DNA from: an uncultured Pelagibacteraceae bacterium | GTDB lineage: Bacteria; Pseudomonadota; Alphaproteobacteria; Pelagibacterales; Pelagibacteraceae | Direction: 5' to 3' | Length of the DNA stretch: 64,000 nucleotides | Assembly: GCA_902602655.1 (NCBI GenBank) | Contig: CACKRM010000002.1 | Span: 1 to 64,000, forward strand | Part shown: in pieces, positions 1 to 64,000 of the stretch | How positions within the stretch are numbered: position 1 is the first letter of the stretch | Layout of the letters: every line of letters starts with the position of its first letter | Position numbers and translations under genes: made by a program | The notes under the pieces: model-generated | Seen by the model: only the letters and a program-made list of their open reading frames with translations | Databases searched by the model: none | What the model was told of the DNA's origin: nothing

Positions 1-1708
1 ATGTATATTTTAGGAATTCATAATGCCAGTGACTCTGGTGTCTGTTTAATAAAAAATAACCAAGTAATTTCTGCGTTTAATGAGGAGAGAGTTAATAGAA
101 AGAAAATGTATATTGGTTTTCCGCATAAAAGTTTAAAAAGAATTTTATTTGAAAACAGACTCACCTTAAATAAAATTGACTACATTGCATATGGATGGTG
201 TGGAAAAAAAAATGATATTTCTGATTATAATATCAAATTTTCTCAAAGAATGTTTGAAGAATGCAAAAGAGATAATAAAAATTTACTTTTAATTAATGAA
301 AGAGTTAAGACTGAAAATACAAGAGATAACTTAAGACGTATTCAATTTGACGATGAGTGTAAAAAATTAAAAATTAATCCAAAAAAAAATTATTTATCTT
401 GATCATCATCAATGTCATGCCTGGTCAGCTTTTAGCAGTTCACCTTTTGAAAAAAGTTTAGTTTTTACACTCGATGGAAGAGGCGATTTAAGATCAGGCC
501 TTGTTGCTTTAGCAGATAAAAAAAAAGGATTGATAGAAAAAGATTACTTGATTTCTGCTTTTGATGGTTTGGGTTTTCTCTATGGGCAGATTACATATTA
601 CCTAGGTTTTACACCACACAAACATGAAGGGAAAGTTACTGGTCTAGCAGCTTATGGGGACTACAAAAAAACAATTAAAGTTTTTCAAAACATTGTTAGT
701 TTTAAAAATGGCAAGATCAAATGTAGGCTTGGTCCCTACAGACCTTTTTACACCAACCTTTCAAAAGATCTTATTAAAAAACTTAAAAAATTCACAAAAA
801 AAGATATTGCGGCAGGCCTTCAAAAACATTGTGAGGATTTAATAGTTAAGTGGGTTAAATATTGGTTAAAAAAAAATAAAGGATTTAACAATATTTGTCT
901 CGCAGGTGGTGTTTTTGGTAATGTAAAAATTAATCAGGTAATTGCTGAGATTAAAGGGGTTAAAAATGTATATATTTTTCCACACATGGCTGATGGTGGG
1001 ATACCTTATGGTAGTGCTTCGCTTGGTTATTTTCTTAAAACGGGCGTTTCTAAAGTCAAGTTTGAAAATATGTACTCAGGGTTAAAGTTTTCAGATAAAG
1101 AAATTTTAAAAGATCTAAGAAAAGTAAAAAAATCTATTGTATTTAATAAAATTAAAAATAAATCAACTTATGTAGCTAAAAAATTATGTCAGAATAAAGT
1201 TATCGGTTTTTTTAATGGAAGAATGGAGTACGGACCAAGAGCCTTGGGTAACAGATCTATTTTAGTAAACGCTAGAGACAAAAATATTAATAAGTGGTTG
1301 AATAAAAGATTGAGTAGAACTGAGTTTATGCCGTTTGCACCAGTAACGCCTATTCAATATGCGAAAAGTTGTTATTTAAATTGGGAAGAAAATCAGATTG
1401 CGAGTAAATTTATGACTATTACATATAATTGCAGAGAAAAGTTTATTAAAAACCACCCAGCAGTTGTTCATATTGATGGTACTGCAAGACCTCAGATTAT
1501 TTCAAAAAACGACAATCCTGAATATTACGAAGTAGTAAAAAAATATTGTAATATGTCAGGAGATTCTGCTTTAATTAATACAAGCTTTAATCTCCACGAG
1601 GAACCAATTGTATGTTTTCCGATAGATGCAATTAAATCATTGATAAGAGGAGCAATTGATATTCTAATAATCGGAAATTATCAGGTAGTACTGAAAAATA
1701 AAAACTAA
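1..1708 (+). pseudogene. NodU/CmcH-family carbamoyltransferase, split by a frameshift in an A9 run (381-389)
   Basis: ORF 1-402 gives the N-terminal part; the frame continues after a one-base shift as IYLDHHQCHAWSAFSSSPFEKSLVFTLDGRGDLRSG and into ORF 530-1708 (GRMEYGPRALGNRSIL, NTSFNLHEEPIV motifs). Confidence 0.85.
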
Positions 1709-2154
1709 TTTAATTTGTAAATCTCATAAGCTCTTTTTTCAAAAGCTTCGGCAATCTTATTTAGTCCGAGATTAAAAGATTTTTTCATAATTAAATTTAA
1801 AAAATTATTTTTTAATTCAAAATCAATGTCAAATTTTAACTGAGTTCCAGTATTTATTTCTTTAAAATTCCACTCATTCTTTAAATGCTTTAAAGGACCG
1901 TCTATATTGGTAACTATTATCTTATCTTTTTGTTTATAATACAAAATTAAACTGGTGTAAGTTTCATTTAAAAATTTTTTTCCCACTTTTAAATCTCCCC
2001 TCATTTCGATTAAATCCTGACTTTCTTTTTTATCATGAATCTTTCCACCTAAACACCAAGGAACAAACTCGGGATATTTTTCAATATCTAAAACCATTTT
2101 AATTAAATCTTTTTTCTTACAAGGGATAATTTTTTTTATTGAGGCAGATGACAT
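1705..2154 (-). CDS. RatA/COQ10-like START-domain protein (ubiquinone-binding type)
   Basis: 149 aa; [34 protein letters not shown] pattern typical of the family; overlaps lipA. Confidence 0.8.
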
Positions 2155-3074
2155 TCTAAATTTTTATTTCTAGTGTCTTGTAATTTTTTAAAATCTTCGT
2201 CTGCGTGATAAGATGATCTAGTTAAAGGAGAAGATGATATTAATAAAAATCCTTTAGTTTGAGCGATTGTTTTCAAATTTTCAAATTCATCTGGGTGATA
2301 GTAACGATGCAAAGGGTAGTGTTTTGGAGAGGGTTGTAAGTACTGACCTATTGTTAAAAAATCTACATCTGCAGATCTTAAATCGTCCATTACCTGAATA
2401 ATCTCATTTTTATTTTCACCTAATCCAACCATAATTCCTGATTTTGTAAAAACTTTCTTATTAAATTTTTTTGAATTTTTAAGTAGCTCCAAAGATCCAA
2501 AATATCTTGCTCCTGGTCTAACTTTTAAATATAAACTTGGAACAGTTTCTATATTGTGGTTAAAAACATCTGGATCAGCTTCTAAAACTTTTTTATAAGA
2601 CTCTCCTTTTCTCAAAAAATCTGGTGTTAAAACCTCAATTGTTGTATTAGGATTTTTTTTTCTTGTTGTAATTATAACTTTATTGAAATGCTCAGCTCCT
2701 CCATCCTTTAAATCATCTCTATCGACTGAAGTAATAACAACATGTTTTAAATTTAATTTTTTCACTGCATTAGCAATTTTTATAGGTTCAAAAATATCTA
2801 GTTCTTCAGGTTTTCCTGTCTTTACATCACAAAATGCACAAGCTCTTGTGCAAGTATCTCCCATGATCATAAAGGTAGCATGTTTTTTGCTCCAACATTC
2901 GGTGATGTTTGGACAGTTTGCTTCTTGGCAAACAGTAACTAACTTGTTCTGATTTATAACTTTTTTTGTTTCAAAAAAGTTTTGTGAGTCTGCTATCTTT
3001 GATCTTATCCATTTAGGTTTTTTCTTGATAGGGTTAAAAGGTTTGTTAATTTTTTCAGGGTGTCTAGGTTTCAT
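2136..3074 (-). CDS. lipA: lipoyl synthase
   Basis: CPNITECW and radical-SAM [10 protein letters not shown] motifs, [19 protein letters not shown]. Confidence 0.96.
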
Positions 3075-3078
3075 TTTT

Positions 3079-3375
3079 TTATCTTAGTTTTATTAAAATC
3101 TCATCTTTTTTTCCAAATTTTAATTTTTCTCTGTATAAAATATCTAAATAATCCAAATTCATTTTTTCTGACAGAAGAATATTTTTGTTTTCAAGGCTTT
3201 CAAGACTTTTGGATAAATGAAATTCTTTTTTTTTTAATTCTTTTTCAATATTTTTCTTCTCAAAATATGAAATTAAACCTCTCTCCCCACCTATTAAATT
3301 GATTATTACATACAAAGTAAGAAATATATTTAACAAGATAATTTTTTTATACTTCAAAACTTGAAAAAGCTTCAT
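3079..3375 (-). CDS. FtsB/DivIC-like septum formation initiator
   Basis: 98 aa, N-terminal TM plus coiled coil, located beside eno as is common in alphaproteobacteria. Confidence 0.65.
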
Positions 3376-3377
3376 GA

Positions 3378-4579
<1,202 letters not shown>

Positions 4580-4593
<14 letters not shown>

Positions 4594-5413
4594 TCTTTAT
4601 TAAATTATCGATCTCAACTAGTTGTCTTAATAAATTTTCCATCTCAGATAATGGAACCATATTTGGTCCGTCTGAAGGAGCATTATCTGGGTCTTGGTGA
4701 GTTTCAATAAATACAGCACTAACTCCAACAGCAATAGCTGCTCGAGAAAGATATTGAACAAATTCTCTTTGTCCTCCGCTCTTATCACCCATACCTCCTG
4801 GCTGTTGAACGGAATGAGTTGCATCAAAAACTACAGGATAACCGAATTTTGCCATTATAGGTAAAGATCTCATATCTGAAACTAATGTGTTATAACCAAA
4901 ACTTGCTCCTCGCTCGGTAACTAAGATGTTTTTATTACCAGAGTCTTCAATTTTTTTTATAACATTTTTCATATCCCATGGAGCTAAGAATTGACCTTTT
5001 TTTATATTAATTACTTTTCCTGTTTTGGCAGCAGCAACTAATAGATCTGTTTGTCTACACAAAAACGCGGGAATTTGCAAAACTTCAACATGTTTAGAAA
5101 CAATTTCACATTGTTCAGGAGTGTGAACGTCAGTTAAAATTGGTAAGTCTAATTCTTTTTTTATCTTATCAAAAACAGGAAGTGATTTTTTAAGACCTGC
5201 TCCTCTTTGACCTTTTAGACTAGTTCTATTAGCTTTGTCATATGAAGTTTTGTAAATTAAACCTACCTTAAGTTTTTGAGTAATTTCTTTTAATTTGCTT
5301 GCCATTTCAAGAGCATGTTTTTCGTTTTCAAGTTGGCAAGGTCCAGCAATTAAAGTAAATGGGCCTTTGTTCGAAATGTTTAATTTACCGCATTTTATTA
5401 ATTTATTTTCCAT
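4580..5413 (-). CDS. kdsA: 3-deoxy-8-phosphooctulonate synthase
   Basis: FTLIAGPCQLE, FDATHSVQQPGG, DPDNAPSDGPNM motifs. Confidence 0.95.
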
Positions 5414-7038
5414 TAGTTTTTCCTCAAATTTATATCTGCTGCTTTAATAAAAGATGAAAACAACGGATGTGGTGTTAAAGGCCTCGATTTAAATTCAGGA
5501 TGGAATTGAACTCCAACAAACCAAGGGTGATTTTTAAGTTCAATAATCTCAGGTAGCATTCCATTTGGAGACATTGCTGAAAAAATTAATCCTTTTTTTT
5601 CAAAATCTTTTTTATACTTTATATTAACTTCGTACCTGTGTCTGTGCCTTTCCTTAATTCTTTTTTTTGAATATATTTTAGATATTAAAGAATTACTCTT
5701 TAATATTGCATCGTATAAACCTAATCTCATTGTACCACCTAAATTTTTTTCTGTTCCTTTTATAATTTTTCTTCCTTTATGCCACTCTTCTAATAGTCCA
5801 ACTACGGGGGTGCAACTGTTACCAAACTCGCTGGTAGAAGCATTTTTTATATTGAGCAAATTTCTTGCAGCCTCAATGATTGCCATTTGCATACCAAAAC
5901 AAATTCCAAAAAAAGGTATATTGTTCAATCTTGCGTATTTTATGGCAGCAATTTTACCCTCACTGCCTCTTTTTCCAAAACCCCCTGGTATTAAAACGCC
6001 TGAAACGTCCTTCAACAAAGGTTTTATGTTTTCAGGTTTTAAATTCTCAGAATCTATTCTCTTTAAATTCACTTTTATATTATTTGAAATGCCTCCATGA
6101 ATTAGAGCTTCATCTAGTGATTTATATGCATCTTTAAGATTAACATATTTGCCTATTATTCCAATATTAACCTGTCCTTTAGGATTTAAAACTTTATCAG
6201 TTATATTTTTCCACTTAGAAAGATTTGGTTTTTTAAAATTCTTTATACCAAAGTAAGATAGAACTTGATCATCTAATTTTTCTTTATGAAAGCTTATAGG
6301 TGCCTCATAAATAGTTCTTACGTCAACAGTCTCAATAACATTGTTTATTTGCACATTGCAAAATAATGATATTTTTTTTCTTTCAGCTTTTGGAATTTTT
6401 CTTTCTGACCTGCATATTATAATATCAGGTTGAATACCGAGACTTCTCAGCTCTTTAACTGAATGTTGAGTAGGTTTTGTTTTTAACTCACCTGAAGCTT
6501 TCAAATATGGGACTAAAGTTAAATGAATAAATAAACTATTTTTTTTTCCAGTGTCATTTGAAAACTGTCTAATGGCTTCAAGAAAGGGTAAGCTTTCAAT
6601 GTCTCCGACGGTTCCCCCAATTTCACAAATAATAAAATCTTCATTTTTAACATTGTGTGAGATAAATTTTTTAATTCGATCAGTTACATGGGGAACAACT
6701 TGTACAGTGCCACCTAAATAATCTCCCCTTCTTTCTTTCTTTATAATATCGCTGTAAATACCGCCTGTAGTAATATTGTCTGATTGAGTTGCAGATATAC
6801 CTGTAAATCTTTCATAATGACCTATATCCAAATCTGTTTCGGCTCCATCGTCCGTTACAAAAACTTCTCCATGTTGAAATGGATTCATTGTCCCAGGATC
6901 TACATTTAAATATGGATCTAGTTTTCTAATTCTAACTTTGTATCCTCTTAGTTGAAGTAATGAAGCGAGTGAAGCTGAAGAGAGTCCTTTTCCAAGTGAT
7001 GAAACCACGCCGCCAGTTACGAATATGTATCGCGCCAT
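5413..7038 (-). CDS. pyrG: CTP synthase
   Basis: [18 protein letters not shown]; glutaminase GICFGMQ and [12 protein letters not shown]. Confidence 0.97.
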
Positions 7039-7077
7039 GGAAGTATGTTATATAAGATTTTTAAGTAAAAACAAAGT

Positions 7078-7380
7078 TTATTTTGAAGAATCTGGAATTT
7101 GTGGAAGACTACTATCTTGCTCTTCTTCTTTTTCAATTACTGACTGAACCTCTCTTAGTTCATCTCTTGAAATAGCAACTAAAATCACACTTGTTATTAT
7201 AAACAAAGTAGCAAGAATTGTTGTTGATTTTGTTAAAAAATTACCAACAGATCTACTAGACGTGAAACTTTCTTGTGAAACACCCAAGCCAAGCGCACCG
7301 CCCTCGGATCTTTGTAATAAAATTACTATAATAAGTAAAACAGCAAATATTATATTAATTACAATTAAAATATTTTCCAT
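7078..7380 (-). CDS. secG: preprotein translocase subunit SecG
   Basis: 100 aa, two TM segments, LLQRSEGGALGLG. Confidence 0.9.
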   Translation of the reverse strand: MENILIVINIIFAVLLIIVILLQRSEGGALGLGVSQESFTSSRSVGNFLTKSTTILATLFIITSVILVAISRDELREVQSVIEKEEEQDSSLPQIPDSSK

Positions 7381-7385
7381 AATAA

Positions 7386-8126
7386 CTATCTATAGTAATT
7401 CTTTATTATATCAATAAATTTCTTTGAAGATTTTGAAGCTCCACCTATCAAAAAACCATCTAAATCATCTAATGACTTAAAATTAATTACACTTGAACCA
7501 TCTACAGATCCGCCATAAAGAACTTTGGAATTTTTAAAAATTCTTTTTATAAAAGCAACTGTTTTTTCTAAATCATTTGATGTCGGAGTCTTCCCGGTGC
7601 CAATTGACCAAATAGGTTCGTATGCAACGATTGTATTATTCGAATTTGACTTTTTAGTTAAAACTCTAAGCAACTGTTTTTTCAAAACACTAAATGTCTT
7701 TTTTTTCGCTTTTTCTATTTTATTTTCACCAATGCAATAAATAATTTTTAAATTATTGTTCAAGGCAAAAGAAATTTTTTCCCTTAAGATCTTATCAGTA
7801 TCTCCATCTGCTCTGTTGTCAGAGTGTCCGATAATAACGTATTTTGCGCCGCTGACTTTAATCATATATGGACTAATTGCCCCAGTATATGAACCAAAGT
7901 TATCCTTGTGATAACAATTTTGAGCTCCAATTGTAATACTCTTCTTTTTATAATATCTAGAAAATGCTTCAAGAATTGTAAAAGGAGGTGTTATAACGAC
8001 TTTGTAATTTCTACTATTTTTTTTGTCTAATCTAACAAAATTATTTACTTTATTTAGTATTTTAATTGACTTAGGAACCCCAAACATTTTCCAATTTCCA
8101 ATAAAATATTTAATGTTATTTGCCAT
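7386..8126 (-). CDS. tpiA: triose-phosphate isomerase
   Basis: FIGNWKMFG, YVIIGHSDNR, VAYEPIWSIGTGKTPT, LYGGSV. Confidence 0.95.
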   Translation of the reverse strand: MANNIKYFIGNWKMFGVPKSIKILNKVNNFVRLDKKNSRNYKVVITPPFTILEAFSRYYKKKSITIGAQNCYHKDNFGSYTGAISPYMIKVSGAKYVIIGHSDNRADGDTDKILREKISFALNNNLKIIYCIGENKIEKAKKKTFSVLKKQLLRVLTKKSNSNNTIVAYEPIWSIGTGKTPTSNDLEKTVAFIKRIFKNSKVLYGGSVDGSSVINFKSLDDLDGFLIGGASKSSKKFIDIIKNYYR

Positions 8127-8187
8127 AATAAAAAAATTAATTTATAGGTGTACTTATAAATACAGATCGTTTTAATAAATTAAAATT

Positions 8188-9642
8188 ATGATTACATCAA
8201 TAAAAAAATTATTTACTTCATTTTTTGCCAAAGTTTTTGTTGGTATAATAATTTTACCATTCATTTTTTGGGGCATGGGTGATGTTTTTAGAACAGGCAA
8301 TCAAAACGTATTATTAACCATTAATTCTGAAAAAGTAAGCACTTCAGAATTTGCAAATTACTTAAACAGATTAAATCTTGACGAAAATCAAAGAAGAGAT
8401 TTAAAAAAAACTAATTTACTAGAGGAGATTGTTTACCAATATATTGGGAAAGAAATAATAGCTCTTGAGGTTAAAGACCTTGGGATAGTTATAAGTGATA
8501 AATCCTTACGTGATTATATTATTAACGATAAAACTTTCTTTAAAAAAGAAAAATTTTCAAGAATAAAATATGAAGAATTTTTATTAAAAAGCGGCTTATC
8601 TGCACCTGCTTTTGAAAAAAACTTTTCAGAACAAGAAAAGAAAAGACAATTACTTTCTTATCTGTCGAGTGGAGCAAAAATATCTAATTTTTTAGTCCAA
8701 AAAGAATTTAATAAAGAAAATCAAATTAAAGACATAAGTTATTTAGACTTAACAAAATTTTATGAAAAGCAATTAATTAGTGAAGAGGAAATACAAAAAG
8801 TCTTTAATGAAAACCATGAATTATTCTCTAAAGAAGTAAAATCTATAAGTTTTGCTGAGTTGTCTCCTTTAACTTTAACAGGACAAAATGAATATAACAA
8901 AAAATTTTTTAATGAAATTGATAAGATTGAAAATCAACTGATTGATGAAGTTGACATTCAGTCTTTAGCTAAAGATTATAATCTTAATCTAAACAACACG
9001 GGCGAGGTTGACATCGAGAAAAAAGATAATTCAGGTAAAAAATTTGATAGTATTAATGAAAAACTTTTCAAAAAGGTATACTCTTTAAATCAAACCAAAG
9101 TACCTAAGTTGTACAATATTGATAATAAATTTTTTGTAGCTGAAGTAACATCAGCAAAAAAAATAAAACCTAATATCAATGAAAAAAACGTAAAACAATC
9201 AATTACAAATCAAATAAAAATTAAAAACATATTTGAGAATAATACTAGAATAGCCAAAGAAATCTCTCTAGGAACTTTTAATAAATCACAAATGGTAAAA
9301 TATGCAAAAGAGATTAGTATACCTATAAATGAAACAAGAATTGAAAGTTTGAAAGGAAACAAAGTTTTTAACGAAGATATAGTGAGGGAAATTTTTAAAA
9401 CCGAAGAAAAAAAAATAAATTTAATTACTGATAGGACATTGTCTAAGAATTTTATTGTTTTTGTAAATAAAACTGAAAAGAAAAAATTAGATAAAAATTC
9501 AAAAACTTATGAAAAGTATAAATTAAAAGCTAAATTAAACTTATCAAATAAAATATATAAAACTTATGATGAAAGTGTTAACAATAAGTATAAAATAGAT
9601 CTTAATTCAAAAGTATTAGATCGAATAAAAAATTCACTTTAA
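8188..9642 (+). CDS. SurA-N/PpiD-like periplasmic folding factor
   Basis: 484 aa, N-terminal TM anchor, FWGMGDVFR and SEKVSTSEFANYLNRL pattern; located upstream of trpE. Confidence 0.75.
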   Translation: MITSIKKLFTSFFAKVFVGIIILPFIFWGMGDVFRTGNQNVLLTINSEKVSTSEFANYLNRLNLDENQRRDLKKTNLLEEIVYQYIGKEIIALEVKDLGIVISDKSLRDYIINDKTFFKKEKFSRIKYEEFLLKSGLSAPAFEKNFSEQEKKRQLLSYLSSGAKISNFLVQKEFNKENQIKDISYLDLTKFYEKQLISEEEIQKVFNENHELFSKEVKSISFAELSPLTLTGQNEYNKKFFNEIDKIENQLIDEVDIQSLAKDYNLNLNNTGEVDIEKKDNSGKKFDSINEKLFKKVYSLNQTKVPKLYNIDNKFFVAEVTSAKKIKPNINEKNVKQSITNQIKIKNIFENNTRIAKEISLGTFNKSQMVKYAKEISIPINETRIESLKGNKVFNEDIVREIFKTEEKKINLITDRTLSKNFIVFVNKTEKKKLDKNSKTYEKYKLKAKLNLSNKIYKTYDESVNNKYKIDLNSKVLDRIKNSL

Positions 9643-11099
9643 TGAAGTTAAATATTAGTTTTGTAAAATTCAAAAAAAACCACAAAAATAAAAAAAACCA
9701 AATTTTATACATTAAAAAGAGATGTAAAAATTACGAGAGAATTGAAAACCTTTTTCGGTTTCTCCTAGTTGAAAAAAACAGTTTTTTATTTGAATCAGTT
9801 GAAAAAGGTAAAATCAGAGGCCGCTATACAATTATAGGATTAAATCCTGATAAATTATGGGACATTAGTAAAAATAAAGTAGTTGTAGTCTCAGACGATA
9901 AAAAATCAACTTTGAGAACAAATCCTTTAAATTTTGTGAATAATTTAATTAAAAAATTTAAGATTAAAATCCCTAATGAACTACCCTCAATGGCATCTAT
10001 TTTAGTTGGTTATTTTTCTTACGACGTTATTAGATATGTAGAAAAAATACCTGACAAATGCAAAGATGATCTTAAAATTCCTGACATTAGAATATCAAGA
10101 CCACAGAATTTAATTATTTATGATAATTTAAAAAAAGAAATTTACTATATTCAAAATATTTTTTCAGATCTTAAAGTCAAAAATTATTTTGATAAATATC
10201 AGTCCATAAAAAATACTTTTAACTTATTTGAACATTATGAAAAAATTAAATTACCTGAAAAAATTACTTTTCAAAAAAATAAGAATAAGATTAAAAGTAA
10301 TATTTCTAAAAAAAGGTTTAAATCAATAGTTAAAATTGCAAAAAAACACATTGCTCTTGGAGATATCTTTCAAGTTGTTTTGAGCCAAAGATTTGAGAGA
10401 AAATTCGAAAAACAACCGCTTGAGATCTATAATAAATTACGAAAGATTAATCCCTCACCTTTCATGTTTTACTTTAATTATGACGATTTTAAAATTTTAG
10501 GAAGTAGTCCAGAAATATTAGTAAGATTAAGGAATAATAAAGTTACGATTAGGCCTATTGCAGGAACACGACCTAGAGGAAAAAATCGACTACAAGACTT
10601 AAAGTTTAAAAAAGAACTCCTTTCTGACAAAAAAGAACTTGCTGAACATTTAATGTTATTAGACCTTGGAAGAAATGATGTGGGAAAAGTATCTCAATCA
10701 AACTCAGTAAAAGTAACTGAAAAATTCAATGTTGAAAAATATTCTCACGTAATGCACATAGTATCAAATGTTATGGGACATCTTGATAAAAATAAATCAA
10801 TCTTTGAAACTCTTTTAGCAGGTTTTCCGGCAGGTACAGTAAGTGGTGCGCCAAAAATCAGGGCAATGGAAATTATAGATCAATTAGAAAAAAATAAAAG
10901 AAAGCTTTATGCAGGTGGAATAGGCTACTTTACATCTAACCAAGAGTTTGACTCTTGTATAGCTCTAAGGACAGCTTTAATTAAAAATAATAATTTTTAT
11001 GTTCAATCGGGTGCCGGTATAGTTGCAGATAGCAAAGCTGAAAAAGAATATATAGAAACAGTTAACAAAGCTAAAGCGTTAATGAGAGCGGTGGATTAA
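9642..11099 (+). CDS. trpE: anthranilate synthase component I
   Basis: GDIFQVVLSQRF, IRPIAGTRPRG, LAGFPAGTVSGAPKIRAME. Confidence 0.96.
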   Translation: MKLNISFVKFKKNHKNKKNQILYIKKRCKNYERIENLFRFLLVEKNSFLFESVEKGKIRGRYTIIGLNPDKLWDISKNKVVVVSDDKKSTLRTNPLNFVNNLIKKFKIKIPNELPSMASILVGYFSYDVIRYVEKIPDKCKDDLKIPDIRISRPQNLIIYDNLKKEIYYIQNIFSDLKVKNYFDKYQSIKNTFNLFEHYEKIKLPEKITFQKNKNKIKSNISKKRFKSIVKIAKKHIALGDIFQVVLSQRFERKFEKQPLEIYNKLRKINPSPFMFYFNYDDFKILGSSPEILVRLRNNKVTIRPIAGTRPRGKNRLQDLKFKKELLSDKKELAEHLMLLDLGRNDVGKVSQSNSVKVTEKFNVEKYSHVMHIVSNVMGHLDKNKSIFETLLAGFPAGTVSGAPKIRAMEIIDQLEKNKRKLYAGGIGYFTSNQEFDSCIALRTALIKNNNFYVQSGAGIVADSKAEKEYIETVNKAKALMRAVD

Positions 11100-11666
11100 A
11101 TGAAAACTCTATTGATAGATAATTATGATAGTTTCACCTATAATCTTTATCATTATTTATCACACTTAAAATGTAAAGTTGATGTATTACGAAATGATGA
11201 AGTAAATTCTAAAATCATTTTAAAGAAAAAATATAAAAAAATCGTAATTTCACCTGGTCCTGGAAACCCTAATCAAAGTGGAAATTGTTTAAAAATTGTA
11301 AAAGATCTTCATAAAAAGATACCTATTTTGGGTGTTTGCTTGGGACATCAAATAATTGGTCAAGTATTTGGAGGGAAAATTATTCAAGCTAAAAACTTAA
11401 TGCACGGTAAGACTAGTAAAATCAAACATAATAAAAAAGGATTGTTTAAAAATATTCAGAACAATTTTACCGCAACAAGATATCATAGCCTAGTAGTCGA
11501 CCGTAAAAGCTTTCCTAAGGATCTAATAATTACTGCAGAAACAAAAAATAAGACAATTATGGCCCTAATGCATAAAAACTATAATATTCATGGCTTTCAG
11601 TTCCACCCAGAAAGTATTAGTACTAAAGTCGGTATTAAGTTAATAAAAAACTTTTTAACTAATTAA
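11100..11666 (+). CDS. trpG: anthranilate synthase component II (glutamine amidotransferase)
   Basis: LLIDNYDSFTYNL, SPGPGNP, GVCLGHQ, FQFHPESI. Confidence 0.95.
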   Translation: MKTLLIDNYDSFTYNLYHYLSHLKCKVDVLRNDEVNSKIILKKKYKKIVISPGPGNPNQSGNCLKIVKDLHKKIPILGVCLGHQIIGQVFGGKIIQAKNLMHGKTSKIKHNKKGLFKNIQNNFTATRYHSLVVDRKSFPKDLIITAETKNKTIMALMHKNYNIHGFQFHPESISTKVGIKLIKNFLTN

Positions 11667-11667
11667 A

Positions 11668-12663
11668 ATGAGTAAAATTATTGAAAATTTACAACAAGGT
11701 CAGAACTTATCTTTTGAAGAAAGTAAATCTCTTTTCTCAGATTTAATGGAAGGAAAATATGATGAAGCGTCAATAATTAAAATATTAGAGGCGCTTATAA
11801 ATAAAGGTGAAACCAAAGATGAACTGGCGGGAGGGATTTATGTTTTGCGAGATAAAGCAAGTAAAGTTAAAACTGATTCAAATACAATAGATACTTGTGG
11901 AACAGGCGGTGATGGTCAAAATTCCTTAAATATTTCTACAGCTGCAGCAATCGTATTATCGAGCATGGGAATAAAAGTAGCGAAACACGGTAATAAAGCA
12001 GTTTCCTCTAATTGTGGTTCAGCAGATGTTTTAGAAGCACTAAAAATAAATATTAATTTAAAATCTAATGAAGCTGAAGAAAATATAAAGAAATTTAATT
12101 TTGCTTTTATGTTTGCTCCTAATTATCATTCAGCTATGAAACATGTGGGTCCTGCAAGAAAAAAAATGGGCAAAAAAACTATTTTTAATTTAATCGGACC
12201 ATTAAGTAATCCTGCGCAAGTAAAAAGACAGGTTATAGGAGTATTTGATAAAAAATGGATGAAACCTTTCGCAGAGGCATTAAAAGAAAATGAAGTTATT
12301 CATGCATACATCGTACATAGCGAAGATGGAATGGATGAAATCTCTCCTTTTGCAAAAACTAATATTGTCGAATTAAAAAATGGCAAAATTAGTGAATTTT
12401 TAATTAACCCTAGCGACTTTGGCATTAAAGGAGGAAATAAAAATAATTTAAAAGGTAAAAATGCAGAATACAATTCTGAGAAAATAATTGAAATCTTTAA
12501 AGGTAAATCAAATGAGTTTTCTCAATCTGTATCTTTGAATGTGGCTGCTGGTCTAATAGTTTCAAACAAAGAAACTAACTTTAAACTTGCTTATGACAAA
12601 GCTAATAATCATTTAAATTCTGGAAATGTTTTTAAACATTTATTAAAAATGCAGTCAAACTAA
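11668..12663 (+). CDS. trpD: anthranilate phosphoribosyltransferase
   Basis: DTCGTGGDG, KHGNKAVSSNCGSADVLEAL, GPLSNPA. Confidence 0.96.
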   Translation: MSKIIENLQQGQNLSFEESKSLFSDLMEGKYDEASIIKILEALINKGETKDELAGGIYVLRDKASKVKTDSNTIDTCGTGGDGQNSLNISTAAAIVLSSMGIKVAKHGNKAVSSNCGSADVLEALKININLKSNEAEENIKKFNFAFMFAPNYHSAMKHVGPARKKMGKKTIFNLIGPLSNPAQVKRQVIGVFDKKWMKPFAEALKENEVIHAYIVHSEDGMDEISPFAKTNIVELKNGKISEFLINPSDFGIKGGNKNNLKGKNAEYNSEKIIEIFKGKSNEFSQSVSLNVAAGLIVSNKETNFKLAYDKANNHLNSGNVFKHLLKMQSN

Positions 12664-13457
12664 TGACAAATATTTTAGAAAAAATTATTCAAGATAAAAA
12701 AGAAAGCTTAAATAAATTAAAAAAAAATATTTCTTTAGATTCGCTGGAAAAAAAGGTTAAAAATTTACACTTTTTCTTTGACTTTAAAAATACTATTAAA
12801 AATAATAAAGGTATATCAATAATCGCGGAAATTAAAAAAGCAAGTCCGTCAGCAGGGATTTTAGTCAAAAACTTCGATCATTTAGATATTGCAAAAATGT
12901 ATATTAATAATGGTGCAACTTGTTTATCAGTTTTGACTGAAGAAAAATATTTTTTAGGTAAATTAGATTATATTAATGATATTAAAGAAAATTTTAAAAT
13001 ACCGGTATTAGCTAAAGATTTTTTTATTGACCCTTATCAAGTTGCATTATCCAAAAGTTATGGTTGTGATTGTATTTTAATTATCATTTCTGCCCTAAAC
13101 GGAAATCAAGCAGATGAGATATATGATGAGGCTTTAAAGCATAATTTGTCAGTAATTGTTGAGGTTCATGATGAAAAGGAAGCTGAAAAAGCTTTAAAGT
13201 ATAAAGAGGCTTTAATTGGAATTAATAATAGAAATTTAAAAACTTTAGAAGTCTCAATAAATAATTCGATATCAATTTTTGAGGTTGTTAAAACACATAG
13301 AGGCCCTATCATTTCAGAGAGCGGAATTAAAAATGAGATTGATGCTAAATATATTTTTGAAAAAACTGGAATTAAAAACTTCTTGATTGGTGAATCACTT
13401 TTAAAATCCGACAATCCTGCAGAGTTAATAAAAAGATTTATTCAAATAAACCAATAA
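12663..13457 (+). CDS. trpC: indole-3-glycerol phosphate synthase
   Basis: IAEIKKASPSAG, VLAKDFFIDPYQV, IGINNRNLKTLEV. Confidence 0.96.
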   Translation: MTNILEKIIQDKKESLNKLKKNISLDSLEKKVKNLHFFFDFKNTIKNNKGISIIAEIKKASPSAGILVKNFDHLDIAKMYINNGATCLSVLTEEKYFLGKLDYINDIKENFKIPVLAKDFFIDPYQVALSKSYGCDCILIIISALNGNQADEIYDEALKHNLSVIVEVHDEKEAEKALKYKEALIGINNRNLKTLEVSINNSISIFEVVKTHRGPIISESGIKNEIDAKYIFEKTGIKNFLIGESLLKSDNPAELIKRFIQINQ

Positions 13458-13490
13458 AACTAGGGCTAATTTTAAGTTGTAATTTAATTA

Positions 13491-13505
13491 GAACTTTTAT
13501 AGAAC
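13491..13505. promoter_or_regulatory. candidate LexA (SOS) box, GAAC-N7-GAAC
   Basis: gaac-ttttata-gaac is the reverse complement of the alphaproteobacterial GTTC-N7-GTTC SOS motif; 22 bp upstream of the preferred lexA start. Confidence 0.8.
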
Positions 13506-13527
13506 ATAGATGTACGAGGTTTGTTCT

Positions 13528-14202
13528 ATGCTTACAAAAAAACAAAAAAACTTGCTTATTTATATAAACAAAAAAATTAGATCTACTGGTGTTTCTCCAT
13601 CTTACGAAGAAATGAAGAATTCTCTCAACCTAAAGTCGAAATCAGGTATTCATCGTCTTATTTCTGCATTAGAAGAAAGGGGTTTTGTTAAAAGACTAGC
13701 TCATAAAGCAAGGGCTTTGGAAGTTGTAAAGTTGCCTGAAAACGCTAGTGCTAATGATATTTTTAACACTTTTACTCCGAGTATAATTAAAGGAGGGCTC
13801 GACAAATCTGAAAAAAAATCTACGAAAATTTCTGTTTTAGGAAGCATAGCGGCTGGTACCCCAATCGAAGCAATACAACAGGAAGTTGATAAAGTAGCTT
13901 TGCCTGAAGAACTCAGAAACAATGGAGAATATTATGGTCTCAAAATTAAGGGGGACTCAATGATAGAAGCAGGAATCAATAATGGTGACACAGTTATTAT
14001 TAAAAAAGTATCCTCTGCAGATAGTGGTGAAATAGCTGTTGTTCTAATAGACGATCAAGAAGCAACTTTAAAAAGAATACGAAAAAAAGGTAAAACAATA
14101 GCTTTAGAGAGCGCTAATAAAAACTACGACACTAAAATTTACGCATCTAACAGAATAAAAATTCAAGGTAAATTAATTTCTTTATATAGAAAATTTCACT
14201 AA
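13528..14202 (+). CDS. lexA: LexA repressor
   Basis: MLTKKQKNLLIYI, SPSYEEMKNSLNLKSKSGIHRLI HTH, peptidase GDSMIEAGI; GAGG 9 nt upstream supports this start over 13510. Confidence 0.94.
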   Translation: MLTKKQKNLLIYINKKIRSTGVSPSYEEMKNSLNLKSKSGIHRLISALEERGFVKRLAHKARALEVVKLPENASANDIFNTFTPSIIKGGLDKSEKKSTKISVLGSIAAGTPIEAIQQEVDKVALPEELRNNGEYYGLKIKGDSMIEAGINNGDTVIIKKVSSADSGEIAVVLIDDQEATLKRIRKKGKTIALESANKNYDTKIYASNRIKIQGKLISLYRKFH

Positions 14203-14221
14203 AATAGTCTAATTAGGTCTA

Positions 14222-15610
14222 ATGACTTTTATTTGTAGGTTTGCACCCTCCCCTACTGGCCCACTTCATATTGGTGGAATCAGAACTGCTTTATTCAATT
14301 GGTTATTTGCAAAAAAAAATAATGGAAAATTTTATTTGAGAATAGAAGATACTGATAAAGAAAGATCTAAGGAAGAATTTAAAGAACAAATTATTTCATC
14401 ATTAGCATGGTTAGGCATCGAGCATGATGGTAAAGAATATATCCAGTCCAAAAATATTAAAAAACATATAACAATAGCCGAAGAACTTCTTAAAAAAGGA
14501 TTTGCATATAAGTGTTATTGTTCTGAACAAGAAATTAATGAACAAAAAGAAAAATGCAAGAAACAAGGTATACCTTATGTTTACAATAGAAAATGGAGAG
14601 ATGCAAAAGATCTTCAAGTTCCAAAAGATATAAAGCCTGTAATTAGATTTAAAAGTAAAATTTCAGGAAATACAATCATTAAAGATTTAGTGCAGGGAGA
14701 TAGAAATATTTCGAACTCTACTATTGAGGATTTTGTAATATTAAGAAAAGATAATACTCCAACCTATCAGCTATCAGCCACAGTGGATGATCATGAAATG
14801 AAAATAACTCATGTGATAAGAGGAGATGACCATATGATTAATTCTTTTAAACAAAAACAAATTTACGAAGCTATGGGCTGGAGTGTTCCAAACTTTGCAC
14901 ACATTCCATTAATCCACAGCGAACAAGGAAAAAAATTATCTAAGAGAGATAATGCCTCCACTCTTGAAGATTACATTAAAATAGGAGTTATATCAGACGC
15001 TTTAAGAAATTATTTATTAAGATTGGGATGGTCCTACAAAGATAAAGAAATTTTTACTAAGCAGGAGAGTATAGATTTATTTGATCTTAGTGGTGTTGGA
15101 AAATCACCTTCAAAATTGGATATGAGTAGGATTTATTCAATAAATGAAACATATATTAAAAGTATCGATGAAAAAGATCTTTTTAATTTCTTTAAAGAAT
15201 ATGTTTCGAAATATAAACAACCTATTGGTCAATCAAAAGAAAAGATTCTGTTAAAATCCATGAGTTTTTTAAAGAATAAAACAAAAACCCTAGAGGATAT
15301 TTGGAATAACGCACAGTACATAATTAACGATAAAATTGAAATTGGCGAAGATGATAAAAAACTAATTGACGATTTATCTAAGAAAGTAATTAACGACTTT
15401 ATTAGTGAATATGAAAAACTACCCTCTTTATCTAGAGAAGTTTTGGAGCCTTTAATTAAATCTTTAATAGATAAACATAAGACCAATTTTAAAGGTGTTG
15501 GGCAGCCTATAAGAATAGCGCTTGTGGGTTCAAGATTTGGACCAGGTTTATATGATTTGATTTTATCCCTAGATAAATCAGAGGTCGTAAAGAGGTTAAA
15601 GAGTATTTGA
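14222..15610 (+). CDS. gltX: glutamyl-tRNA synthetase
   Basis: RFAPSPTGPLHIGG (HIGH), KLSKRD (KMSKS-type). Confidence 0.96.
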   Translation: MTFICRFAPSPTGPLHIGGIRTALFNWLFAKKNNGKFYLRIEDTDKERSKEEFKEQIISSLAWLGIEHDGKEYIQSKNIKKHITIAEELLKKGFAYKCYCSEQEINEQKEKCKKQGIPYVYNRKWRDAKDLQVPKDIKPVIRFKSKISGNTIIKDLVQGDRNISNSTIEDFVILRKDNTPTYQLSATVDDHEMKITHVIRGDDHMINSFKQKQIYEAMGWSVPNFAHIPLIHSEQGKKLSKRDNASTLEDYIKIGVISDALRNYLLRLGWSYKDKEIFTKQESIDLFDLSGVGKSPSKLDMSRIYSINETYIKSIDEKDLFNFFKEYVSKYKQPIGQSKEKILLKSMSFLKNKTKTLEDIWNNAQYIINDKIEIGEDDKKLIDDLSKKVINDFISEYEKLPSLSREVLEPLIKSLIDKHKTNFKGVGQPIRIALVGSRFGPGLYDLILSLDKSEVVKRLKSI

Positions 15611-15703
15611 ATATCATAAAAAAAATATATTCAAATCTTAATTAATTTTTACTGCGGCTATAAAGTTTATTGAAATTTTTCTCCTTATATTTATAAAAAA
15701 TTC

Positions 15704-16627
15704 ATGAAAAAGATATACGTTATACATGAAAATGATGAATGGTTAGATCCATTACGTGAAAGTTTTAAAAAAATCGACGTACCGTTTGTCGAATGGCATA
15801 TGGATAAAGAAGATTTTGATCTGACTAAAAAAAGTCCTGATGGTATTTTTTACAATCGAATGAGTGCTAGTTCTCATTCAAGAGGCCATAGATATGCACC
15901 TGAAAAGACTAAAGATGTTTTAGAGTGGCTTGAAAAAGATAAAAAGAGAGTAATAAATAATTCAAGAGCTCTTGAACTTGAGATAAGTAAATTAAAACAA
16001 TACGAAGAGCTTAAAAAATTCAAAATTAAATTTCCAAAAACTTTCTCAGCAAATAATAAAACTGAAATAATTGAAAAATCAAAAAATTTTGACAAACCTT
16101 TTATTACAAAACATAATAGGGGTGGTAGAGGGCTTGGGGTAAAATATTTTGAAAACTCTTTAGATCTCGAAAAATACGTTAATAGTAAAGAGTTTGAAGA
16201 TTCAATTGATAATATTACTTTACTCCAAGAATATATTTTTTCTGAAAAAAAAATAATAACTAGAGTTGAATTTGTTAAAGGAAAATATTTATACGCTGTG
16301 CAAGTTGATACTGCGGATGGTTTTCAGTTATGTCCAGCAGATCCATGTAATATTGAAGAAAAATTTTGCCCTTCTAACTCCGATGGAAACAAATTTATGA
16401 TTATAAAAGATTATCGAAATCCAGAAATACAAAAATATGAAAAATTACTTAAGGCCAATAATATAGAAATTGCAGGAATTGAATATATCGTTGATAAAGA
16501 TGGTATGCATTATACCTATGATATCAATACAAATACTAACTATAACTCTATAGCGGAAGAAAAAAGCAAAGTTAAAGGCATGGAAAGTATTGCTACCTTT
16601 TTAAGTGATGAGTTAAAACTGAACTAG
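15704..16627 (+). CDS. ATP-grasp domain protein (RimK-like)
   Basis: FITKHNRGGRGLGVKYF and YDINTNTNYN ATP-grasp-like motifs. Confidence 0.75.
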   Translation: MKKIYVIHENDEWLDPLRESFKKIDVPFVEWHMDKEDFDLTKKSPDGIFYNRMSASSHSRGHRYAPEKTKDVLEWLEKDKKRVINNSRALELEISKLKQYEELKKFKIKFPKTFSANNKTEIIEKSKNFDKPFITKHNRGGRGLGVKYFENSLDLEKYVNSKEFEDSIDNITLLQEYIFSEKKIITRVEFVKGKYLYAVQVDTADGFQLCPADPCNIEEKFCPSNSDGNKFMIIKDYRNPEIQKYEKLLKANNIEIAGIEYIVDKDGMHYTYDINTNTNYNSIAEEKSKVKGMESIATFLSDELKLN

Positions 16628-17726
16628 CAATTTCAGTTGATTTTTCAGTTTTAAATTTACTGATTATTTCTTGAGTTTTAGTTACCTGATTTTCTAACTC
16701 AGTTTGATCTTTTAAAAGACGATCTACGGTCTCGAATATTTTTGAAGGATTACATTTAGATTGTAATAGTTCTGGAATTATTTCCTCATCAGCTGCAATA
16801 TTAATAATATTTGCAAATTTAACTTTTACTAACATCTTGACTATAAAAAAATTAATTATTCCCATCTTATAAATGATTACAGAAGGTATTTTAGCATTAC
16901 AAATTTCTAATGAAATTGTTCCAGATTTTGCAACTGCAAAAATAGATGATTGAAGCACATGAGCTTTTATCTTTTCGTCTCCAATGGCGCCGCAGTTTTT
17001 TAAACCTTCTTTAAGTAATAGATTTTGAATCAAATGAACATGCTCTGCCGTAGAATGAAAAACAAAAAATAAATCTTTGTGTTTTTCGTTCATTTTTTTA
17101 ACAAATTCAAATAAAATTGGGATTAAAATGTTAATTTCAGACAATCTACTTCCGGGATAAATAGAAAAAATTTTTTTGTTTTCTTTAATTATTTGAGAAA
17201 TATCAACTTTACTTTTGCTAAGATCTTCTAATAAAGGGTGGCCTGTAAATGTTGATTGTACACCCTCTTTATCAAAGTATTTTTTCTCAAATGGAAACAA
17301 TAATAAAATATGGTCTAAAAAAGATTTAAGTTTTTTAACTCTATTTTCTCTCCAAACCCAAACTTGCGGGGCGACAAAATGAATTGTTTGTATACTAGGA
17401 TCCTTTCTTTTAACTTCTTTTGCTACACGCAGTGTAAAATCAGGACTGTCTACGGAAAACAAAACATCAGGTTTAAATTTAAGTATCTCTTTGACGGTCT
17501 CATTAATTTTATTTTTGATTTTAAAGATGTTTAAAAAAACCCTTGTAAAACCTAAATAGGTCACTTCTTTTAAGTCATAAAGAGACTTGATTCCTAATGA
17601 TTTTAAATTTTCACCACCAACTGATAAATAATCAATATCTGATCTTGATTTTTTTAGTTGAGCAATAACTTTTGAAGCTAATTTATCTCCCGAAGGTTCA
17701 CCTGTTAATATAAATATCTTTTTCAT
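16593..17726 (-). CDS. lpxB: lipid-A-disaccharide synthase
   Basis: ILTGEPSGDKLA, VAPQVWVWRENRVKKL, SIYPGSRLSEI. Confidence 0.94.
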   Translation of the reverse strand: MKKIFILTGEPSGDKLASKVIAQLKKSRSDIDYLSVGGENLKSLGIKSLYDLKEVTYLGFTRVFLNIFKIKNKINETVKEILKFKPDVLFSVDSPDFTLRVAKEVKRKDPSIQTIHFVAPQVWVWRENRVKKLKSFLDHILLLFPFEKKYFDKEGVQSTFTGHPLLEDLSKSKVDISQIIKENKKIFSIYPGSRLSEINILIPILFEFVKKMNEKHKDLFFVFHSTAEHVHLIQNLLLKEGLKNCGAIGDEKIKAHVLQSSIFAVAKSGTISLEICNAKIPSVIIYKMGIINFFIVKMLVKVKFANIINIAADEEIIPELLQSKCNPSKIFETVDRLLKDQTELENQVTKTQEIISKFKTEKSTEIASSVLTHHLKR

Positions 17727-18784
17727 TTATACATTCTCCAAAGCTCTCCATTATCTGATAGCATATAGATTTCACCCGTTTCTTTGTGAATCTTTATATC
17801 TCTTATTCTTCCAATTTTATCTTTAAAAATAATTTCTTCACTAATAAATTCATTATCTTTAAACTTAATTTTTCTTAAAGATTGATCTTTTAGAGAAGTA
17901 ATTAATGCATCTCCGCTCCACTTTTTAAATGCCTCCCCTTTATAAATTGTCATTGCACTTACTGCTATAGAGGGAACCCAATATTTAATTGCCTTAGTGA
18001 AACCTGGTTTCCATTTAGGTCCAATTTTAGATCCAGAGTAATTTGTTCCGCCCCATCCTAAAATTTTCCAACCATAATTTTCTCCATGATTAGCTGTTCC
18101 AAACCAATCACCTCCTCTCGCTCCATGATTTGTCATATAAATTTTATTATCAAATGGAGACAAGGACATACCTTGAGGATTTCTTACACCGATTTGAAAA
18201 ATTTCGGGAAGCCAATCTTTTTTATTTTTAAATTTTGGGTTATCTTTTGGAATAGAGCCGTCAAGATTTATCCTAATTATACTCCCAGGATGTTGTGAAG
18301 CGTCTTGAGCTATCATTCCTTCTCCTCTTTCACCAGCAGTAATATAAAGATGATTATCTTTTATAACTAATCTTGAACCAAAATGATAACCAGAGTCGAT
18401 TGGAGGCTCAGCTCTAAAAATATTTTTAAATACAATTTTTTTTTGATTAAATTCACCCTTTGCAACTGAGGTACTCGTTTTCCAATCTCCTCTATTTTCA
18501 GAATACGAAATATAAATTTGTTCATTACTATATAAGATGTCTAACAAACCCCCTTGGCCAACTTCTAAAATTGAAAGATTATGTTTTATCTCCGAAATTT
18601 TTTTATTTATTAAGTTTAAAGTGTATAATTTTCCTGACTTCTCAGTGAATATAATATTTTCTTCATCAATAAAAGATAGACTCCAAGGTTTATCCAGTGA
18701 GTCTATTATTTTTTCTAATCTAATTTCTAGAGCATATAAATTGGAGGAGATAAAAAAAAATAAAAAAATAAATATCTTTTTCAT
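17723..18784 (-). CDS. PQQ-dependent sugar dehydrogenase-like (glucose/sorbosone dehydrogenase fold), secreted
   Basis: signal peptide; LDKPWSLSF, GQGGLLDI, GVRNPQGMSLSP, NHGARGGD. Confidence 0.88.
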   Translation of the reverse strand: MKKIFIFLFFFISSNLYALEIRLEKIIDSLDKPWSLSFIDEENIIFTEKSGKLYTLNLINKKISEIKHNLSILEVGQGGLLDILYSNEQIYISYSENRGDWKTSTSVAKGEFNQKKIVFKNIFRAEPPIDSGYHFGSRLVIKDNHLYITAGERGEGMIAQDASQHPGSIIRINLDGSIPKDNPKFKNKKDWLPEIFQIGVRNPQGMSLSPFDNKIYMTNHGARGGDWFGTANHGENYGWKILGWGGTNYSGSKIGPKWKPGFTKAIKYWVPSIAVSAMTIYKGEAFKKWSGDALITSLKDQSLRKIKFKDNEFISEEIIFKDKIGRIRDIKIHKETGEIYMLSDNGELWRMYK

Positions 18785-19575
18785 TTAACTGTAATAAACA
18801 TTTTATTTTTATTAGCAAAACTGATGCATTTTTTTCTTTCTAAAAAAATATTCTGCTTACTTTTTAACACGATACCTTTTAGCCCAGCTGATTTACATTG
18901 CTTTAAAGTTTTAAGACCGACTGTTGGTAAATCAATTCTTAGATCTTGTTTTTTCTTTGGAAATTTAACTAAGACACCTTTGTTTTTAAATTTTTTACTT
19001 TTACATCTTTTAAGCATTTTTTGGGTACCTCCTTTACCTTCGATGGCAATTACTTTTTTATTTCTAACTACTGCTCCTTGACTATATGTATATTTACCAA
19101 GTCGGTATAAAGTTTTTACTGCCTTGATTATATCTGCTTTATCTTCTTTGTTAGGTTTTAATTTTGAATAGTTTCCTTTTTTTAAAGTCAATTCGGGATT
19201 AAAACTTAATGAACTAATGGTTCTTATTCTTTCTTTATTTAATATTTTAATTATTTCTTTTAATATTGCTGCATCTCCAAGCTTAGCACTTTTAATAATT
19301 CTAGGCATGTAATAAACTCCTTTTAAATCTAATCGAAGTTTAGAAAATCTAGGTTTTTTTACTTTTCCTGCAAACAATACTTTTTTACATTTATTTTCTT
19401 TTAGTATTCTGATTATTTTACCAAATTGTCCAATGCTAACTATAAAAGAGTGGTTATAATTTTTAAAAATCTTTGTTTTAGTTAAATCAATGATTAAATG
19501 ATTAATTCTTCTTTTTTTAATTTTTTTTAAAATTTCTCTTGGAAAATTTGTTTCTCCAAATATTAATCCAATCAT
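18781..19575 (-). CDS. lpxI: UDP-2,3-diacylglucosamine diphosphatase LpxI (DUF1009)
   Basis: 264 aa; QGAVVRNKKVIAIEGKGGTQKML; located between lpxA and lpxB. Confidence 0.88.
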   Translation of the reverse strand: MIGLIFGETNFPREILKKIKKRRINHLIIDLTKTKIFKNYNHSFIVSIGQFGKIIRILKENKCKKVLFAGKVKKPRFSKLRLDLKGVYYMPRIIKSAKLGDAAILKEIIKILNKERIRTISSLSFNPELTLKKGNYSKLKPNKEDKADIIKAVKTLYRLGKYTYSQGAVVRNKKVIAIEGKGGTQKMLKRCKSKKFKNKGVLVKFPKKKQDLRIDLPTVGLKTLKQCKSAGLKGIVLKSKQNIFLERKKCISFANKNKMFITVK

Positions 19576-20357
19576 TATTTAGACATTGGCACACAAATAG
19601 GTCTTTTTTTATCTTTCTCTATAAATTTTGTAACCTCTAGTACCAATTCATTTCCTTTATATTCGCCATTTATTTTATTTAAATTTTCATGAAGTTTGCT
19701 TGAAGAAAATATCTTTTTGTAAGCATTATCAAGCTCAATAATTTTTTTATTTTCATATTTCTTTCTTCGTAACCCTATTAAATTAATTCCTTGTAAATAA
19801 TTTCTATTACCGAATGAAAGACCAAAAGGAATTACATCTTTTAATACCCCGGTCATTCCTCCAATCATTGCTAATCTTCCAATTCTAGTAAATTGTTGGA
19901 CAGCTGAGTTTCCACCAATGACAACTGAATCCTCGATAATTACGTGACCACCTAAGGGAACATTATTTGCTATAACAACATTATTTCCAACTTTGCAATC
20001 ATGTGCTATATGAGATGAAATCATAAACAAACAATTGTTTCCAACTACTGTTACTCCTCCTCCTCCAGCAGTTCCTGGATTAATAGTCACATATTCTCTT
20101 ATTAGATTGTTCTCGCCAACAACTATACTATTTGCTTCTCCTTTATATTTTAAATCCTGAGGCATGGTTCCAATGCTTGCAAAAGGAAATATTTTTGTTC
20201 CTTTTCCAATTATTGTATTGCCTTCTATATGTACATTAGAAATTAATTCTACGTTTTCAGAAAGTTTAACATTAGGACCGACATAACAAAAAGGTCCGAT
20301 CTTTACTCCTTTTTCAATTTTGGCTTTTTTGTCTATTATACTAGAACTATGTATCAT
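19575..20357 (-). CDS. lpxA: UDP-N-acetylglucosamine acyltransferase
   Basis: hexapeptide repeats, IHSSSIIDKKAKIEKGVKIGPFCYVG, SHIAHDCKVGN. Confidence 0.95.
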   Translation of the reverse strand: MIHSSSIIDKKAKIEKGVKIGPFCYVGPNVKLSENVELISNVHIEGNTIIGKGTKIFPFASIGTMPQDLKYKGEANSIVVGENNLIREYVTINPGTAGGGGVTVVGNNCLFMISSHIAHDCKVGNNVVIANNVPLGGHVIIEDSVVIGGNSAVQQFTRIGRLAMIGGMTGVLKDVIPFGLSFGNRNYLQGINLIGLRRKKYENKKIIELDNAYKKIFSSSKLHENLNKINGEYKGNELVLEVTKFIEKDKKRPICVPMSK

Positions 20358-20810
20358 TTATTTTTTATCAACTATTGTGGCTGACCATTGCGCATCGGCC
20401 ATTTTTTTTTCTCCAACTTTAGCAATGCCTTTATATTTCCAAACCCTACCGTGGGATCTCACTGCTTCTATTTCTAAGTGAAGCTCACAATCAGGTAAAA
20501 CGGGATTTCTGAATCTTGCTTTCTCTACACTCATTAAATAAACTAATTTATTTTCATACTCTTTTGGGTCAATTCCATGGGCTGTTAGGGCAGCTGCAGC
20601 TTGGCCAAAAGCTTCAACTATAAGAACTCCTGGCATTACTGGTTGTCCAGGAAAATGACCTTGTACAAAAAAACTATCTTTTTTAACATTTACAATTGCA
20701 GTAGCAGACTTAAGATGAACAATCTTTGTTAGTTTTTCAATAAGTAGCATTGGTTCTCTATGAGGGAGAAGATTTTCAATTTGTTTTCTGTTAATTTCAT
20801 TTTTACTCAT
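20358..20810 (-). CDS. fabZ: 3-hydroxyacyl-ACP dehydratase
   Basis: LLPHREPMLLIE, GHFPGQPVMPGVLIVEAFGQ. Confidence 0.96.
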   Translation of the reverse strand: MSKNEINRKQIENLLPHREPMLLIEKLTKIVHLKSATAIVNVKKDSFFVQGHFPGQPVMPGVLIVEAFGQAAAALTAHGIDPKEYENKLVYLMSVEKARFRNPVLPDCELHLEIEAVRSHGRVWKYKGIAKVGEKKMADAQWSATIVDKK

Positions 20811-21781
20811 GATTTTTTCTCCTTAAGAAATTTTTTTAGTGGAACGGCTGGATAACCCATGACTATTGAATTGTCAGGAATGTCATCCACTACACCGCTC
20901 CCTCCTCCAATTCTTACATTATTTCCAACTTTTAAATGTCCAGATACGCCTGCTTGTCCCCCTATTGATACATTGTCGCCTATTACACTACTTCCGGCAA
21001 AACCTACTTGGCCAGCTATCATACAATTTTTTCCAATTTTAACGTTGTGAGCCATGTGTACTTGATTATCTAAAAAAGTATTTTCCCCGATAACTGTATC
21101 GTCTAAAGAACCTCTATCAATCGTACATCCAGCTCCGATCTCTACATTATCTTTTAAAATAACTTTTCCAACATGTGGAAATCTTAAATTTTTTCCCTTT
21201 AGAGGTATAAATCCAAAACCTTTTAGGCCAATTTTACTACCATCTTGTATAACTACATTATTACCAATTAGTGAATTTTTAATCATTATTTGTGAACCTA
21301 TTAAACAATTTTTTCCTACAGTAACATTGCTCTCAATTATAGTGTTGCTTCCAACAACTGTGTTTTGTCCTAATTTAACATTTTTTCCAATTAAAACATT
21401 ATTTCCAAATTTTACCTTGGAATACTTAGGTGATTTGACACTTTTTAAATTTTTATCTAGATAATCTAAATCTGCAGTGGGGTAAAAGTTACTTAAAATT
21501 TTAGCTGTTTCAAATAATACATTTTTAACAATTATTTTTACACAACTATTTGGTAGATATTGTTTCAATCCTTCAGTGGTGATGCAGCAGGAAGCTTTTG
21601 TGGATAAGGCATGTTCTTTATACCTAATGGAGTCAAAAAAAGTTAAGTCTTTTTTATTAGCATTTTGTAAAATCTTAAAGTCCTGTATCAATAGATTTTG
21701 ATCAAAAGAATTATTGCCTTTAAACAATTTTTTAAGCTCAAACGGTCCCTTTTTTTTAAAAAAGATATTTTCTGACATCAA
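20807..21781 (-). CDS. lpxD: UDP-3-O-acylglucosamine N-acyltransferase
   Basis: hexapeptide repeats, FGFIPLKGKNLRFPHVGKVIL, AHNVKIGKNCMIAGQVGFAGS. Confidence 0.95.
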   Translation of the reverse strand: MMSENIFFKKKGPFELKKLFKGNNSFDQNLLIQDFKILQNANKKDLTFFDSIRYKEHALSTKASCCITTEGLKQYLPNSCVKIIVKNVLFETAKILSNFYPTADLDYLDKNLKSVKSPKYSKVKFGNNVLIGKNVKLGQNTVVGSNTIIESNVTVGKNCLIGSQIMIKNSLIGNNVVIQDGSKIGLKGFGFIPLKGKNLRFPHVGKVILKDNVEIGAGCTIDRGSLDDTVIGENTFLDNQVHMAHNVKIGKNCMIAGQVGFAGSSVIGDNVSIGGQAGVSGHLKVGNNVRIGGGSGVVDDIPDNSIVMGYPAVPLKKFLKEKKS

Positions 21782-21787
21782 TAATTA

Positions 21788-22306
21788 TTAATTAAGATTT
21801 AATGATTTAAGTTCTTTATTTAATTCTTTTATTACTTCTGAAGTAATTTCTAAATTAGTATCCCCCAGTAATACCGCCTTCTTATCAATTACAAGCCTTA
21901 TTTTTTTTTCTTCCATGTATTTTTTAATTATTGGATTTAATTTTTTTAAAAGTTCTGATCTTGCTTTATTTCTTTTATTTGCAATATCATTGAAAGATTC
22001 CTGTTTGTTTTTTTGTAATGAAGCAACTTTTTTTCTAAGAGACTCCACTTTTTTTTGATACTCCTCATTGGTAATAAGTTTCTTTTGCGAAATTAGTTGA
22101 GACTCTTCTTTTCTTAAATCTTCTTCTTGTTTTTTAAACTTTTTTGACTCTGTTTCTAATTTTTTTTTTAAAAAAACTTGAGCTTTTTTTCCAGCATCAC
22201 TTTCATTAAGTACTTTTGAAAAATCAATAAAATGGGTTGAGTCTGCTGATAAATTTGTGAAAATTAGTATTGAAGTGAATATTAAAGTAGTTAAAAATTT
22301 TTTCAT
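21788..22306 (-). CDS. OmpH/Skp-family periplasmic chaperone
   Basis: start placed at MKKFLTTLIFTSILIF signal peptide (inner ATG); coiled-coil body; located between bamA and lpxD. Confidence 0.85.
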   Translation of the reverse strand: MKKFLTTLIFTSILIFTNLSADSTHFIDFSKVLNESDAGKKAQVFLKKKLETESKKFKKQEEDLRKEESQLISQKKLITNEEYQKKVESLRKKVASLQKNKQESFNDIANKRNKARSELLKKLNPIIKKYMEEKKIRLVIDKKAVLLGDTNLEITSEVIKELNKELKSLNLN

Positions 22307-22307
22307 T

Positions 22308-24530
22308 TTAGAAGGTAGTTCCAAGTCTAAAATTAAAAGACTCGGTTGCATCAGTATCAGCCTTACTTAAATTTGTTGCAAATATAAATGACATTGGTCC
22401 AACTGGAGATAGCCAACTTGTATTTACACCTGCTGCTGATCTTATTTTATCGGATTCGTCTACCCCGCTTCCATAGTCAACACCCCAAACATTACCGATG
22501 TCTAAAAATAAACCTACCTCCGTTTTGGTGCTTTCTGGTAATAAATTAGGTAAATTTGTCTCAAAATTTATAGCTGTGTTATAATTTCCTCCTACATAGT
22601 CATTTCCATCTTTGGGTCCAACTTTTCCTCTTTCAAATCCTCTTAACCTACTCGATGGAAGATGTAATCTTTTACTCAATCTAACATCTTTATTATTAAA
22701 ACCATTTATAGTAGCAGCATAAAACTTAAAGGCGCCAATTACATTTGGTGTTATTGCATTGTAAGCACTGAAAGAATAAGCGTTTCTTAAATAAGGTGCA
22801 TCAGCATATAAAGGTAATGCTTGATTAAAAGATGAAATATAACCGTCCGTAGGCATAAAAGCTTTATCTCTATTATCCAATTGAATTCCATAATCAAAAG
22901 ATAGGTCTGTAAAAGTACCAGCTTGTTTTTTTAAAGCGCTTGAAGCACTATCAATAACTGATAAATCGTCGTGTGTAAGGCTCAAAGATGGTGAAAGATA
23001 AATATTATTGTACTGTTCAAACCTAGTTCCTATTCCTGTCGCCATTATAGTATTTTCATATCCTGAGTCTGGTTTATCGTTTTGAATACTCTTAAAATTG
23101 TAACTTAATTCATTTCCACTAAAATTATAATTTGGGTTTCTAACATCAATTTCTCCCTTAATTGATTCCTCTGTTAGATCAACAAATGCTGAGAGTTTAA
23201 TTCCTTCACCCAACCAGTTATTTTCCGATACGTTAAAAGATACAGATCCACCGCTTGTTCCTACGCCTGCACCAGCCATAATTTCGCCCGTCGGTTTTTC
23301 TTCAACAAATATATCAATAACTTTTAGATCCGGTGATGATCCATCGAATACTTTCTTTTTAACTTGGCCAAATAATTTTCTAGCTTTTAACTTCGCTATT
23401 GATTTATCTAATTTTAAAGAATTGTAAGGATCTCCCTCATCAATCAACAATTCGCCTCTTACGACGGACTCATTAGTAACCGTATTACCTTTTACATTAA
23501 TTCTTTCGACTAGTTTTTTTGAACCTTCATAAATATTTATTGTTATTGAAATAGAATCTCCTTCTAAAGTTTCACTTACTGAATGTTCGATAAATTGTAA
23601 GTTGTTGTTTGCTATTAAATTATCAAGTGATTCTAAAACTTTCTTAACTAAGAAAGGGGAATAATACTTTCCTATTACTTTTTGAAATTCTTTATTGAGA
23701 GGGTTAAAGACGTTTTTATCTAGAACAGGATTAATATCTGTAGCAATTTTTGTAATTCTATATCTGTTACCTGCATCAATATTATAAGTAAGACTAGTTT
23801 TGTTATTTATAATTTCAGCGTTACTTGAAAGCACTTGAACATCGTAATACCCTATAGACTTATAATAATTTTTTATTAATCTTTTATCTAGTTCAATATT
23901 TTCATTATTTAAATTTGTATTTTTCGATAGAAATTTCCAAAATTTAGATTCCTCAGATGCAATAATATCTCTTAGTCTTCTGTCTTTAACTTTTTTATCA
24001 CCTATAAAATAAATATTTGTAATTTTAGTTTTTTCTCCTTTGTTAACAAAAAATACTAGATTTAATCTATTTTCACTTATTTTTTCAATTTTAGGTTCTA
24101 CTTCTGTAAAATTAAATCCTATTGATCCATAAAGTTTTTTAATTAAATTTATGTCCTGATTTAGGTTACTTTTAATAAATGAGCCGTTTTCTTTTAAAGT
24201 TATTTTTTCTAGAATAGCTTCAGTAATTCTATCAGTAGGTTCACCATCAATTATGATTGAGTTAATTATAGGGTATTCTTTTACGGATATTTTTAGAACA
24301 CCTTCGGTTAAATTAATATTAATATCCTCAAAAAAATCAGTTGAATTTAAGTTGTTTATGATTTTGTTAATATCTCCACTTGATAAATCAGAATTTAATT
24401 TAATATCACCGTAAACTTTAATAGTTTCTTTACTTATTCTCCCGTTACCAGTGATTTCGATTTTGTTTACTATTTCGGCAAATGCATTGCTGTATAAAAA
24501 AATAAATAAAAAACACAAATATTTTTTCAT
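22308..24530 (-). CDS. bamA: outer membrane protein assembly factor BamA
   Basis: 740 aa; POTRA repeats, C-terminal barrel ending NFRLGTTF; RLRGFERGKVGP motif. Confidence 0.95.
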   Translation of the reverse strand: MKKYLCFLFIFLYSNAFAEIVNKIEITGNGRISKETIKVYGDIKLNSDLSSGDINKIINNLNSTDFFEDININLTEGVLKISVKEYPIINSIIIDGEPTDRITEAILEKITLKENGSFIKSNLNQDINLIKKLYGSIGFNFTEVEPKIEKISENRLNLVFFVNKGEKTKITNIYFIGDKKVKDRRLRDIIASEESKFWKFLSKNTNLNNENIELDKRLIKNYYKSIGYYDVQVLSSNAEIINNKTSLTYNIDAGNRYRITKIATDINPVLDKNVFNPLNKEFQKVIGKYYSPFLVKKVLESLDNLIANNNLQFIEHSVSETLEGDSISITINIYEGSKKLVERINVKGNTVTNESVVRGELLIDEGDPYNSLKLDKSIAKLKARKLFGQVKKKVFDGSSPDLKVIDIFVEEKPTGEIMAGAGVGTSGGSVSFNVSENNWLGEGIKLSAFVDLTEESIKGEIDVRNPNYNFSGNELSYNFKSIQNDKPDSGYENTIMATGIGTRFEQYNNIYLSPSLSLTHDDLSVIDSASSALKKQAGTFTDLSFDYGIQLDNRDKAFMPTDGYISSFNQALPLYADAPYLRNAYSFSAYNAITPNVIGAFKFYAATINGFNNKDVRLSKRLHLPSSRLRGFERGKVGPKDGNDYVGGNYNTAINFETNLPNLLPESTKTEVGLFLDIGNVWGVDYGSGVDESDKIRSAAGVNTSWLSPVGPMSFIFATNLSKADTDATESFNFRLGTTF

Positions 24531-24531
24531 A

Positions 24532-25707
24532 TTAATTCCTATTTTTTATTACTCCGAATGTTGTTTCTCTGGACCATTTGTCGATCATATATATTTTTTT
24601 TAAGTTTGATGGGACTTGTATAGCATATTTTTTATAATTTTTATCTCTTAAAACTGAAAATAAGTGTCTAATAATTGAATTAAAACTTATTTTTCTTTTT
24701 AAAAATTGATCAACTAATATTTCATTAGACGCATTTATAATTATTGAAGCTGAAGGATGCTTGTTCAATTTGGGTATCAAGCGCATTACAGGAAATCTTT
24801 TTTTTTCTACTTTCAAAAATTCAAGATTTTTTATCTTTTTATTTGTAAATTTATTTAAATAAGAAAACTCATTTATATTATTTTTTATATTAAAAATAGC
24901 ATTTGAAATAGGAATCGCCATATCAGGCTCGTGATATAAGAAATTTGTTAGCCCATTTTTAAATTTAACTATTGCATGAACTAAAGATTGAGGATGAATT
25001 ATAATTTCATACTTGTTTCGACTGAAAGGAAAAATTTTTTGAGCTTCTATTAACTCTAAAATCTTATTCATAAGAGTAGCTGAGTCTATTGAAATTTTTT
25101 TTCCCATTTTCCATTTAGGGTGTTTTAATGCATCTTTAGGTCTAATTTTAGAAAACTTTTTAAAAGGAAGTCTTAAAAAAGGACCACCAGAAGCTGTAAT
25201 ATATATTTTGTCTATTTCGTTATCTTTGTAATTTTGTGTCAATTTATAAATCGAAAAATGTTCAGAGTCTAAGGGTATAATTTCTGTGCGATACCTTTTA
25301 GATATTTTTTTTATTATATTCCAACCACATATAATTGATTCTTTGTTTGCTATAAGAATTTTTTTACTTTTTTTTGTGTAATCCATTGTAAATTGTAAAC
25401 CATTAATTCCTGGAATAGCTGCAATAGTTAAATCAACTTTTTTTTTCTCCTTCGGAATCTCAGAATAATGATTGAATATCTTTGTCTTGCTCTTTCTAAA
25501 TTTTTTCTTAATTTTGTTAAAAACTTTTTTATCAGTTATAACAAAGTGCTGAGGCCTATAATTTAATATTTGATTACAAATTTTATTGTAATCAGAGTTT
25601 GCGATTAATGTTATTACTTTAAATAACTTTTTTTTACTTGAAATTATTTTTAAAGAACTTTTCCCTATTGAACCTGTCGAACCAAGTATGACAATTTTTT
25701 TTTTCAT
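24532..25707 (-). CDS. dxr: 1-deoxy-D-xylulose-5-phosphate reductoisomerase
   Basis: ILGSTGSIGKSSL, ANKESIICG, PLDSEHFSIY, ASGGPFL. Confidence 0.96.
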   Translation of the reverse strand: MKKKIVILGSTGSIGKSSLKIISSKKKLFKVITLIANSDYNKICNQILNYRPQHFVITDKKVFNKIKKKFRKSKTKIFNHYSEIPKEKKKVDLTIAAIPGINGLQFTMDYTKKSKKILIANKESIICGWNIIKKISKRYRTEIIPLDSEHFSIYKLTQNYKDNEIDKIYITASGGPFLRLPFKKFSKIRPKDALKHPKWKMGKKISIDSATLMNKILELIEAQKIFPFSRNKYEIIIHPQSLVHAIVKFKNGLTNFLYHEPDMAIPISNAIFNIKNNINEFSYLNKFTNKKIKNLEFLKVEKKRFPVMRLIPKLNKHPSASIIINASNEILVDQFLKRKISFNSIIRHLFSVLRDKNYKKYAIQVPSNLKKIYMIDKWSRETTFGVIKNRN

Positions 25708-25709
25708 TA

Positions 25710-26363
25710 TTATTTTAAGTGACCAAATTGGTAAATTATTAAAGCTAGAATGACAACAAACATCAAACCATCTATACGATCAAATATTCCCCCATGGCCT
25801 GGTAAAATTCTACCAGTATCCTTAATATTTTCTTTTCTTTTTAGATAGGAAATCGATAAATCTCCTAATTGTGAAACTGTAGAAAAAACAACTGCTAATA
25901 ATACTCCAGGAACAAAATAAAGACGACTGATATTTAAATTTGCTTCGGATAAAAATTTGTTGAAAACAACAAGTGTTAATATAGAAAATAAATAAGAACC
26001 TATTACACCGGATAACGTTTTATTAGGGCTTATTTTTGAAATTTTTTTCCATTTAAAAGTTTTCCCAAAAATATAGCCTCCAATATCCGAACTTATACTT
26101 ATTGATATTGCGAACCAAAGTAAAAAGTTGGATAGAAAAGTTTCCCTTTGTAGAAAATAAATTGAGTATAAAGATGTTGTTAAAATTATTAACAAATAAA
26201 ATTTTGATGACAATTTTTTGAATGAATTAAAAACTTCATAAACACCTATTAATAAAATAATAGTTAAAAAAAACTTTAATTCATTACCGCCTAAAATTAA
26301 AAAATAGAAAGAAAAGGGTAAAAGAAGCACGGATGTTAAAATTCTTTTAGTTAAATTTGACAT
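25710..26363 (-). CDS. cdsA: phosphatidate cytidylyltransferase
   Basis: SPNKTLSGVIGS, SQLGDLSISYLKRKENIKDTGRILPGHGGIFDRIDGL. Confidence 0.95.
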   Translation of the reverse strand: MSNLTKRILTSVLLLPFSFYFLILGGNELKFFLTIILLIGVYEVFNSFKKLSSKFYLLIILTTSLYSIYFLQRETFLSNFLLWFAISISISSDIGGYIFGKTFKWKKISKISPNKTLSGVIGSYLFSILTLVVFNKFLSEANLNISRLYFVPGVLLAVVFSTVSQLGDLSISYLKRKENIKDTGRILPGHGGIFDRIDGLMFVVILALIIYQFGHLK

Positions 26364-26367
26364 AATT

Positions 26368-27045
26368 TTATCTGATAATTTCTATTAGATTTTCACTTTG
26401 AACTAAATTCATAAATTTTTCATGGTTTGTAAAATAATCCTTAAATTTAAGTTTTTTAAAATTTTTAATTTTAGTTTCCAAAATACTTCGATTTGGTCTT
26501 TTTATAATTATACCTATTCCATGGTCCGCAACACAAGTGTAAGTATCCAAATCCTTATAGGTTCTAAACTCAACTAAAGCTTTCCACACATCGCCATTCC
26601 AGTGTCCATAAAGCCTTGGAACAATCTGATTCCAAATTTTTTTTGGCAAGCAATCGTGTATTAAAATTATTCCTTTTGGGTTTAATGCGTTAAGTGAATT
26701 CTCTATATCTTTTTTAACTTGTTCGTATGTATGTAAACCATCAATGAAGATAATATCAAATTTTGATTTACTCTTTTCAAAAAAAGAATCGCTTGTCATT
26801 CTGTGTGTCCCTCCTGAATTGGGATCGACTCCAATTTTTTTATTTATAGTTATATTTGAGAAATTTTTATTTTGGTCGCAGCCTATTTCTAAATACGAAT
26901 TGTATTTTTTAAAGTCTATAATTTTTTGAATTATTTGAAATCTTGAAGGATAGTTTGACCAATTATAACTCAATCTTTTATAAAATTTTTCACCATAGAA
27001 ATAATATAAAAATCGCTTAATAAAAAAAAAATATTTTGATTTCAT
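26368..27045 (-). CDS. class I SAM-dependent methyltransferase
   Basis: SYLEIGCDQN, FDIIFIDGLHTYEQVKKDIENSL. Confidence 0.82.
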   Translation of the reverse strand: MKSKYFFFIKRFLYYFYGEKFYKRLSYNWSNYPSRFQIIQKIIDFKKYNSYLEIGCDQNKNFSNITINKKIGVDPNSGGTHRMTSDSFFEKSKSKFDIIFIDGLHTYEQVKKDIENSLNALNPKGIILIHDCLPKKIWNQIVPRLYGHWNGDVWKALVEFRTYKDLDTYTCVADHGIGIIIKRPNRSILETKIKNFKKLKFKDYFTNHEKFMNLVQSENLIEIIR

Positions 27046-27057
27046 AATATAGCCTTT

Positions 27058-27134
27058 TGGTAGCGAGGGGCGGAGTCGAACCGCCGACCCCAGGCTTATG
27101 AGTCCTGTGCTCTAACCAACTGAGCTACCTCGCC
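27058..27134 (-). tRNA. tRNA-Met (CAT), elongator type
   Basis: reverse complement GGCGAGGTAGCTCAGTTGGTTAGAGCACAGGACTCATAAGCCTGGGGTCGGCGGTTCGACTCCGCCCCTCGCTACCA; cloverleaf, CTCATAA loop, encoded CCA. Confidence 0.93.
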
Positions 27135-27187
27135 ATTATAGTTTTAACTGATTTATAATAGTTTCTAAAAGTCTTTCAATCAACTTT

Positions 27188-28291
27188 TTAATTAAATTTC
27201 AACTTTTCTCTTAGATCTTTTAAATTTATCTTTAGACTTCCTTGTTGATGGAAAGATGTAGATTCTTTTGAGTCTCCAAAAATAAAATTATATTTAAGTT
27301 TATTTTTTTTCGCAAGATTTCCTATAACTTCTCCAGTTGTTTTTGCCTTGAACTCAATAATATTAGTTTCAGGTTTACAAAAAACTAGATTTGCAAAACC
27401 TGCTCCATGAAGACCTACTATACAGTCTGCATTATTAAAAATTTTTATCTGATCTTTAAAATGAAAATTTGTCAAACATATACTTTGAAAATCTTGGCTT
27501 TCTAAATATTCTTTTATTTGATTTTCGTTAACAATAAATCTTAAATTTTTATTTGTATCACTTCTATCTATATAAATTTTTTTTGGGAAATTTTTATTTT
27601 TTGATATTGAATTATCATTTAAAAGTTTTTTCTTTAACCAGTTAAATATCCATATAGGAATTTTCTGCATATCATTAAACTGATCATTGTTTATTACATA
27701 AGGATGGTTAGTAGAAAATAATTTATTAGTTTCTATGTGTCTATAAATTTTGCTTGATAGAACTTTTTCTTTATTTATTCCTAAACTTTGCAGACTTTCT
27801 ATTTGAAAGTTTTTATTATCATTTGGAACTAAAAAAAAATCAATCTCACTAATATTATATACTTCGCTTACAATTTTTATTCTTGGCAATACGTCGAATA
27901 ACCAATGCCAATAATTTTCATTTCCGCCTCCCCCAGTTAACAATGACAGCACATTTCCATCAACTTTTTTTTTTAATCTTGGCGTACCTTTTCTCAGTAC
28001 TATGTTTTTTTCACAAATATCATTATTGTTGTTTCTTAATTGGAAAGAAGGTCCATTGATTATTTTTTTTTCTAATATTATAGCTGTATCATGAATTGTA
28101 TCAGTATAAAGTCTTCCTGACTCAACTGTAAAAACTTTGTAAGAAACATTGTCCAAAGTAACTTTGTCAACTTTAATTCTTTTGTCATCTTCAGGATTAA
28201 TTATTTTATTAACTTTTCCGTACATTAAAAAAAATATTTGAGAAGTAATAAATTTAAAAATTCTTTGTAGAGATTTTTTCAATATACCCAT
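27188..28291 (-). CDS. GT61/DUF563-like glycosyltransferase (paralog 1)
   Basis: IVGLHGAGFANLVFCKPETNIIEFKAK; GGGGNENYWHWLFDVLPR. Confidence 0.85.
   Translation of the reverse strand: MGILKKSLQRIFKFITSQIFFLMYGKVNKIINPEDDKRIKVDKVTLDNVSYKVFTVESGRLYTDTIHDTAIILEKKIINGPSFQLRNNNNDICEKNIVLRKGTPRLKKKVDGNVLSLLTGGGGNENYWHWLFDVLPRIKIVSEVYNISEIDFFLVPNDNKNFQIESLQSLGINKEKVLSSKIYRHIETNKLFSTNHPYVINNDQFNDMQKIPIWIFNWLKKKLLNDNSISKNKNFPKKIYIDRSDTNKNLRFIVNENQIKEYLESQDFQSICLTNFHFKDQIKIFNNADCIVGLHGAGFANLVFCKPETNIIEFKAKTTGEVIGNLAKKNKLKYNFIFGDSKESTSFHQQGSLKINLKDLREKLKFN
28099..28279 (-). repeat. near-identical 181-nt 5' segment shared with 29202-29382
   Basis: two mismatches in 181 nt by manual alignment. Confidence 0.9.
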
Positions 28292-28299
28292 AATTATTA

Positions 28300-29397
28300 C
28301 TAAATTTTTTGTTTTAAAATTTCTAACGGAATTTCTATTCCACCATCTTGAGACCTTGAAAAAGAAACTTCAGAGCTGCCTTCTAAAAACTCATAATCGA
28401 GTTCATTTGTTTTTGCAAGATTTTCAATAACTTTTGAAGTTGTTTTTGATTTTAATTCTAAAATTTTAGTATTTTTATTACAAAAAATAAGATTTGCAAA
28501 ACCTGCGCCGTGCAAACCAATTATATAGTTAGCATTATTAAAAAAAGTAATTTGATCTTTTAGACTTAGATTTTCTAATTTTACTGGAACAAATCCTTGT
28601 TTGATTAAAAAATTCTTTACCAAGTCATCGTTTTTAATAAATCTCACGTTTTTGAACTTTGAATTTGATCTGTCTATATAAATTTTTTTTGGTGAATTTT
28701 CAGAATTATGATTTATTTTTTCTAGAAGAGATTTTTTTAACCACAAAGAAATCCACTTTGGTATTTGTTGTATTGCTTTTGGTGCATCATTATTAAAAAT
28801 GTAAGGATGTGAAGTAACAAAGAGTTTTTCTGTTTCAATATGTCTGAATTTTATACTTGATATCATTTTTGAAAGCGGAACATTTAAAAGTTCTAGACTT
28901 TCTTTTTGGAAATTTGTTGTAAAGTCAGGTAATAAAAAATTATCGATTTCTTTCTTATCCAATACTTTTTCAATTATTGCAAATCTAGGAAGAACTTCAA
29001 AAATCCAATGCCAATAATTATCCAAGCCAGATCCTCCATTTAAAAATGATGCTGTCATACCTTTAAGTTTTTTTTTCAATCTTGGAGTTCCGTTTATCAG
29101 AACTTCATTTTCATCAATTTTAGCTAAGTTATTATTTCTTATTTGAATCGAAGCTTCATTTACCAAACTTTTTTCTAACAAAACCGCTATATTTGAAATT
29201 TTATCAGTATAAAGTCTTCCTGATTCAACTGTAAAAACTTTGTAAGAAACATTGTCCAAAGTAACTTTGTCAACTTTAATTCTTTTGTCATCTTCAGGAT
29301 TAATTATTTTATCAACTTTTCCGTACATTAAAAAAAATATTTGAGAAGTAATAAATTTAAAAATTCTTTGTAGAGATTTTTTGATTTTTTTTTTCAA
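28300..29397 (-). CDS. GT61/DUF563-like glycosyltransferase (paralog 2)
   Basis: IIGLHGAGFANLIFCNKNTKILELKSK; GGSGLDNYWHWIFEVLPR. Confidence 0.85.
   Translation of the reverse strand: MKKKIKKSLQRIFKFITSQIFFLMYGKVDKIINPEDDKRIKVDKVTLDNVSYKVFTVESGRLYTDKISNIAVLLEKSLVNEASIQIRNNNLAKIDENEVLINGTPRLKKKLKGMTASFLNGGSGLDNYWHWIFEVLPRFAIIEKVLDKKEIDNFLLPDFTTNFQKESLELLNVPLSKMISSIKFRHIETEKLFVTSHPYIFNNDAPKAIQQIPKWISLWLKKSLLEKINHNSENSPKKIYIDRSNSKFKNVRFIKNDDLVKNFLIKQGFVPVKLENLSLKDQITFFNNANYIIGLHGAGFANLIFCNKNTKILELKSKTTSKVIENLAKTNELDYEFLEGSSEVSFSRSQDGGIEIPLEILKQKI
29202..29382 (-). repeat. near-identical 181-nt 5' segment shared with 28099-28279
   Basis: two mismatches in 181 nt by manual alignment. Confidence 0.9.
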
Positions 29398-29491
29398 AGT
29401 ATTCGTTTTCTTTAATTATACTATGAATTTTGAAAATTTTCCCCTTAAATTAATAATAAAAAATTATAAATTTTTAACTGTTCAGTATTGA

Positions 29492-29538
29492 CTAAATTGA
29501 CCCAAATTGGATAAGGTAACCCAGTTTGAGCAATTTAG
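29492..29538. promoter_or_regulatory. inverted repeat CTAAATTG-N31-CAATTTAG upstream of the HTH gene
   Basis: perfect 8-bp arms, 13 bp upstream of the ATG. Confidence 0.45.
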
Positions 29539-29551
29539 TAATTGGATTTAA

Positions 29552-30508
29552 ATGAAAACTTTAAATGATTTAGACATAGGAAAAATAAAATCAACATACA
29601 AAAATAACTATAATCAAATTCAAGGAGTTTTTCTTAATGTTCAAAGTTCCTTTTTGTCCGGTATATATGATCGATATTGGAAAGATTTAGATAGTGCAAA
29701 TATAGTTTTATTTTTTGCCAAAAATTTACATCATGAAATTTTAAGACAAAAGGATCTAGATTTAAATCATAGTGTGTCGTTTGAAAACTTTTGGAAAAAT
29801 CATGAAATGACAAAACAAAATAATTGTAAAATAGTTGATATAGCAAATGAAACTGGTTTACCAAAAGAAACTGCTAGAAGAAAAATATTAACCCTAATTA
29901 AAAATAAAACCTTATCTAAGTCAAATGAAGGTTTGGCTTGGTCTCCTTCTTTGGATCAAAAAAAAACTTATAATAATATCATCGCTGATGAACTTGGACA
30001 GATATCAAAACTTATACAGCTTTTGGCTAATACTTTAGAATTAAATATTTCAAAAGACAAAATTGTTAATGAATTAAAACAAAATTATTCTTTCTACTGG
30101 TTTCACTATCTTAAAACTCAACTCAAATATCTTAATTTTTGGCAAAAAAAAATTAAAGATTTAGAACTTTTGTTGATAATTATTCAGTGTGCAATACAGG
30201 CTTCTAATGAAAATATAAGAGAATCTTTGCAGGATAAAAAGAAAGTCCAATCAAAGAAAGCTGGAGACATAAGTGCTACTTCCATTTCTGAAGTTACTGG
30301 AATACCTCGTGCGACTTGTATTAGAAAACTGGAGAAATTACTTTCACTTAAATTAGTAAAAAAAAATATCGATAATAAGAGGTACTTTTATGACAACAAT
30401 CTAAACAATAATAGTATAAATTTTAAAGAAATAAATAGTAAGACTATTGATATTTTTAGTGAATTTTATTTAATAATATTAAAGTCTTTGAATAGTGAAA
30501 AAAGGTAA
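29552..30508 (+). CDS. putative transcriptional regulator with two winged-HTH-like segments
   Basis: KIVDIANETGLPKETARRKILTLIKNKTL and SISEVTGIPRATCIRKLEKLLSLKLV. Confidence 0.65.
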   Translation: MKTLNDLDIGKIKSTYKNNYNQIQGVFLNVQSSFLSGIYDRYWKDLDSANIVLFFAKNLHHEILRQKDLDLNHSVSFENFWKNHEMTKQNNCKIVDIANETGLPKETARRKILTLIKNKTLSKSNEGLAWSPSLDQKKTYNNIIADELGQISKLIQLLANTLELNISKDKIVNELKQNYSFYWFHYLKTQLKYLNFWQKKIKDLELLLIIIQCAIQASNENIRESLQDKKKVQSKKAGDISATSISEVTGIPRATCIRKLEKLLSLKLVKKNIDNKRYFYDNNLNNNSINFKEINSKTIDIFSEFYLIILKSLNSEKR

Positions 30509-30512
30509 ATTC

Positions 30513-30701
30513 TTACAAAGTTAAAATTATTCCAAAAACAGCTACGGCTGAAAGAGCAGCAGCAGAGATAATCATATTATTTTTTCTCTCTTTTTTCTTT
30601 TCAAATTCTAGTCTTTTAACTAGATCAGTAAGATTTACTCTTTTGTTTGAAATGTTCATTTCAGTGACGTTGTTATCTTTATATTTAGGTTCAGCACTCA
30701 T
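30513..30701 (-). CDS. small single-TM protein, unknown function
   Basis: 62 aa; charged N-half, C-terminal TM (MIISAAALSAVAVFGIILTL). Confidence 0.65.
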   Translation of the reverse strand: MSAEPKYKDNNVTEMNISNKRVNLTDLVKRLEFEKKKERKNNMIISAAALSAVAVFGIILTL

Positions 30702-30731
30702 ACTTCATTAATTAATTTAGTACATTTAAAA

Positions 30732-30803
30732 AAAATGAACTACTTGATAAGAGGCCAAAATGGGTGAAAAAAACCCCTTATAGTAGATCTAGCAGTTCAT
30801 TTT
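30732..30803 (-). terminator. large hairpin with terminal U-run, probable terminator of ald (leader function not excluded)
   Basis: perfect 10-bp arms AAAATGAACT/AGTTCATTTT, inner ATAAG/CTTAT pairing, poly-T on the minus strand. Confidence 0.65.
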
Positions 30804-30825
30804 GAGATTAATTAATTAAAATAAA

Positions 30826-31938
30826 TTATAAAGTTTCTTCTGCAGGCGTATAAGGTATTTTAAAAGCATCTGCTACACCTTTGCAGGTTATTTTTCCATT
30901 CGAAATATTAAGTCCAGAAAGATAGTTTTTATTTTCTACCAAAGTTCTTTTATATCCTCGGTCTGCTAATTTGACTAATAATGGCAATGTAGCTTTGTTT
31001 AAGGCCATAGTTGATGTTCTTGGGACTCCTCCTGGCATGTTTGCAACACAATAGTGGACCACATCATCTACTATATATGTAGGGTTCGAGTGAGTTGTTG
31101 GTTTGCTAGTTTCAACACAACCACCTTGATCAATTGCAACATCTACCACCACTGAACCTCTTTTCATGGATTTGATCATATCTTTTGTAACTAATTTAGG
31201 AGCTTCTGCTCCAGGTATTAAAACCCCACCAATAAGAAGATCGCAATCAGAAATTAATTTTTTTAAATCAATACTCTCACTTAGAATTGGTTTTATTTTA
31301 TCTCCAAAAATATTTTGTAACTGTTTTAATCGCTTTTCTGATTTATCAACTACATGAACGTTTGCTTTCATTCCTGTTGCTATCAAAGTTGCGTTTTCTC
31401 CAACAACTCCTCCTCCCAAAATTACTACTTTTGCTGAACAGACTCCTGGAGCCCCTCCTAAAAGTAAACCTCTTCCTTTTTGATTTTTCTCTAAAGAATG
31501 TGCGCCTGCTTGTATTGACATTCTTCCTGCTACAGCGCTCATGGGAGCAAGAAGGGGTAATCTACCTTCATCATCAGTTACAGTTTCATAAGCAATACAA
31601 ACAGATTTTGATTTAATTAATCCTTCTGTTAATTCTCTAGCAGCAGCTAGATGTAAGTAAGTAAAAATTATTTGATTTTCTCGTATCATTTTTACTTCGT
31701 TTAGCTGAGGCTCTTTTACTTTAACTATAATCTCGGCATCGTTAAATATATCTTCGGCTTTATGAACAATTTTTCCACCCGCTTTTTCATAGTCACTGTC
31801 ATCAAATCCCGCCTCAAATCCACCTTTCTTTTGAATTAAAACTTTGTGACCTTTATCGGTTAAAACCTTAACGCTTTCAGGAGTAAGACCAATTCTATGC
31901 TCTTGCTCTTTAATTTCTTTGGGGACACCAATTAACAT
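30826..31938 (-). CDS. ald: alanine dehydrogenase
   Basis: MLIGVPKEIKEQEHRIGLTPESV, LLGGAPGVCSAKVVILGGGVVG. Confidence 0.96.
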   Translation of the reverse strand: MLIGVPKEIKEQEHRIGLTPESVKVLTDKGHKVLIQKKGGFEAGFDDSDYEKAGGKIVHKAEDIFNDAEIIVKVKEPQLNEVKMIRENQIIFTYLHLAAARELTEGLIKSKSVCIAYETVTDDEGRLPLLAPMSAVAGRMSIQAGAHSLEKNQKGRGLLLGGAPGVCSAKVVILGGGVVGENATLIATGMKANVHVVDKSEKRLKQLQNIFGDKIKPILSESIDLKKLISDCDLLIGGVLIPGAEAPKLVTKDMIKSMKRGSVVVDVAIDQGGCVETSKPTTHSNPTYIVDDVVHYCVANMPGGVPRTSTMALNKATLPLLVKLADRGYKRTLVENKNYLSGLNISNGKITCKGVADAFKIPYTPAEETL

Positions 31939-33282
31939 TTAAGACTTTGTGTAATTTGAAATACCTTTTCTAAGTTTATCGATTATTTCATCTATGTGTT
32001 TTTTTTCACATATGAATTGAGGGGCTATTATCAAAGTATCACCAGTATTTTTAAAATTAACCCCTGCATCATAGCAATGTTTAAAAGTTTGAAACCCTGA
32101 TTTTCCAGGTTTATCTTTCATTTTCATTTCTATTCCGCCCATCATCCCATAGCCTCTGATACTTACAACTTCTTTCAAATCTTTTAAAGAATGAAGACCG
32201 TCTTGAAAATAAGGTGTCATTTCTTTAGCTCTTTTGAAAATTTCCTCTTTATCAAATATATCTTGAACAGCTAATGCAGCTGCAACTGCAACCGGTATTC
32301 CAGAGTAAGTGTATCCGTGAAACAACTCTGGTGTTCCTTCAGGATTTTTTGAAGAATCAAGAACAGAGTCATAAATTTCTTCCTTAACTGCTACAACACC
32401 CATCGGAACTACTCCATTTGTCGTAGCCTTAGCCATTGTCATTATATCAGGTGTAACACCAAATTCTTGAGCTGCAAAAGCAGACCCTGTTCTGCCCCAT
32501 CCTGTTATAACTTCATCAAATATTAAAAGAATTCCGTGCTTATTACATATTTCTCTTAATCGTTTTAAATATCCTTTTGGTGGCACCAAGGTCCCAGTTG
32601 ATCCAGCTATTGGTTCAACGATGCATGCTGCAATGTTTTCTCCTCCAAAATTCATTGCTATTCTCTCTAAATCTTCAGCCATTTCAGATCCTGTCTCAGG
32701 TTGGCCTTTTATAAACTTGTGTTCTGGTAAATGTGTATGTCTCATATGTTGTACACCAGGCATCAGAATGCTTGCAAAAGTTTTTACATTATTTATCATT
32801 CCTCCAACTGTTGTGGCTCCAATATTCATTCCATGATAACCCCTTTCTCGACCTACAAATCTAAATCTTTTCGAGTCACCTTTTGATCTATGATAAGCTA
32901 TAGCAATTTTAATCGCGGTTTCCACAGCTGTAGATCCACAAATTGTATAAAAAATTCTATTAATACCTTCAGGGGTTTTTTTTGCTATTCTTGTTGCAAG
33001 TTCAAATGAGCCACCAAAGCCTTGATTAAACGGTTGACAGTAGTCTAATTTGTCTAATTGTTTTGAAACGGCTTCGGTAATTTCTTTTCTTCCGTGCCCC
33101 AATGGATTACAGAATAATCCGGAGCTAGCATCAATCATTTTTTTACCTTCATGATTTGTAAGATAAACACCCTTGGCATCAGTTATTAGTCTAGGATTTT
33201 TTTTGAAATGCTTATTGTCAGTGAACGGCATCCAATGCTCGTTTAAAGAATTTGGAATATTTGTTCTAGATGATGAGCTCAT
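31939..33282 (-). CDS. tpa: class III omega-aminotransferase, probable taurine:pyruvate aminotransferase
   Basis: HWMPFTDNKHFKKNPRLI, IFDEVITGWGRTG, MAKATTNG PLP lysine motif; adjacent to ald and the tau-type ABC genes. Confidence 0.82.
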   Translation of the reverse strand: MSSSSRTNIPNSLNEHWMPFTDNKHFKKNPRLITDAKGVYLTNHEGKKMIDASSGLFCNPLGHGRKEITEAVSKQLDKLDYCQPFNQGFGGSFELATRIAKKTPEGINRIFYTICGSTAVETAIKIAIAYHRSKGDSKRFRFVGRERGYHGMNIGATTVGGMINNVKTFASILMPGVQHMRHTHLPEHKFIKGQPETGSEMAEDLERIAMNFGGENIAACIVEPIAGSTGTLVPPKGYLKRLREICNKHGILLIFDEVITGWGRTGSAFAAQEFGVTPDIMTMAKATTNGVVPMGVVAVKEEIYDSVLDSSKNPEGTPELFHGYTYSGIPVAVAAALAVQDIFDKEEIFKRAKEMTPYFQDGLHSLKDLKEVVSIRGYGMMGGIEMKMKDKPGKSGFQTFKHCYDAGVNFKNTGDTLIIAPQFICEKKHIDEIIDKLRKGISNYTKS

Positions 33283-33324
33283 AATTTTTGATTAGTAGAC
33301 TTTTGTCTAATTAAATCAAGAAAT

Positions 33325-33353
33325 ATTGTATACAATTATTAGTTGTATAGCAA
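33325..33353. promoter_or_regulatory. candidate GntR-type operator pair in the tpa/tauA divergent promoter
   Basis: perfect palindrome ATTGTATACAAT (33325-33336) plus degenerate copy TTGTATAGCAA (33343-33353). Confidence 0.5.
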
Positions 33354-33442
33354 TTGTGACCCAATTTAAAGTTTCTTCTTGTTTACATACCCTTAAATTT
33401 CATTTTAAATCTAGCTTATTAACAAACTATATAGGGAGAACT

Positions 33443-34381
33443 ATGAAAAAAATAATAAGCACAGTTCTTGGGATGATTTTGGCATTTTCTCTTTTCTCTT
33501 CAGCAGCAAATTCTGCAGCTAAAGAAGTTAGAGTTGCGTACTTTTTAGAGTGGCCATCTCCAAATCTTGAGGACATGAATAAAAAAGCATACGATAAAGC
33601 TCTTGGTGTTCCTGTTAAATGGACAAATTTTACTAATGGTGTAGCAATGACAGACGCTATGTTAGCGGGAGATATTGATATCTCTTACTCACAAGGATTA
33701 ATGCCTTACATTAATGCTGTTAAAGCTAAAGCACCTATAAGTTTAGTAGATGTTGCTATGGAATACGGTATGGGAGGAACAACATGTGTTACTTCTAATA
33801 AGTCTGGTATAACTAAAGCTAACGCTTCTGAGCTTGAGGGTAAAAAAGTTGCAGTTCCTTTAGGAACTATGGCTGAGTACGTTTTTACAGAAAGTATGAA
33901 GATAGTTGGTGCTGACAGAAAAAAAATGGAAATTATTGCAATGGACCCTGAAGAAGGAGCTGCTGCGCTAGTTAGCGGTGATGTAGTAATGGCATGTTTG
34001 TTTGGAGGTAACTCTATCAAATCTGCTACATCTGTTGGAAAAAGACTTTTAACAGTAGATGAAGCACGTGCTGGCGGTATTATGGGTATAGATATCGTTT
34101 CTGTTACAAATAAATTTATGAAAGAAAATCCAGGAATGGTAAAGTCTTTCGTAGAATTGTCACACGAAGCTAACGAGAGATACAGAAATGGAAAAAGTGA
34201 TTTAAAAGCTATGGCTAAAGAGTCAGAAATGAAAGTTGCTGACATGAAAGATACCTTAAGTGGCTTTAAATTTTTAACTCCAAAAGAGACTAAAAAATCT
34301 ATGAAGAGTGGAAATCTTTCAAAATTTTTGAAAGGATTTGATACTCCAAGAGGTACAGTAACTACTAAGTTTTTACCGTAG
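33443..34381 (+). CDS. tauA: taurine-type ABC transporter substrate-binding protein
   Basis: start at MKKIISTVLGMILAFSLFSSAANSA with AGGGAG upstream; NMT1/SsuA-like fold pattern; followed by ATPase and permease. Confidence 0.85.
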   Translation: MKKIISTVLGMILAFSLFSSAANSAAKEVRVAYFLEWPSPNLEDMNKKAYDKALGVPVKWTNFTNGVAMTDAMLAGDIDISYSQGLMPYINAVKAKAPISLVDVAMEYGMGGTTCVTSNKSGITKANASELEGKKVAVPLGTMAEYVFTESMKIVGADRKKMEIIAMDPEEGAAALVSGDVVMACLFGGNSIKSATSVGKRLLTVDEARAGGIMGIDIVSVTNKFMKENPGMVKSFVELSHEANERYRNGKSDLKAMAKESEMKVADMKDTLSGFKFLTPKETKKSMKSGNLSKFLKGFDTPRGTVTTKFLP

Positions 34382-34399
34382 TTCTTGATAATAAAATTA

Positions 34400-34435
34400 T
34401 AGGCGCCAATTAAATCAATTGGTGCCTATTTTTTT
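34400..34435 (+). terminator. hairpin plus U-run between substrate-binding protein and ATPase genes
   Basis: TAGGCGCCAATT-AAATC-AATTGGTGCCTA-TTTTTTT (one G-T pair). Confidence 0.88.
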
Positions 34436-34461
34436 GAAAAAATATCTAATATAGTTATTTT

Positions 34462-35259
34462 ATGAGCGATTTAATTTCAAAAAATCTAAACATGATTTTT
34501 AAAACTCCAAAAGGAGAGACGGTACACGCTCTAAAAGATTTAAATTTTACTATAAAAAAAGGACAGCTACTTACCGTGCTAGGTCCTTCAGGTTGTGGAA
34601 AAACAACATTATTAAATATTACAGCAGGATTTATCCGACCAACTTCAGGAACAATTATTCTCGGAGATAAGGAAATTAGTGGCCCGGGAGTTGATAGAGG
34701 AATGGTTTTTCAACAAGGTGCTTTGTTTGAATGGTTAACAGTCGAAGAAAACGTAAATTTTGGATTAAGGATGAAGGATAAAGATCCAATTGAAACTCAA
34801 AAAAAAGTAAATGAATGGTTAGATATAGTTGGATTGAAAGGTTTTGGAAACACTCCTACCTATCAATTATCTGGCGGCATGCAACAAAGGGTGGCTTTGG
34901 CAAGATGTTTAATAAACGACCCAGATTTAATTTTAATGGACGAACCTCTAGGTGCTCTTGATGCACTAACTAGGGAAAAAATGCAATCTTTAGTTCTAAA
35001 AATTTGGAAAGAAACTGGAAAAACAATAATCCTAATAACACACTCAGTAGAAGAAGCGCTGTTACTTGGAGAAAAAGTTTACGTCATGGCACCGAGGCCA
35101 GGAAGAATTCATAAAGAGTATAAATTACCTTTTGCCGCGATGGGGTTAAAAGGAGATTTAAGAGAAATTAAAAATAATAAAGAATTCGTGTCTAAGAGAG
35201 AAGAAATACTCTCAATGATTTGGGATATGGAAGAAGAAATTATGGGAAAAGAAATTTAA
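34462..35259 (+). CDS. tauB: taurine-type ABC transporter ATP-binding protein
   Basis: Walker A GPSGCGKTTLL, signature LSGGMQQRVALAR, Walker B LILMDEPLGALD. Confidence 0.92.
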   Translation: MSDLISKNLNMIFKTPKGETVHALKDLNFTIKKGQLLTVLGPSGCGKTTLLNITAGFIRPTSGTIILGDKEISGPGVDRGMVFQQGALFEWLTVEENVNFGLRMKDKDPIETQKKVNEWLDIVGLKGFGNTPTYQLSGGMQQRVALARCLINDPDLILMDEPLGALDALTREKMQSLVLKIWKETGKTIILITHSVEEALLLGEKVYVMAPRPGRIHKEYKLPFAAMGLKGDLREIKNNKEFVSKREEILSMIWDMEEEIMGKEI

Positions 35260-37170
35260 ATGATTACAGCTTTTCTAACATTTTTATTCTTCTTTGCTAT
35301 AATTGGAGCAATTTTATACGGAAGAAAACTTATCAAAACAGAAAAGGTAGATGCTGTTTTTGGAAATCCTGAGCGAGCAAAAGGCGGTGTTCATTGGGTG
35401 ATCGTAGGTAGTAGTTTTTTACTTTTAGTTTGGCTTTATTATTCATGGGATATAGCTAAATCATTCTTTCCAAAATCAGCTAACGAACTTTGTCAAGTAG
35501 GAAAAGTTAATGAATCCTTGCTTTCTCTAAAATACCTTTTTCCAATACATGAACGTCAACTTAAGAGTACGTCAGTTATTGAGACTGAAACAGAAAACTT
35601 AAAGAGAACAATTTTAGAAATAGAAAAATCTAATAAAGTTAGTAGTGAAGATAAAAGCAAGCTAATTAATTTTGTCTCAAAAACCAAGAATACAATTCCT
35701 TTACTTACAAATGAAAAACTTTTGAATAATGAAACAAAAGATAAAATTAGGATAATAACTGAGAAGATTAATATTTTATCAAAGGATTTTGCAAGAGTTG
35801 ATTATCCAAACGAGAGTTCTGAAGATGAAATGAAAAGAATAGAGGCATCAAAAAAAGAAGGTACTTGGAGTGCTTCAAGTACTTCGGTTGAAAACACTAT
35901 AGAAATTCCGTCTATACCAAAAACAAAACGAGGTTTAAAATTCCAAGCTGCAGCAGTAGAGTTAAATTTTATTAGTGATGAATTCTTTGAACTTCGAAAT
36001 CATAATGAACAATATTCTTCTGCAATAGGAAATCTTAAAAAGGAAATTAAAGATTTCAGATCTCAATTAAGCTCATCGGAAGAAATTACTTCCTCTTTTG
36101 CAAAAGATATCCTTAAAATTGCAAGAAGAATTGAATACGCAAGTATATTTCCACCTAATACGTTAAAAGATATGCAGGCATCTATAGTAAACTTTGACAA
36201 GGTTCAAAAAAAAGAACAAGGGGGTCTAAGATGGGTTGATATTTTTTTATTCCCTTCTGGAACAATTATCTCTAGTGGGCCTAGTTGTTCAGAACAAGGC
36301 TCTGGCAGATGGTTGCCGAAACCTTCAGATACGGTGAACAAATTTGCTTTGATGTTAAATCCAAATGTTGGTTTTAAACAAATCCCCTTAATTTGGTATG
36401 AAATGATGGATGTAAGTAAAATAGTTGGTTTTCTTCTCCCTGATTGGATTGCAGATATTTTACCTGGAAAATATCCAGTCCATAATGAAAAAGGTGAAAT
36501 TAAACCAAACTTTAAAAGTAGTGTTTTAAGTTTTGTAACAGGAGACTTTGAGTTTTTTAAAATACCAATTCCAACTGGACATATTTGGGATTCTTTTTTA
36601 AGAGTTTTTCTTGGTTTAGTTGCTGGAATAATAATTGGTGTTCCTTTAGGACTATTCATGGGCCTTAATAGATTTGCCAAAGGTTTTTTTGATCCATTAA
36701 TAGAGTTGTATAGACCTGTTCCACCTTTAGCGTGGGCTCCGTTAGTAATTTCAGTTTTAGGTATTGATAATCTCGGAAAGGTATTTTTACTATTTATGGT
36801 GTCTTTATCAATCATGATTATATCCGCAAGAGCTGGCGCATCTGGAACTCAACTATCTAAAATACATGCTGCACACTCTCTTGGTGCATCAAAGTGGCAA
36901 ATATTAAGACACGTAATATTTCCTAATTCTCTTCCAGAAATACTAACTGGAATTAGAGTCGCAACTGGTATGTGTTGGGGGACTTTAGTAGCTGCAGAAT
37001 TTTTGGCAGGAACTACTGGAGTCGGTTTTGTCGAAAATGTCGCAAAAAAATATTTTCAATATGAAGTAATCTGGATAACAATATTTATTATGGGAATGCT
37101 TGGTTTATTGTTTGATATCACTATTCGAAAAATTATTGATAAAACAATACCTTGGAGAGGTAAAGGATAA
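35260..37170 (+). CDS. tauC: taurine-type ABC transporter permease with a long N-terminal coiled-coil-rich extension
   Basis: C-terminal BPD_transp core (RPVPPLAWAPLVISVLG, HAAHSLGASKWQILRHVIFPNSLPEIL); ~400 extra N-terminal residues. Confidence 0.88.
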   Translation: MITAFLTFLFFFAIIGAILYGRKLIKTEKVDAVFGNPERAKGGVHWVIVGSSFLLLVWLYYSWDIAKSFFPKSANELCQVGKVNESLLSLKYLFPIHERQLKSTSVIETETENLKRTILEIEKSNKVSSEDKSKLINFVSKTKNTIPLLTNEKLLNNETKDKIRIITEKINILSKDFARVDYPNESSEDEMKRIEASKKEGTWSASSTSVENTIEIPSIPKTKRGLKFQAAAVELNFISDEFFELRNHNEQYSSAIGNLKKEIKDFRSQLSSSEEITSSFAKDILKIARRIEYASIFPPNTLKDMQASIVNFDKVQKKEQGGLRWVDIFLFPSGTIISSGPSCSEQGSGRWLPKPSDTVNKFALMLNPNVGFKQIPLIWYEMMDVSKIVGFLLPDWIADILPGKYPVHNEKGEIKPNFKSSVLSFVTGDFEFFKIPIPTGHIWDSFLRVFLGLVAGIIIGVPLGLFMGLNRFAKGFFDPLIELYRPVPPLAWAPLVISVLGIDNLGKVFLLFMVSLSIMIISARAGASGTQLSKIHAAHSLGASKWQILRHVIFPNSLPEILTGIRVATGMCWGTLVAAEFLAGTTGVGFVENVAKKYFQYEVIWITIFIMGMLGLLFDITIRKIIDKTIPWRGKG

Positions 37171-37177
37171 TAATTTT

Positions 37178-37615
37178 ATGAAAAATACGTATTTAATAAT
37201 TTTAATCTTGTTAATTCCTAGTTTTGTTATAGCCAGTGAAAAGGTGAAAGAAAAAAGAATTGCGAAATATATAATGGAAAATATCCAAAAAGATTATTTG
37301 GATTGTTATAGTTTTTATAAAGTAGCAGCTGAAAGTTTTAAAAAAGCAGGTAAAGAAAAAAGCGTTGTTTCAGGTTTGGAAAATAGTGCGGATGTTTCTT
37401 TAAAATATAATTATGATTTAGGTGAAATTATGGGATTAAATCCTAAAGTTATGGCAGAGATGACAAAGGATAAAGTAAGTGAGTTTGTAAAATTAGCTAA
37501 TAAAGATTTTTCATCTTTGGCCCAAACTTATGGTCTTATGTGTAAAGGTTTAGTTGAAAATCCTGAACAGAGAACTCGTTATTGGGAAAACAAAGGCGCT
37601 AAAATAATTAAGTGA
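37178..37615 (+). CDS. small exported two-Cys protein, unknown function
   Basis: signal peptide MKNTYLIILILLIPSFVIAS; start trimmed to 37178. Confidence 0.7.
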   Translation: MKNTYLIILILLIPSFVIASEKVKEKRIAKYIMENIQKDYLDCYSFYKVAAESFKKAGKEKSVVSGLENSADVSLKYNYDLGEIMGLNPKVMAEMTKDKVSEFVKLANKDFSSLAQTYGLMCKGLVENPEQRTRYWENKGAKIIK

Positions 37616-38622
37616 AAAGAAAAGAATTAACGATATACCTTCAGAGAATTTTTGAAAATCATAATCTTTCTAGAAAACATTCAAAAATTTCGGCTAAATA
37701 TTTGGTAAAGGCAGAGCTGATAGAAGCTAAATCCCATGGTGTCGCAAGATTAAAAATGTACTGTGATAGGATTAAAAAAGGTCTAATTAATCCAAAACCA
37801 AAAATTAAAATAAAAAAATTAAGTACTTCAATTTTTCATATTAATGCTGACAATAGCATTGGCTTTGTAGCCGCTGACTTAGGTATTCAATACGCGATTA
37901 AAAGCGCAAAAAAAAATGGTATAGGTCTTGTAGCTATAAAGAAAAGTGGTCATTATGGATTATCGAGTTTTTACGCCGAGCAAGCAGTAAAAAAAAAATT
38001 AGTAGTATTTTGTTTTACAAATGCTCCTCCAGCATTAGCTCCTCATGGTGCAAAAAAATCATTATTTGGTACTAATCCTATTTGTTTTGGAGCTCCAACT
38101 GGTAAAGTTCCTTTTTTGTTTGATACGTCAGTCTCAATAATAAATAGAGGCAAAATAAGAAGAGCTGATAAACTTGGTTTAAAAATTCCCTTTGGTGTGG
38201 CTCTTAACAAAAAAGGGAAAATTACAACTAATGCAAAACAAGCATTATTAGGTACACAGATTCCTATAGCTGGATATAAGGGTTCTGGTTTAGCTTGGAT
38301 GGTAGATATTCTCAGTGGTGTTTTAACAGGTAGTAGTCACGGTGGAAAAACAAAAGATCCATTTGATAATTTTTCTGGACCACAAAATGTTGGTCATTTG
38401 TTTATTACAATTAATCCAAGTTTTTTTTCAGGAAATAATTTTATAAAAGAAATGCAAGAAAATATAAGATTAGTTAAAAAACTTCCAAAAGCTAAAGGTT
38501 TTAGCTCAATTATGTATCCTGGAGAAAGAAAAAATAAGATATATAAAAAGAATTTAAATAAAGATATATCTATACCATCTAAAATACTTAAAGAAATGAA
38601 AGACCTTAATGTTATCAAATAA
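37612..38622 (+). CDS. LDH2/malate-L-lactate dehydrogenase family oxidoreductase (possibly sulfolactate dehydrogenase-like)
   Basis: GTG start; SGHYGLSSFYAEQAV, GTNPICFGAPTG, AGYKGSGLAWMVDILSGVL. Confidence 0.85.
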   Translation: MKRKELTIYLQRIFENHNLSRKHSKISAKYLVKAELIEAKSHGVARLKMYCDRIKKGLINPKPKIKIKKLSTSIFHINADNSIGFVAADLGIQYAIKSAKKNGIGLVAIKKSGHYGLSSFYAEQAVKKKLVVFCFTNAPPALAPHGAKKSLFGTNPICFGAPTGKVPFLFDTSVSIINRGKIRRADKLGLKIPFGVALNKKGKITTNAKQALLGTQIPIAGYKGSGLAWMVDILSGVLTGSSHGGKTKDPFDNFSGPQNVGHLFITINPSFFSGNNFIKEMQENIRLVKKLPKAKGFSSIMYPGERKNKIYKKNLNKDISIPSKILKEMKDLNVIK

Positions 38623-39517
38623 AAAAATAATTTGTCCGAACAACCTTTTAAAAATAGCTAAAGGTAAAGGACCTATAAAAGCTGTTATAGTTAATGCAGT
38701 TAAAAAAGTTGCGATAGAGTCCGCAAAACAAGCAGTTGAAGCTAACTTGATTACACCTGTATTCGTTGGAGATAAACTTATAATAGAAAAAATTTCAAAA
38801 GAAATTAGTTGGGATATTTCAAAATATGAAATTGTTCATGAACCGATGGAAAACAATACAGCTCCGATTTCGGCTAAATTAGCTAGTGAAGGTAAAGTCA
38901 AAATCATTGTAAAAGGGCACATTCATACCGATGTTTTAATGAAAGCAGTTTTAAAAAGAGATTTAAACCTTATTGGTAAAAAAAGATTAAGTCATATTTG
39001 GCATATGACATTGGGAGAAAATGATAAGCCATTTATAATTACAGATGGAGCATTAAATGTACTGCCTAAATTAGAAACTAAAATGCACATACTAAAAAAT
39101 TCAGTAGAGTTTGCAAATAGAATAGGTATAACAAAACCTAAAGTGTCTATTTTATCTGCTACAGAAGAAGTATTAGGCAGTATTCCAAGTTCAGTTGAAG
39201 CAAAAGAATTAACTAAAAGGGCAAAAGAAGAAGGTGTAGAGGCAGACGTTTTTGGTCCTATGGCCTTTGACAATTCAGTTTCTGAAGAAGCCGCACAAAT
39301 TAAAGGAATAAAAAATAATGTTGCTGGAAAGACAGATATTTTATTAGTCCCCAATGTAGAAGCTGGAAATGGTCTAGTTAAAATGATGATATTTTTCATG
39401 GGAGCGTGTGCTGCGGGAGTAGTTGTAGGTGGAAAAGTACCAGTTGTTATAACAAGTAGAGCCGACAATACTGAAGCAAGACTTGCATCAATTGCTGCAG
39501 CTGTAGTTGCGCTTTAA
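38609..39517 (+). CDS. pta: phosphate acetyltransferase-like (phosphate acetyl/butyryltransferase family)
   Basis: KGHIHTDVLMKAVL, RLSHIWHM, ITDGALNVLP, LLVPNVEAGNGLVKMMIFFMGA. Confidence 0.85.
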   Translation: MLSNKKIICPNNLLKIAKGKGPIKAVIVNAVKKVAIESAKQAVEANLITPVFVGDKLIIEKISKEISWDISKYEIVHEPMENNTAPISAKLASEGKVKIIVKGHIHTDVLMKAVLKRDLNLIGKKRLSHIWHMTLGENDKPFIITDGALNVLPKLETKMHILKNSVEFANRIGITKPKVSILSATEEVLGSIPSSVEAKELTKRAKEEGVEADVFGPMAFDNSVSEEAAQIKGIKNNVAGKTDILLVPNVEAGNGLVKMMIFFMGACAAGVVVGGKVPVVITSRADNTEARLASIAAAVVAL

Positions 39518-40224
39518 TGAAACCTTTAAAAAACTGGGATAATAAAACTTGGCTTTCTTCTGAAAAGTATATTTCTGATTTTCATAAATTTTTAAAAACT
39601 AAAATTTTATTAAATAAAGATACTAAGGTTCTAGATATTGGTTGTGGTAGAGCCAATATAATAAGTTTTCTTCAAAAAAAATATAGATTTAAAACAACCG
39701 CTGTGGGTGTTGACATTCAAAAAAATAAAAATATTAAAAAAAATATATTATTTAATAAATTAGACGCAATACAGTTTCTCAAAAAGGGAGAGAAATTTGA
39801 TTTAATTTTGATTAAACAAACGATCCATTTTTTTTCTAAAAATAAATTAATCTCATTATTAAATTTTGCTAAGAAAAGCCTTAATCCCAAAGGAACAATA
39901 TTAATTTTTTCTCTAAAAACTAAAAAAAATAAAATACCATGTTTTAAAAAAATGAAACATCAACTAAATAGTAGTTTAAAAAAAGATGAGCTTTTGTTTA
40001 GAATAATAAGAAAAAATTTAAGAAAAATTAAAGAATCAAGCTTTAATTATAAGGTCAGTGTTTCTAAAAATAAGTATATAAATATGTTAAAAAGTAGATA
40101 CATTTCTTGCCTTTTAAATCTAACTAAAAAAGAAATTGATAAAGGTATCGATGAAATTAAATTAAAATATAACAATCAAATCAAATTCACCGATACCCTA
40201 AAATGTATAAGCTTTAGAAAATAA
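39517..40224 (+). CDS. class I SAM-dependent methyltransferase
   Basis: KVLDIGCGRANIISFL, FDLILIKQTIHFF. Confidence 0.82.
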   Translation: MKPLKNWDNKTWLSSEKYISDFHKFLKTKILLNKDTKVLDIGCGRANIISFLQKKYRFKTTAVGVDIQKNKNIKKNILFNKLDAIQFLKKGEKFDLILIKQTIHFFSKNKLISLLNFAKKSLNPKGTILIFSLKTKKNKIPCFKKMKHQLNSSLKKDELLFRIIRKNLRKIKESSFNYKVSVSKNKYINMLKSRYISCLLNLTKKEIDKGIDEIKLKYNNQIKFTDTLKCISFRK

Positions 40225-40548
40225 TTATTTTCCTGGCTCTTTATAAGTACTAGCCATTTTTTGTGCTGTTTTAGCTATTTCGTTAAGATCAACATCTTCT
40301 AAAATAGTAAAATCAGATACAGCTCCACTTGATACAGCAACCATTGCTGCAGCAGCGGCTTGTTCAAATGTACCTTCAATTTCAGCCATAAAATCATACT
40401 TACCTCTTAAGCCAGCGTAACGAGTTACTTTAGCTCCTCCTGCAGCAGCAAGCGCAGATGTTGCAGCTTTTCTGTCTGTAGATGGATTGCTGACAAACCC
40501 GCCGAGTCCTTTAGCCGTGTAAACTCCAAGAGTTATGAATTTTGCCAT
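40225..40548 (-). CDS. GYD-domain protein (dimeric alpha-beta barrel)
   Basis: MAKFITLGVYTAKGLGGF, GKYDFMAEIEG. Confidence 0.75.
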   Translation of the reverse strand: MAKFITLGVYTAKGLGGFVSNPSTDRKAATSALAAAGGAKVTRYAGLRGKYDFMAEIEGTFEQAAAAAMVAVSSGAVSDFTILEDVDLNEIAKTAQKMASTYKEPGK

Positions 40549-40563
40549 ATTTTCCTCCCTGTT

Positions 40564-40857
40564 TTATTTTTCTACTATTATTGTTCCCGAGTGTGGGTCA
40601 GTAACTCCTAACTCTGGAGACAATTCTTCTAAAGTATGCCTAGCTTTATCCAAAAATTCAATCATCTTTGGTCTTGCTTTAGCTATATCATCTTCAGAAT
40701 TCCATTCGCCAATCATAAAAAATTCGTTTGGTTTTGTTTCAACAAACTTTGCTGAAATTTGCCCATCGAATTTCGGCATTTCATTAATTATTTTTAAGTA
40801 TTCTTCCCTGCTTGAAGATTTGACTTTACATCTAACTATATTCATAAATTTTGCCAT
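40564..40857 (-). CDS. antibiotic biosynthesis monooxygenase-like dimeric alpha-beta barrel protein
   Basis: start trimmed to MAKFMNIVRCKVKSSSREEYLKI; FFMIGEWNSEDDIAKARPKMIEFLD. Confidence 0.68.
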   Translation of the reverse strand: MAKFMNIVRCKVKSSSREEYLKIINEMPKFDGQISAKFVETKPNEFFMIGEWNSEDDIAKARPKMIEFLDKARHTLEELSPELGVTDPHSGTIIVEK

Positions 40858-40867
40858 TATACCTAAC

Positions 40868-41284
40868 TTAAACGTAAATCTTATCAGCCAAACCGTAACA
40901 AAGAACTGCACTAATAAATACAAGAACAAGTGGCGCGTATATCCCATCATTTCTTGTTTTTTTAGTTAAACCTGTCTTATCAATTTTTAACGTATAAAAA
41001 TTTACAGCTAATATTGAAACATTAATTATAAAAACTAAGTTAAAGAATGCCCAAGTAGCATCTAAACCACCCGGTCTTACAAAGGCTACATAGATCGCCA
41101 TTAAAACTATTGCAACCATAAATGAACCAGCAAATCTAGTGATTAAAGTAGCTGTCTTATCTACTCCTCTACCTTTAAGAAATTTTTTAGTATCAAATAC
41201 TAGTTGGTACGCGTAACTTCCAACTATAATGAAATGAGCTAAGTAAATTATTAAATAAAATGCGTTTCCAAATTTATCTATCAT
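40868..41284 (-). CDS. four-TM membrane protein, unknown function
   Basis: 138 aa with four hydrophobic segments. Confidence 0.65.
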   Translation of the reverse strand: MIDKFGNAFYLIIYLAHFIIVGSYAYQLVFDTKKFLKGRGVDKTATLITRFAGSFMVAIVLMAIYVAFVRPGGLDATWAFFNLVFIINVSILAVNFYTLKIDKTGLTKKTRNDGIYAPLVLVFISAVLCYGLADKIYV

Positions 41285-41298
41285 ATTAATCCTTTTAG

Positions 41299-41589
41299 TT
41301 ATCCTTTATATTGTTCTAAAAGATCTTCACTCATTAGAGTTGTAACAGATTTCTCTAAGACTACTCCAGCTGCTGCTCTTTCTTTATGAAGTTCCTCATC
41401 AGCCTTAAAAGCTTTAAGACCATCCATTGTATCAAATCTAATAATGGTAGTGATTTTTGAGTCATTATCTTTTTCTGTTCCAGCATAAAGAAATGTCATA
41501 CCGTATTTTTTAATCTTTTCTGAATTGCTGTGAACCATCGCTTTCCACTTTGCAAAAGTAGCAATTGGACTTTCTATTTTTACTATCAT
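41299..41589 (-). CDS. ABM-like dimeric alpha-beta barrel protein
   Basis: 96 aa; VKIESPIATFAKWKAMVHSN, TTIIRFDTMDGLKAF. Confidence 0.65.
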   Translation of the reverse strand: MIVKIESPIATFAKWKAMVHSNSEKIKKYGMTFLYAGTEKDNDSKITTIIRFDTMDGLKAFKADEELHKERAAAGVVLEKSVTTLMSEDLLEQYKG

Positions 41590-41606
41590 GTTTTACTCCT
41601 GTTAGT

Positions 41607-41987
41607 TTAATAAATTCCAGATTTTACCAGTTTATCAATTTCCGCTTTAGCTTCAGGTATTAGTTTATAAATATATTTATCGCAATCACCTGTTTTTTTT
41701 TTATCATATGGTTTTCCATAAAGTTCATCTATAGATTTATTTAATTCTTTATTAATAAAATCTTCTTTGACTCCCTCTTTAATTAAATATGATGTTAAAA
41801 ATTTCTTGGCAGCAATAGAATAAACGATCTTATCTAATTCTAAAGTACCCTGAGGTATCATGCTGTTTGCATAATAAAGTCCAGTACATTCTAGAGTGGC
41901 TTTTTTATCTTTACCACTCAAGTGTCCGGCAGCTATAGCATTGCTAAAGTATAAAAAAATAAAAGTAACTAATAAAATTTTTTTCAT
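41607..41987 (-). CDS. small exported two-Cys protein
   Basis: signal peptide MKKILLVTFIFLYFSNAIAAG. Confidence 0.68.
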   Translation of the reverse strand: MKKILLVTFIFLYFSNAIAAGHLSGKDKKATLECTGLYYANSMIPQGTLELDKIVYSIAAKKFLTSYLIKEGVKEDFINKELNKSIDELYGKPYDKKKTGDCDKYIYKLIPEAKAEIDKLVKSGIY

Positions 41988-42087
41988 AATATCCTTATTT
42001 TAAATTAAATTATTTTAATTTACCTATGCTTAATTTTGATTGCAGTTATGCAAATTGTCTACAACCTAAAGTATAATAAATACTATT

Positions 42088-42801
42088 CTAATTGCTTTTA
42101 AATATGGTGGTTGGGCCTACTTTTTTTAAAATGGAAAAACCTAAGTTATTAAGATGTGTAAGAATTTTTTGATATTCTTTAATTTCAAGGCCATCTACAT
42201 AATGTGTTTCTATTGCAACTAATTTTGTTTTATATTTTTTGAGATCAATTTGCTTTAAAACTTCATAATCTAAACCTTCTACATCAATATTAATAAAATC
42301 AATTTCTGAGAATGCAGGATTGTCTTTAAGTATATCTTGAATACTTCTTGCTTCAATCTCATATGTTTTTAAATCTTTGAAGTAAACTTCTTTTGATTTT
42401 TTATAAAAATCTATATCTAAAGTGTTTACTGAACTAAATTCTCCATCATAATAAACTTTAACTGTTTTTCCTTTTTCAGAAATAGCAGAACAAATATTAA
42501 TATCTCTCGATCTTGCTATATTAAAAAGGTCTATCGAAACTTGATTCAAATCAATGTTAATTCCTTGCCAGCCTTTTCGATATAATAAGAATGTATTGTT
42601 AAATAAAAAAGGATGAAAGCATCCAACATCAATAAACTTTCCAACTTTTGTATCCTTAAAAAAATCCTGTATTTCAAGATCTTCTCCCCATTGAGAATAT
42701 CTTTTTTTTTTCAAAAAACCTCTGTGTCTTAAATAAAGATTATAATAAAGATACGTCTTGTAAGTAGGTTTCCACCTAAAAAAAAATTTTTTTAGTGACA
42801 T
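42088..42801 (-). CDS. FkbM-family methyltransferase
   Basis: RYSQWGEDLEIQDFF, FIDVGCFHPFLFNNT, IDFINIDVEGLDYEVLKQ. Confidence 0.88.
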   Translation of the reverse strand: MSLKKFFFRWKPTYKTYLYYNLYLRHRGFLKKKRYSQWGEDLEIQDFFKDTKVGKFIDVGCFHPFLFNNTFLLYRKGWQGINIDLNQVSIDLFNIARSRDINICSAISEKGKTVKVYYDGEFSSVNTLDIDFYKKSKEVYFKDLKTYEIEARSIQDILKDNPAFSEIDFINIDVEGLDYEVLKQIDLKKYKTKLVAIETHYVDGLEIKEYQKILTHLNNLGFSILKKVGPTTIFKSN

Positions 42802-42806
42802 TAGTA

Positions 42807-43553
42807 TTAATATGTGGCTCTACCACCGCTTATATCAAAAACAGCTCCAGTAGAAAAAGAATTTTCATCACTCGATAACCAGGTAACCATTGATGCAAGC
42901 TCATCTAGACCTAGGTATCTATTTCTTGGAACTTTTGACAACATAAAATTTACGTGTTTTTTTGTCATTTGTTTTAAAATTCTCGTTTTAGCAGTTGTTG
43001 GTGTAACTACATTAACGGCTATATTTTTGTGTGCTAATTCTTTTCCGAGAGATTTTGTAAGACCTATTACTCCAGCTTTAGCAGTGCTATATGCGCTGGC
43101 ATTTGCATTTCCCTCCTTTCCTGAAATTGAGGAAACGTTCACGATACGTCCATAATTATTTTTTATCATTTGAGGAATTATTGCTTTACAACAGTAAAAA
43201 GTTGAATTTAGATTTATATCTAAAACTTTACTCCATTCAGTATTTGGGTACTCCCAAACTTTAGCATTTTTTCCAGTTATACCAGCGTTATTGACTAAAA
43301 TATCGATCTTTTTTTTTTTTATTATTTTTTTCACTGTATTTTTTATCTTAGAAAAATTTGTGATATCTAGAACTGAAAAAGATAGTCGTTTACTTTGAAT
43401 TTTTTTTACCGCAAGATTAATAGCTTTTCTATCTATATCCCAAATAATAACTTCTGCCCCGGACTTTATAAACTTTTCTGTGATAGCTAAACCAAATCCT
43501 TGAGCGCCACCTGTAACAATAGCAACTTTACCACTTAAATTATATTTGTTCAT
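42807..43553 (-). CDS. SDR-family oxidoreductase (HpsO/HpsP-like candidate by context)
   Basis: VTGGAQGFGLAI, NNAGITG, YSTAKAGVIGLTKSL. Confidence 0.9.
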   Translation of the reverse strand: MNKYNLSGKVAIVTGGAQGFGLAITEKFIKSGAEVIIWDIDRKAINLAVKKIQSKRLSFSVLDITNFSKIKNTVKKIIKKKKIDILVNNAGITGKNAKVWEYPNTEWSKVLDINLNSTFYCCKAIIPQMIKNNYGRIVNVSSISGKEGNANASAYSTAKAGVIGLTKSLGKELAHKNIAVNVVTPTTAKTRILKQMTKKHVNFMLSKVPRNRYLGLDELASMVTWLSSDENSFSTGAVFDISGGRATY

Positions 43554-44839
43554 TTATTTGAAAAACCGTATTTTCTAAGTCGAATATCTGCTGTTCTTGC
43601 ATGAGCTTCCATTCCTTCCGCTCTTCCAAGTCTTGCTGCTGTTGCACCTACTACTTTTGTGGCCTCTTTTGTCATCCTTTGGAAAGTAAGAGTTTTTATA
43701 AATTTTCCTACAAATAAACCACCGGTATATCTTCCACCACCTTTTGTAGGTAAAATATGATTTGTTCCTGAACATTTGTCACCATAAGCAACCGTTGTTT
43801 CTTCTCCTAAAAATAAAGAGCCATAATTTCTTAATCTTTTTAACCACCAGTCTAAATTTTCAGCATGAACTTCTAAATGTTCTGATGCATATCTATCACT
43901 CACTTCTGCCATTTCTTCGTTAGTATCGCATAATATTACTTCTCCATAATCTTTCCATGCCGCGGTAGCATTGACTTTTGCTAATTCGGGTAATTCATTT
44001 ATTAATTCAGGAACTCTTTTCATTGTGAAGTCAGCTAAAGTTTTATCTGTAGTAAATAACCAGCCTGGAGAATTATAACCGTGTTCTAATTGACCGACAA
44101 GATCTACTGCAACTATTTCTTTATCTGCGGATTTATCTGCAATGATAGCTATTTCAGTTGGACCTGCAAATTGGTCAATGCCTACTTTTCCATAAACAAT
44201 TCTCTTAGCTTCAGCCACATATTGATTGCCAGCTCCAACCAAAAAATCAACTGGTGGATTATTGAAACATCCGTGTGTCATTGAACCTATGGCAGCTACA
44301 CCACCTAAATTCATTATTACATCAGCGCCACAATGATTAGCAGCAAAAATAATTCCAGGATTAGCTCCATCCTTATCTTTTGGTGGACTTGCGCAAATAA
44401 TTGTTTTAACCCCTGCTACTTTTGCTGGAGTAATTGCCATAACAGCTGATGATATATGAGCGTAACGCCCTCCAGGAATATAACATCCTGCTGTATCAAC
44501 TGGGATCAGTCTTTGTCCAGCAAATAATCCTTTTGACAATTCAACCTCAAAATCATTATTCATGCTTTTTAATTGATGTTCGGCAAATTTTCTAATTCTA
44601 TCGTGTGCAAACTTTACATCATCTTTAGTTTTTTGATCAACTTTCTTAATCGCCTCCTCAATTTTGTCCTTGGAAACAATTACTTCTCCATCATATTTAT
44701 CAAATTTTTTATTTAATTCTTTTAACGCTTCTTCTTTTCTTTTTGCTATATCGTTAAGAATATCCTGCACTGCTGCTTGAGTTTTGTGATCGTCCGTTTC
44801 AGGAGTTTTAGCTGCTTTTTTTATATATTTAACTGCCAT
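43550..44839 (-). CDS. hpsN: histidinol-dehydrogenase-family protein, probable sulfopropanediol 3-dehydrogenase
   Basis: DTAGCYIPGGRYAHISSAVMAITPAKVAGV, GIDQFAGPTEIAIIAD, SEHLEVHAENLD; cotranscribed with TRAP genes and no his genes nearby. Confidence 0.8.
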   Translation of the reverse strand: MAVKYIKKAAKTPETDDHKTQAAVQDILNDIAKRKEEALKELNKKFDKYDGEVIVSKDKIEEAIKKVDQKTKDDVKFAHDRIRKFAEHQLKSMNNDFEVELSKGLFAGQRLIPVDTAGCYIPGGRYAHISSAVMAITPAKVAGVKTIICASPPKDKDGANPGIIFAANHCGADVIMNLGGVAAIGSMTHGCFNNPPVDFLVGAGNQYVAEAKRIVYGKVGIDQFAGPTEIAIIADKSADKEIVAVDLVGQLEHGYNSPGWLFTTDKTLADFTMKRVPELINELPELAKVNATAAWKDYGEVILCDTNEEMAEVSDRYASEHLEVHAENLDWWLKRLRNYGSLFLGEETTVAYGDKCSGTNHILPTKGGGRYTGGLFVGKFIKTLTFQRMTKEATKVVGATAARLGRAEGMEAHARTADIRLRKYGFSNK

Positions 44840-46181
44840 AAAGTAATGTTGGTAGCCACAATGCTATTTGTGGAAATAATACTATTAATACTAATCCAAT
44901 AATTTGCAAGACCATAAATTGCATCATTCCGTAATAAATATCTTTTAAATCCCACTCTGGCACTACTCCTTTTAAAAAATATGCAGAAAGGGCGACAGGT
45001 GGAGAAAGCCAGGCGGTTTGAAGATTAACAGCAACTAATATAGCAAACCAAGTTAAATTAAAACCCAATGCCTCTACCAAAGGTAAAATAATCGGGATGA
45101 TAATCATTACTATTGGGACCCATTCTAAAGGCCAGCCTAATAAAAATATCATAACCATTATCATTGCTAAGATAAGATATTTATTCATTTCTAATCCAAG
45201 TAGGAATTCAGTTAACAATGTTGGTGTCCCTAATCTTGCAAAAACTGCTCCAAAAAAATTTGAGGCTGCAACTAAAACCATTATTAGTGCTGTGATCTCT
45301 AAAGTTTTAACTAATGCCTCTTGTAATTTTGGTAGTGTCAACTTTTTATATGCAAGAGATAAAAGTAGTGCGCCCATAGCTCCGCATCCCGCTGCTTCTG
45401 TTGGGGTAGCAAATCCAAATAAAATACTTCCAAGTGCTGCGAAAACTAGGGCTGCCGGCGGTACTAGTCCTAGAAAAAATTCAATCCACACTTTTGACAT
45501 ACTAGTAGCATGCATGTCTTTTGGTAAAGGAGGACCTAGTTTTGGATCCATCATACATCTTATTGTTGTGTAAGCTGCGTATAAAGTTGCAAGAAGAATT
45601 CCTGGAAAAATTGCTGCTGCGAATAAATCTATCACAGGGATTTCCATTATTGGTCCCATCACTACAAGCATAATGCTTGGTGGTATTAAAATACCGAGAG
45701 TCCCTCCTGCAGTAATTGTTCCTGCTGCTAGTCTTACGTTATATCCTGATCTGTTCATTGATTTTGCAGCCATTATTCCTAAAATTGTTACAGAGGCTCC
45801 AACAATTCCTGTCGCTGCTGCAAATATCACTGAAACAAATAAAACTGCATAATAAAGTGATCCTCTAACTCTGGCTAACATTAATTGAAATGCAGAAAAT
45901 AATCTCTCCATCAAACCAGCTTGTTCCATCATAATTCCCATAAATACAAAGAGTGGAACGGCTGCGAGAGTTTGTTCGGTCATTACCATCGAAAACTGCA
46001 GTGTCATTAAATAAAAGACCAGTTTGCCAAATCCTAAATAACCAAAGACAAAGCCCAAAAATATTAGTGTAAAAGATATCGGAAAACCCACGAATATTGC
46101 AAAAAGCATTACCCCAACTAAAATAAAACCTAATATGGCTGGATCAATTAATTCAGCGATCATTTTTTTTCTCCAGGCCAC
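44829..46181 (-). CDS. TRAP transporter large permease (DctM)
   Basis: AAVPLFVFMGIMMEQAGL, GTLGILIPPSIMLVV, ATPTEAAGCGAMGAL. Confidence 0.93.
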   Translation of the reverse strand: MAWRKKMIAELIDPAILGFILVGVMLFAIFVGFPISFTLIFLGFVFGYLGFGKLVFYLMTLQFSMVMTEQTLAAVPLFVFMGIMMEQAGLMERLFSAFQLMLARVRGSLYYAVLFVSVIFAAATGIVGASVTILGIMAAKSMNRSGYNVRLAAGTITAGGTLGILIPPSIMLVVMGPIMEIPVIDLFAAAIFPGILLATLYAAYTTIRCMMDPKLGPPLPKDMHATSMSKVWIEFFLGLVPPAALVFAALGSILFGFATPTEAAGCGAMGALLLSLAYKKLTLPKLQEALVKTLEITALIMVLVAASNFFGAVFARLGTPTLLTEFLLGLEMNKYLILAMIMVMIFLLGWPLEWVPIVMIIIPIILPLVEALGFNLTWFAILVAVNLQTAWLSPPVALSAYFLKGVVPEWDLKDIYYGMMQFMVLQIIGLVLIVLFPQIALWLPTLLYGS

Positions 46182-46774
46182 TCACCTTTTTTTGATGCCC
46201 AATAACTTTTTAATAATTCTGAGATGCCTTGTATTAGAAGAAAAACTATTCCAATTAATAAACAAGTTTTAATTGGCCACATATATGGCATCCAAGTTGT
46301 ATCCATTCCTCTCTCTCCTCGAGATATAGACTCCCCTACATAACCGATAGTCATATAAAGAAATACTAATAATCCAGGAAAATAAAATATGATATATAGC
46401 CAGAAATCTATTAACCCTTGGTTTTTAACTTTAAAATTTCTATATAAAAAATCTGCTCTTATATGTACTCCTCTTGAAAGCGCGTAACCTGCGCCTAGCA
46501 TAAATAATGCTCCGTATAAAAATCTACTTATATCGTAAGCCCATATTGTGGGTGCTAGAAACAATTTTCTCATTATGACTTCATAAGTCATTGCCAAAAT
46601 TAAAGGCATTAATATCCAACAAACTACATTTCCAACTATTTTACTAAATCTATCAATCGATACGATAGTTTTTGACATCCAAGAAGGCATATCAGGAGGC
46701 ATTTTGCTTACGCCACCACGTCTTTCGGCTATCATTTCGTCTGAAATATCAAGTTTTGATGATTTGTTAGTCAT
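46160..46774 (-). CDS. TRAP transporter small permease (DctQ)
   Basis: MTYEVIMRKLF, LGAGYALSRGVHIRADFLY. Confidence 0.9.
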   Translation of the reverse strand: MTNKSSKLDISDEMIAERRGGVSKMPPDMPSWMSKTIVSIDRFSKIVGNVVCWILMPLILAMTYEVIMRKLFLAPTIWAYDISRFLYGALFMLGAGYALSRGVHIRADFLYRNFKVKNQGLIDFWLYIIFYFPGLLVFLYMTIGYVGESISRGERGMDTTWMPYMWPIKTCLLIGIVFLLIQGISELLKSYWASKKGEWPGEKK

Positions 46775-46784
46775 AATTTAATTT

Positions 46785-46819
46785 TAAAAAACTAGAGCGG
46801 ACTTAAAAAGTCCGCTCTA
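46785..46819 (-). terminator. hairpin plus U-run between TRAP dctP and dctQ
   Basis: TAGAGCGGACTT-N3-AAGTCCGCTCTA with TTTTTT on the minus strand. Confidence 0.85.
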
Positions 46820-46840
46820 TTTATTTTATAGTTTATTTTA

Positions 46841-47935
46841 TTACTTTAATGTCGCTGCGTGAGCCATACCTAGCTTAGCATTTGACATTTGAGCACCTGC
46901 CCAGAAAGGAACAGCTATATCAGCAAACTCTTTCATAGAGTCATAAACTTCTGCAAAAAATTTGTTATCTTTAGCATTTTTATTCAAAGTTTTCTTTGCT
47001 GCTGCCATATATTCCTTAAAGTAGTCTGTTGGAGTATCTTCAAGAATTACTCCGTGCTTAGTAGTTAATTCTCTTAAAGCTTTTCCATTTTCATAGATTC
47101 TATAGCTTAGAGATTTAGCCAATGAAGCGTTAGCAGCTACTTCAAGAGATTTTTTCTCATGAGCAGTCATTTTATTATAAGTTTTTCCAGTAATATAAAA
47201 ATCAGCATTTACCACTACTTGGTGTAAACCTTGTAGATAGTAGTGTTTTAATACCTTCTGAAAACCAAATGTTAAATCAGGTTTAGGGCAACACCACTCT
47301 GCTGCATCGATTGTACCTGCTTGTAGAGCTGGCAGAATATCTCCACCACCCATCGCTACAGATGCAATACCGATATCTTTATATGTTTGACCAGGTATTC
47401 CTGGAGGTGTTCTGAATTTATATTTTCTAAAGTCAGCCATGTTTTTAATTGGTTTTGGAAACCATCCTAAAGCTTCTGGTCCAACTGGTTGAAGCATAAA
47501 TCCTTTAATGTCTCTTCCCATTTCTTTCCAAAGACGGTCGTATAACTCTTTACCACCACCGTATTGAAACCAAGATAAGAAGGCTAGGTTATCTATACCT
47601 ACTCCGCCGCCTGCTACTGGAGATCCAAATAACATGGCCGCAGGATGATCGCCTGACCAGTAGTGTGTCCAAGCAAATCCACAGTCAATTAATCCTTTGT
47701 CAACTGCGTCTAACGTTTCTTTTACTCCTACAACAGCTCCCGCTGGTAAAATTTCAAATTTTAATGAACCATCAGTAAGCGCTGTTACAGTGTCAGTAAA
47801 GTCCTTTAACATTTTAACTTCATCAGCTTTAGTGTTAAGAACGGTCTGACATTTTAATGTTTTAGCATTTGCAGTACCCATTGAAAATCCAACAAATACA
47901 GCCAAACTCAAAACAACAGTTAATAATTTTTTCAT
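46841..47935 (-). CDS. TRAP transporter substrate-binding protein (DctP)
   Basis: signal peptide; KYKFRTPPGIPGQTYKDIGIASVAMGGGDILPALQAGTIDAAEWCCP. Confidence 0.92.
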   Translation of the reverse strand: MKKLLTVVLSLAVFVGFSMGTANAKTLKCQTVLNTKADEVKMLKDFTDTVTALTDGSLKFEILPAGAVVGVKETLDAVDKGLIDCGFAWTHYWSGDHPAAMLFGSPVAGGGVGIDNLAFLSWFQYGGGKELYDRLWKEMGRDIKGFMLQPVGPEALGWFPKPIKNMADFRKYKFRTPPGIPGQTYKDIGIASVAMGGGDILPALQAGTIDAAEWCCPKPDLTFGFQKVLKHYYLQGLHQVVVNADFYITGKTYNKMTAHEKKSLEVAANASLAKSLSYRIYENGKALRELTTKHGVILEDTPTDYFKEYMAAAKKTLNKNAKDNKFFAEVYDSMKEFADIAVPFWAGAQMSNAKLGMAHAATLK

Positions 47936-48072
47936 TATTCCCCCGTTTTATTATTGATAAAAAATAATTAAACCTCTTTAGAAAATCAGAGTCAAATAAT
48001 AGTATTAAAACTATAGGTTGAATTTCAAGCATTGGCAATTAAGTGTTTTAGACCTATAAGGTATATTTATCT

Positions 48073-49680
48073 ATGGAAGATTTTGATTACATAATAATTG
48101 GAGCTGGTTCTGCAGGATGTGTTTTATCGAATAGGTTAACAGCTAATAAAAAAAACAAGGTTCTTTTATTAGAAGCCGGAGGTAAAGATACTTATCCGTG
48201 GATTCATATTCCAGTTGGTTATTATAAGACTATGCATAATCCAAAAGTTGATTGGTGTTTCCGAACTGAAAAAGACGAAACTATGAATAACAGATCTATT
48301 CCTTATCCTAGAGGAAAAACTCTCGGAGGAAGCTCTTCTATTAATGGATTGCTTTGGATCAGGGGCCAAAGTAATGATTATGATAACTGGAGACAACAAG
48401 GAAATTCTGGATGGGGATGGGATGATGTGCTTCCTTACTTTTTAAAATCAGAAAATAATGAATTGGGGAAAAGTGAATTTCATAATGATAAAGGGCCAAT
48501 TACTGTAACTAATAAAAAAATTAATTTAAAAATGTTAGAAGAATTTTTAAATGCTGCTGAAGAGTTTGGCATTCCAAAAACTAAAGATTTTAACACTGGT
48601 GACAATTTTGGAATTGGATACTTTCAATTTACTACAAGTCGTCAAAGTTTTTTAAAGTTACGATGCAGCGCAGCAAAAGGATATTTGAATCCTATTAAAA
48701 AAAGATCAAATCTAAAAATTACTGTAAATGTTCATGTACAAAGAATAAATTTTGAAGGAAAAAAAGCTGTTAGTGTTAGTTTTTATATTAATGGAGAATT
48801 AAAAACTGTTAAAGCAAATAAAGAAATTTTGCTTTCAGCTGGATCGGTTGGTTCACCTCATATTTTGCAAGTGTCTGGCATTGGTGATGAAAAAAAATTA
48901 AAAAAACATGGAATTAACGTCGTTCATGAATTGAAGGGTGTTGGAAAAAATTTACAAGACCATTTAATGTTTAGACCTGTCTACAAAGTTAAAAATTTAA
49001 AATCTCTGAATGGTAAGATTAATAGTCTGTTTGGAAATTTTTTAATAGGTTTAGAATATATTTTCAATCAAAGCGGACCTATGACGATGGGAGCAAGTCA
49101 AGTTTGTGGTTTTCTAAAAAGTGATTCTTCAAGAGCAACTCCAAATTTACAATTCCACGTTCAACCTATTAGTACAGACATATTAGGTGCCACTAAAATG
49201 CATGACTTTGATGGTATTACTCCTACTATTGCAAATATAAGGCCTACAAGTAGAGGAGAAATAAATATCATAAGTAAGGATACAAGAGATAATCCAAAAA
49301 TTAAAATGAACTACTTGTCTACACAAGAAGATAGAGATGTTGCAGCGAAAGGTTTGAAAATTGTCAGAAAAATAATGTTAGAAACAGAGGCTTTTAAAAA
49401 ATATCAACCTGAAGAGTATAGGCCTGGAATACACATTACAGATAATGAAGAGTTAGTTAAGGCTGGAAGTGAACATACTCAAACAATCTTTCATCCAGTT
49501 GGAACATGTAAAATGGGTAGTGGAGACGAATCAGTAGTTGATGAAAAATTAAAGGTTAGAGGATTAAAAAATTTAAGAGTTGTTGATGCTTCAATTATGC
49601 CAAATATTACTTCTGGCAACACTAACGCACCAACTATAATGATTGCTGAAAAGGCATCAGACATGATACTGAGTGAATAG
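48073..49680 (+). CDS. GMC-family FAD oxidoreductase (choline/isethionate-dehydrogenase-like)
   Basis: YIIIGAGSAGCVLSNRLT, GKTLGGSSSINGLLWIRGQ, HPVGTCKMG. Confidence 0.9.
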   Translation: MEDFDYIIIGAGSAGCVLSNRLTANKKNKVLLLEAGGKDTYPWIHIPVGYYKTMHNPKVDWCFRTEKDETMNNRSIPYPRGKTLGGSSSINGLLWIRGQSNDYDNWRQQGNSGWGWDDVLPYFLKSENNELGKSEFHNDKGPITVTNKKINLKMLEEFLNAAEEFGIPKTKDFNTGDNFGIGYFQFTTSRQSFLKLRCSAAKGYLNPIKKRSNLKITVNVHVQRINFEGKKAVSVSFYINGELKTVKANKEILLSAGSVGSPHILQVSGIGDEKKLKKHGINVVHELKGVGKNLQDHLMFRPVYKVKNLKSLNGKINSLFGNFLIGLEYIFNQSGPMTMGASQVCGFLKSDSSRATPNLQFHVQPISTDILGATKMHDFDGITPTIANIRPTSRGEINIISKDTRDNPKIKMNYLSTQEDRDVAAKGLKIVRKIMLETEAFKKYQPEEYRPGIHITDNEELVKAGSEHTQTIFHPVGTCKMGSGDESVVDEKLKVRGLKNLRVVDASIMPNITSGNTNAPTIMIAEKASDMILSE

Positions 49681-49682
49681 AC

Positions 49683-50258
49683 ATGTCAGAACAAATAATA
49701 ATATTTTCACAAATTGTTTTTATTGATCTTGTTTTAGCAGGTGACAATGCAATCATTATTGGAATGGTTGCCTCAAAATTTCCTCCTGCACAAAGAAAAA
49801 AAGTAATTTTTTGGGGTATAGGTGGAGCTGTAGTTTTAAGAATAATTTTGACTTTGTTAACAGCTTATCTGCTTCAAATTACAGGATTAAGATTAATCGG
49901 GGGAATTCTTTTACTCTACATAGTTTACAAACTTTATGTGGATGTCATTAAAAATGCAGATACCAGCAATAAGGATATTAAAGTGGATAACTCAAGTTTA
50001 TTAAAAGCTATTTGGACAGTTTTACTTGCAGATTTTACAATGAGTTTAGATAATGTTTTAGGTGTAGCTGGTGCAGCAGGACATCATTATCATTTATTAA
50101 TTTTTGGACTAGTTTTATCAATAATTTTGATGGCAGTTGCAGCTAATTTGATATCAAATTGGATTAAAAAATATAAGTGGATTGCCTGGGTTGGTTTATT
50201 AGCTATATTAATAGTGGCAATTGATTTAATTTATACTGATATAAAATTAATTATTTAA
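49683..50258 (+). CDS. TerC/YjbE-family integral membrane protein
   Basis: DLVLAGDNAIIIGMVA, DFTMSLDNVLGVAGAA. Confidence 0.9.
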   Translation: MSEQIIIFSQIVFIDLVLAGDNAIIIGMVASKFPPAQRKKVIFWGIGGAVVLRIILTLLTAYLLQITGLRLIGGILLLYIVYKLYVDVIKNADTSNKDIKVDNSSLLKAIWTVLLADFTMSLDNVLGVAGAAGHHYHLLIFGLVLSIILMAVAANLISNWIKKYKWIAWVGLLAILIVAIDLIYTDIKLII

Positions 50259-50265
50259 ATATAAA

Positions 50266-51033
50266 ATGTACTTAAAAAAATACAATTTAAAAAATAAAGT
50301 TGCAGTGATCACTGGCGCTGGAAAAGGATTGGGCAAAGCTTGTGCTATAGCATTTGCAGAAGCAGGCTCTAATATAGTTATTATAAGCAGAACTCAAAAA
50401 GATTTAAATCAAGTTTCTAAAATAGTTAAAAAGCTTAAAGTTAAATGCAAAAGTTACGTGTGTGATCTCACAGACTACAAGCAAACTGAGTTTATAGTAA
50501 ACAAAATTCCAAAGATAGATATTTTAGTAAATAATGCAGGAACAAATTTTCCTGAACATTTTACAAAAGTGAAAAGATCAAACATGGAATATATGGTCAA
50601 GATTAATAACGTTGCTGCCTTCAATTTTGCTCAACTTTGCACACTCAAAATGCTAAAAGCAAAAAATAGAAAAAAAATAGGTGGAGCTATCATAAATATG
50701 TCCTCACAAATGGGACATGTTGGTGGTCCAATTAGAAGTGTTTACAATATGAACAAACATGGTTTGGAAGGACTTACAAAAGGTATGGCTATTGATTTAG
50801 CTAAATATAATATCAGGGTTAATTCTGTTTGCCCAACTTTTGTCGTCACACCACTGACTTCAAAGTTTTTAAAAAATAAGTCTTTTAAAAAAGAAACTTT
50901 AAACAATATTCCCCTTGGCAGGTTTGCAGAAATGTCGGAAATTGCCTCTACTGTTGTATTTCTTGCATCAGATGCTGCTTCTATGATAACAGGTACTTCA
51001 TTATTGGTTGATGGTGGATGGACAGCAAAATAA
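50266..51033 (+). CDS. SDR-family oxidoreductase (HpsO/HpsP-like candidate by context)
   Basis: ITGAGKGLGKACAIAF, NNAGTNFPEHF, YNMNKHGLEGLTKGM. Confidence 0.9.
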   Translation: MYLKKYNLKNKVAVITGAGKGLGKACAIAFAEAGSNIVIISRTQKDLNQVSKIVKKLKVKCKSYVCDLTDYKQTEFIVNKIPKIDILVNNAGTNFPEHFTKVKRSNMEYMVKINNVAAFNFAQLCTLKMLKAKNRKKIGGAIINMSSQMGHVGGPIRSVYNMNKHGLEGLTKGMAIDLAKYNIRVNSVCPTFVVTPLTSKFLKNKSFKKETLNNIPLGRFAEMSEIASTVVFLASDAASMITGTSLLVDGGWTAK

Positions 51034-51824
51034 TAAAAATAATATTAATTTATTTTTTTCTTTTTTCAAATACTTCAGGAACTGAATTTAAAGGTAAATT
51101 TGAACAAGGTTCATTTATTTTAGGTAAAACTGAACCAGGTTCAAAAGTATTTGTTGATAACAGAGTGGTAAGAGTCTCTCAAGGTGGCTTTTTTGTATTT
51201 GGTTTAGACCGGGATCGAAAGAATGATATTTTAATAAGAATCATTAAAGATAAAAATATTAAAGTTATTGAAAAAAAAGTTTTTAAAAGAAAATATAAGA
51301 TTCAAAGAATAGATGGTCTGCCAGAAAAAAAAGTTACTCCACCAAAAGAAGTTTATGATCGGATAAAGAGAGAAAATAAACTAATTGGAGATGCAAGGTC
51401 AATAAATAGTAATTTGTCATTTTTTAAAAAAAAATTTATTAAACCAATAGATAATGCAATTGTAACTGGAGTTTATGGAAGTCAAAGAATATTGAATGGA
51501 AAACCGAAGTGGCCTCACTATGGAATTGACTTCGCGGCTAAAGAAGGGACTAAAATAAAAGCAATGTTAGACGGAACAGTTACCATGGTTGAGCCTGATT
51601 TATTTTATACTGGTGGCACTTTAATATTCGATCATGGTCATGGAATTTCAACATTATATATGCACATGAAAGATATCTACGTTAAAAAAGGTCAAAAAGT
51701 AAAACAAGGAGAAATAATTGGAACAGTTGGTTCAACTGGAAGATCTACTGGACCTCATTTGGACGTTAGACTTAATTGGTTTGACGTAAGATTAGATCCT
51801 GCAACAGTTTTGAACTTAAATTGA
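51018..51824 (+). CDS. M23-family metallopeptidase (LytM domain)
   Basis: signal peptide; HYGIDFAAKEGTKIKAMLDGTV, STLYMHM, GSTGRSTGPHLDVRLNW. Confidence 0.93.
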   Translation: MDSKIIKIILIYFFLFSNTSGTEFKGKFEQGSFILGKTEPGSKVFVDNRVVRVSQGGFFVFGLDRDRKNDILIRIIKDKNIKVIEKKVFKRKYKIQRIDGLPEKKVTPPKEVYDRIKRENKLIGDARSINSNLSFFKKKFIKPIDNAIVTGVYGSQRILNGKPKWPHYGIDFAAKEGTKIKAMLDGTVTMVEPDLFYTGGTLIFDHGHGISTLYMHMKDIYVKKGQKVKQGEIIGTVGSTGRSTGPHLDVRLNWFDVRLDPATVLNLN

Positions 51825-51841
51825 TTTTGATTATTTTATAA

Positions 51842-52732
51842 CTACTTGTAATAGAGAAATGAAAAATTACCTAATTTTAAACCTATTGTAAAAAAATTTG
51901 GAAAATTAATTTTTTTTTTAAAAACAGCCATTATTAGATGTTTTAATAAAAATCCAAAATTAAAAAAATTAACTGTTTTTTTTATAAATTTTTTATTACA
52001 TTTTAATTTTAAGAATGCTTTATTAATGGTTGTTGGATTGAATAGATGTGGGTGTTGTAAACGATAAGCAGGCCATCTATTTCCTAAAATCTTTGCCATC
52101 ACAGATTTTTCATCATGAACTACACCATATATAAAACCTCCTTTTTTCAATTTATTTTTCAATATTTTTAAAAATCTTAAAAAATTAGGAACATGATCAA
52201 AAACATGAATTGCTACTATCAGATCAAATTTTTCATTTTTAGGAACTTTTTTTATATCGTTGTAAACTTTATTTGTTAAGGACTTAAGTTTTTTATGCAT
52301 TCTTTTATTGGGCTCAACTACAATAGACTTTACTTTTGGATTAGTTTTTTTTACCAAGCTTAAAAAATTACCGTTATCAGCCCCTATTTCCAAAAATTTT
52401 AAATCTTTTTTTTTATATAATATATCTTTAAGTTGATTTAGATATCCGTTTTTTGTTTTAATATCATTTTGAACATCTTCACCTGAATGAACATTGTCAC
52501 TCATATCAGAATAAAGATGTTTTAACATTTTTTCTTTTAAAAAAATTTTATTAGTTAAAAGACCACATTGGCATCTATGATAAGGAAAAAAAATTCTCTC
52601 ACTCTGAAAAATAGTCCATAATTTTTTTCTAATTTTTAAAGACTTTAATGGATCTATATCTGGTTTTATAATAGCTTCGTTTTTAATATTTGATTTACAA
52701 ATTGGGCAGTTTTGAATTTTAAAATCTTTCAT
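51842..52732 (-). CDS. class I SAM-dependent methyltransferase with N-terminal zinc-ribbon-like CPIC motif
   Basis: NCPICKSNIKN, LKFLEIGADNGNFL, DLIVAIHVFDHVPN. Confidence 0.82.
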   Translation of the reverse strand: MKDFKIQNCPICKSNIKNEAIIKPDIDPLKSLKIRKKLWTIFQSERIFFPYHRCQCGLLTNKIFLKEKMLKHLYSDMSDNVHSGEDVQNDIKTKNGYLNQLKDILYKKKDLKFLEIGADNGNFLSLVKKTNPKVKSIVVEPNKRMHKKLKSLTNKVYNDIKKVPKNEKFDLIVAIHVFDHVPNFLRFLKILKNKLKKGGFIYGVVHDEKSVMAKILGNRWPAYRLQHPHLFNPTTINKAFLKLKCNKKFIKKTVNFFNFGFLLKHLIMAVFKKKINFPNFFTIGLKLGNFSFLYYK

Positions 52733-52763
52733 TATTTACAGGTAGAATATTTCCTTAAATAAA

Positions 52764-54545
52764 TTAGTTTAAGCCTTTTTGAGGCTTCATATCCTCTTTT
52801 TTAATTCCTGCAACAGATACAGGTTTTTTCATTGCATCTCTTCTAAAAGGTTCGCCTAGTTCTTGGTTAAGAATAACTTCTATAAATGTGGTAATGCCTT
52901 TTTTTTGATCCTCACAAGATTTTTTAATTGCTTTTGTTGTTTCTTCCATAGTTTTGACTGTAACACCCTTTAAACCACATGCATCAGCTACTTTTGCGTA
53001 ACTTAACTTTGGATCAAGTTCAGTTCCTACAAAGTTATCATCGAACCATAAAATTGAATTTCTTTTTTCAGCTCCCCATTGATAGTTTCTAAATATCACC
53101 ATAGTTATTGCTGGCCATTCCTCTCTAGCACATGAGCTCATCTCATTCATGCTTATTCCAAACGCCCCATCTCCTGCAAAACCGATTACTGGTGTTTTTG
53201 GGCAACCAATTTTTGCACCTAGAATTGCTGGAAAACCATAACCACATGGCCCAAATAATCCTGGAGCAAGATATTTTCTTCCTTTCTCAAAAGTTGGATA
53301 GGCATTACCTATTGCACAGTTATTTCCTATGTCACTTGACATGATTACATCCTCAGGCATTCCAGCTTGAATAGCTCTCCAAGCTTGTCTTGGTGATAAT
53401 CGATCTTTATCTCGTTCCCTTGCTTCTTTATTCCAAACTGTTCCTGGATCATCTTCTTCGTGATCTAAGCTTGCAAGCATTTGTAGCCATGCAGATTTAG
53501 TTTGATGAATTAAATCTTTCCTTTTTTGTCTGTCTTTATCTCCAGCGTTTTTTGATAATTTTGATAAAAGTTGCTGGGATACTAATTTTGCATCACCGCA
53601 AATCCCTACAGTAACTTTTTTTGTTAAACCTATTCTATCAGAATTTAATTCTACTTGGATTATGTTTGCTTTTTTTGGCCAGTAATCAATACCATAACCT
53701 GGTAAAGTTGAGAATGGATTTAGTCTTGTTCCTAAAGCTAAAACTACATCAGCTTTTGAAATTAATTCCATTGCAGCTTTAGAACCATTGTAGCCTAAAG
53801 GTCCAACAGCCAAAGGATGGCTTCCTGGAAAACTATCATTATGTTGATATCCTGAGCAAACTGGAGCATCTAATTTTTCAGCAAGTTTTTTACAATCTTC
53901 TATAGCGTCTCCAATCACAACTCCTGCTCCAGAAAGTATTACTGGAAATTTAGAGTCTGACAATAGTTTTGCGGCTTTTTCAATTGCTGAACTACCACCT
54001 GCTTGTCTTTCAAGTCTGATAATCGGTGGAATTTCTATTTCAACAACTTGCGTCCAATAATCTCTTGGAACGTTAATCTGTGCTGGGGCTGAACCTCTAA
54101 TAGCTTTTTCAATAACTCGATTTAAAACTTCTGCAATTCTACTTGGGTCTCTAACTTCTTCTTGGTAACAAACCATATCTTTAAACAAATTCATCTGTTC
54201 TACTTCTTGAAATCCACCTTGTCCCATAGTCTTGTTTGCTGCCTGTGGAGTAACTAATAAAAGAGGAGTGTGGTTCCAGTAAGCTGTTTTTATTGGTGTG
54301 ACTAATCCAGTTATGCCTGGTCCATTTTGTGCAATAACCATTGACATTTTTCCGGTTGCTCTTGTATATCCATCTGCAATTAAACCGCCATTCGTCTCAT
54401 GGGCAACATCCCAAAAAGTAATTCCGGCTTTAGGAAATAAGTCAGAAATTGGCATGAAAGCTGAGCCTATAATTCCAAAAGCATGTTCTATACCATGCCT
54501 TTGAAGCACCTTAATAAAAGCTTCTTCTGTTGTCATTTTTCCCAT
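52764..54545 (-). CDS. xsc: sulfoacetaldehyde acetyltransferase (ThDP enzyme)
   Basis: TTEEAFIKVLQRHGIEHAFGIIGSAFMPISDLFPKAGI, ANKTMGQGGFQEVEQM, GDGAFGISMNE. Confidence 0.93.
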   Translation of the reverse strand: MGKMTTEEAFIKVLQRHGIEHAFGIIGSAFMPISDLFPKAGITFWDVAHETNGGLIADGYTRATGKMSMVIAQNGPGITGLVTPIKTAYWNHTPLLLVTPQAANKTMGQGGFQEVEQMNLFKDMVCYQEEVRDPSRIAEVLNRVIEKAIRGSAPAQINVPRDYWTQVVEIEIPPIIRLERQAGGSSAIEKAAKLLSDSKFPVILSGAGVVIGDAIEDCKKLAEKLDAPVCSGYQHNDSFPGSHPLAVGPLGYNGSKAAMELISKADVVLALGTRLNPFSTLPGYGIDYWPKKANIIQVELNSDRIGLTKKVTVGICGDAKLVSQQLLSKLSKNAGDKDRQKRKDLIHQTKSAWLQMLASLDHEEDDPGTVWNKEARERDKDRLSPRQAWRAIQAGMPEDVIMSSDIGNNCAIGNAYPTFEKGRKYLAPGLFGPCGYGFPAILGAKIGCPKTPVIGFAGDGAFGISMNEMSSCAREEWPAITMVIFRNYQWGAEKRNSILWFDDNFVGTELDPKLSYAKVADACGLKGVTVKTMEETTKAIKKSCEDQKKGITTFIEVILNQELGEPFRRDAMKKPVSVAGIKKEDMKPQKGLN

Positions 54546-54619
54546 AAAAATTTCCTTAATTTTTTTTCTTATCTACCTTCCAATATATCAAAATTTAGTC
54601 TATATCCATTAAATACTTT

Positions 54620-54907
54620 ATGTCACAGCCTGATCTAATAATACACGATGAAAAGGATAATGTTGGTGTCGTAGTTATTGAATCCACAAAAAAAGGTCAA
54701 GAATGTAGCGCTTGGATAATGGAAAATGATAAAACAATCAAAGTTAACTCAACAAATGAAGTTCCTTTAGGGCACAAAATTGCATTAAAAGATCTTAAAG
54801 AAGGTGATACAATTTTAAAATATGGTCACGATATCGGCAAAGTCGTTAAATCAATTAAAAAAGGTGAACATGTTCATGTTCATAATGTAAAAACAAAGAA
54901 ATGGTAA
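54620..54907 (+). CDS. suyA: SAF-domain protein, (2R)-sulfolactate sulfo-lyase alpha-like
   Basis: 95 aa SAF domain (GHKIALKDLKEGDTILKYGHDIGKV); paired with the UxaA-like large subunit. Confidence 0.82.
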   Translation: MSQPDLIIHDEKDNVGVVVIESTKKGQECSAWIMENDKTIKVNSTNEVPLGHKIALKDLKEGDTILKYGHDIGKVVKSIKKGEHVHVHNVKTKKW

Positions 54908-54911
54908 TTAG

Positions 54912-56078
54912 ATGGAAATCCCAAAAAGTTTTTTAGGTTATAGAAGAGAGAATGGCAGAGCAGGAACGAGAAACCACGTCATCATTCTTCCGGTTGATGA
55001 TATTTCAAATGCTTGCGCTGAAGCAGTGGCAAATAATATTAAAGGGACTATTGCACTACCTCACTCATATGGAAGATTACAATTTGGAGCAGATCTAGAA
55101 CTACATTTTAGAACAATGATAGGAACTGGGAAAAATCCAAATGTGGCGGCAGTAATAGTCATTGGGATAGAGCCTAAGTGGACAAAAAGAATTGTTGATG
55201 AAATAGCAAAAACTGGAAAACCCGTAGAAGGTTTTCATATTGAAAGAACGGGTGATATTGGAACAATTATGAAAGCATCTAAAAAAGCTCAAGAATTTTC
55301 TCAATGGGCTTCAGAGAAACAAAGGGAAGAATGCCCATTAAGTGATTTATGGATTTCAGTTAAATGTGGAGAATCTGACACTACTTCTGGATTAGCTTCA
55401 AATCCGACAGTTGGAAATTTGATGGAAAAATTAGAACCATTTGGTGTTCATTTATGTTTTGGAGAAACTTCAGAACTGACAGGTGCAGAGACGGTTTGTG
55501 CTGCTCGAGGGGCTACTCCAGAAGCAAAAGAAAAATTTATGAAAACATGGAGTTCTTACAACGACTTTATTTTAAAAGAAGCGACAGATGATCTTTCCGA
55601 AAGTCAACCTACTGCTGGAAATATTGCTGGTGGTTTAACCACTATAGAAGAAAAGGCTTTTGGAAATTTTCAAAAGATTGGTAATTTAAAGTTTATTGAT
55701 GTCCTGGAACCTGCTGAAGAGCCAAAAAAAGGTAAAGGGTTATACTTTATGGACACTTCGTCCGCAGCTGCTGAATGTGTTACTTTACAAGCGGCTGGTG
55801 GATTCAATATACATTTATTTCCAACTGGACAAGGAAATATTATTGGAAACCCTATTGAACCTGTAGTTAAACTTACGGCCAATCCTCTAACTGCAAGATT
55901 AATGAAAGAACATGTAGACTGTGATGTTTCAAAAATTTTATCTAGGGAAATGAATTTATCACAAGCTGGTGATGAATTGATTAAAACAATGTTAAGGGTG
56001 GCAAATGGTAGACTTACTTGTGCTGAAGCCTTAGGTCATAAAGAATTTGTTATGACAAAACTTTATAGAAGTGCTTAA
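54912..56078 (+). CDS. suyB: UxaA-family protein, (2R)-sulfolactate sulfo-lyase beta-like
   Basis: [62 protein letters not shown]. Confidence 0.85.
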
Positions 56079-56079
56079 C

Positions 56080-56430
56080 TTAGAAAATTGTAGCGCCAAA
56101 AACTTTTACTTTATCGTCTTCAACACCCAAAACTAAGCGACCTAAGTATTCACCAGGAAATTTATCACTAAATTGTTTATAGAGAACAGTAACATGTAAG
56201 TTTCTTCTCAAACACCCAAGAACTTCTTTTTTGTCGGACAAGCTTGTAATTAATTTATTATTTGCCCATTGTTTACCAAGTTCAACTTCATTTGCTCCGT
56301 ATAACATCTCTGAAGAAAAATCTCTCGTGAATCCACCATAGTCTTTTATATTTGATGATTTTACCAAATTTTCCCATATTGGATTTGCGATTTCTATGAT
56401 TTCTTTATCTGACTTCTCAAGAAGCTCCAT
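56080..56430 (-). CDS. conserved-looking hypothetical protein 3' of aprA
   Basis: 116 aa, complete ORF 14 nt downstream of aprA, same strand. Confidence 0.6.
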   Translation of the reverse strand: MELLEKSDKEIIEIANPIWENLVKSSNIKDYGGFTRDFSSEMLYGANEVELGKQWANNKLITSLSDKKEVLGCLRRNLHVTVLYKQFSDKFPGEYLGRLVLGVEDDKVKVFGATIF

Positions 56431-56444
56431 TAATAAATCTTATC

Positions 56445-58304
56445 TTAAGAAACCTTCTTTTTCTGTTTGTCGTCCACTATGTGATAAACGGGCATTTTTT
56501 CCATCGTAAATTTACCAGTATTAGGATCTCTTCTTGAAACAGTTAAACAATGCCAGTTTTTATCATCAAGTTTCAGTTTGTCTCCACGATAATAGTATCC
56601 TGGCCATCTAGTTTCTTCTCTAAATAAAGTGTGCTCTGTAACACATTGGGAAGTTAAAGCCCTGTGTTTTAGCTCCCATGCTCTCATTAATTGGTGGTAA
56701 TCTTCTGCGCCAACATGTTCTAAGTCTTCCTGTAACCAGTCTAAAAGTTCTAAGCCTTTTTTAAGTAAGTTGTCATTAGTCATATAATTTGCTGTTATAC
56801 CTCCGACGTATTCATCCATAATTTTTTGTAAACGCTGTAAGCCTTGTATAGGAGAAATATAACTTGGTGAAACTGTTCCGCCAGTTATCTCATTTCTGCC
56901 AACGGTGTAATTTTCTAGAGGTTTATAAATAATTTTTTTTAATTTTTCACATTGGTCATCGCTTACTTTAATGTTTTTAGCTTTTTGATCTTCAATGTAT
57001 TTTACCGCTGCTTTAGCCGCTAGTCGCCCTTCTGTAAAAGAGCCAGATGAAAATTTGTGAGCGCTACCACCAACTGTATCGCCTGCTCCAAACAAACCTT
57101 CTACAGTTGTCATTCTATTGTACCCCCAAAAGTATTCAGGGGGAGAAATATCCTCAGGACCACTAACCCATGCTCCTGAGCATGTTGCGTGTGATCCCAT
57201 AACATAAGGTTCAGAAGTTGTTAGCTCAGGATTAGTATATTTTGGATCAATGTTTTGTGATGCCCAAACCACCGCTTGACCCACTGTCATTCCTAAAAAA
57301 TTTTCCCAACCAACTGTCTCTAAATGTGGATCTTGGAAAGCTTCTTTTGTAACCATATGTATTGGTCCTCCGCCAGCCATTACTTCTTGGATAAAAGCAT
57401 GATTTCTTAGACATGTTGGGACAGGATGATGGTCAATATACTCTCCAACCAATTTTTTTGTTTGATCATACCATTTTTTTTCATAATTCTCGCCATTGGC
57501 ATTTTGTGTATAAGTTTTTAAATGTAAAAAATAAGCTCCAACAGGACCGTAACCATCTTTAAATCTACACAAAACTATTCTATTTTCCATTTGAGTCATT
57601 TTAGCGCCAACTGCTATTGGTAATGCGTACGCTGAACCATTGCTCCAGGGAGCATACCAAGTTCTGCCCATTCCTTCTCCAACTGATCTTGGTTTAAAAA
57701 TATGTGATGCACCACCAGCAGCTACTATAACAGTTTTAGCTCTAAAAACGTGATAATCCCCTGTACGCATATTAAAACCTACTGCTCCACCTACTCTATT
57801 ATCTTTTTCTTCGTCCATTAATAAATGCGTGATCATAATTCTATTATAAATTTTATCTGCAGATTTTTTTGCAGCCTCAGCAACAATTGGTTTGTAACTT
57901 TCGCCATGTATCATGATTTGCCACTTTCCTTCTCTTTGATACCTTCCAGTTTTAGGATTCTTCATCATTGGCAAACCCCATTCATCAAACATGTGAACTG
58001 TTGAGTCTACATGTCTTGCCATGTCATAACCTAAATCTTCTCTCACTAATCCCATTAAGTCGTTTCTAGCGTAAAGAACATGATCTTCCGGTTGGTTTTC
58101 ATTCCATTGCATACCCATATAGCAATTTATTGCATAAAGTCCTTGGGCTACTGCACCACTTCTATCTATATTAGCTTTTTCTACACAGATAATTTTTAAA
58201 TCTCTTCCCCAATGCCTTGCTTCAAAAGTCGCTCCAGTTCCTGCCATACCTCCTCCTACAACGAGAATATCGCAGTCTTCAAGATGAGTTTTGTTTTTTG
58301 CCAT
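56445..58304 (-). CDS. aprA: adenylylsulfate reductase subunit alpha
   Basis: CDILVVGGGMAGTGATFEARHWG, YAINCYMGMQWNENQPEDHVLYARNDLMGLVREDL. Confidence 0.96.
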   Translation of the reverse strand: MAKNKTHLEDCDILVVGGGMAGTGATFEARHWGRDLKIICVEKANIDRSGAVAQGLYAINCYMGMQWNENQPEDHVLYARNDLMGLVREDLGYDMARHVDSTVHMFDEWGLPMMKNPKTGRYQREGKWQIMIHGESYKPIVAEAAKKSADKIYNRIMITHLLMDEEKDNRVGGAVGFNMRTGDYHVFRAKTVIVAAGGASHIFKPRSVGEGMGRTWYAPWSNGSAYALPIAVGAKMTQMENRIVLCRFKDGYGPVGAYFLHLKTYTQNANGENYEKKWYDQTKKLVGEYIDHHPVPTCLRNHAFIQEVMAGGGPIHMVTKEAFQDPHLETVGWENFLGMTVGQAVVWASQNIDPKYTNPELTTSEPYVMGSHATCSGAWVSGPEDISPPEYFWGYNRMTTVEGLFGAGDTVGGSAHKFSSGSFTEGRLAAKAAVKYIEDQKAKNIKVSDDQCEKLKKIIYKPLENYTVGRNEITGGTVSPSYISPIQGLQRLQKIMDEYVGGITANYMTNDNLLKKGLELLDWLQEDLEHVGAEDYHQLMRAWELKHRALTSQCVTEHTLFREETRWPGYYYRGDKLKLDDKNWHCLTVSRRDPNTGKFTMEKMPVYHIVDDKQKKKVS

Positions 58305-58774
58305 TAGTAATAAACTCCCTTTTTAAAAGAGTTTTTATCTAATGTAGGTAGGTCTTTTTTTGTATTTAAACCATTAGGCTCTGAATAAAGTATTTGAGAA
58401 TTTATTTCCCCTTGATTTGGTTTATCAGCCTCAGAAAGTTTTGGTATATATTTTCCCCAAGGTTTAGTTGTAATCGGTGAAACAAAATCTTTTTCGGTAC
58501 CATTTCTAAATTTTATTTTCCAAGAAATTGTTCCTTTTTCCTCTTCTCTTCTAACTCTTACGCTGTGGCCCATAGGTGCGAAGTCAGCATAACCTCTTAC
58601 ATCGATAGCATGATTAGGACATGCTTTTACACACGAATAGCATTCCCAACAAAAATTTGGCTCAATATTTTTTGCTCGACGGATAGTTTCGTCAATGTGC
58701 ATTATATCTGATGGACATATATCAACACAATGGCCACATCCATCACAACGAGTCATATAAACATAAGTAGACAT
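58304..58774 (-). CDS. aprB: adenylylsulfate reductase subunit beta (2x[4Fe-4S])
   Basis: CDGCGHCVDICPSDIM and CWECYSCVKACPNHAIDVRGYADF. Confidence 0.96.
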   Translation of the reverse strand: MSTYVYMTRCDGCGHCVDICPSDIMHIDETIRRAKNIEPNFCWECYSCVKACPNHAIDVRGYADFAPMGHSVRVRREEEKGTISWKIKFRNGTEKDFVSPITTKPWGKYIPKLSEADKPNQGEINSQILYSEPNGLNTKKDLPTLDKNSFKKGVYY

Positions 58775-58828
58775 AATTTATTTTTTCCTTTTTTTTTTGT
58801 CATCAGTTTAGTTTTATTCATAGTAATT

Positions 58829-59629
58829 TCAATAATGTTTTGGTTGTTCACGTTTAATTCCTAAGCCAAATTTCTCAGGTGCATCAGCTGGAGGTGGCAA
58901 ATTGTCCCTAGACCCATCAGCTTCAGCCAAGTTTTTTTGAAGGGCCGCACCTGGCTTATAAAACATATGAGCAAATTTTGACCAATAAACTCCTCCAAAT
59001 AAAGTGAGGTTTGAAATTATAAATAAAATTAAAAAGAAAGTATCATCCCATCTGTTTAAGTTGAGAGATTGTAAAAACGACCAAATAAGTCCAAATGCAG
59101 AAGATGCTAAAAGAGCTAAAACAAACAAATCTGCTTTAATTATTCTGTACCATGGGTGAGCCTCTGCATAAACATCAACTCTTAAAAACAGCCAAAACCA
59201 TAGGCCTCCTACACAAGTCATTATAGCCCCTAAGTGCCATAAAATAGGCCACACAATAGGTGTATCAGCACTTGATGATGAAAAACAAAAAATCATAATT
59301 ACAGAAGCCGACCAAAAAAATATTGTTCCATACATTCCTAAAAGATGTGCAGCTCTTCTTTTCCCTGCTCCCAATTCCGAAGTTGTAAGAATATCCTGAG
59401 CTACAGTTTTAATTACTACAGAAGTTTTTTCTTTTGTAGATAATGTTTTTTTTGCAGATTTTTTTGCTTTTTTTGCGTTTTCAAAAAAATATTTTACGTT
59501 TTTTTTATGAATTATATCTACTAAAGTCCCTATAATAACTAATGTGATCATTAAAATTACAAAAGATTGCATAAATATTGGGGCCACAGTTTTTGCCAAT
59601 TCAGAAAATGGATTTAAGGTTATCATCAT
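58829..59629 (-). CDS. aprM: AprM-like membrane subunit of adenylylsulfate reductase
   Basis: five to six TM segments, directly upstream of aprBA in the same orientation. Confidence 0.85.
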   Translation of the reverse strand: MMITLNPFSELAKTVAPIFMQSFVILMITLVIIGTLVDIIHKKNVKYFFENAKKAKKSAKKTLSTKEKTSVVIKTVAQDILTTSELGAGKRRAAHLLGMYGTIFFWSASVIMIFCFSSSSADTPIVWPILWHLGAIMTCVGGLWFWLFLRVDVYAEAHPWYRIIKADLFVLALLASSAFGLIWSFLQSLNLNRWDDTFFLILFIISNLTLFGGVYWSKFAHMFYKPGAALQKNLAEADGSRDNLPPPADAPEKFGLGIKREQPKHY

Positions 59630-59664
59630 TTAGTATTAATTAAGTTTTTTAATAATTTAAGCAT

Positions 59665-59694
59665 TATAGACGGTTTATTATTAAACCGTCTATA
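59665..59694 (-). terminator. 13-bp perfect hairpin separating the CADD-like gene from the apr operon
   Basis: TATAGACGGTTTA-TTAT-TAAACCGTCTATA; U-tract weak. Confidence 0.65.
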
Positions 59695-59718
59695 GTTATA
59701 TGCTCAAATTAAAAATGA

Positions 59719-60390
59719 TTAAGCAGCGATTTTTCTCACTAAATTGTGTTTTTCAGCGATACCTGATAAAAAATTCCACAAATACTTAGCAGTAGAGATA
59801 GCGGCTTTTTCAGCTTTTTTCTGCTCTTTTGCAGATAAACTGTCTAATAGTTTTTCACAAGCTTTTCTGTGATGTACGTCTGCAGCTTTATGTACTTCGA
59901 AAAACTCAAGTCCTTTTTTTGAACTTACTCCATAAAATCTTTTTAAACCTCTAATTTTAGTTTCTGCGATTTCTGGTACTTGTCTCTCGTAAGTATATAA
60001 AGAACCTAGACCTTCTGCATAAGAAGATCTACCGTTTTTAAAAAAGTTTTTAATTAGATTCTTAGTAAAGCTATATTGCTTTACATTTTCTATTTTCTTT
60101 TTATCTGCTCCCATAGCGATAGCAAAATTTTTCCACAACTTTGGGTGCTCTGCTCCTTTTTTTTCTTCATCTTGCAAATTTTCTAAAAGGATTTTTCTTT
60201 TTTCAATGTCATGACATATCGAGTGCGTAGCACTAATATATCTTGGAAAAGCTTTAACGTGATGAAAATATTGCTCGGCATAATCTTTAATAATTTCTCT
60301 GTTTAACTTTCCCTCATTCCAAGATTTATAAAATGGATGTTTTAATAAATGAAACTCGTCTAACTTTCGATTTAGTCTTTTTGAAAACAT
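59719..60390 (-). CDS. CADD-family (TENA/heme-oxygenase-like fold) candidate pABA-forming enzyme
   Basis: HPFYKSWNEGKL, DEEKKGAEHPKLW, YTYERQVPEIAETKIRGLKRFYG, VHKAADVHH. Confidence 0.8.
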   Translation of the reverse strand: MFSKRLNRKLDEFHLLKHPFYKSWNEGKLNREIIKDYAEQYFHHVKAFPRYISATHSICHDIEKRKILLENLQDEEKKGAEHPKLWKNFAIAMGADKKKIENVKQYSFTKNLIKNFFKNGRSSYAEGLGSLYTYERQVPEIAETKIRGLKRFYGVSSKKGLEFFEVHKAADVHHRKACEKLLDSLSAKEQKKAEKAAISTAKYLWNFLSGIAEKHNLVRKIAA

Positions 60391-60503
60391 AACTTCTCCT
60401 TTTCTTTTATTTTTTTTGTAATTAACAGTTTAAGTGAAAATAAATTAAAATTGAGTTAAATGAAAGTGAAATTGTTAACAACGCACAACTTTAAATTGTA
60501 TTT

Positions 60504-61733
60504 CTATGTTATGACCTGTGACCTTTCGAGCCTATTTTCGTCAATTGGTAAATGAACTAAAGTTGCGAATATGGATAATAAGATAGATATATACCAAGCG
60601 TAATCATACGATCCATGTAAATCATAAAAATATCCTCCTAAGTATGCTCCAAAAAAAGAACCAATTTGATGACTAAAAAAAACTATTCCAAAGAGAGTGC
60701 TCAAGTACTTGGTGCCAAAGATTTGAGCAACAATACCATTAGTAGGAGGAACAGTTGACAACCATAACATGCCAAAAGTAATTCCAAATAATATTGATGT
60801 TAAGTTTGAAATAGGTAAGAAAATAAATAAAGAAATAATTATAGCTCTAAAAAAATATAATAAACTTAACAAAATTTTTTTACTGTATTTAGTTCCTAGA
60901 TAACCCATTCCAAGCGTACCAATAATATTAAAAAATCCAATTAGAGCTAAAATAATTGGAGCTGACCAATCAGATAATCCTTTTTCTTGCATATATCCAG
61001 GAATATGAGTAGCGACTAATGTAATTTGAAAACCACAAACAAAGAACCCTGCAACAAGAAGTAAGTACCCCTTGTGTGAAAAAGCCTCTTTTATGGCTTC
61101 AAAAAATTTTTGATTATCATTGTTCTCTGAAATACTTGATTGAGTTTTTTGTTTCGGTATTAGAAAAATTGAAGCTATTAAACCAAATAGTATAAAATAA
61201 AGATAATATAACAATGTATTTTCCCATCCAAATTCAATTAGACTAAATTTAGTAAATAATGGAGTTAAAAAGTATCCGATCGATGCGGATGCTGTAACTA
61301 TACCGGTTGCTAAAGTTCTTTGTTCATTTGAAAAATGTTTTCCTACTTCAGAAACAGGTACGCTCATAGCTGTTGCCCCTAAAGCTGTACCAATTAATAA
61401 ACCTAAACTAAGTTGAAAAAAAATTCCTGTATTAGGCCCTGAATAAAGAAAATAAATACCAAAGGCAAATATTATGAAACCTATAAAGACTGCCTTATTG
61501 CCCCCGAACTTGTCTGCAAGAATTCCAAATAATGGAGCGGTCAATCCCCACATAAACATTTGAATACCTATTGCTAAACCAAATTCTGTTCTTGATACTA
61601 ATAACGCCTCTTCAAATACATTAAAAAAAAGTCCGAAAGTTTGCCTTAAGCCCATCGAGACCAAAATTATAGAACAAGCAGATAAAAGAGCTATTAAAGC
61701 TATTCGGTTTTGAATAAATTTTTTTTCCATCAT
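60504..61733 (-). CDS. MFS transporter
   Basis: 409 aa, 12 hydrophobic segments, GILADKFGGNKAVFIG motif. Confidence 0.9.
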   Translation of the reverse strand: MMEKKFIQNRIALIALLSACSIILVSMGLRQTFGLFFNVFEEALLVSRTEFGLAIGIQMFMWGLTAPLFGILADKFGGNKAVFIGFIIFAFGIYFLYSGPNTGIFFQLSLGLLIGTALGATAMSVPVSEVGKHFSNEQRTLATGIVTASASIGYFLTPLFTKFSLIEFGWENTLLYYLYFILFGLIASIFLIPKQKTQSSISENNDNQKFFEAIKEAFSHKGYLLLVAGFFVCGFQITLVATHIPGYMQEKGLSDWSAPIILALIGFFNIIGTLGMGYLGTKYSKKILLSLLYFFRAIIISLFIFLPISNLTSILFGITFGMLWLSTVPPTNGIVAQIFGTKYLSTLFGIVFFSHQIGSFFGAYLGGYFYDLHGSYDYAWYISILLSIFATLVHLPIDENRLERSQVIT

Positions 61734-62908
61734 TTAATTTTTTTTATTGCATTTTTGAGATCTGATATTAAGTCTTTATAATCTTCTAAGCCAATATGCA
61801 AACGTACAAGGTGTTCATTTTTCTTAAGTTTAAAAAAATTTCTCTTTCCAAGCTCAGTAGAGGTATTAAAAACTACTAAACTTTCAAAACCTCCCCAGCT
61901 GTACCCTATGCCAAATAGTTTTAAAGAATTAACGAATTTATATACTGAAGATTTCTTTTTTGAATTTATTATTATACCCAACAATCCTGAAGCTCCAGAA
62001 TAATACTTTTTCCATAATTTATAATTTTTTGAATTTCTTTTATAAGGATATAAAATTTTAGTAATTTTTTTTTGGGTTGAAAGCCAACTAATTACTTTAA
62101 GCGTATTTTCATAATGTTTTTTAAGTCTTAAATCTAAAGTCCTTAAACCTCTAATAACCAAATATGCATCATCTGAAGATAAACGATACCCTGAAACATT
62201 GTTATACCACTTTACTTTATTAAAAGCTTTTTTACTCACTGCTAAAGTTCCTGCCATTACATCTGAATGGCCTGAGTAATATTTAGTCGCAGAAGTTATT
62301 GATAAATCAAATCCAATTTTAATTGGTTTCATAAAATAAGCAGTTCCCCATGTGTTGTCTATTGCTGTGTAAATATTTCTTTTTTTTGCAAAATTAACTA
62401 TCTTTTTTAAATCTTGAAATTCAAAAGTATTACTCCCAGGATTTTCAACATATATAAGTTTTGTTCTTTTATTAGTTTTTTTTTGTAAATCTCTCAAATC
62501 ATTTGGATTGTACCAAACTGCTTTAACATTAAACTCTTTAAGTAATTGTGAAACTAGTTTTTGTGTTGGGCGATATACACAATCTGAAATTAGTATTTCA
62601 TCTCCTGGTCTACAAATACTCATTATCGCAAGAGCTACTGAAGCAAAACCAGTTTGAGTTAAAAAAACGTGATGGGCCCCCTCTAATTCTTTAAGAATTT
62701 TTTGTAAAACAATAGTCGTTTGTGAGCCTTGTCGTCCATAATCGTAAAAGGCTACAGTTTTGTTTTTGTTGATTTTTTTCTGATGTTTTCTAAGTTCTTG
62801 TACTGACTTAAAAAAAATTGTTGAGGCTCTTACAACAGCAGGATTGGCTGATCTATTGACTGTATCTTGACCTGCATGTTTTAAAAATGTGTTTGTGGAC
62901 TTTTTCAT
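61730..62908 (-). CDS. metC: PLP-dependent cystathionine beta-lyase-like
   Basis: NPAVVRASTIFFKS, SITSATKYYSGHSDVMAGTL PLP motif, YSWGGFESL. Confidence 0.9.
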   Translation of the reverse strand: MKKSTNTFLKHAGQDTVNRSANPAVVRASTIFFKSVQELRKHQKKINKNKTVAFYDYGRQGSQTTIVLQKILKELEGAHHVFLTQTGFASVALAIMSICRPGDEILISDCVYRPTQKLVSQLLKEFNVKAVWYNPNDLRDLQKKTNKRTKLIYVENPGSNTFEFQDLKKIVNFAKKRNIYTAIDNTWGTAYFMKPIKIGFDLSITSATKYYSGHSDVMAGTLAVSKKAFNKVKWYNNVSGYRLSSDDAYLVIRGLRTLDLRLKKHYENTLKVISWLSTQKKITKILYPYKRNSKNYKLWKKYYSGASGLLGIIINSKKKSSVYKFVNSLKLFGIGYSWGGFESLVVFNTSTELGKRNFFKLKKNEHLVRLHIGLEDYKDLISDLKNAIKKIK

Positions 62909-62980
62909 AAAATAAGTATAATCAAATAATTATTCTGTATATATATATTTAACAAATAAGTGCAAAATAAGGAGACAAAA

Positions 62981-63064
62981 ATGGGTTACCCAAAGAAGCA
63001 TCGAGGTAGAAGAAAAATTGGCTCAAAAAAAAGAAGAGCTAGAAAAAGAAACAAAAGAAAATAG
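62981..63064 (+). CDS. 27-aa highly basic microprotein (ribosomal-protein-like)
   Basis: ATG...TAG encoding MGYPKKHRGRRKIGSKKRRARKRNKRK; upstream AAGGAGACAAAA Shine-Dalgarno. Confidence 0.75.
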   Translation: MGYPKKHRGRRKIGSKKRRARKRNKRK

Positions 63065-63085
63065 CCTTAAGTAAGAATTATATCT

Positions 63086-63781
63086 ATGAAAGAGATTGCA
63101 CAAATCCGAAGGTTGAGTTTGTGGATTTTTCTTATTCCATTGTTAGCAATAAATTTATGTTTAATAATTTCGCAAAACCCTGAATTGCTCGAAAATACCA
63201 TTTTCTCAGTTGATCAAATTGGACGATCTGGTTTTTCTATACCTTATCTTGATGGTAGTTTATCAATAAGTAGAGCCTCTAGAACATATCCTCAATATTT
63301 GATTTTTAAGCCTGCAATGTTTTTAACTGCTGCTCTTTTGTTTTTTTACTGGAAAAATAATAATCAGTTAGTAAATAATCTTAATTCATCTAATTATAAC
63401 TATAAATTTAAAACATTTGGAATTTTATCTGCGGTTTTTTTAGTAATTCACTCTATATTGCTTGGTGTAAAATTTGATATTCAAATTTATAAGCTTTTTA
63501 GAAGAGTTGTACTTTTGCTGTTTATTATATTTGAAATAATTGCTCAGGGAATTTTGGTTTACCACTTTTATAAACTCAAACTTAAATTAGAAAAATTAAT
63601 CTATAAAAAAGTTTTAACTTTAAAGATTATTTTGGTAATTATACTTTCCTCAGTAGGAATTTTAAGTCTCCCTATTTTGGTAACTAAAGGGAACACACAC
63701 TTCAAACATGCGTTAGAATGGAATTATTTTGTTGGTGTTGTAACATTTTATTTGTTTTCAAGGTTTTTTTGGAAGAAGTGA
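63086..63781 (+). CDS. polytopic membrane protein, unknown function
   Basis: 231 aa with about six hydrophobic segments. Confidence 0.65.
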   Translation: MKEIAQIRRLSLWIFLIPLLAINLCLIISQNPELLENTIFSVDQIGRSGFSIPYLDGSLSISRASRTYPQYLIFKPAMFLTAALLFFYWKNNNQLVNNLNSSNYNYKFKTFGILSAVFLVIHSILLGVKFDIQIYKLFRRVVLLLFIIFEIIAQGILVYHFYKLKLKLEKLIYKKVLTLKIILVIILSSVGILSLPILVTKGNTHFKHALEWNYFVGVVTFYLFSRFFWKK

Positions 63782-63962
63782 AAAACTCACAGCTTCTATC
63801 CTTTTCAGGATAGAAACGTGAAGTTTTGGTTCGTCGTTGTAGGCGCTACCGCCGAACCTTCCCGATCAACCATTTTAGCGCTACTCAGTTGATCTTTCTG
63901 CCCTTTAAGCTTGAACCTCTCGGTTTTTCCTTAAATGGCCAGTTAAGAGTTGCCTCTTAATT
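63781..63962 (-). ncRNA. candidate structured non-coding RNA ending in a terminator-like hairpin
   Basis: TTAAGAG-GCAA-CTCTTAA, ACC-GAGA-GGT, GATCAAC...GTTGATC, GGTTCG...CGAACC, and TTCTATCC...GGATAGAA followed by TTTTT on the minus strand; noticeably more GC-rich than its flanks. Confidence 0.6.
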
Positions 63963-64000
63963 AATATGATTAAAACATAGTTAATCCAATAATTAAATCA

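Follow-up and report, generated by a model that had tools for sequence, protein, structure and literature searches.

The window analysed here, a stretch of 64,000 nucleotides from an uncultured Pelagibacteraceae bacterium, carries at its right end on the minus strand what is virtually certainly the IMES-2 RNA gene of a SAR11 (Pelagibacterales) bacterium, and the loops of the third and fourth hairpin of this RNA very probably pair with each other, as judged from compensatory changes among its relatives. When the whole window was compared with Rfam 15, the minus-strand block was identified as RF02035 (IMES-2) with 160.3 bits (E-value 3.4e-42), which is three times the curated cut-off of this family (54.7 bits). 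The cmscan match at 63967-63826 (minus strand) covers the full model (positions 1-141), and no family other than RF02035 was found within 62800-64000 at E-values up to 1. All titled genome matches (80 of 80) belong to Pelagibacteraceae, Pelagibacterales or Pelagibacter and are thus of marine bacterial origin. IMES-2 is an already catalogued family, reportedly described in 2009 from marine metagenomes as one of several unusually abundant RNAs; to our knowledge, no function has been assigned to it. Since the match to RF02035 is full-length, a result which the earlier note had itself named as removing novelty, its description of the block as a candidate novel RNA fails, and the RNA is a member of a known family rather than a new RNA class. 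The presence of a structured non-coding RNA on the minus strand, on the other hand, is supported by homology, two-sided changes in seven of seven helices, a conserved upstream box and a terminator, and the same support bears out the statement that the block is not 6S, tmRNA, SRP or RNase P RNA.

Table 1. Features of the IMES-2 locus and its surroundings in the window.
Feature	Position	Strand	Basis or remark
IMES-2 RNA gene	63779..63967	-	RF02035 match, GTGAT box and 3' hairpin; transcript of ~189 nt with predicted ends
Promoter-like upstream region	63973..64000	-	Upstream-region alignment; -10-like TATGTT at 63978-63973
P1 hairpin TTAAGAG-GCAA-CTCTTAA, GNRA loop	63943..63960	-	cmscan structure line and covariation
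P2 long helix CTGGCCATTTAAG/CTTAAAGGGCAG with GAAA/CAAG internal loop, enclosing the GAGA-capped inner stem	63898..63942	-	Covariation
P3 hairpin, stem GATCAAC/GTTGATC, loop GAGTAGCGCTAAAAT	63864..63894	-	Covariation
Kissing helix, P3 loop half GCGCTA	63876..63881	-	Covariation
Kissing helix, P4 loop half TAGCGC	63843..63848	-	Covariation
P4 hairpin, stem GGTTCG/CGAACC, loop GTAGCGCCTACAA	63828..63858	-	cmscan structure line and covariation
3' terminator hairpin and T-run	63781..63825	-	Fold and homologue comparison; hairpin at 63825-63786, TTTTT at 63785-63781
Convergent 231-aa membrane-protein-like ORF	63086..63781	+	Neighbour, outside the RNA

All elements described for the block in the earlier note were recovered on the minus strand, namely a GCAA hairpin, a long helix around a GAGA hairpin, two stems with GTAGCGC and, at the 3' end, a terminator-like hairpin followed by TTTTT. 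The first hairpins correspond to P1 to P4 of the IMES-2 family, and the final, 3' hairpin of the block is a terminator. While hairpins and terminator stand as claimed, the right edge given as 63962 which is the 5' boundary of the RNA, had to be moved to about 63967, as indicated by both the family model and the location of the upstream box. The block is also, as had been stated, richer in GC than its surroundings (44% in the RNA compared to 30% in the window and 27% in the adjoining 62900-63780). The minus strand folds with -66.7 kcal/mol compared to -43.4 +/- 4.1 kcal/mol for 200 dinucleotide shuffles (z -5.6).

The upstream box, AAGTGAT, straddles the end of the window, with its GTGAT at about 64001-63997 (minus strand). 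It is conserved to more than 90%, and in 146 of 149 distinct loci its GTGAT precedes the model start by 33-36 nt. Because the -10 element shows weak conservation and many homologues have a poor T-run behind the 3' hairpin, the exact transcript ends, near 63967 at the 5' side and in the T-run at the 3' side, are predicted only. For the 60 nt downstream of the core, a median of -22.0 kcal/mol was obtained in 149 homologues, compared to -7.5 kcal/mol for shuffled bases; the sequence of the 3' hairpin varies between clades and its stem is maintained. The T-run shares a base with the stop codon (63779-63781) of the convergent ORF, which encodes a protein without any Pfam match and is a conserved neighbour in loci of the mnmA type. 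A sequence upstream, TTATCCAC, was considered as a DnaA box and rejected; it belongs to the mnmA coding sequence, at its C-terminal end, and similar copies in the genome are no commoner than those of a reversed control pattern. Between a divergent metC-like gene and the 231-aa ORF, a short lysine/arginine-rich frame of 27 codons (MGYPKKHRGRRKIGSKKRRARKRNKRK) is located at 62981-63064 (plus strand).

Covariation was analysed in 38 representatives (set A1), which are less than about 94% identical to one another. Two-sided changes across the homologues were found in 31 of the 45 stem pairs, and 94.1% of the cells are paired. The covariation score of 0.446 is above that of shuffles (0.188) and of slid versions (at most 0.103), and the four-hairpin IMES-2 consensus with covarying stems is present. 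In P1, all cells are paired (100%) and four of seven pairs change on both sides; its GNRA loop is kept in the divergent loci L171 (GCGA), L172 (GTAA) and L173 (GCAA). The outer part of P2 shows two-sided changes in 9 of 11 pairs, while the inner cap differs in divergent genera. All eight pairs of P3 change on both sides among the 38 sequences. Pair 7 of P4 is unpaired in each of the 38 sequences and is a G.A in the window.

GTAGCGC is present in both the P3 and the P4 loop, and a comparison of about 40 relatives revealed that GCGCUA of P3 is complementary to UAGCGC of P4, which gives an extra helix between the two loops. Compensatory variants of the core GCGCU:AGCGC were found as GCACU:AGUGC in the genera g5 and g11, GUACU:AGUAC in L027/L167 and L084/L134, GUGCU:AGCAC in L122, L126 and L161, and UCGCU:AGCGA in L170. 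In this helix, 95.6% of the cells are paired and 12 cells are two-sided, compared to 1.5 in shuffles, none of 500 shuffles reaching 12; slid versions have at most seven. The loop changes fall on at least four separate branches of a tree built without the columns of the loop-loop helix. In the related loci L035, L163, L165 and L168, four of the five core pairs are kept, or all of them with a bulge, and in L164 the pairing requires a bulge. The gene of the window shares with IMES-2 the same four-hairpin structure, the whole of the model and the marine source, and differs in the 3' terminator hairpin, which falls outside the model, and in the P3-P4 pairing, which is absent from the cmscan structure line. 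As such lines have no means of showing pseudoknots, the kissing helix, added here as a structural refinement of a known RNA, may already be contained in the curated alignment or the first description.

The genes next to IMES-2 differ between lineages. In about 88 loci it follows mnmA, mostly facing a convergent membrane-protein ORF, and in about 46 loci it lies between a tyrosine integrase (PF00589, assigned by Pfam) and ogt; other genes flank it in the divergent genera g5 and g11. The contexts found are four, i.e. mnmA, integrase/ogt, nuclease/SRAP-like and SelO/RmuC-like. In the integrase/ogt loci (L051, L117, L129, L035, L100 and about 40 similar ones), the genes beyond the integrase vary by locus and comprise about ten families, glycosyltransferase-like ones among them, a pattern resembling the border of a hypervariable island. 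The possibility that the neighbouring integrase uses IMES-2 as its integration site was considered and rejected. The sole supporting locus, L043, stems from the assembly of a single cell and has the appearance of an amplification chimera (at 263-1181, the 5' half of IMES-2 is joined to a truncated, inverted integrase), and L174 is only a contig end. Carriage by phages was rejected as well. The sole match on a viral contig (L149, IMG/VR, 2,149 bases) is most likely an assembly chimera, in which a phage methylase gene switches into part of IMES-2 in the last ~100 bases (2040-2149); two more pattern scans and a phage BLAST were negative.

Within the order, IMES-2 was found in 207 of 398 genomes and in 6 of 13 genera, with one match each, and it is single-copy in the Pelagibacterales family f1. 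In the genus of the window, 42 of 51 genomes were positive in the order-wide survey and 26 of 37, with one copy each, in another sample. Ten of the 11 negatives of the latter sample also lack mnmA and the remaining one has mnmA cut by a contig end, so the absences in this genus are probably assembly gaps. In a second family (f2), none of 24 genomes contained IMES-2, and in a sample of the class (289 genomes) only the genome of the window and one of the same family matched. Several closed genomes of a sister genus gave no IMES-2 with either of two models. A divergent IMES-2 in such genomes was considered and rejected, both models being negative; a 21-bit match in G070 (L183) appears, from its reading frames, to lie across the coding sequence of a ribosomal operon (rpoA/rplQ-like). 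In three negative loci (L186, L187 and L188 of G075, G082 and G062), the order integrase, small ORF and ogt is kept with the RNA gene absent in between, and these would be natural empty sites or losses. A GNAT-like acetyltransferase is found before ogt in L189-L194 instead. Given the closed sister-genus genomes without the RNA and the retained neighbours in L186-L188, IMES-2 is judged to be clade-specific and dispensable in some lineages.

All 12 genomes tested, IMES-2-positive and IMES-2-negative ones alike, have SRP RNA and tmRNA at other loci, and IMES-2 is neither the SRP RNA nor the tmRNA of the lineage. SRP RNA was obtained at 50-59 bits in seven IMES-2-positive genomes (including L195-L198). 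In five closed IMES-2-negative genomes (L199-L203), its apical region is divergent and the score is below cut-off (34-37.5 bits); this difference is probably a clade marker, given the close similarity of the five sequences.

Two other readings of IMES-2 were weighed. That it is a 5' leader or a 3' UTR element of a neighbouring gene might be assumed from its position downstream of mnmA on the same strand; in the listed loci, ~60-105 nt separate it from the point where the mnmA match ends. This is highly improbable, however, as the next gene can be convergent; from the four different gene contexts, its own conserved upstream box and its 3' hairpin, IMES-2 is taken to be a stand-alone RNA gene and not a leader. 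Only slightly less remote is the possibility that IMES-2 stands in for a housekeeping RNA in this lineage, above all for 6S RNA, which is likewise a small stand-alone structured bacterial RNA. The 6S family RF00013 was detected in none of 61 Pelagibacterales genomes (G000 and 60 related ones), while controls including Caulobacter were positive. This absence is uninformative, however, since 6S RNA is undetected alike in genomes with and without IMES-2; moreover, the fold of IMES-2 differs, consisting of four hairpins and not of a long bubble-bearing rod. Nor is IMES-2 a renamed core housekeeping RNA, because several closed sister-genus genomes lack it and SRP RNA and tmRNA occur beside it.

We give an even chance to the combined reading of IMES-2 as a gene with kissing loops and its own transcription, the RNA acting in trans by its shape and probably via a protein. 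It would be transcribed alone as an RNA of ~190 nt, and would act through its folded shape and not through an exposed antisense seed, because the conserved unpaired residues are those of GNRA loops, internal loops and the loop-loop contact, and because the gene neighbours change between lineages. The most likely partner would be a cellular protein, bound for scaffolding or sequestering; action by protein binding is proposed tentatively. A base-pairing small RNA whose exposed loops, including the two with GTAGCGC, bind mRNAs would also have a stand-alone gene, a typical length and a terminator; the same seven letters in two loops resemble repeated seeds, and conserved loops could contact RNA targets as well. 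Such a role is nevertheless unlikely, as the loop cores change together to stay complementary to each other and not identical (GUGCU with AGCAC), which indicates that they are engaged internally, and most of the remaining conserved unpaired residues are purine-rich positions of GNRA or internal loops. A repeated motif offering the same protein or target site twice was rejected on the same grounds, since the loops in GUGCU:AGCAC and GCACU:AGUGC are complementary yet not identical. Equally doubtful is pairing of the loops between two RNA molecules, in which case IMES-2 would work as a dimer or a higher assembly. AGCGCU, the usual core of P3, is self-complementary, and covariation is the same for pairing within and between molecules; in addition, GOLLD, ROOL and OLE are described in PMC12286853 as RNA-only assemblies forming homo-oligomers, and as structured bacterial RNAs of unclear function and strong conservation they resemble IMES-2. 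They are, however, much larger and without homology shown to IMES-2. In the members with GUGCU/AGCAC and GCACU/AGUGC, neither loop is self-complementary, so that like-with-like dimers are not the conserved feature, and the adjacency of P3 and P4, joined by a linker of ~5 nucleotides handy for pairing within one molecule, favours a contact inside a single RNA.

IMES-2 could be a compact, tertiary-folded RNA built around a P3-P4 helix not described before, lineage-specific and trans-acting, present in nearly all members of some SAR11 genera and, in others, lost or never acquired, and acting on a protein or as an RNA assembly; this wider picture is held with slightly less confidence than protein binding. 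As the discovery of a new RNA class, the locus carries no weight. IMES-2 is nevertheless a conserved RNA of SAR11 bacteria, whose cells rank with the most abundant ones in the ocean, and the loop-loop pairing supplies a directly testable fold for it. Closed genomes with and without IMES-2, including loci with the same neighbours in which the RNA is missing, provide a natural comparison for its function.
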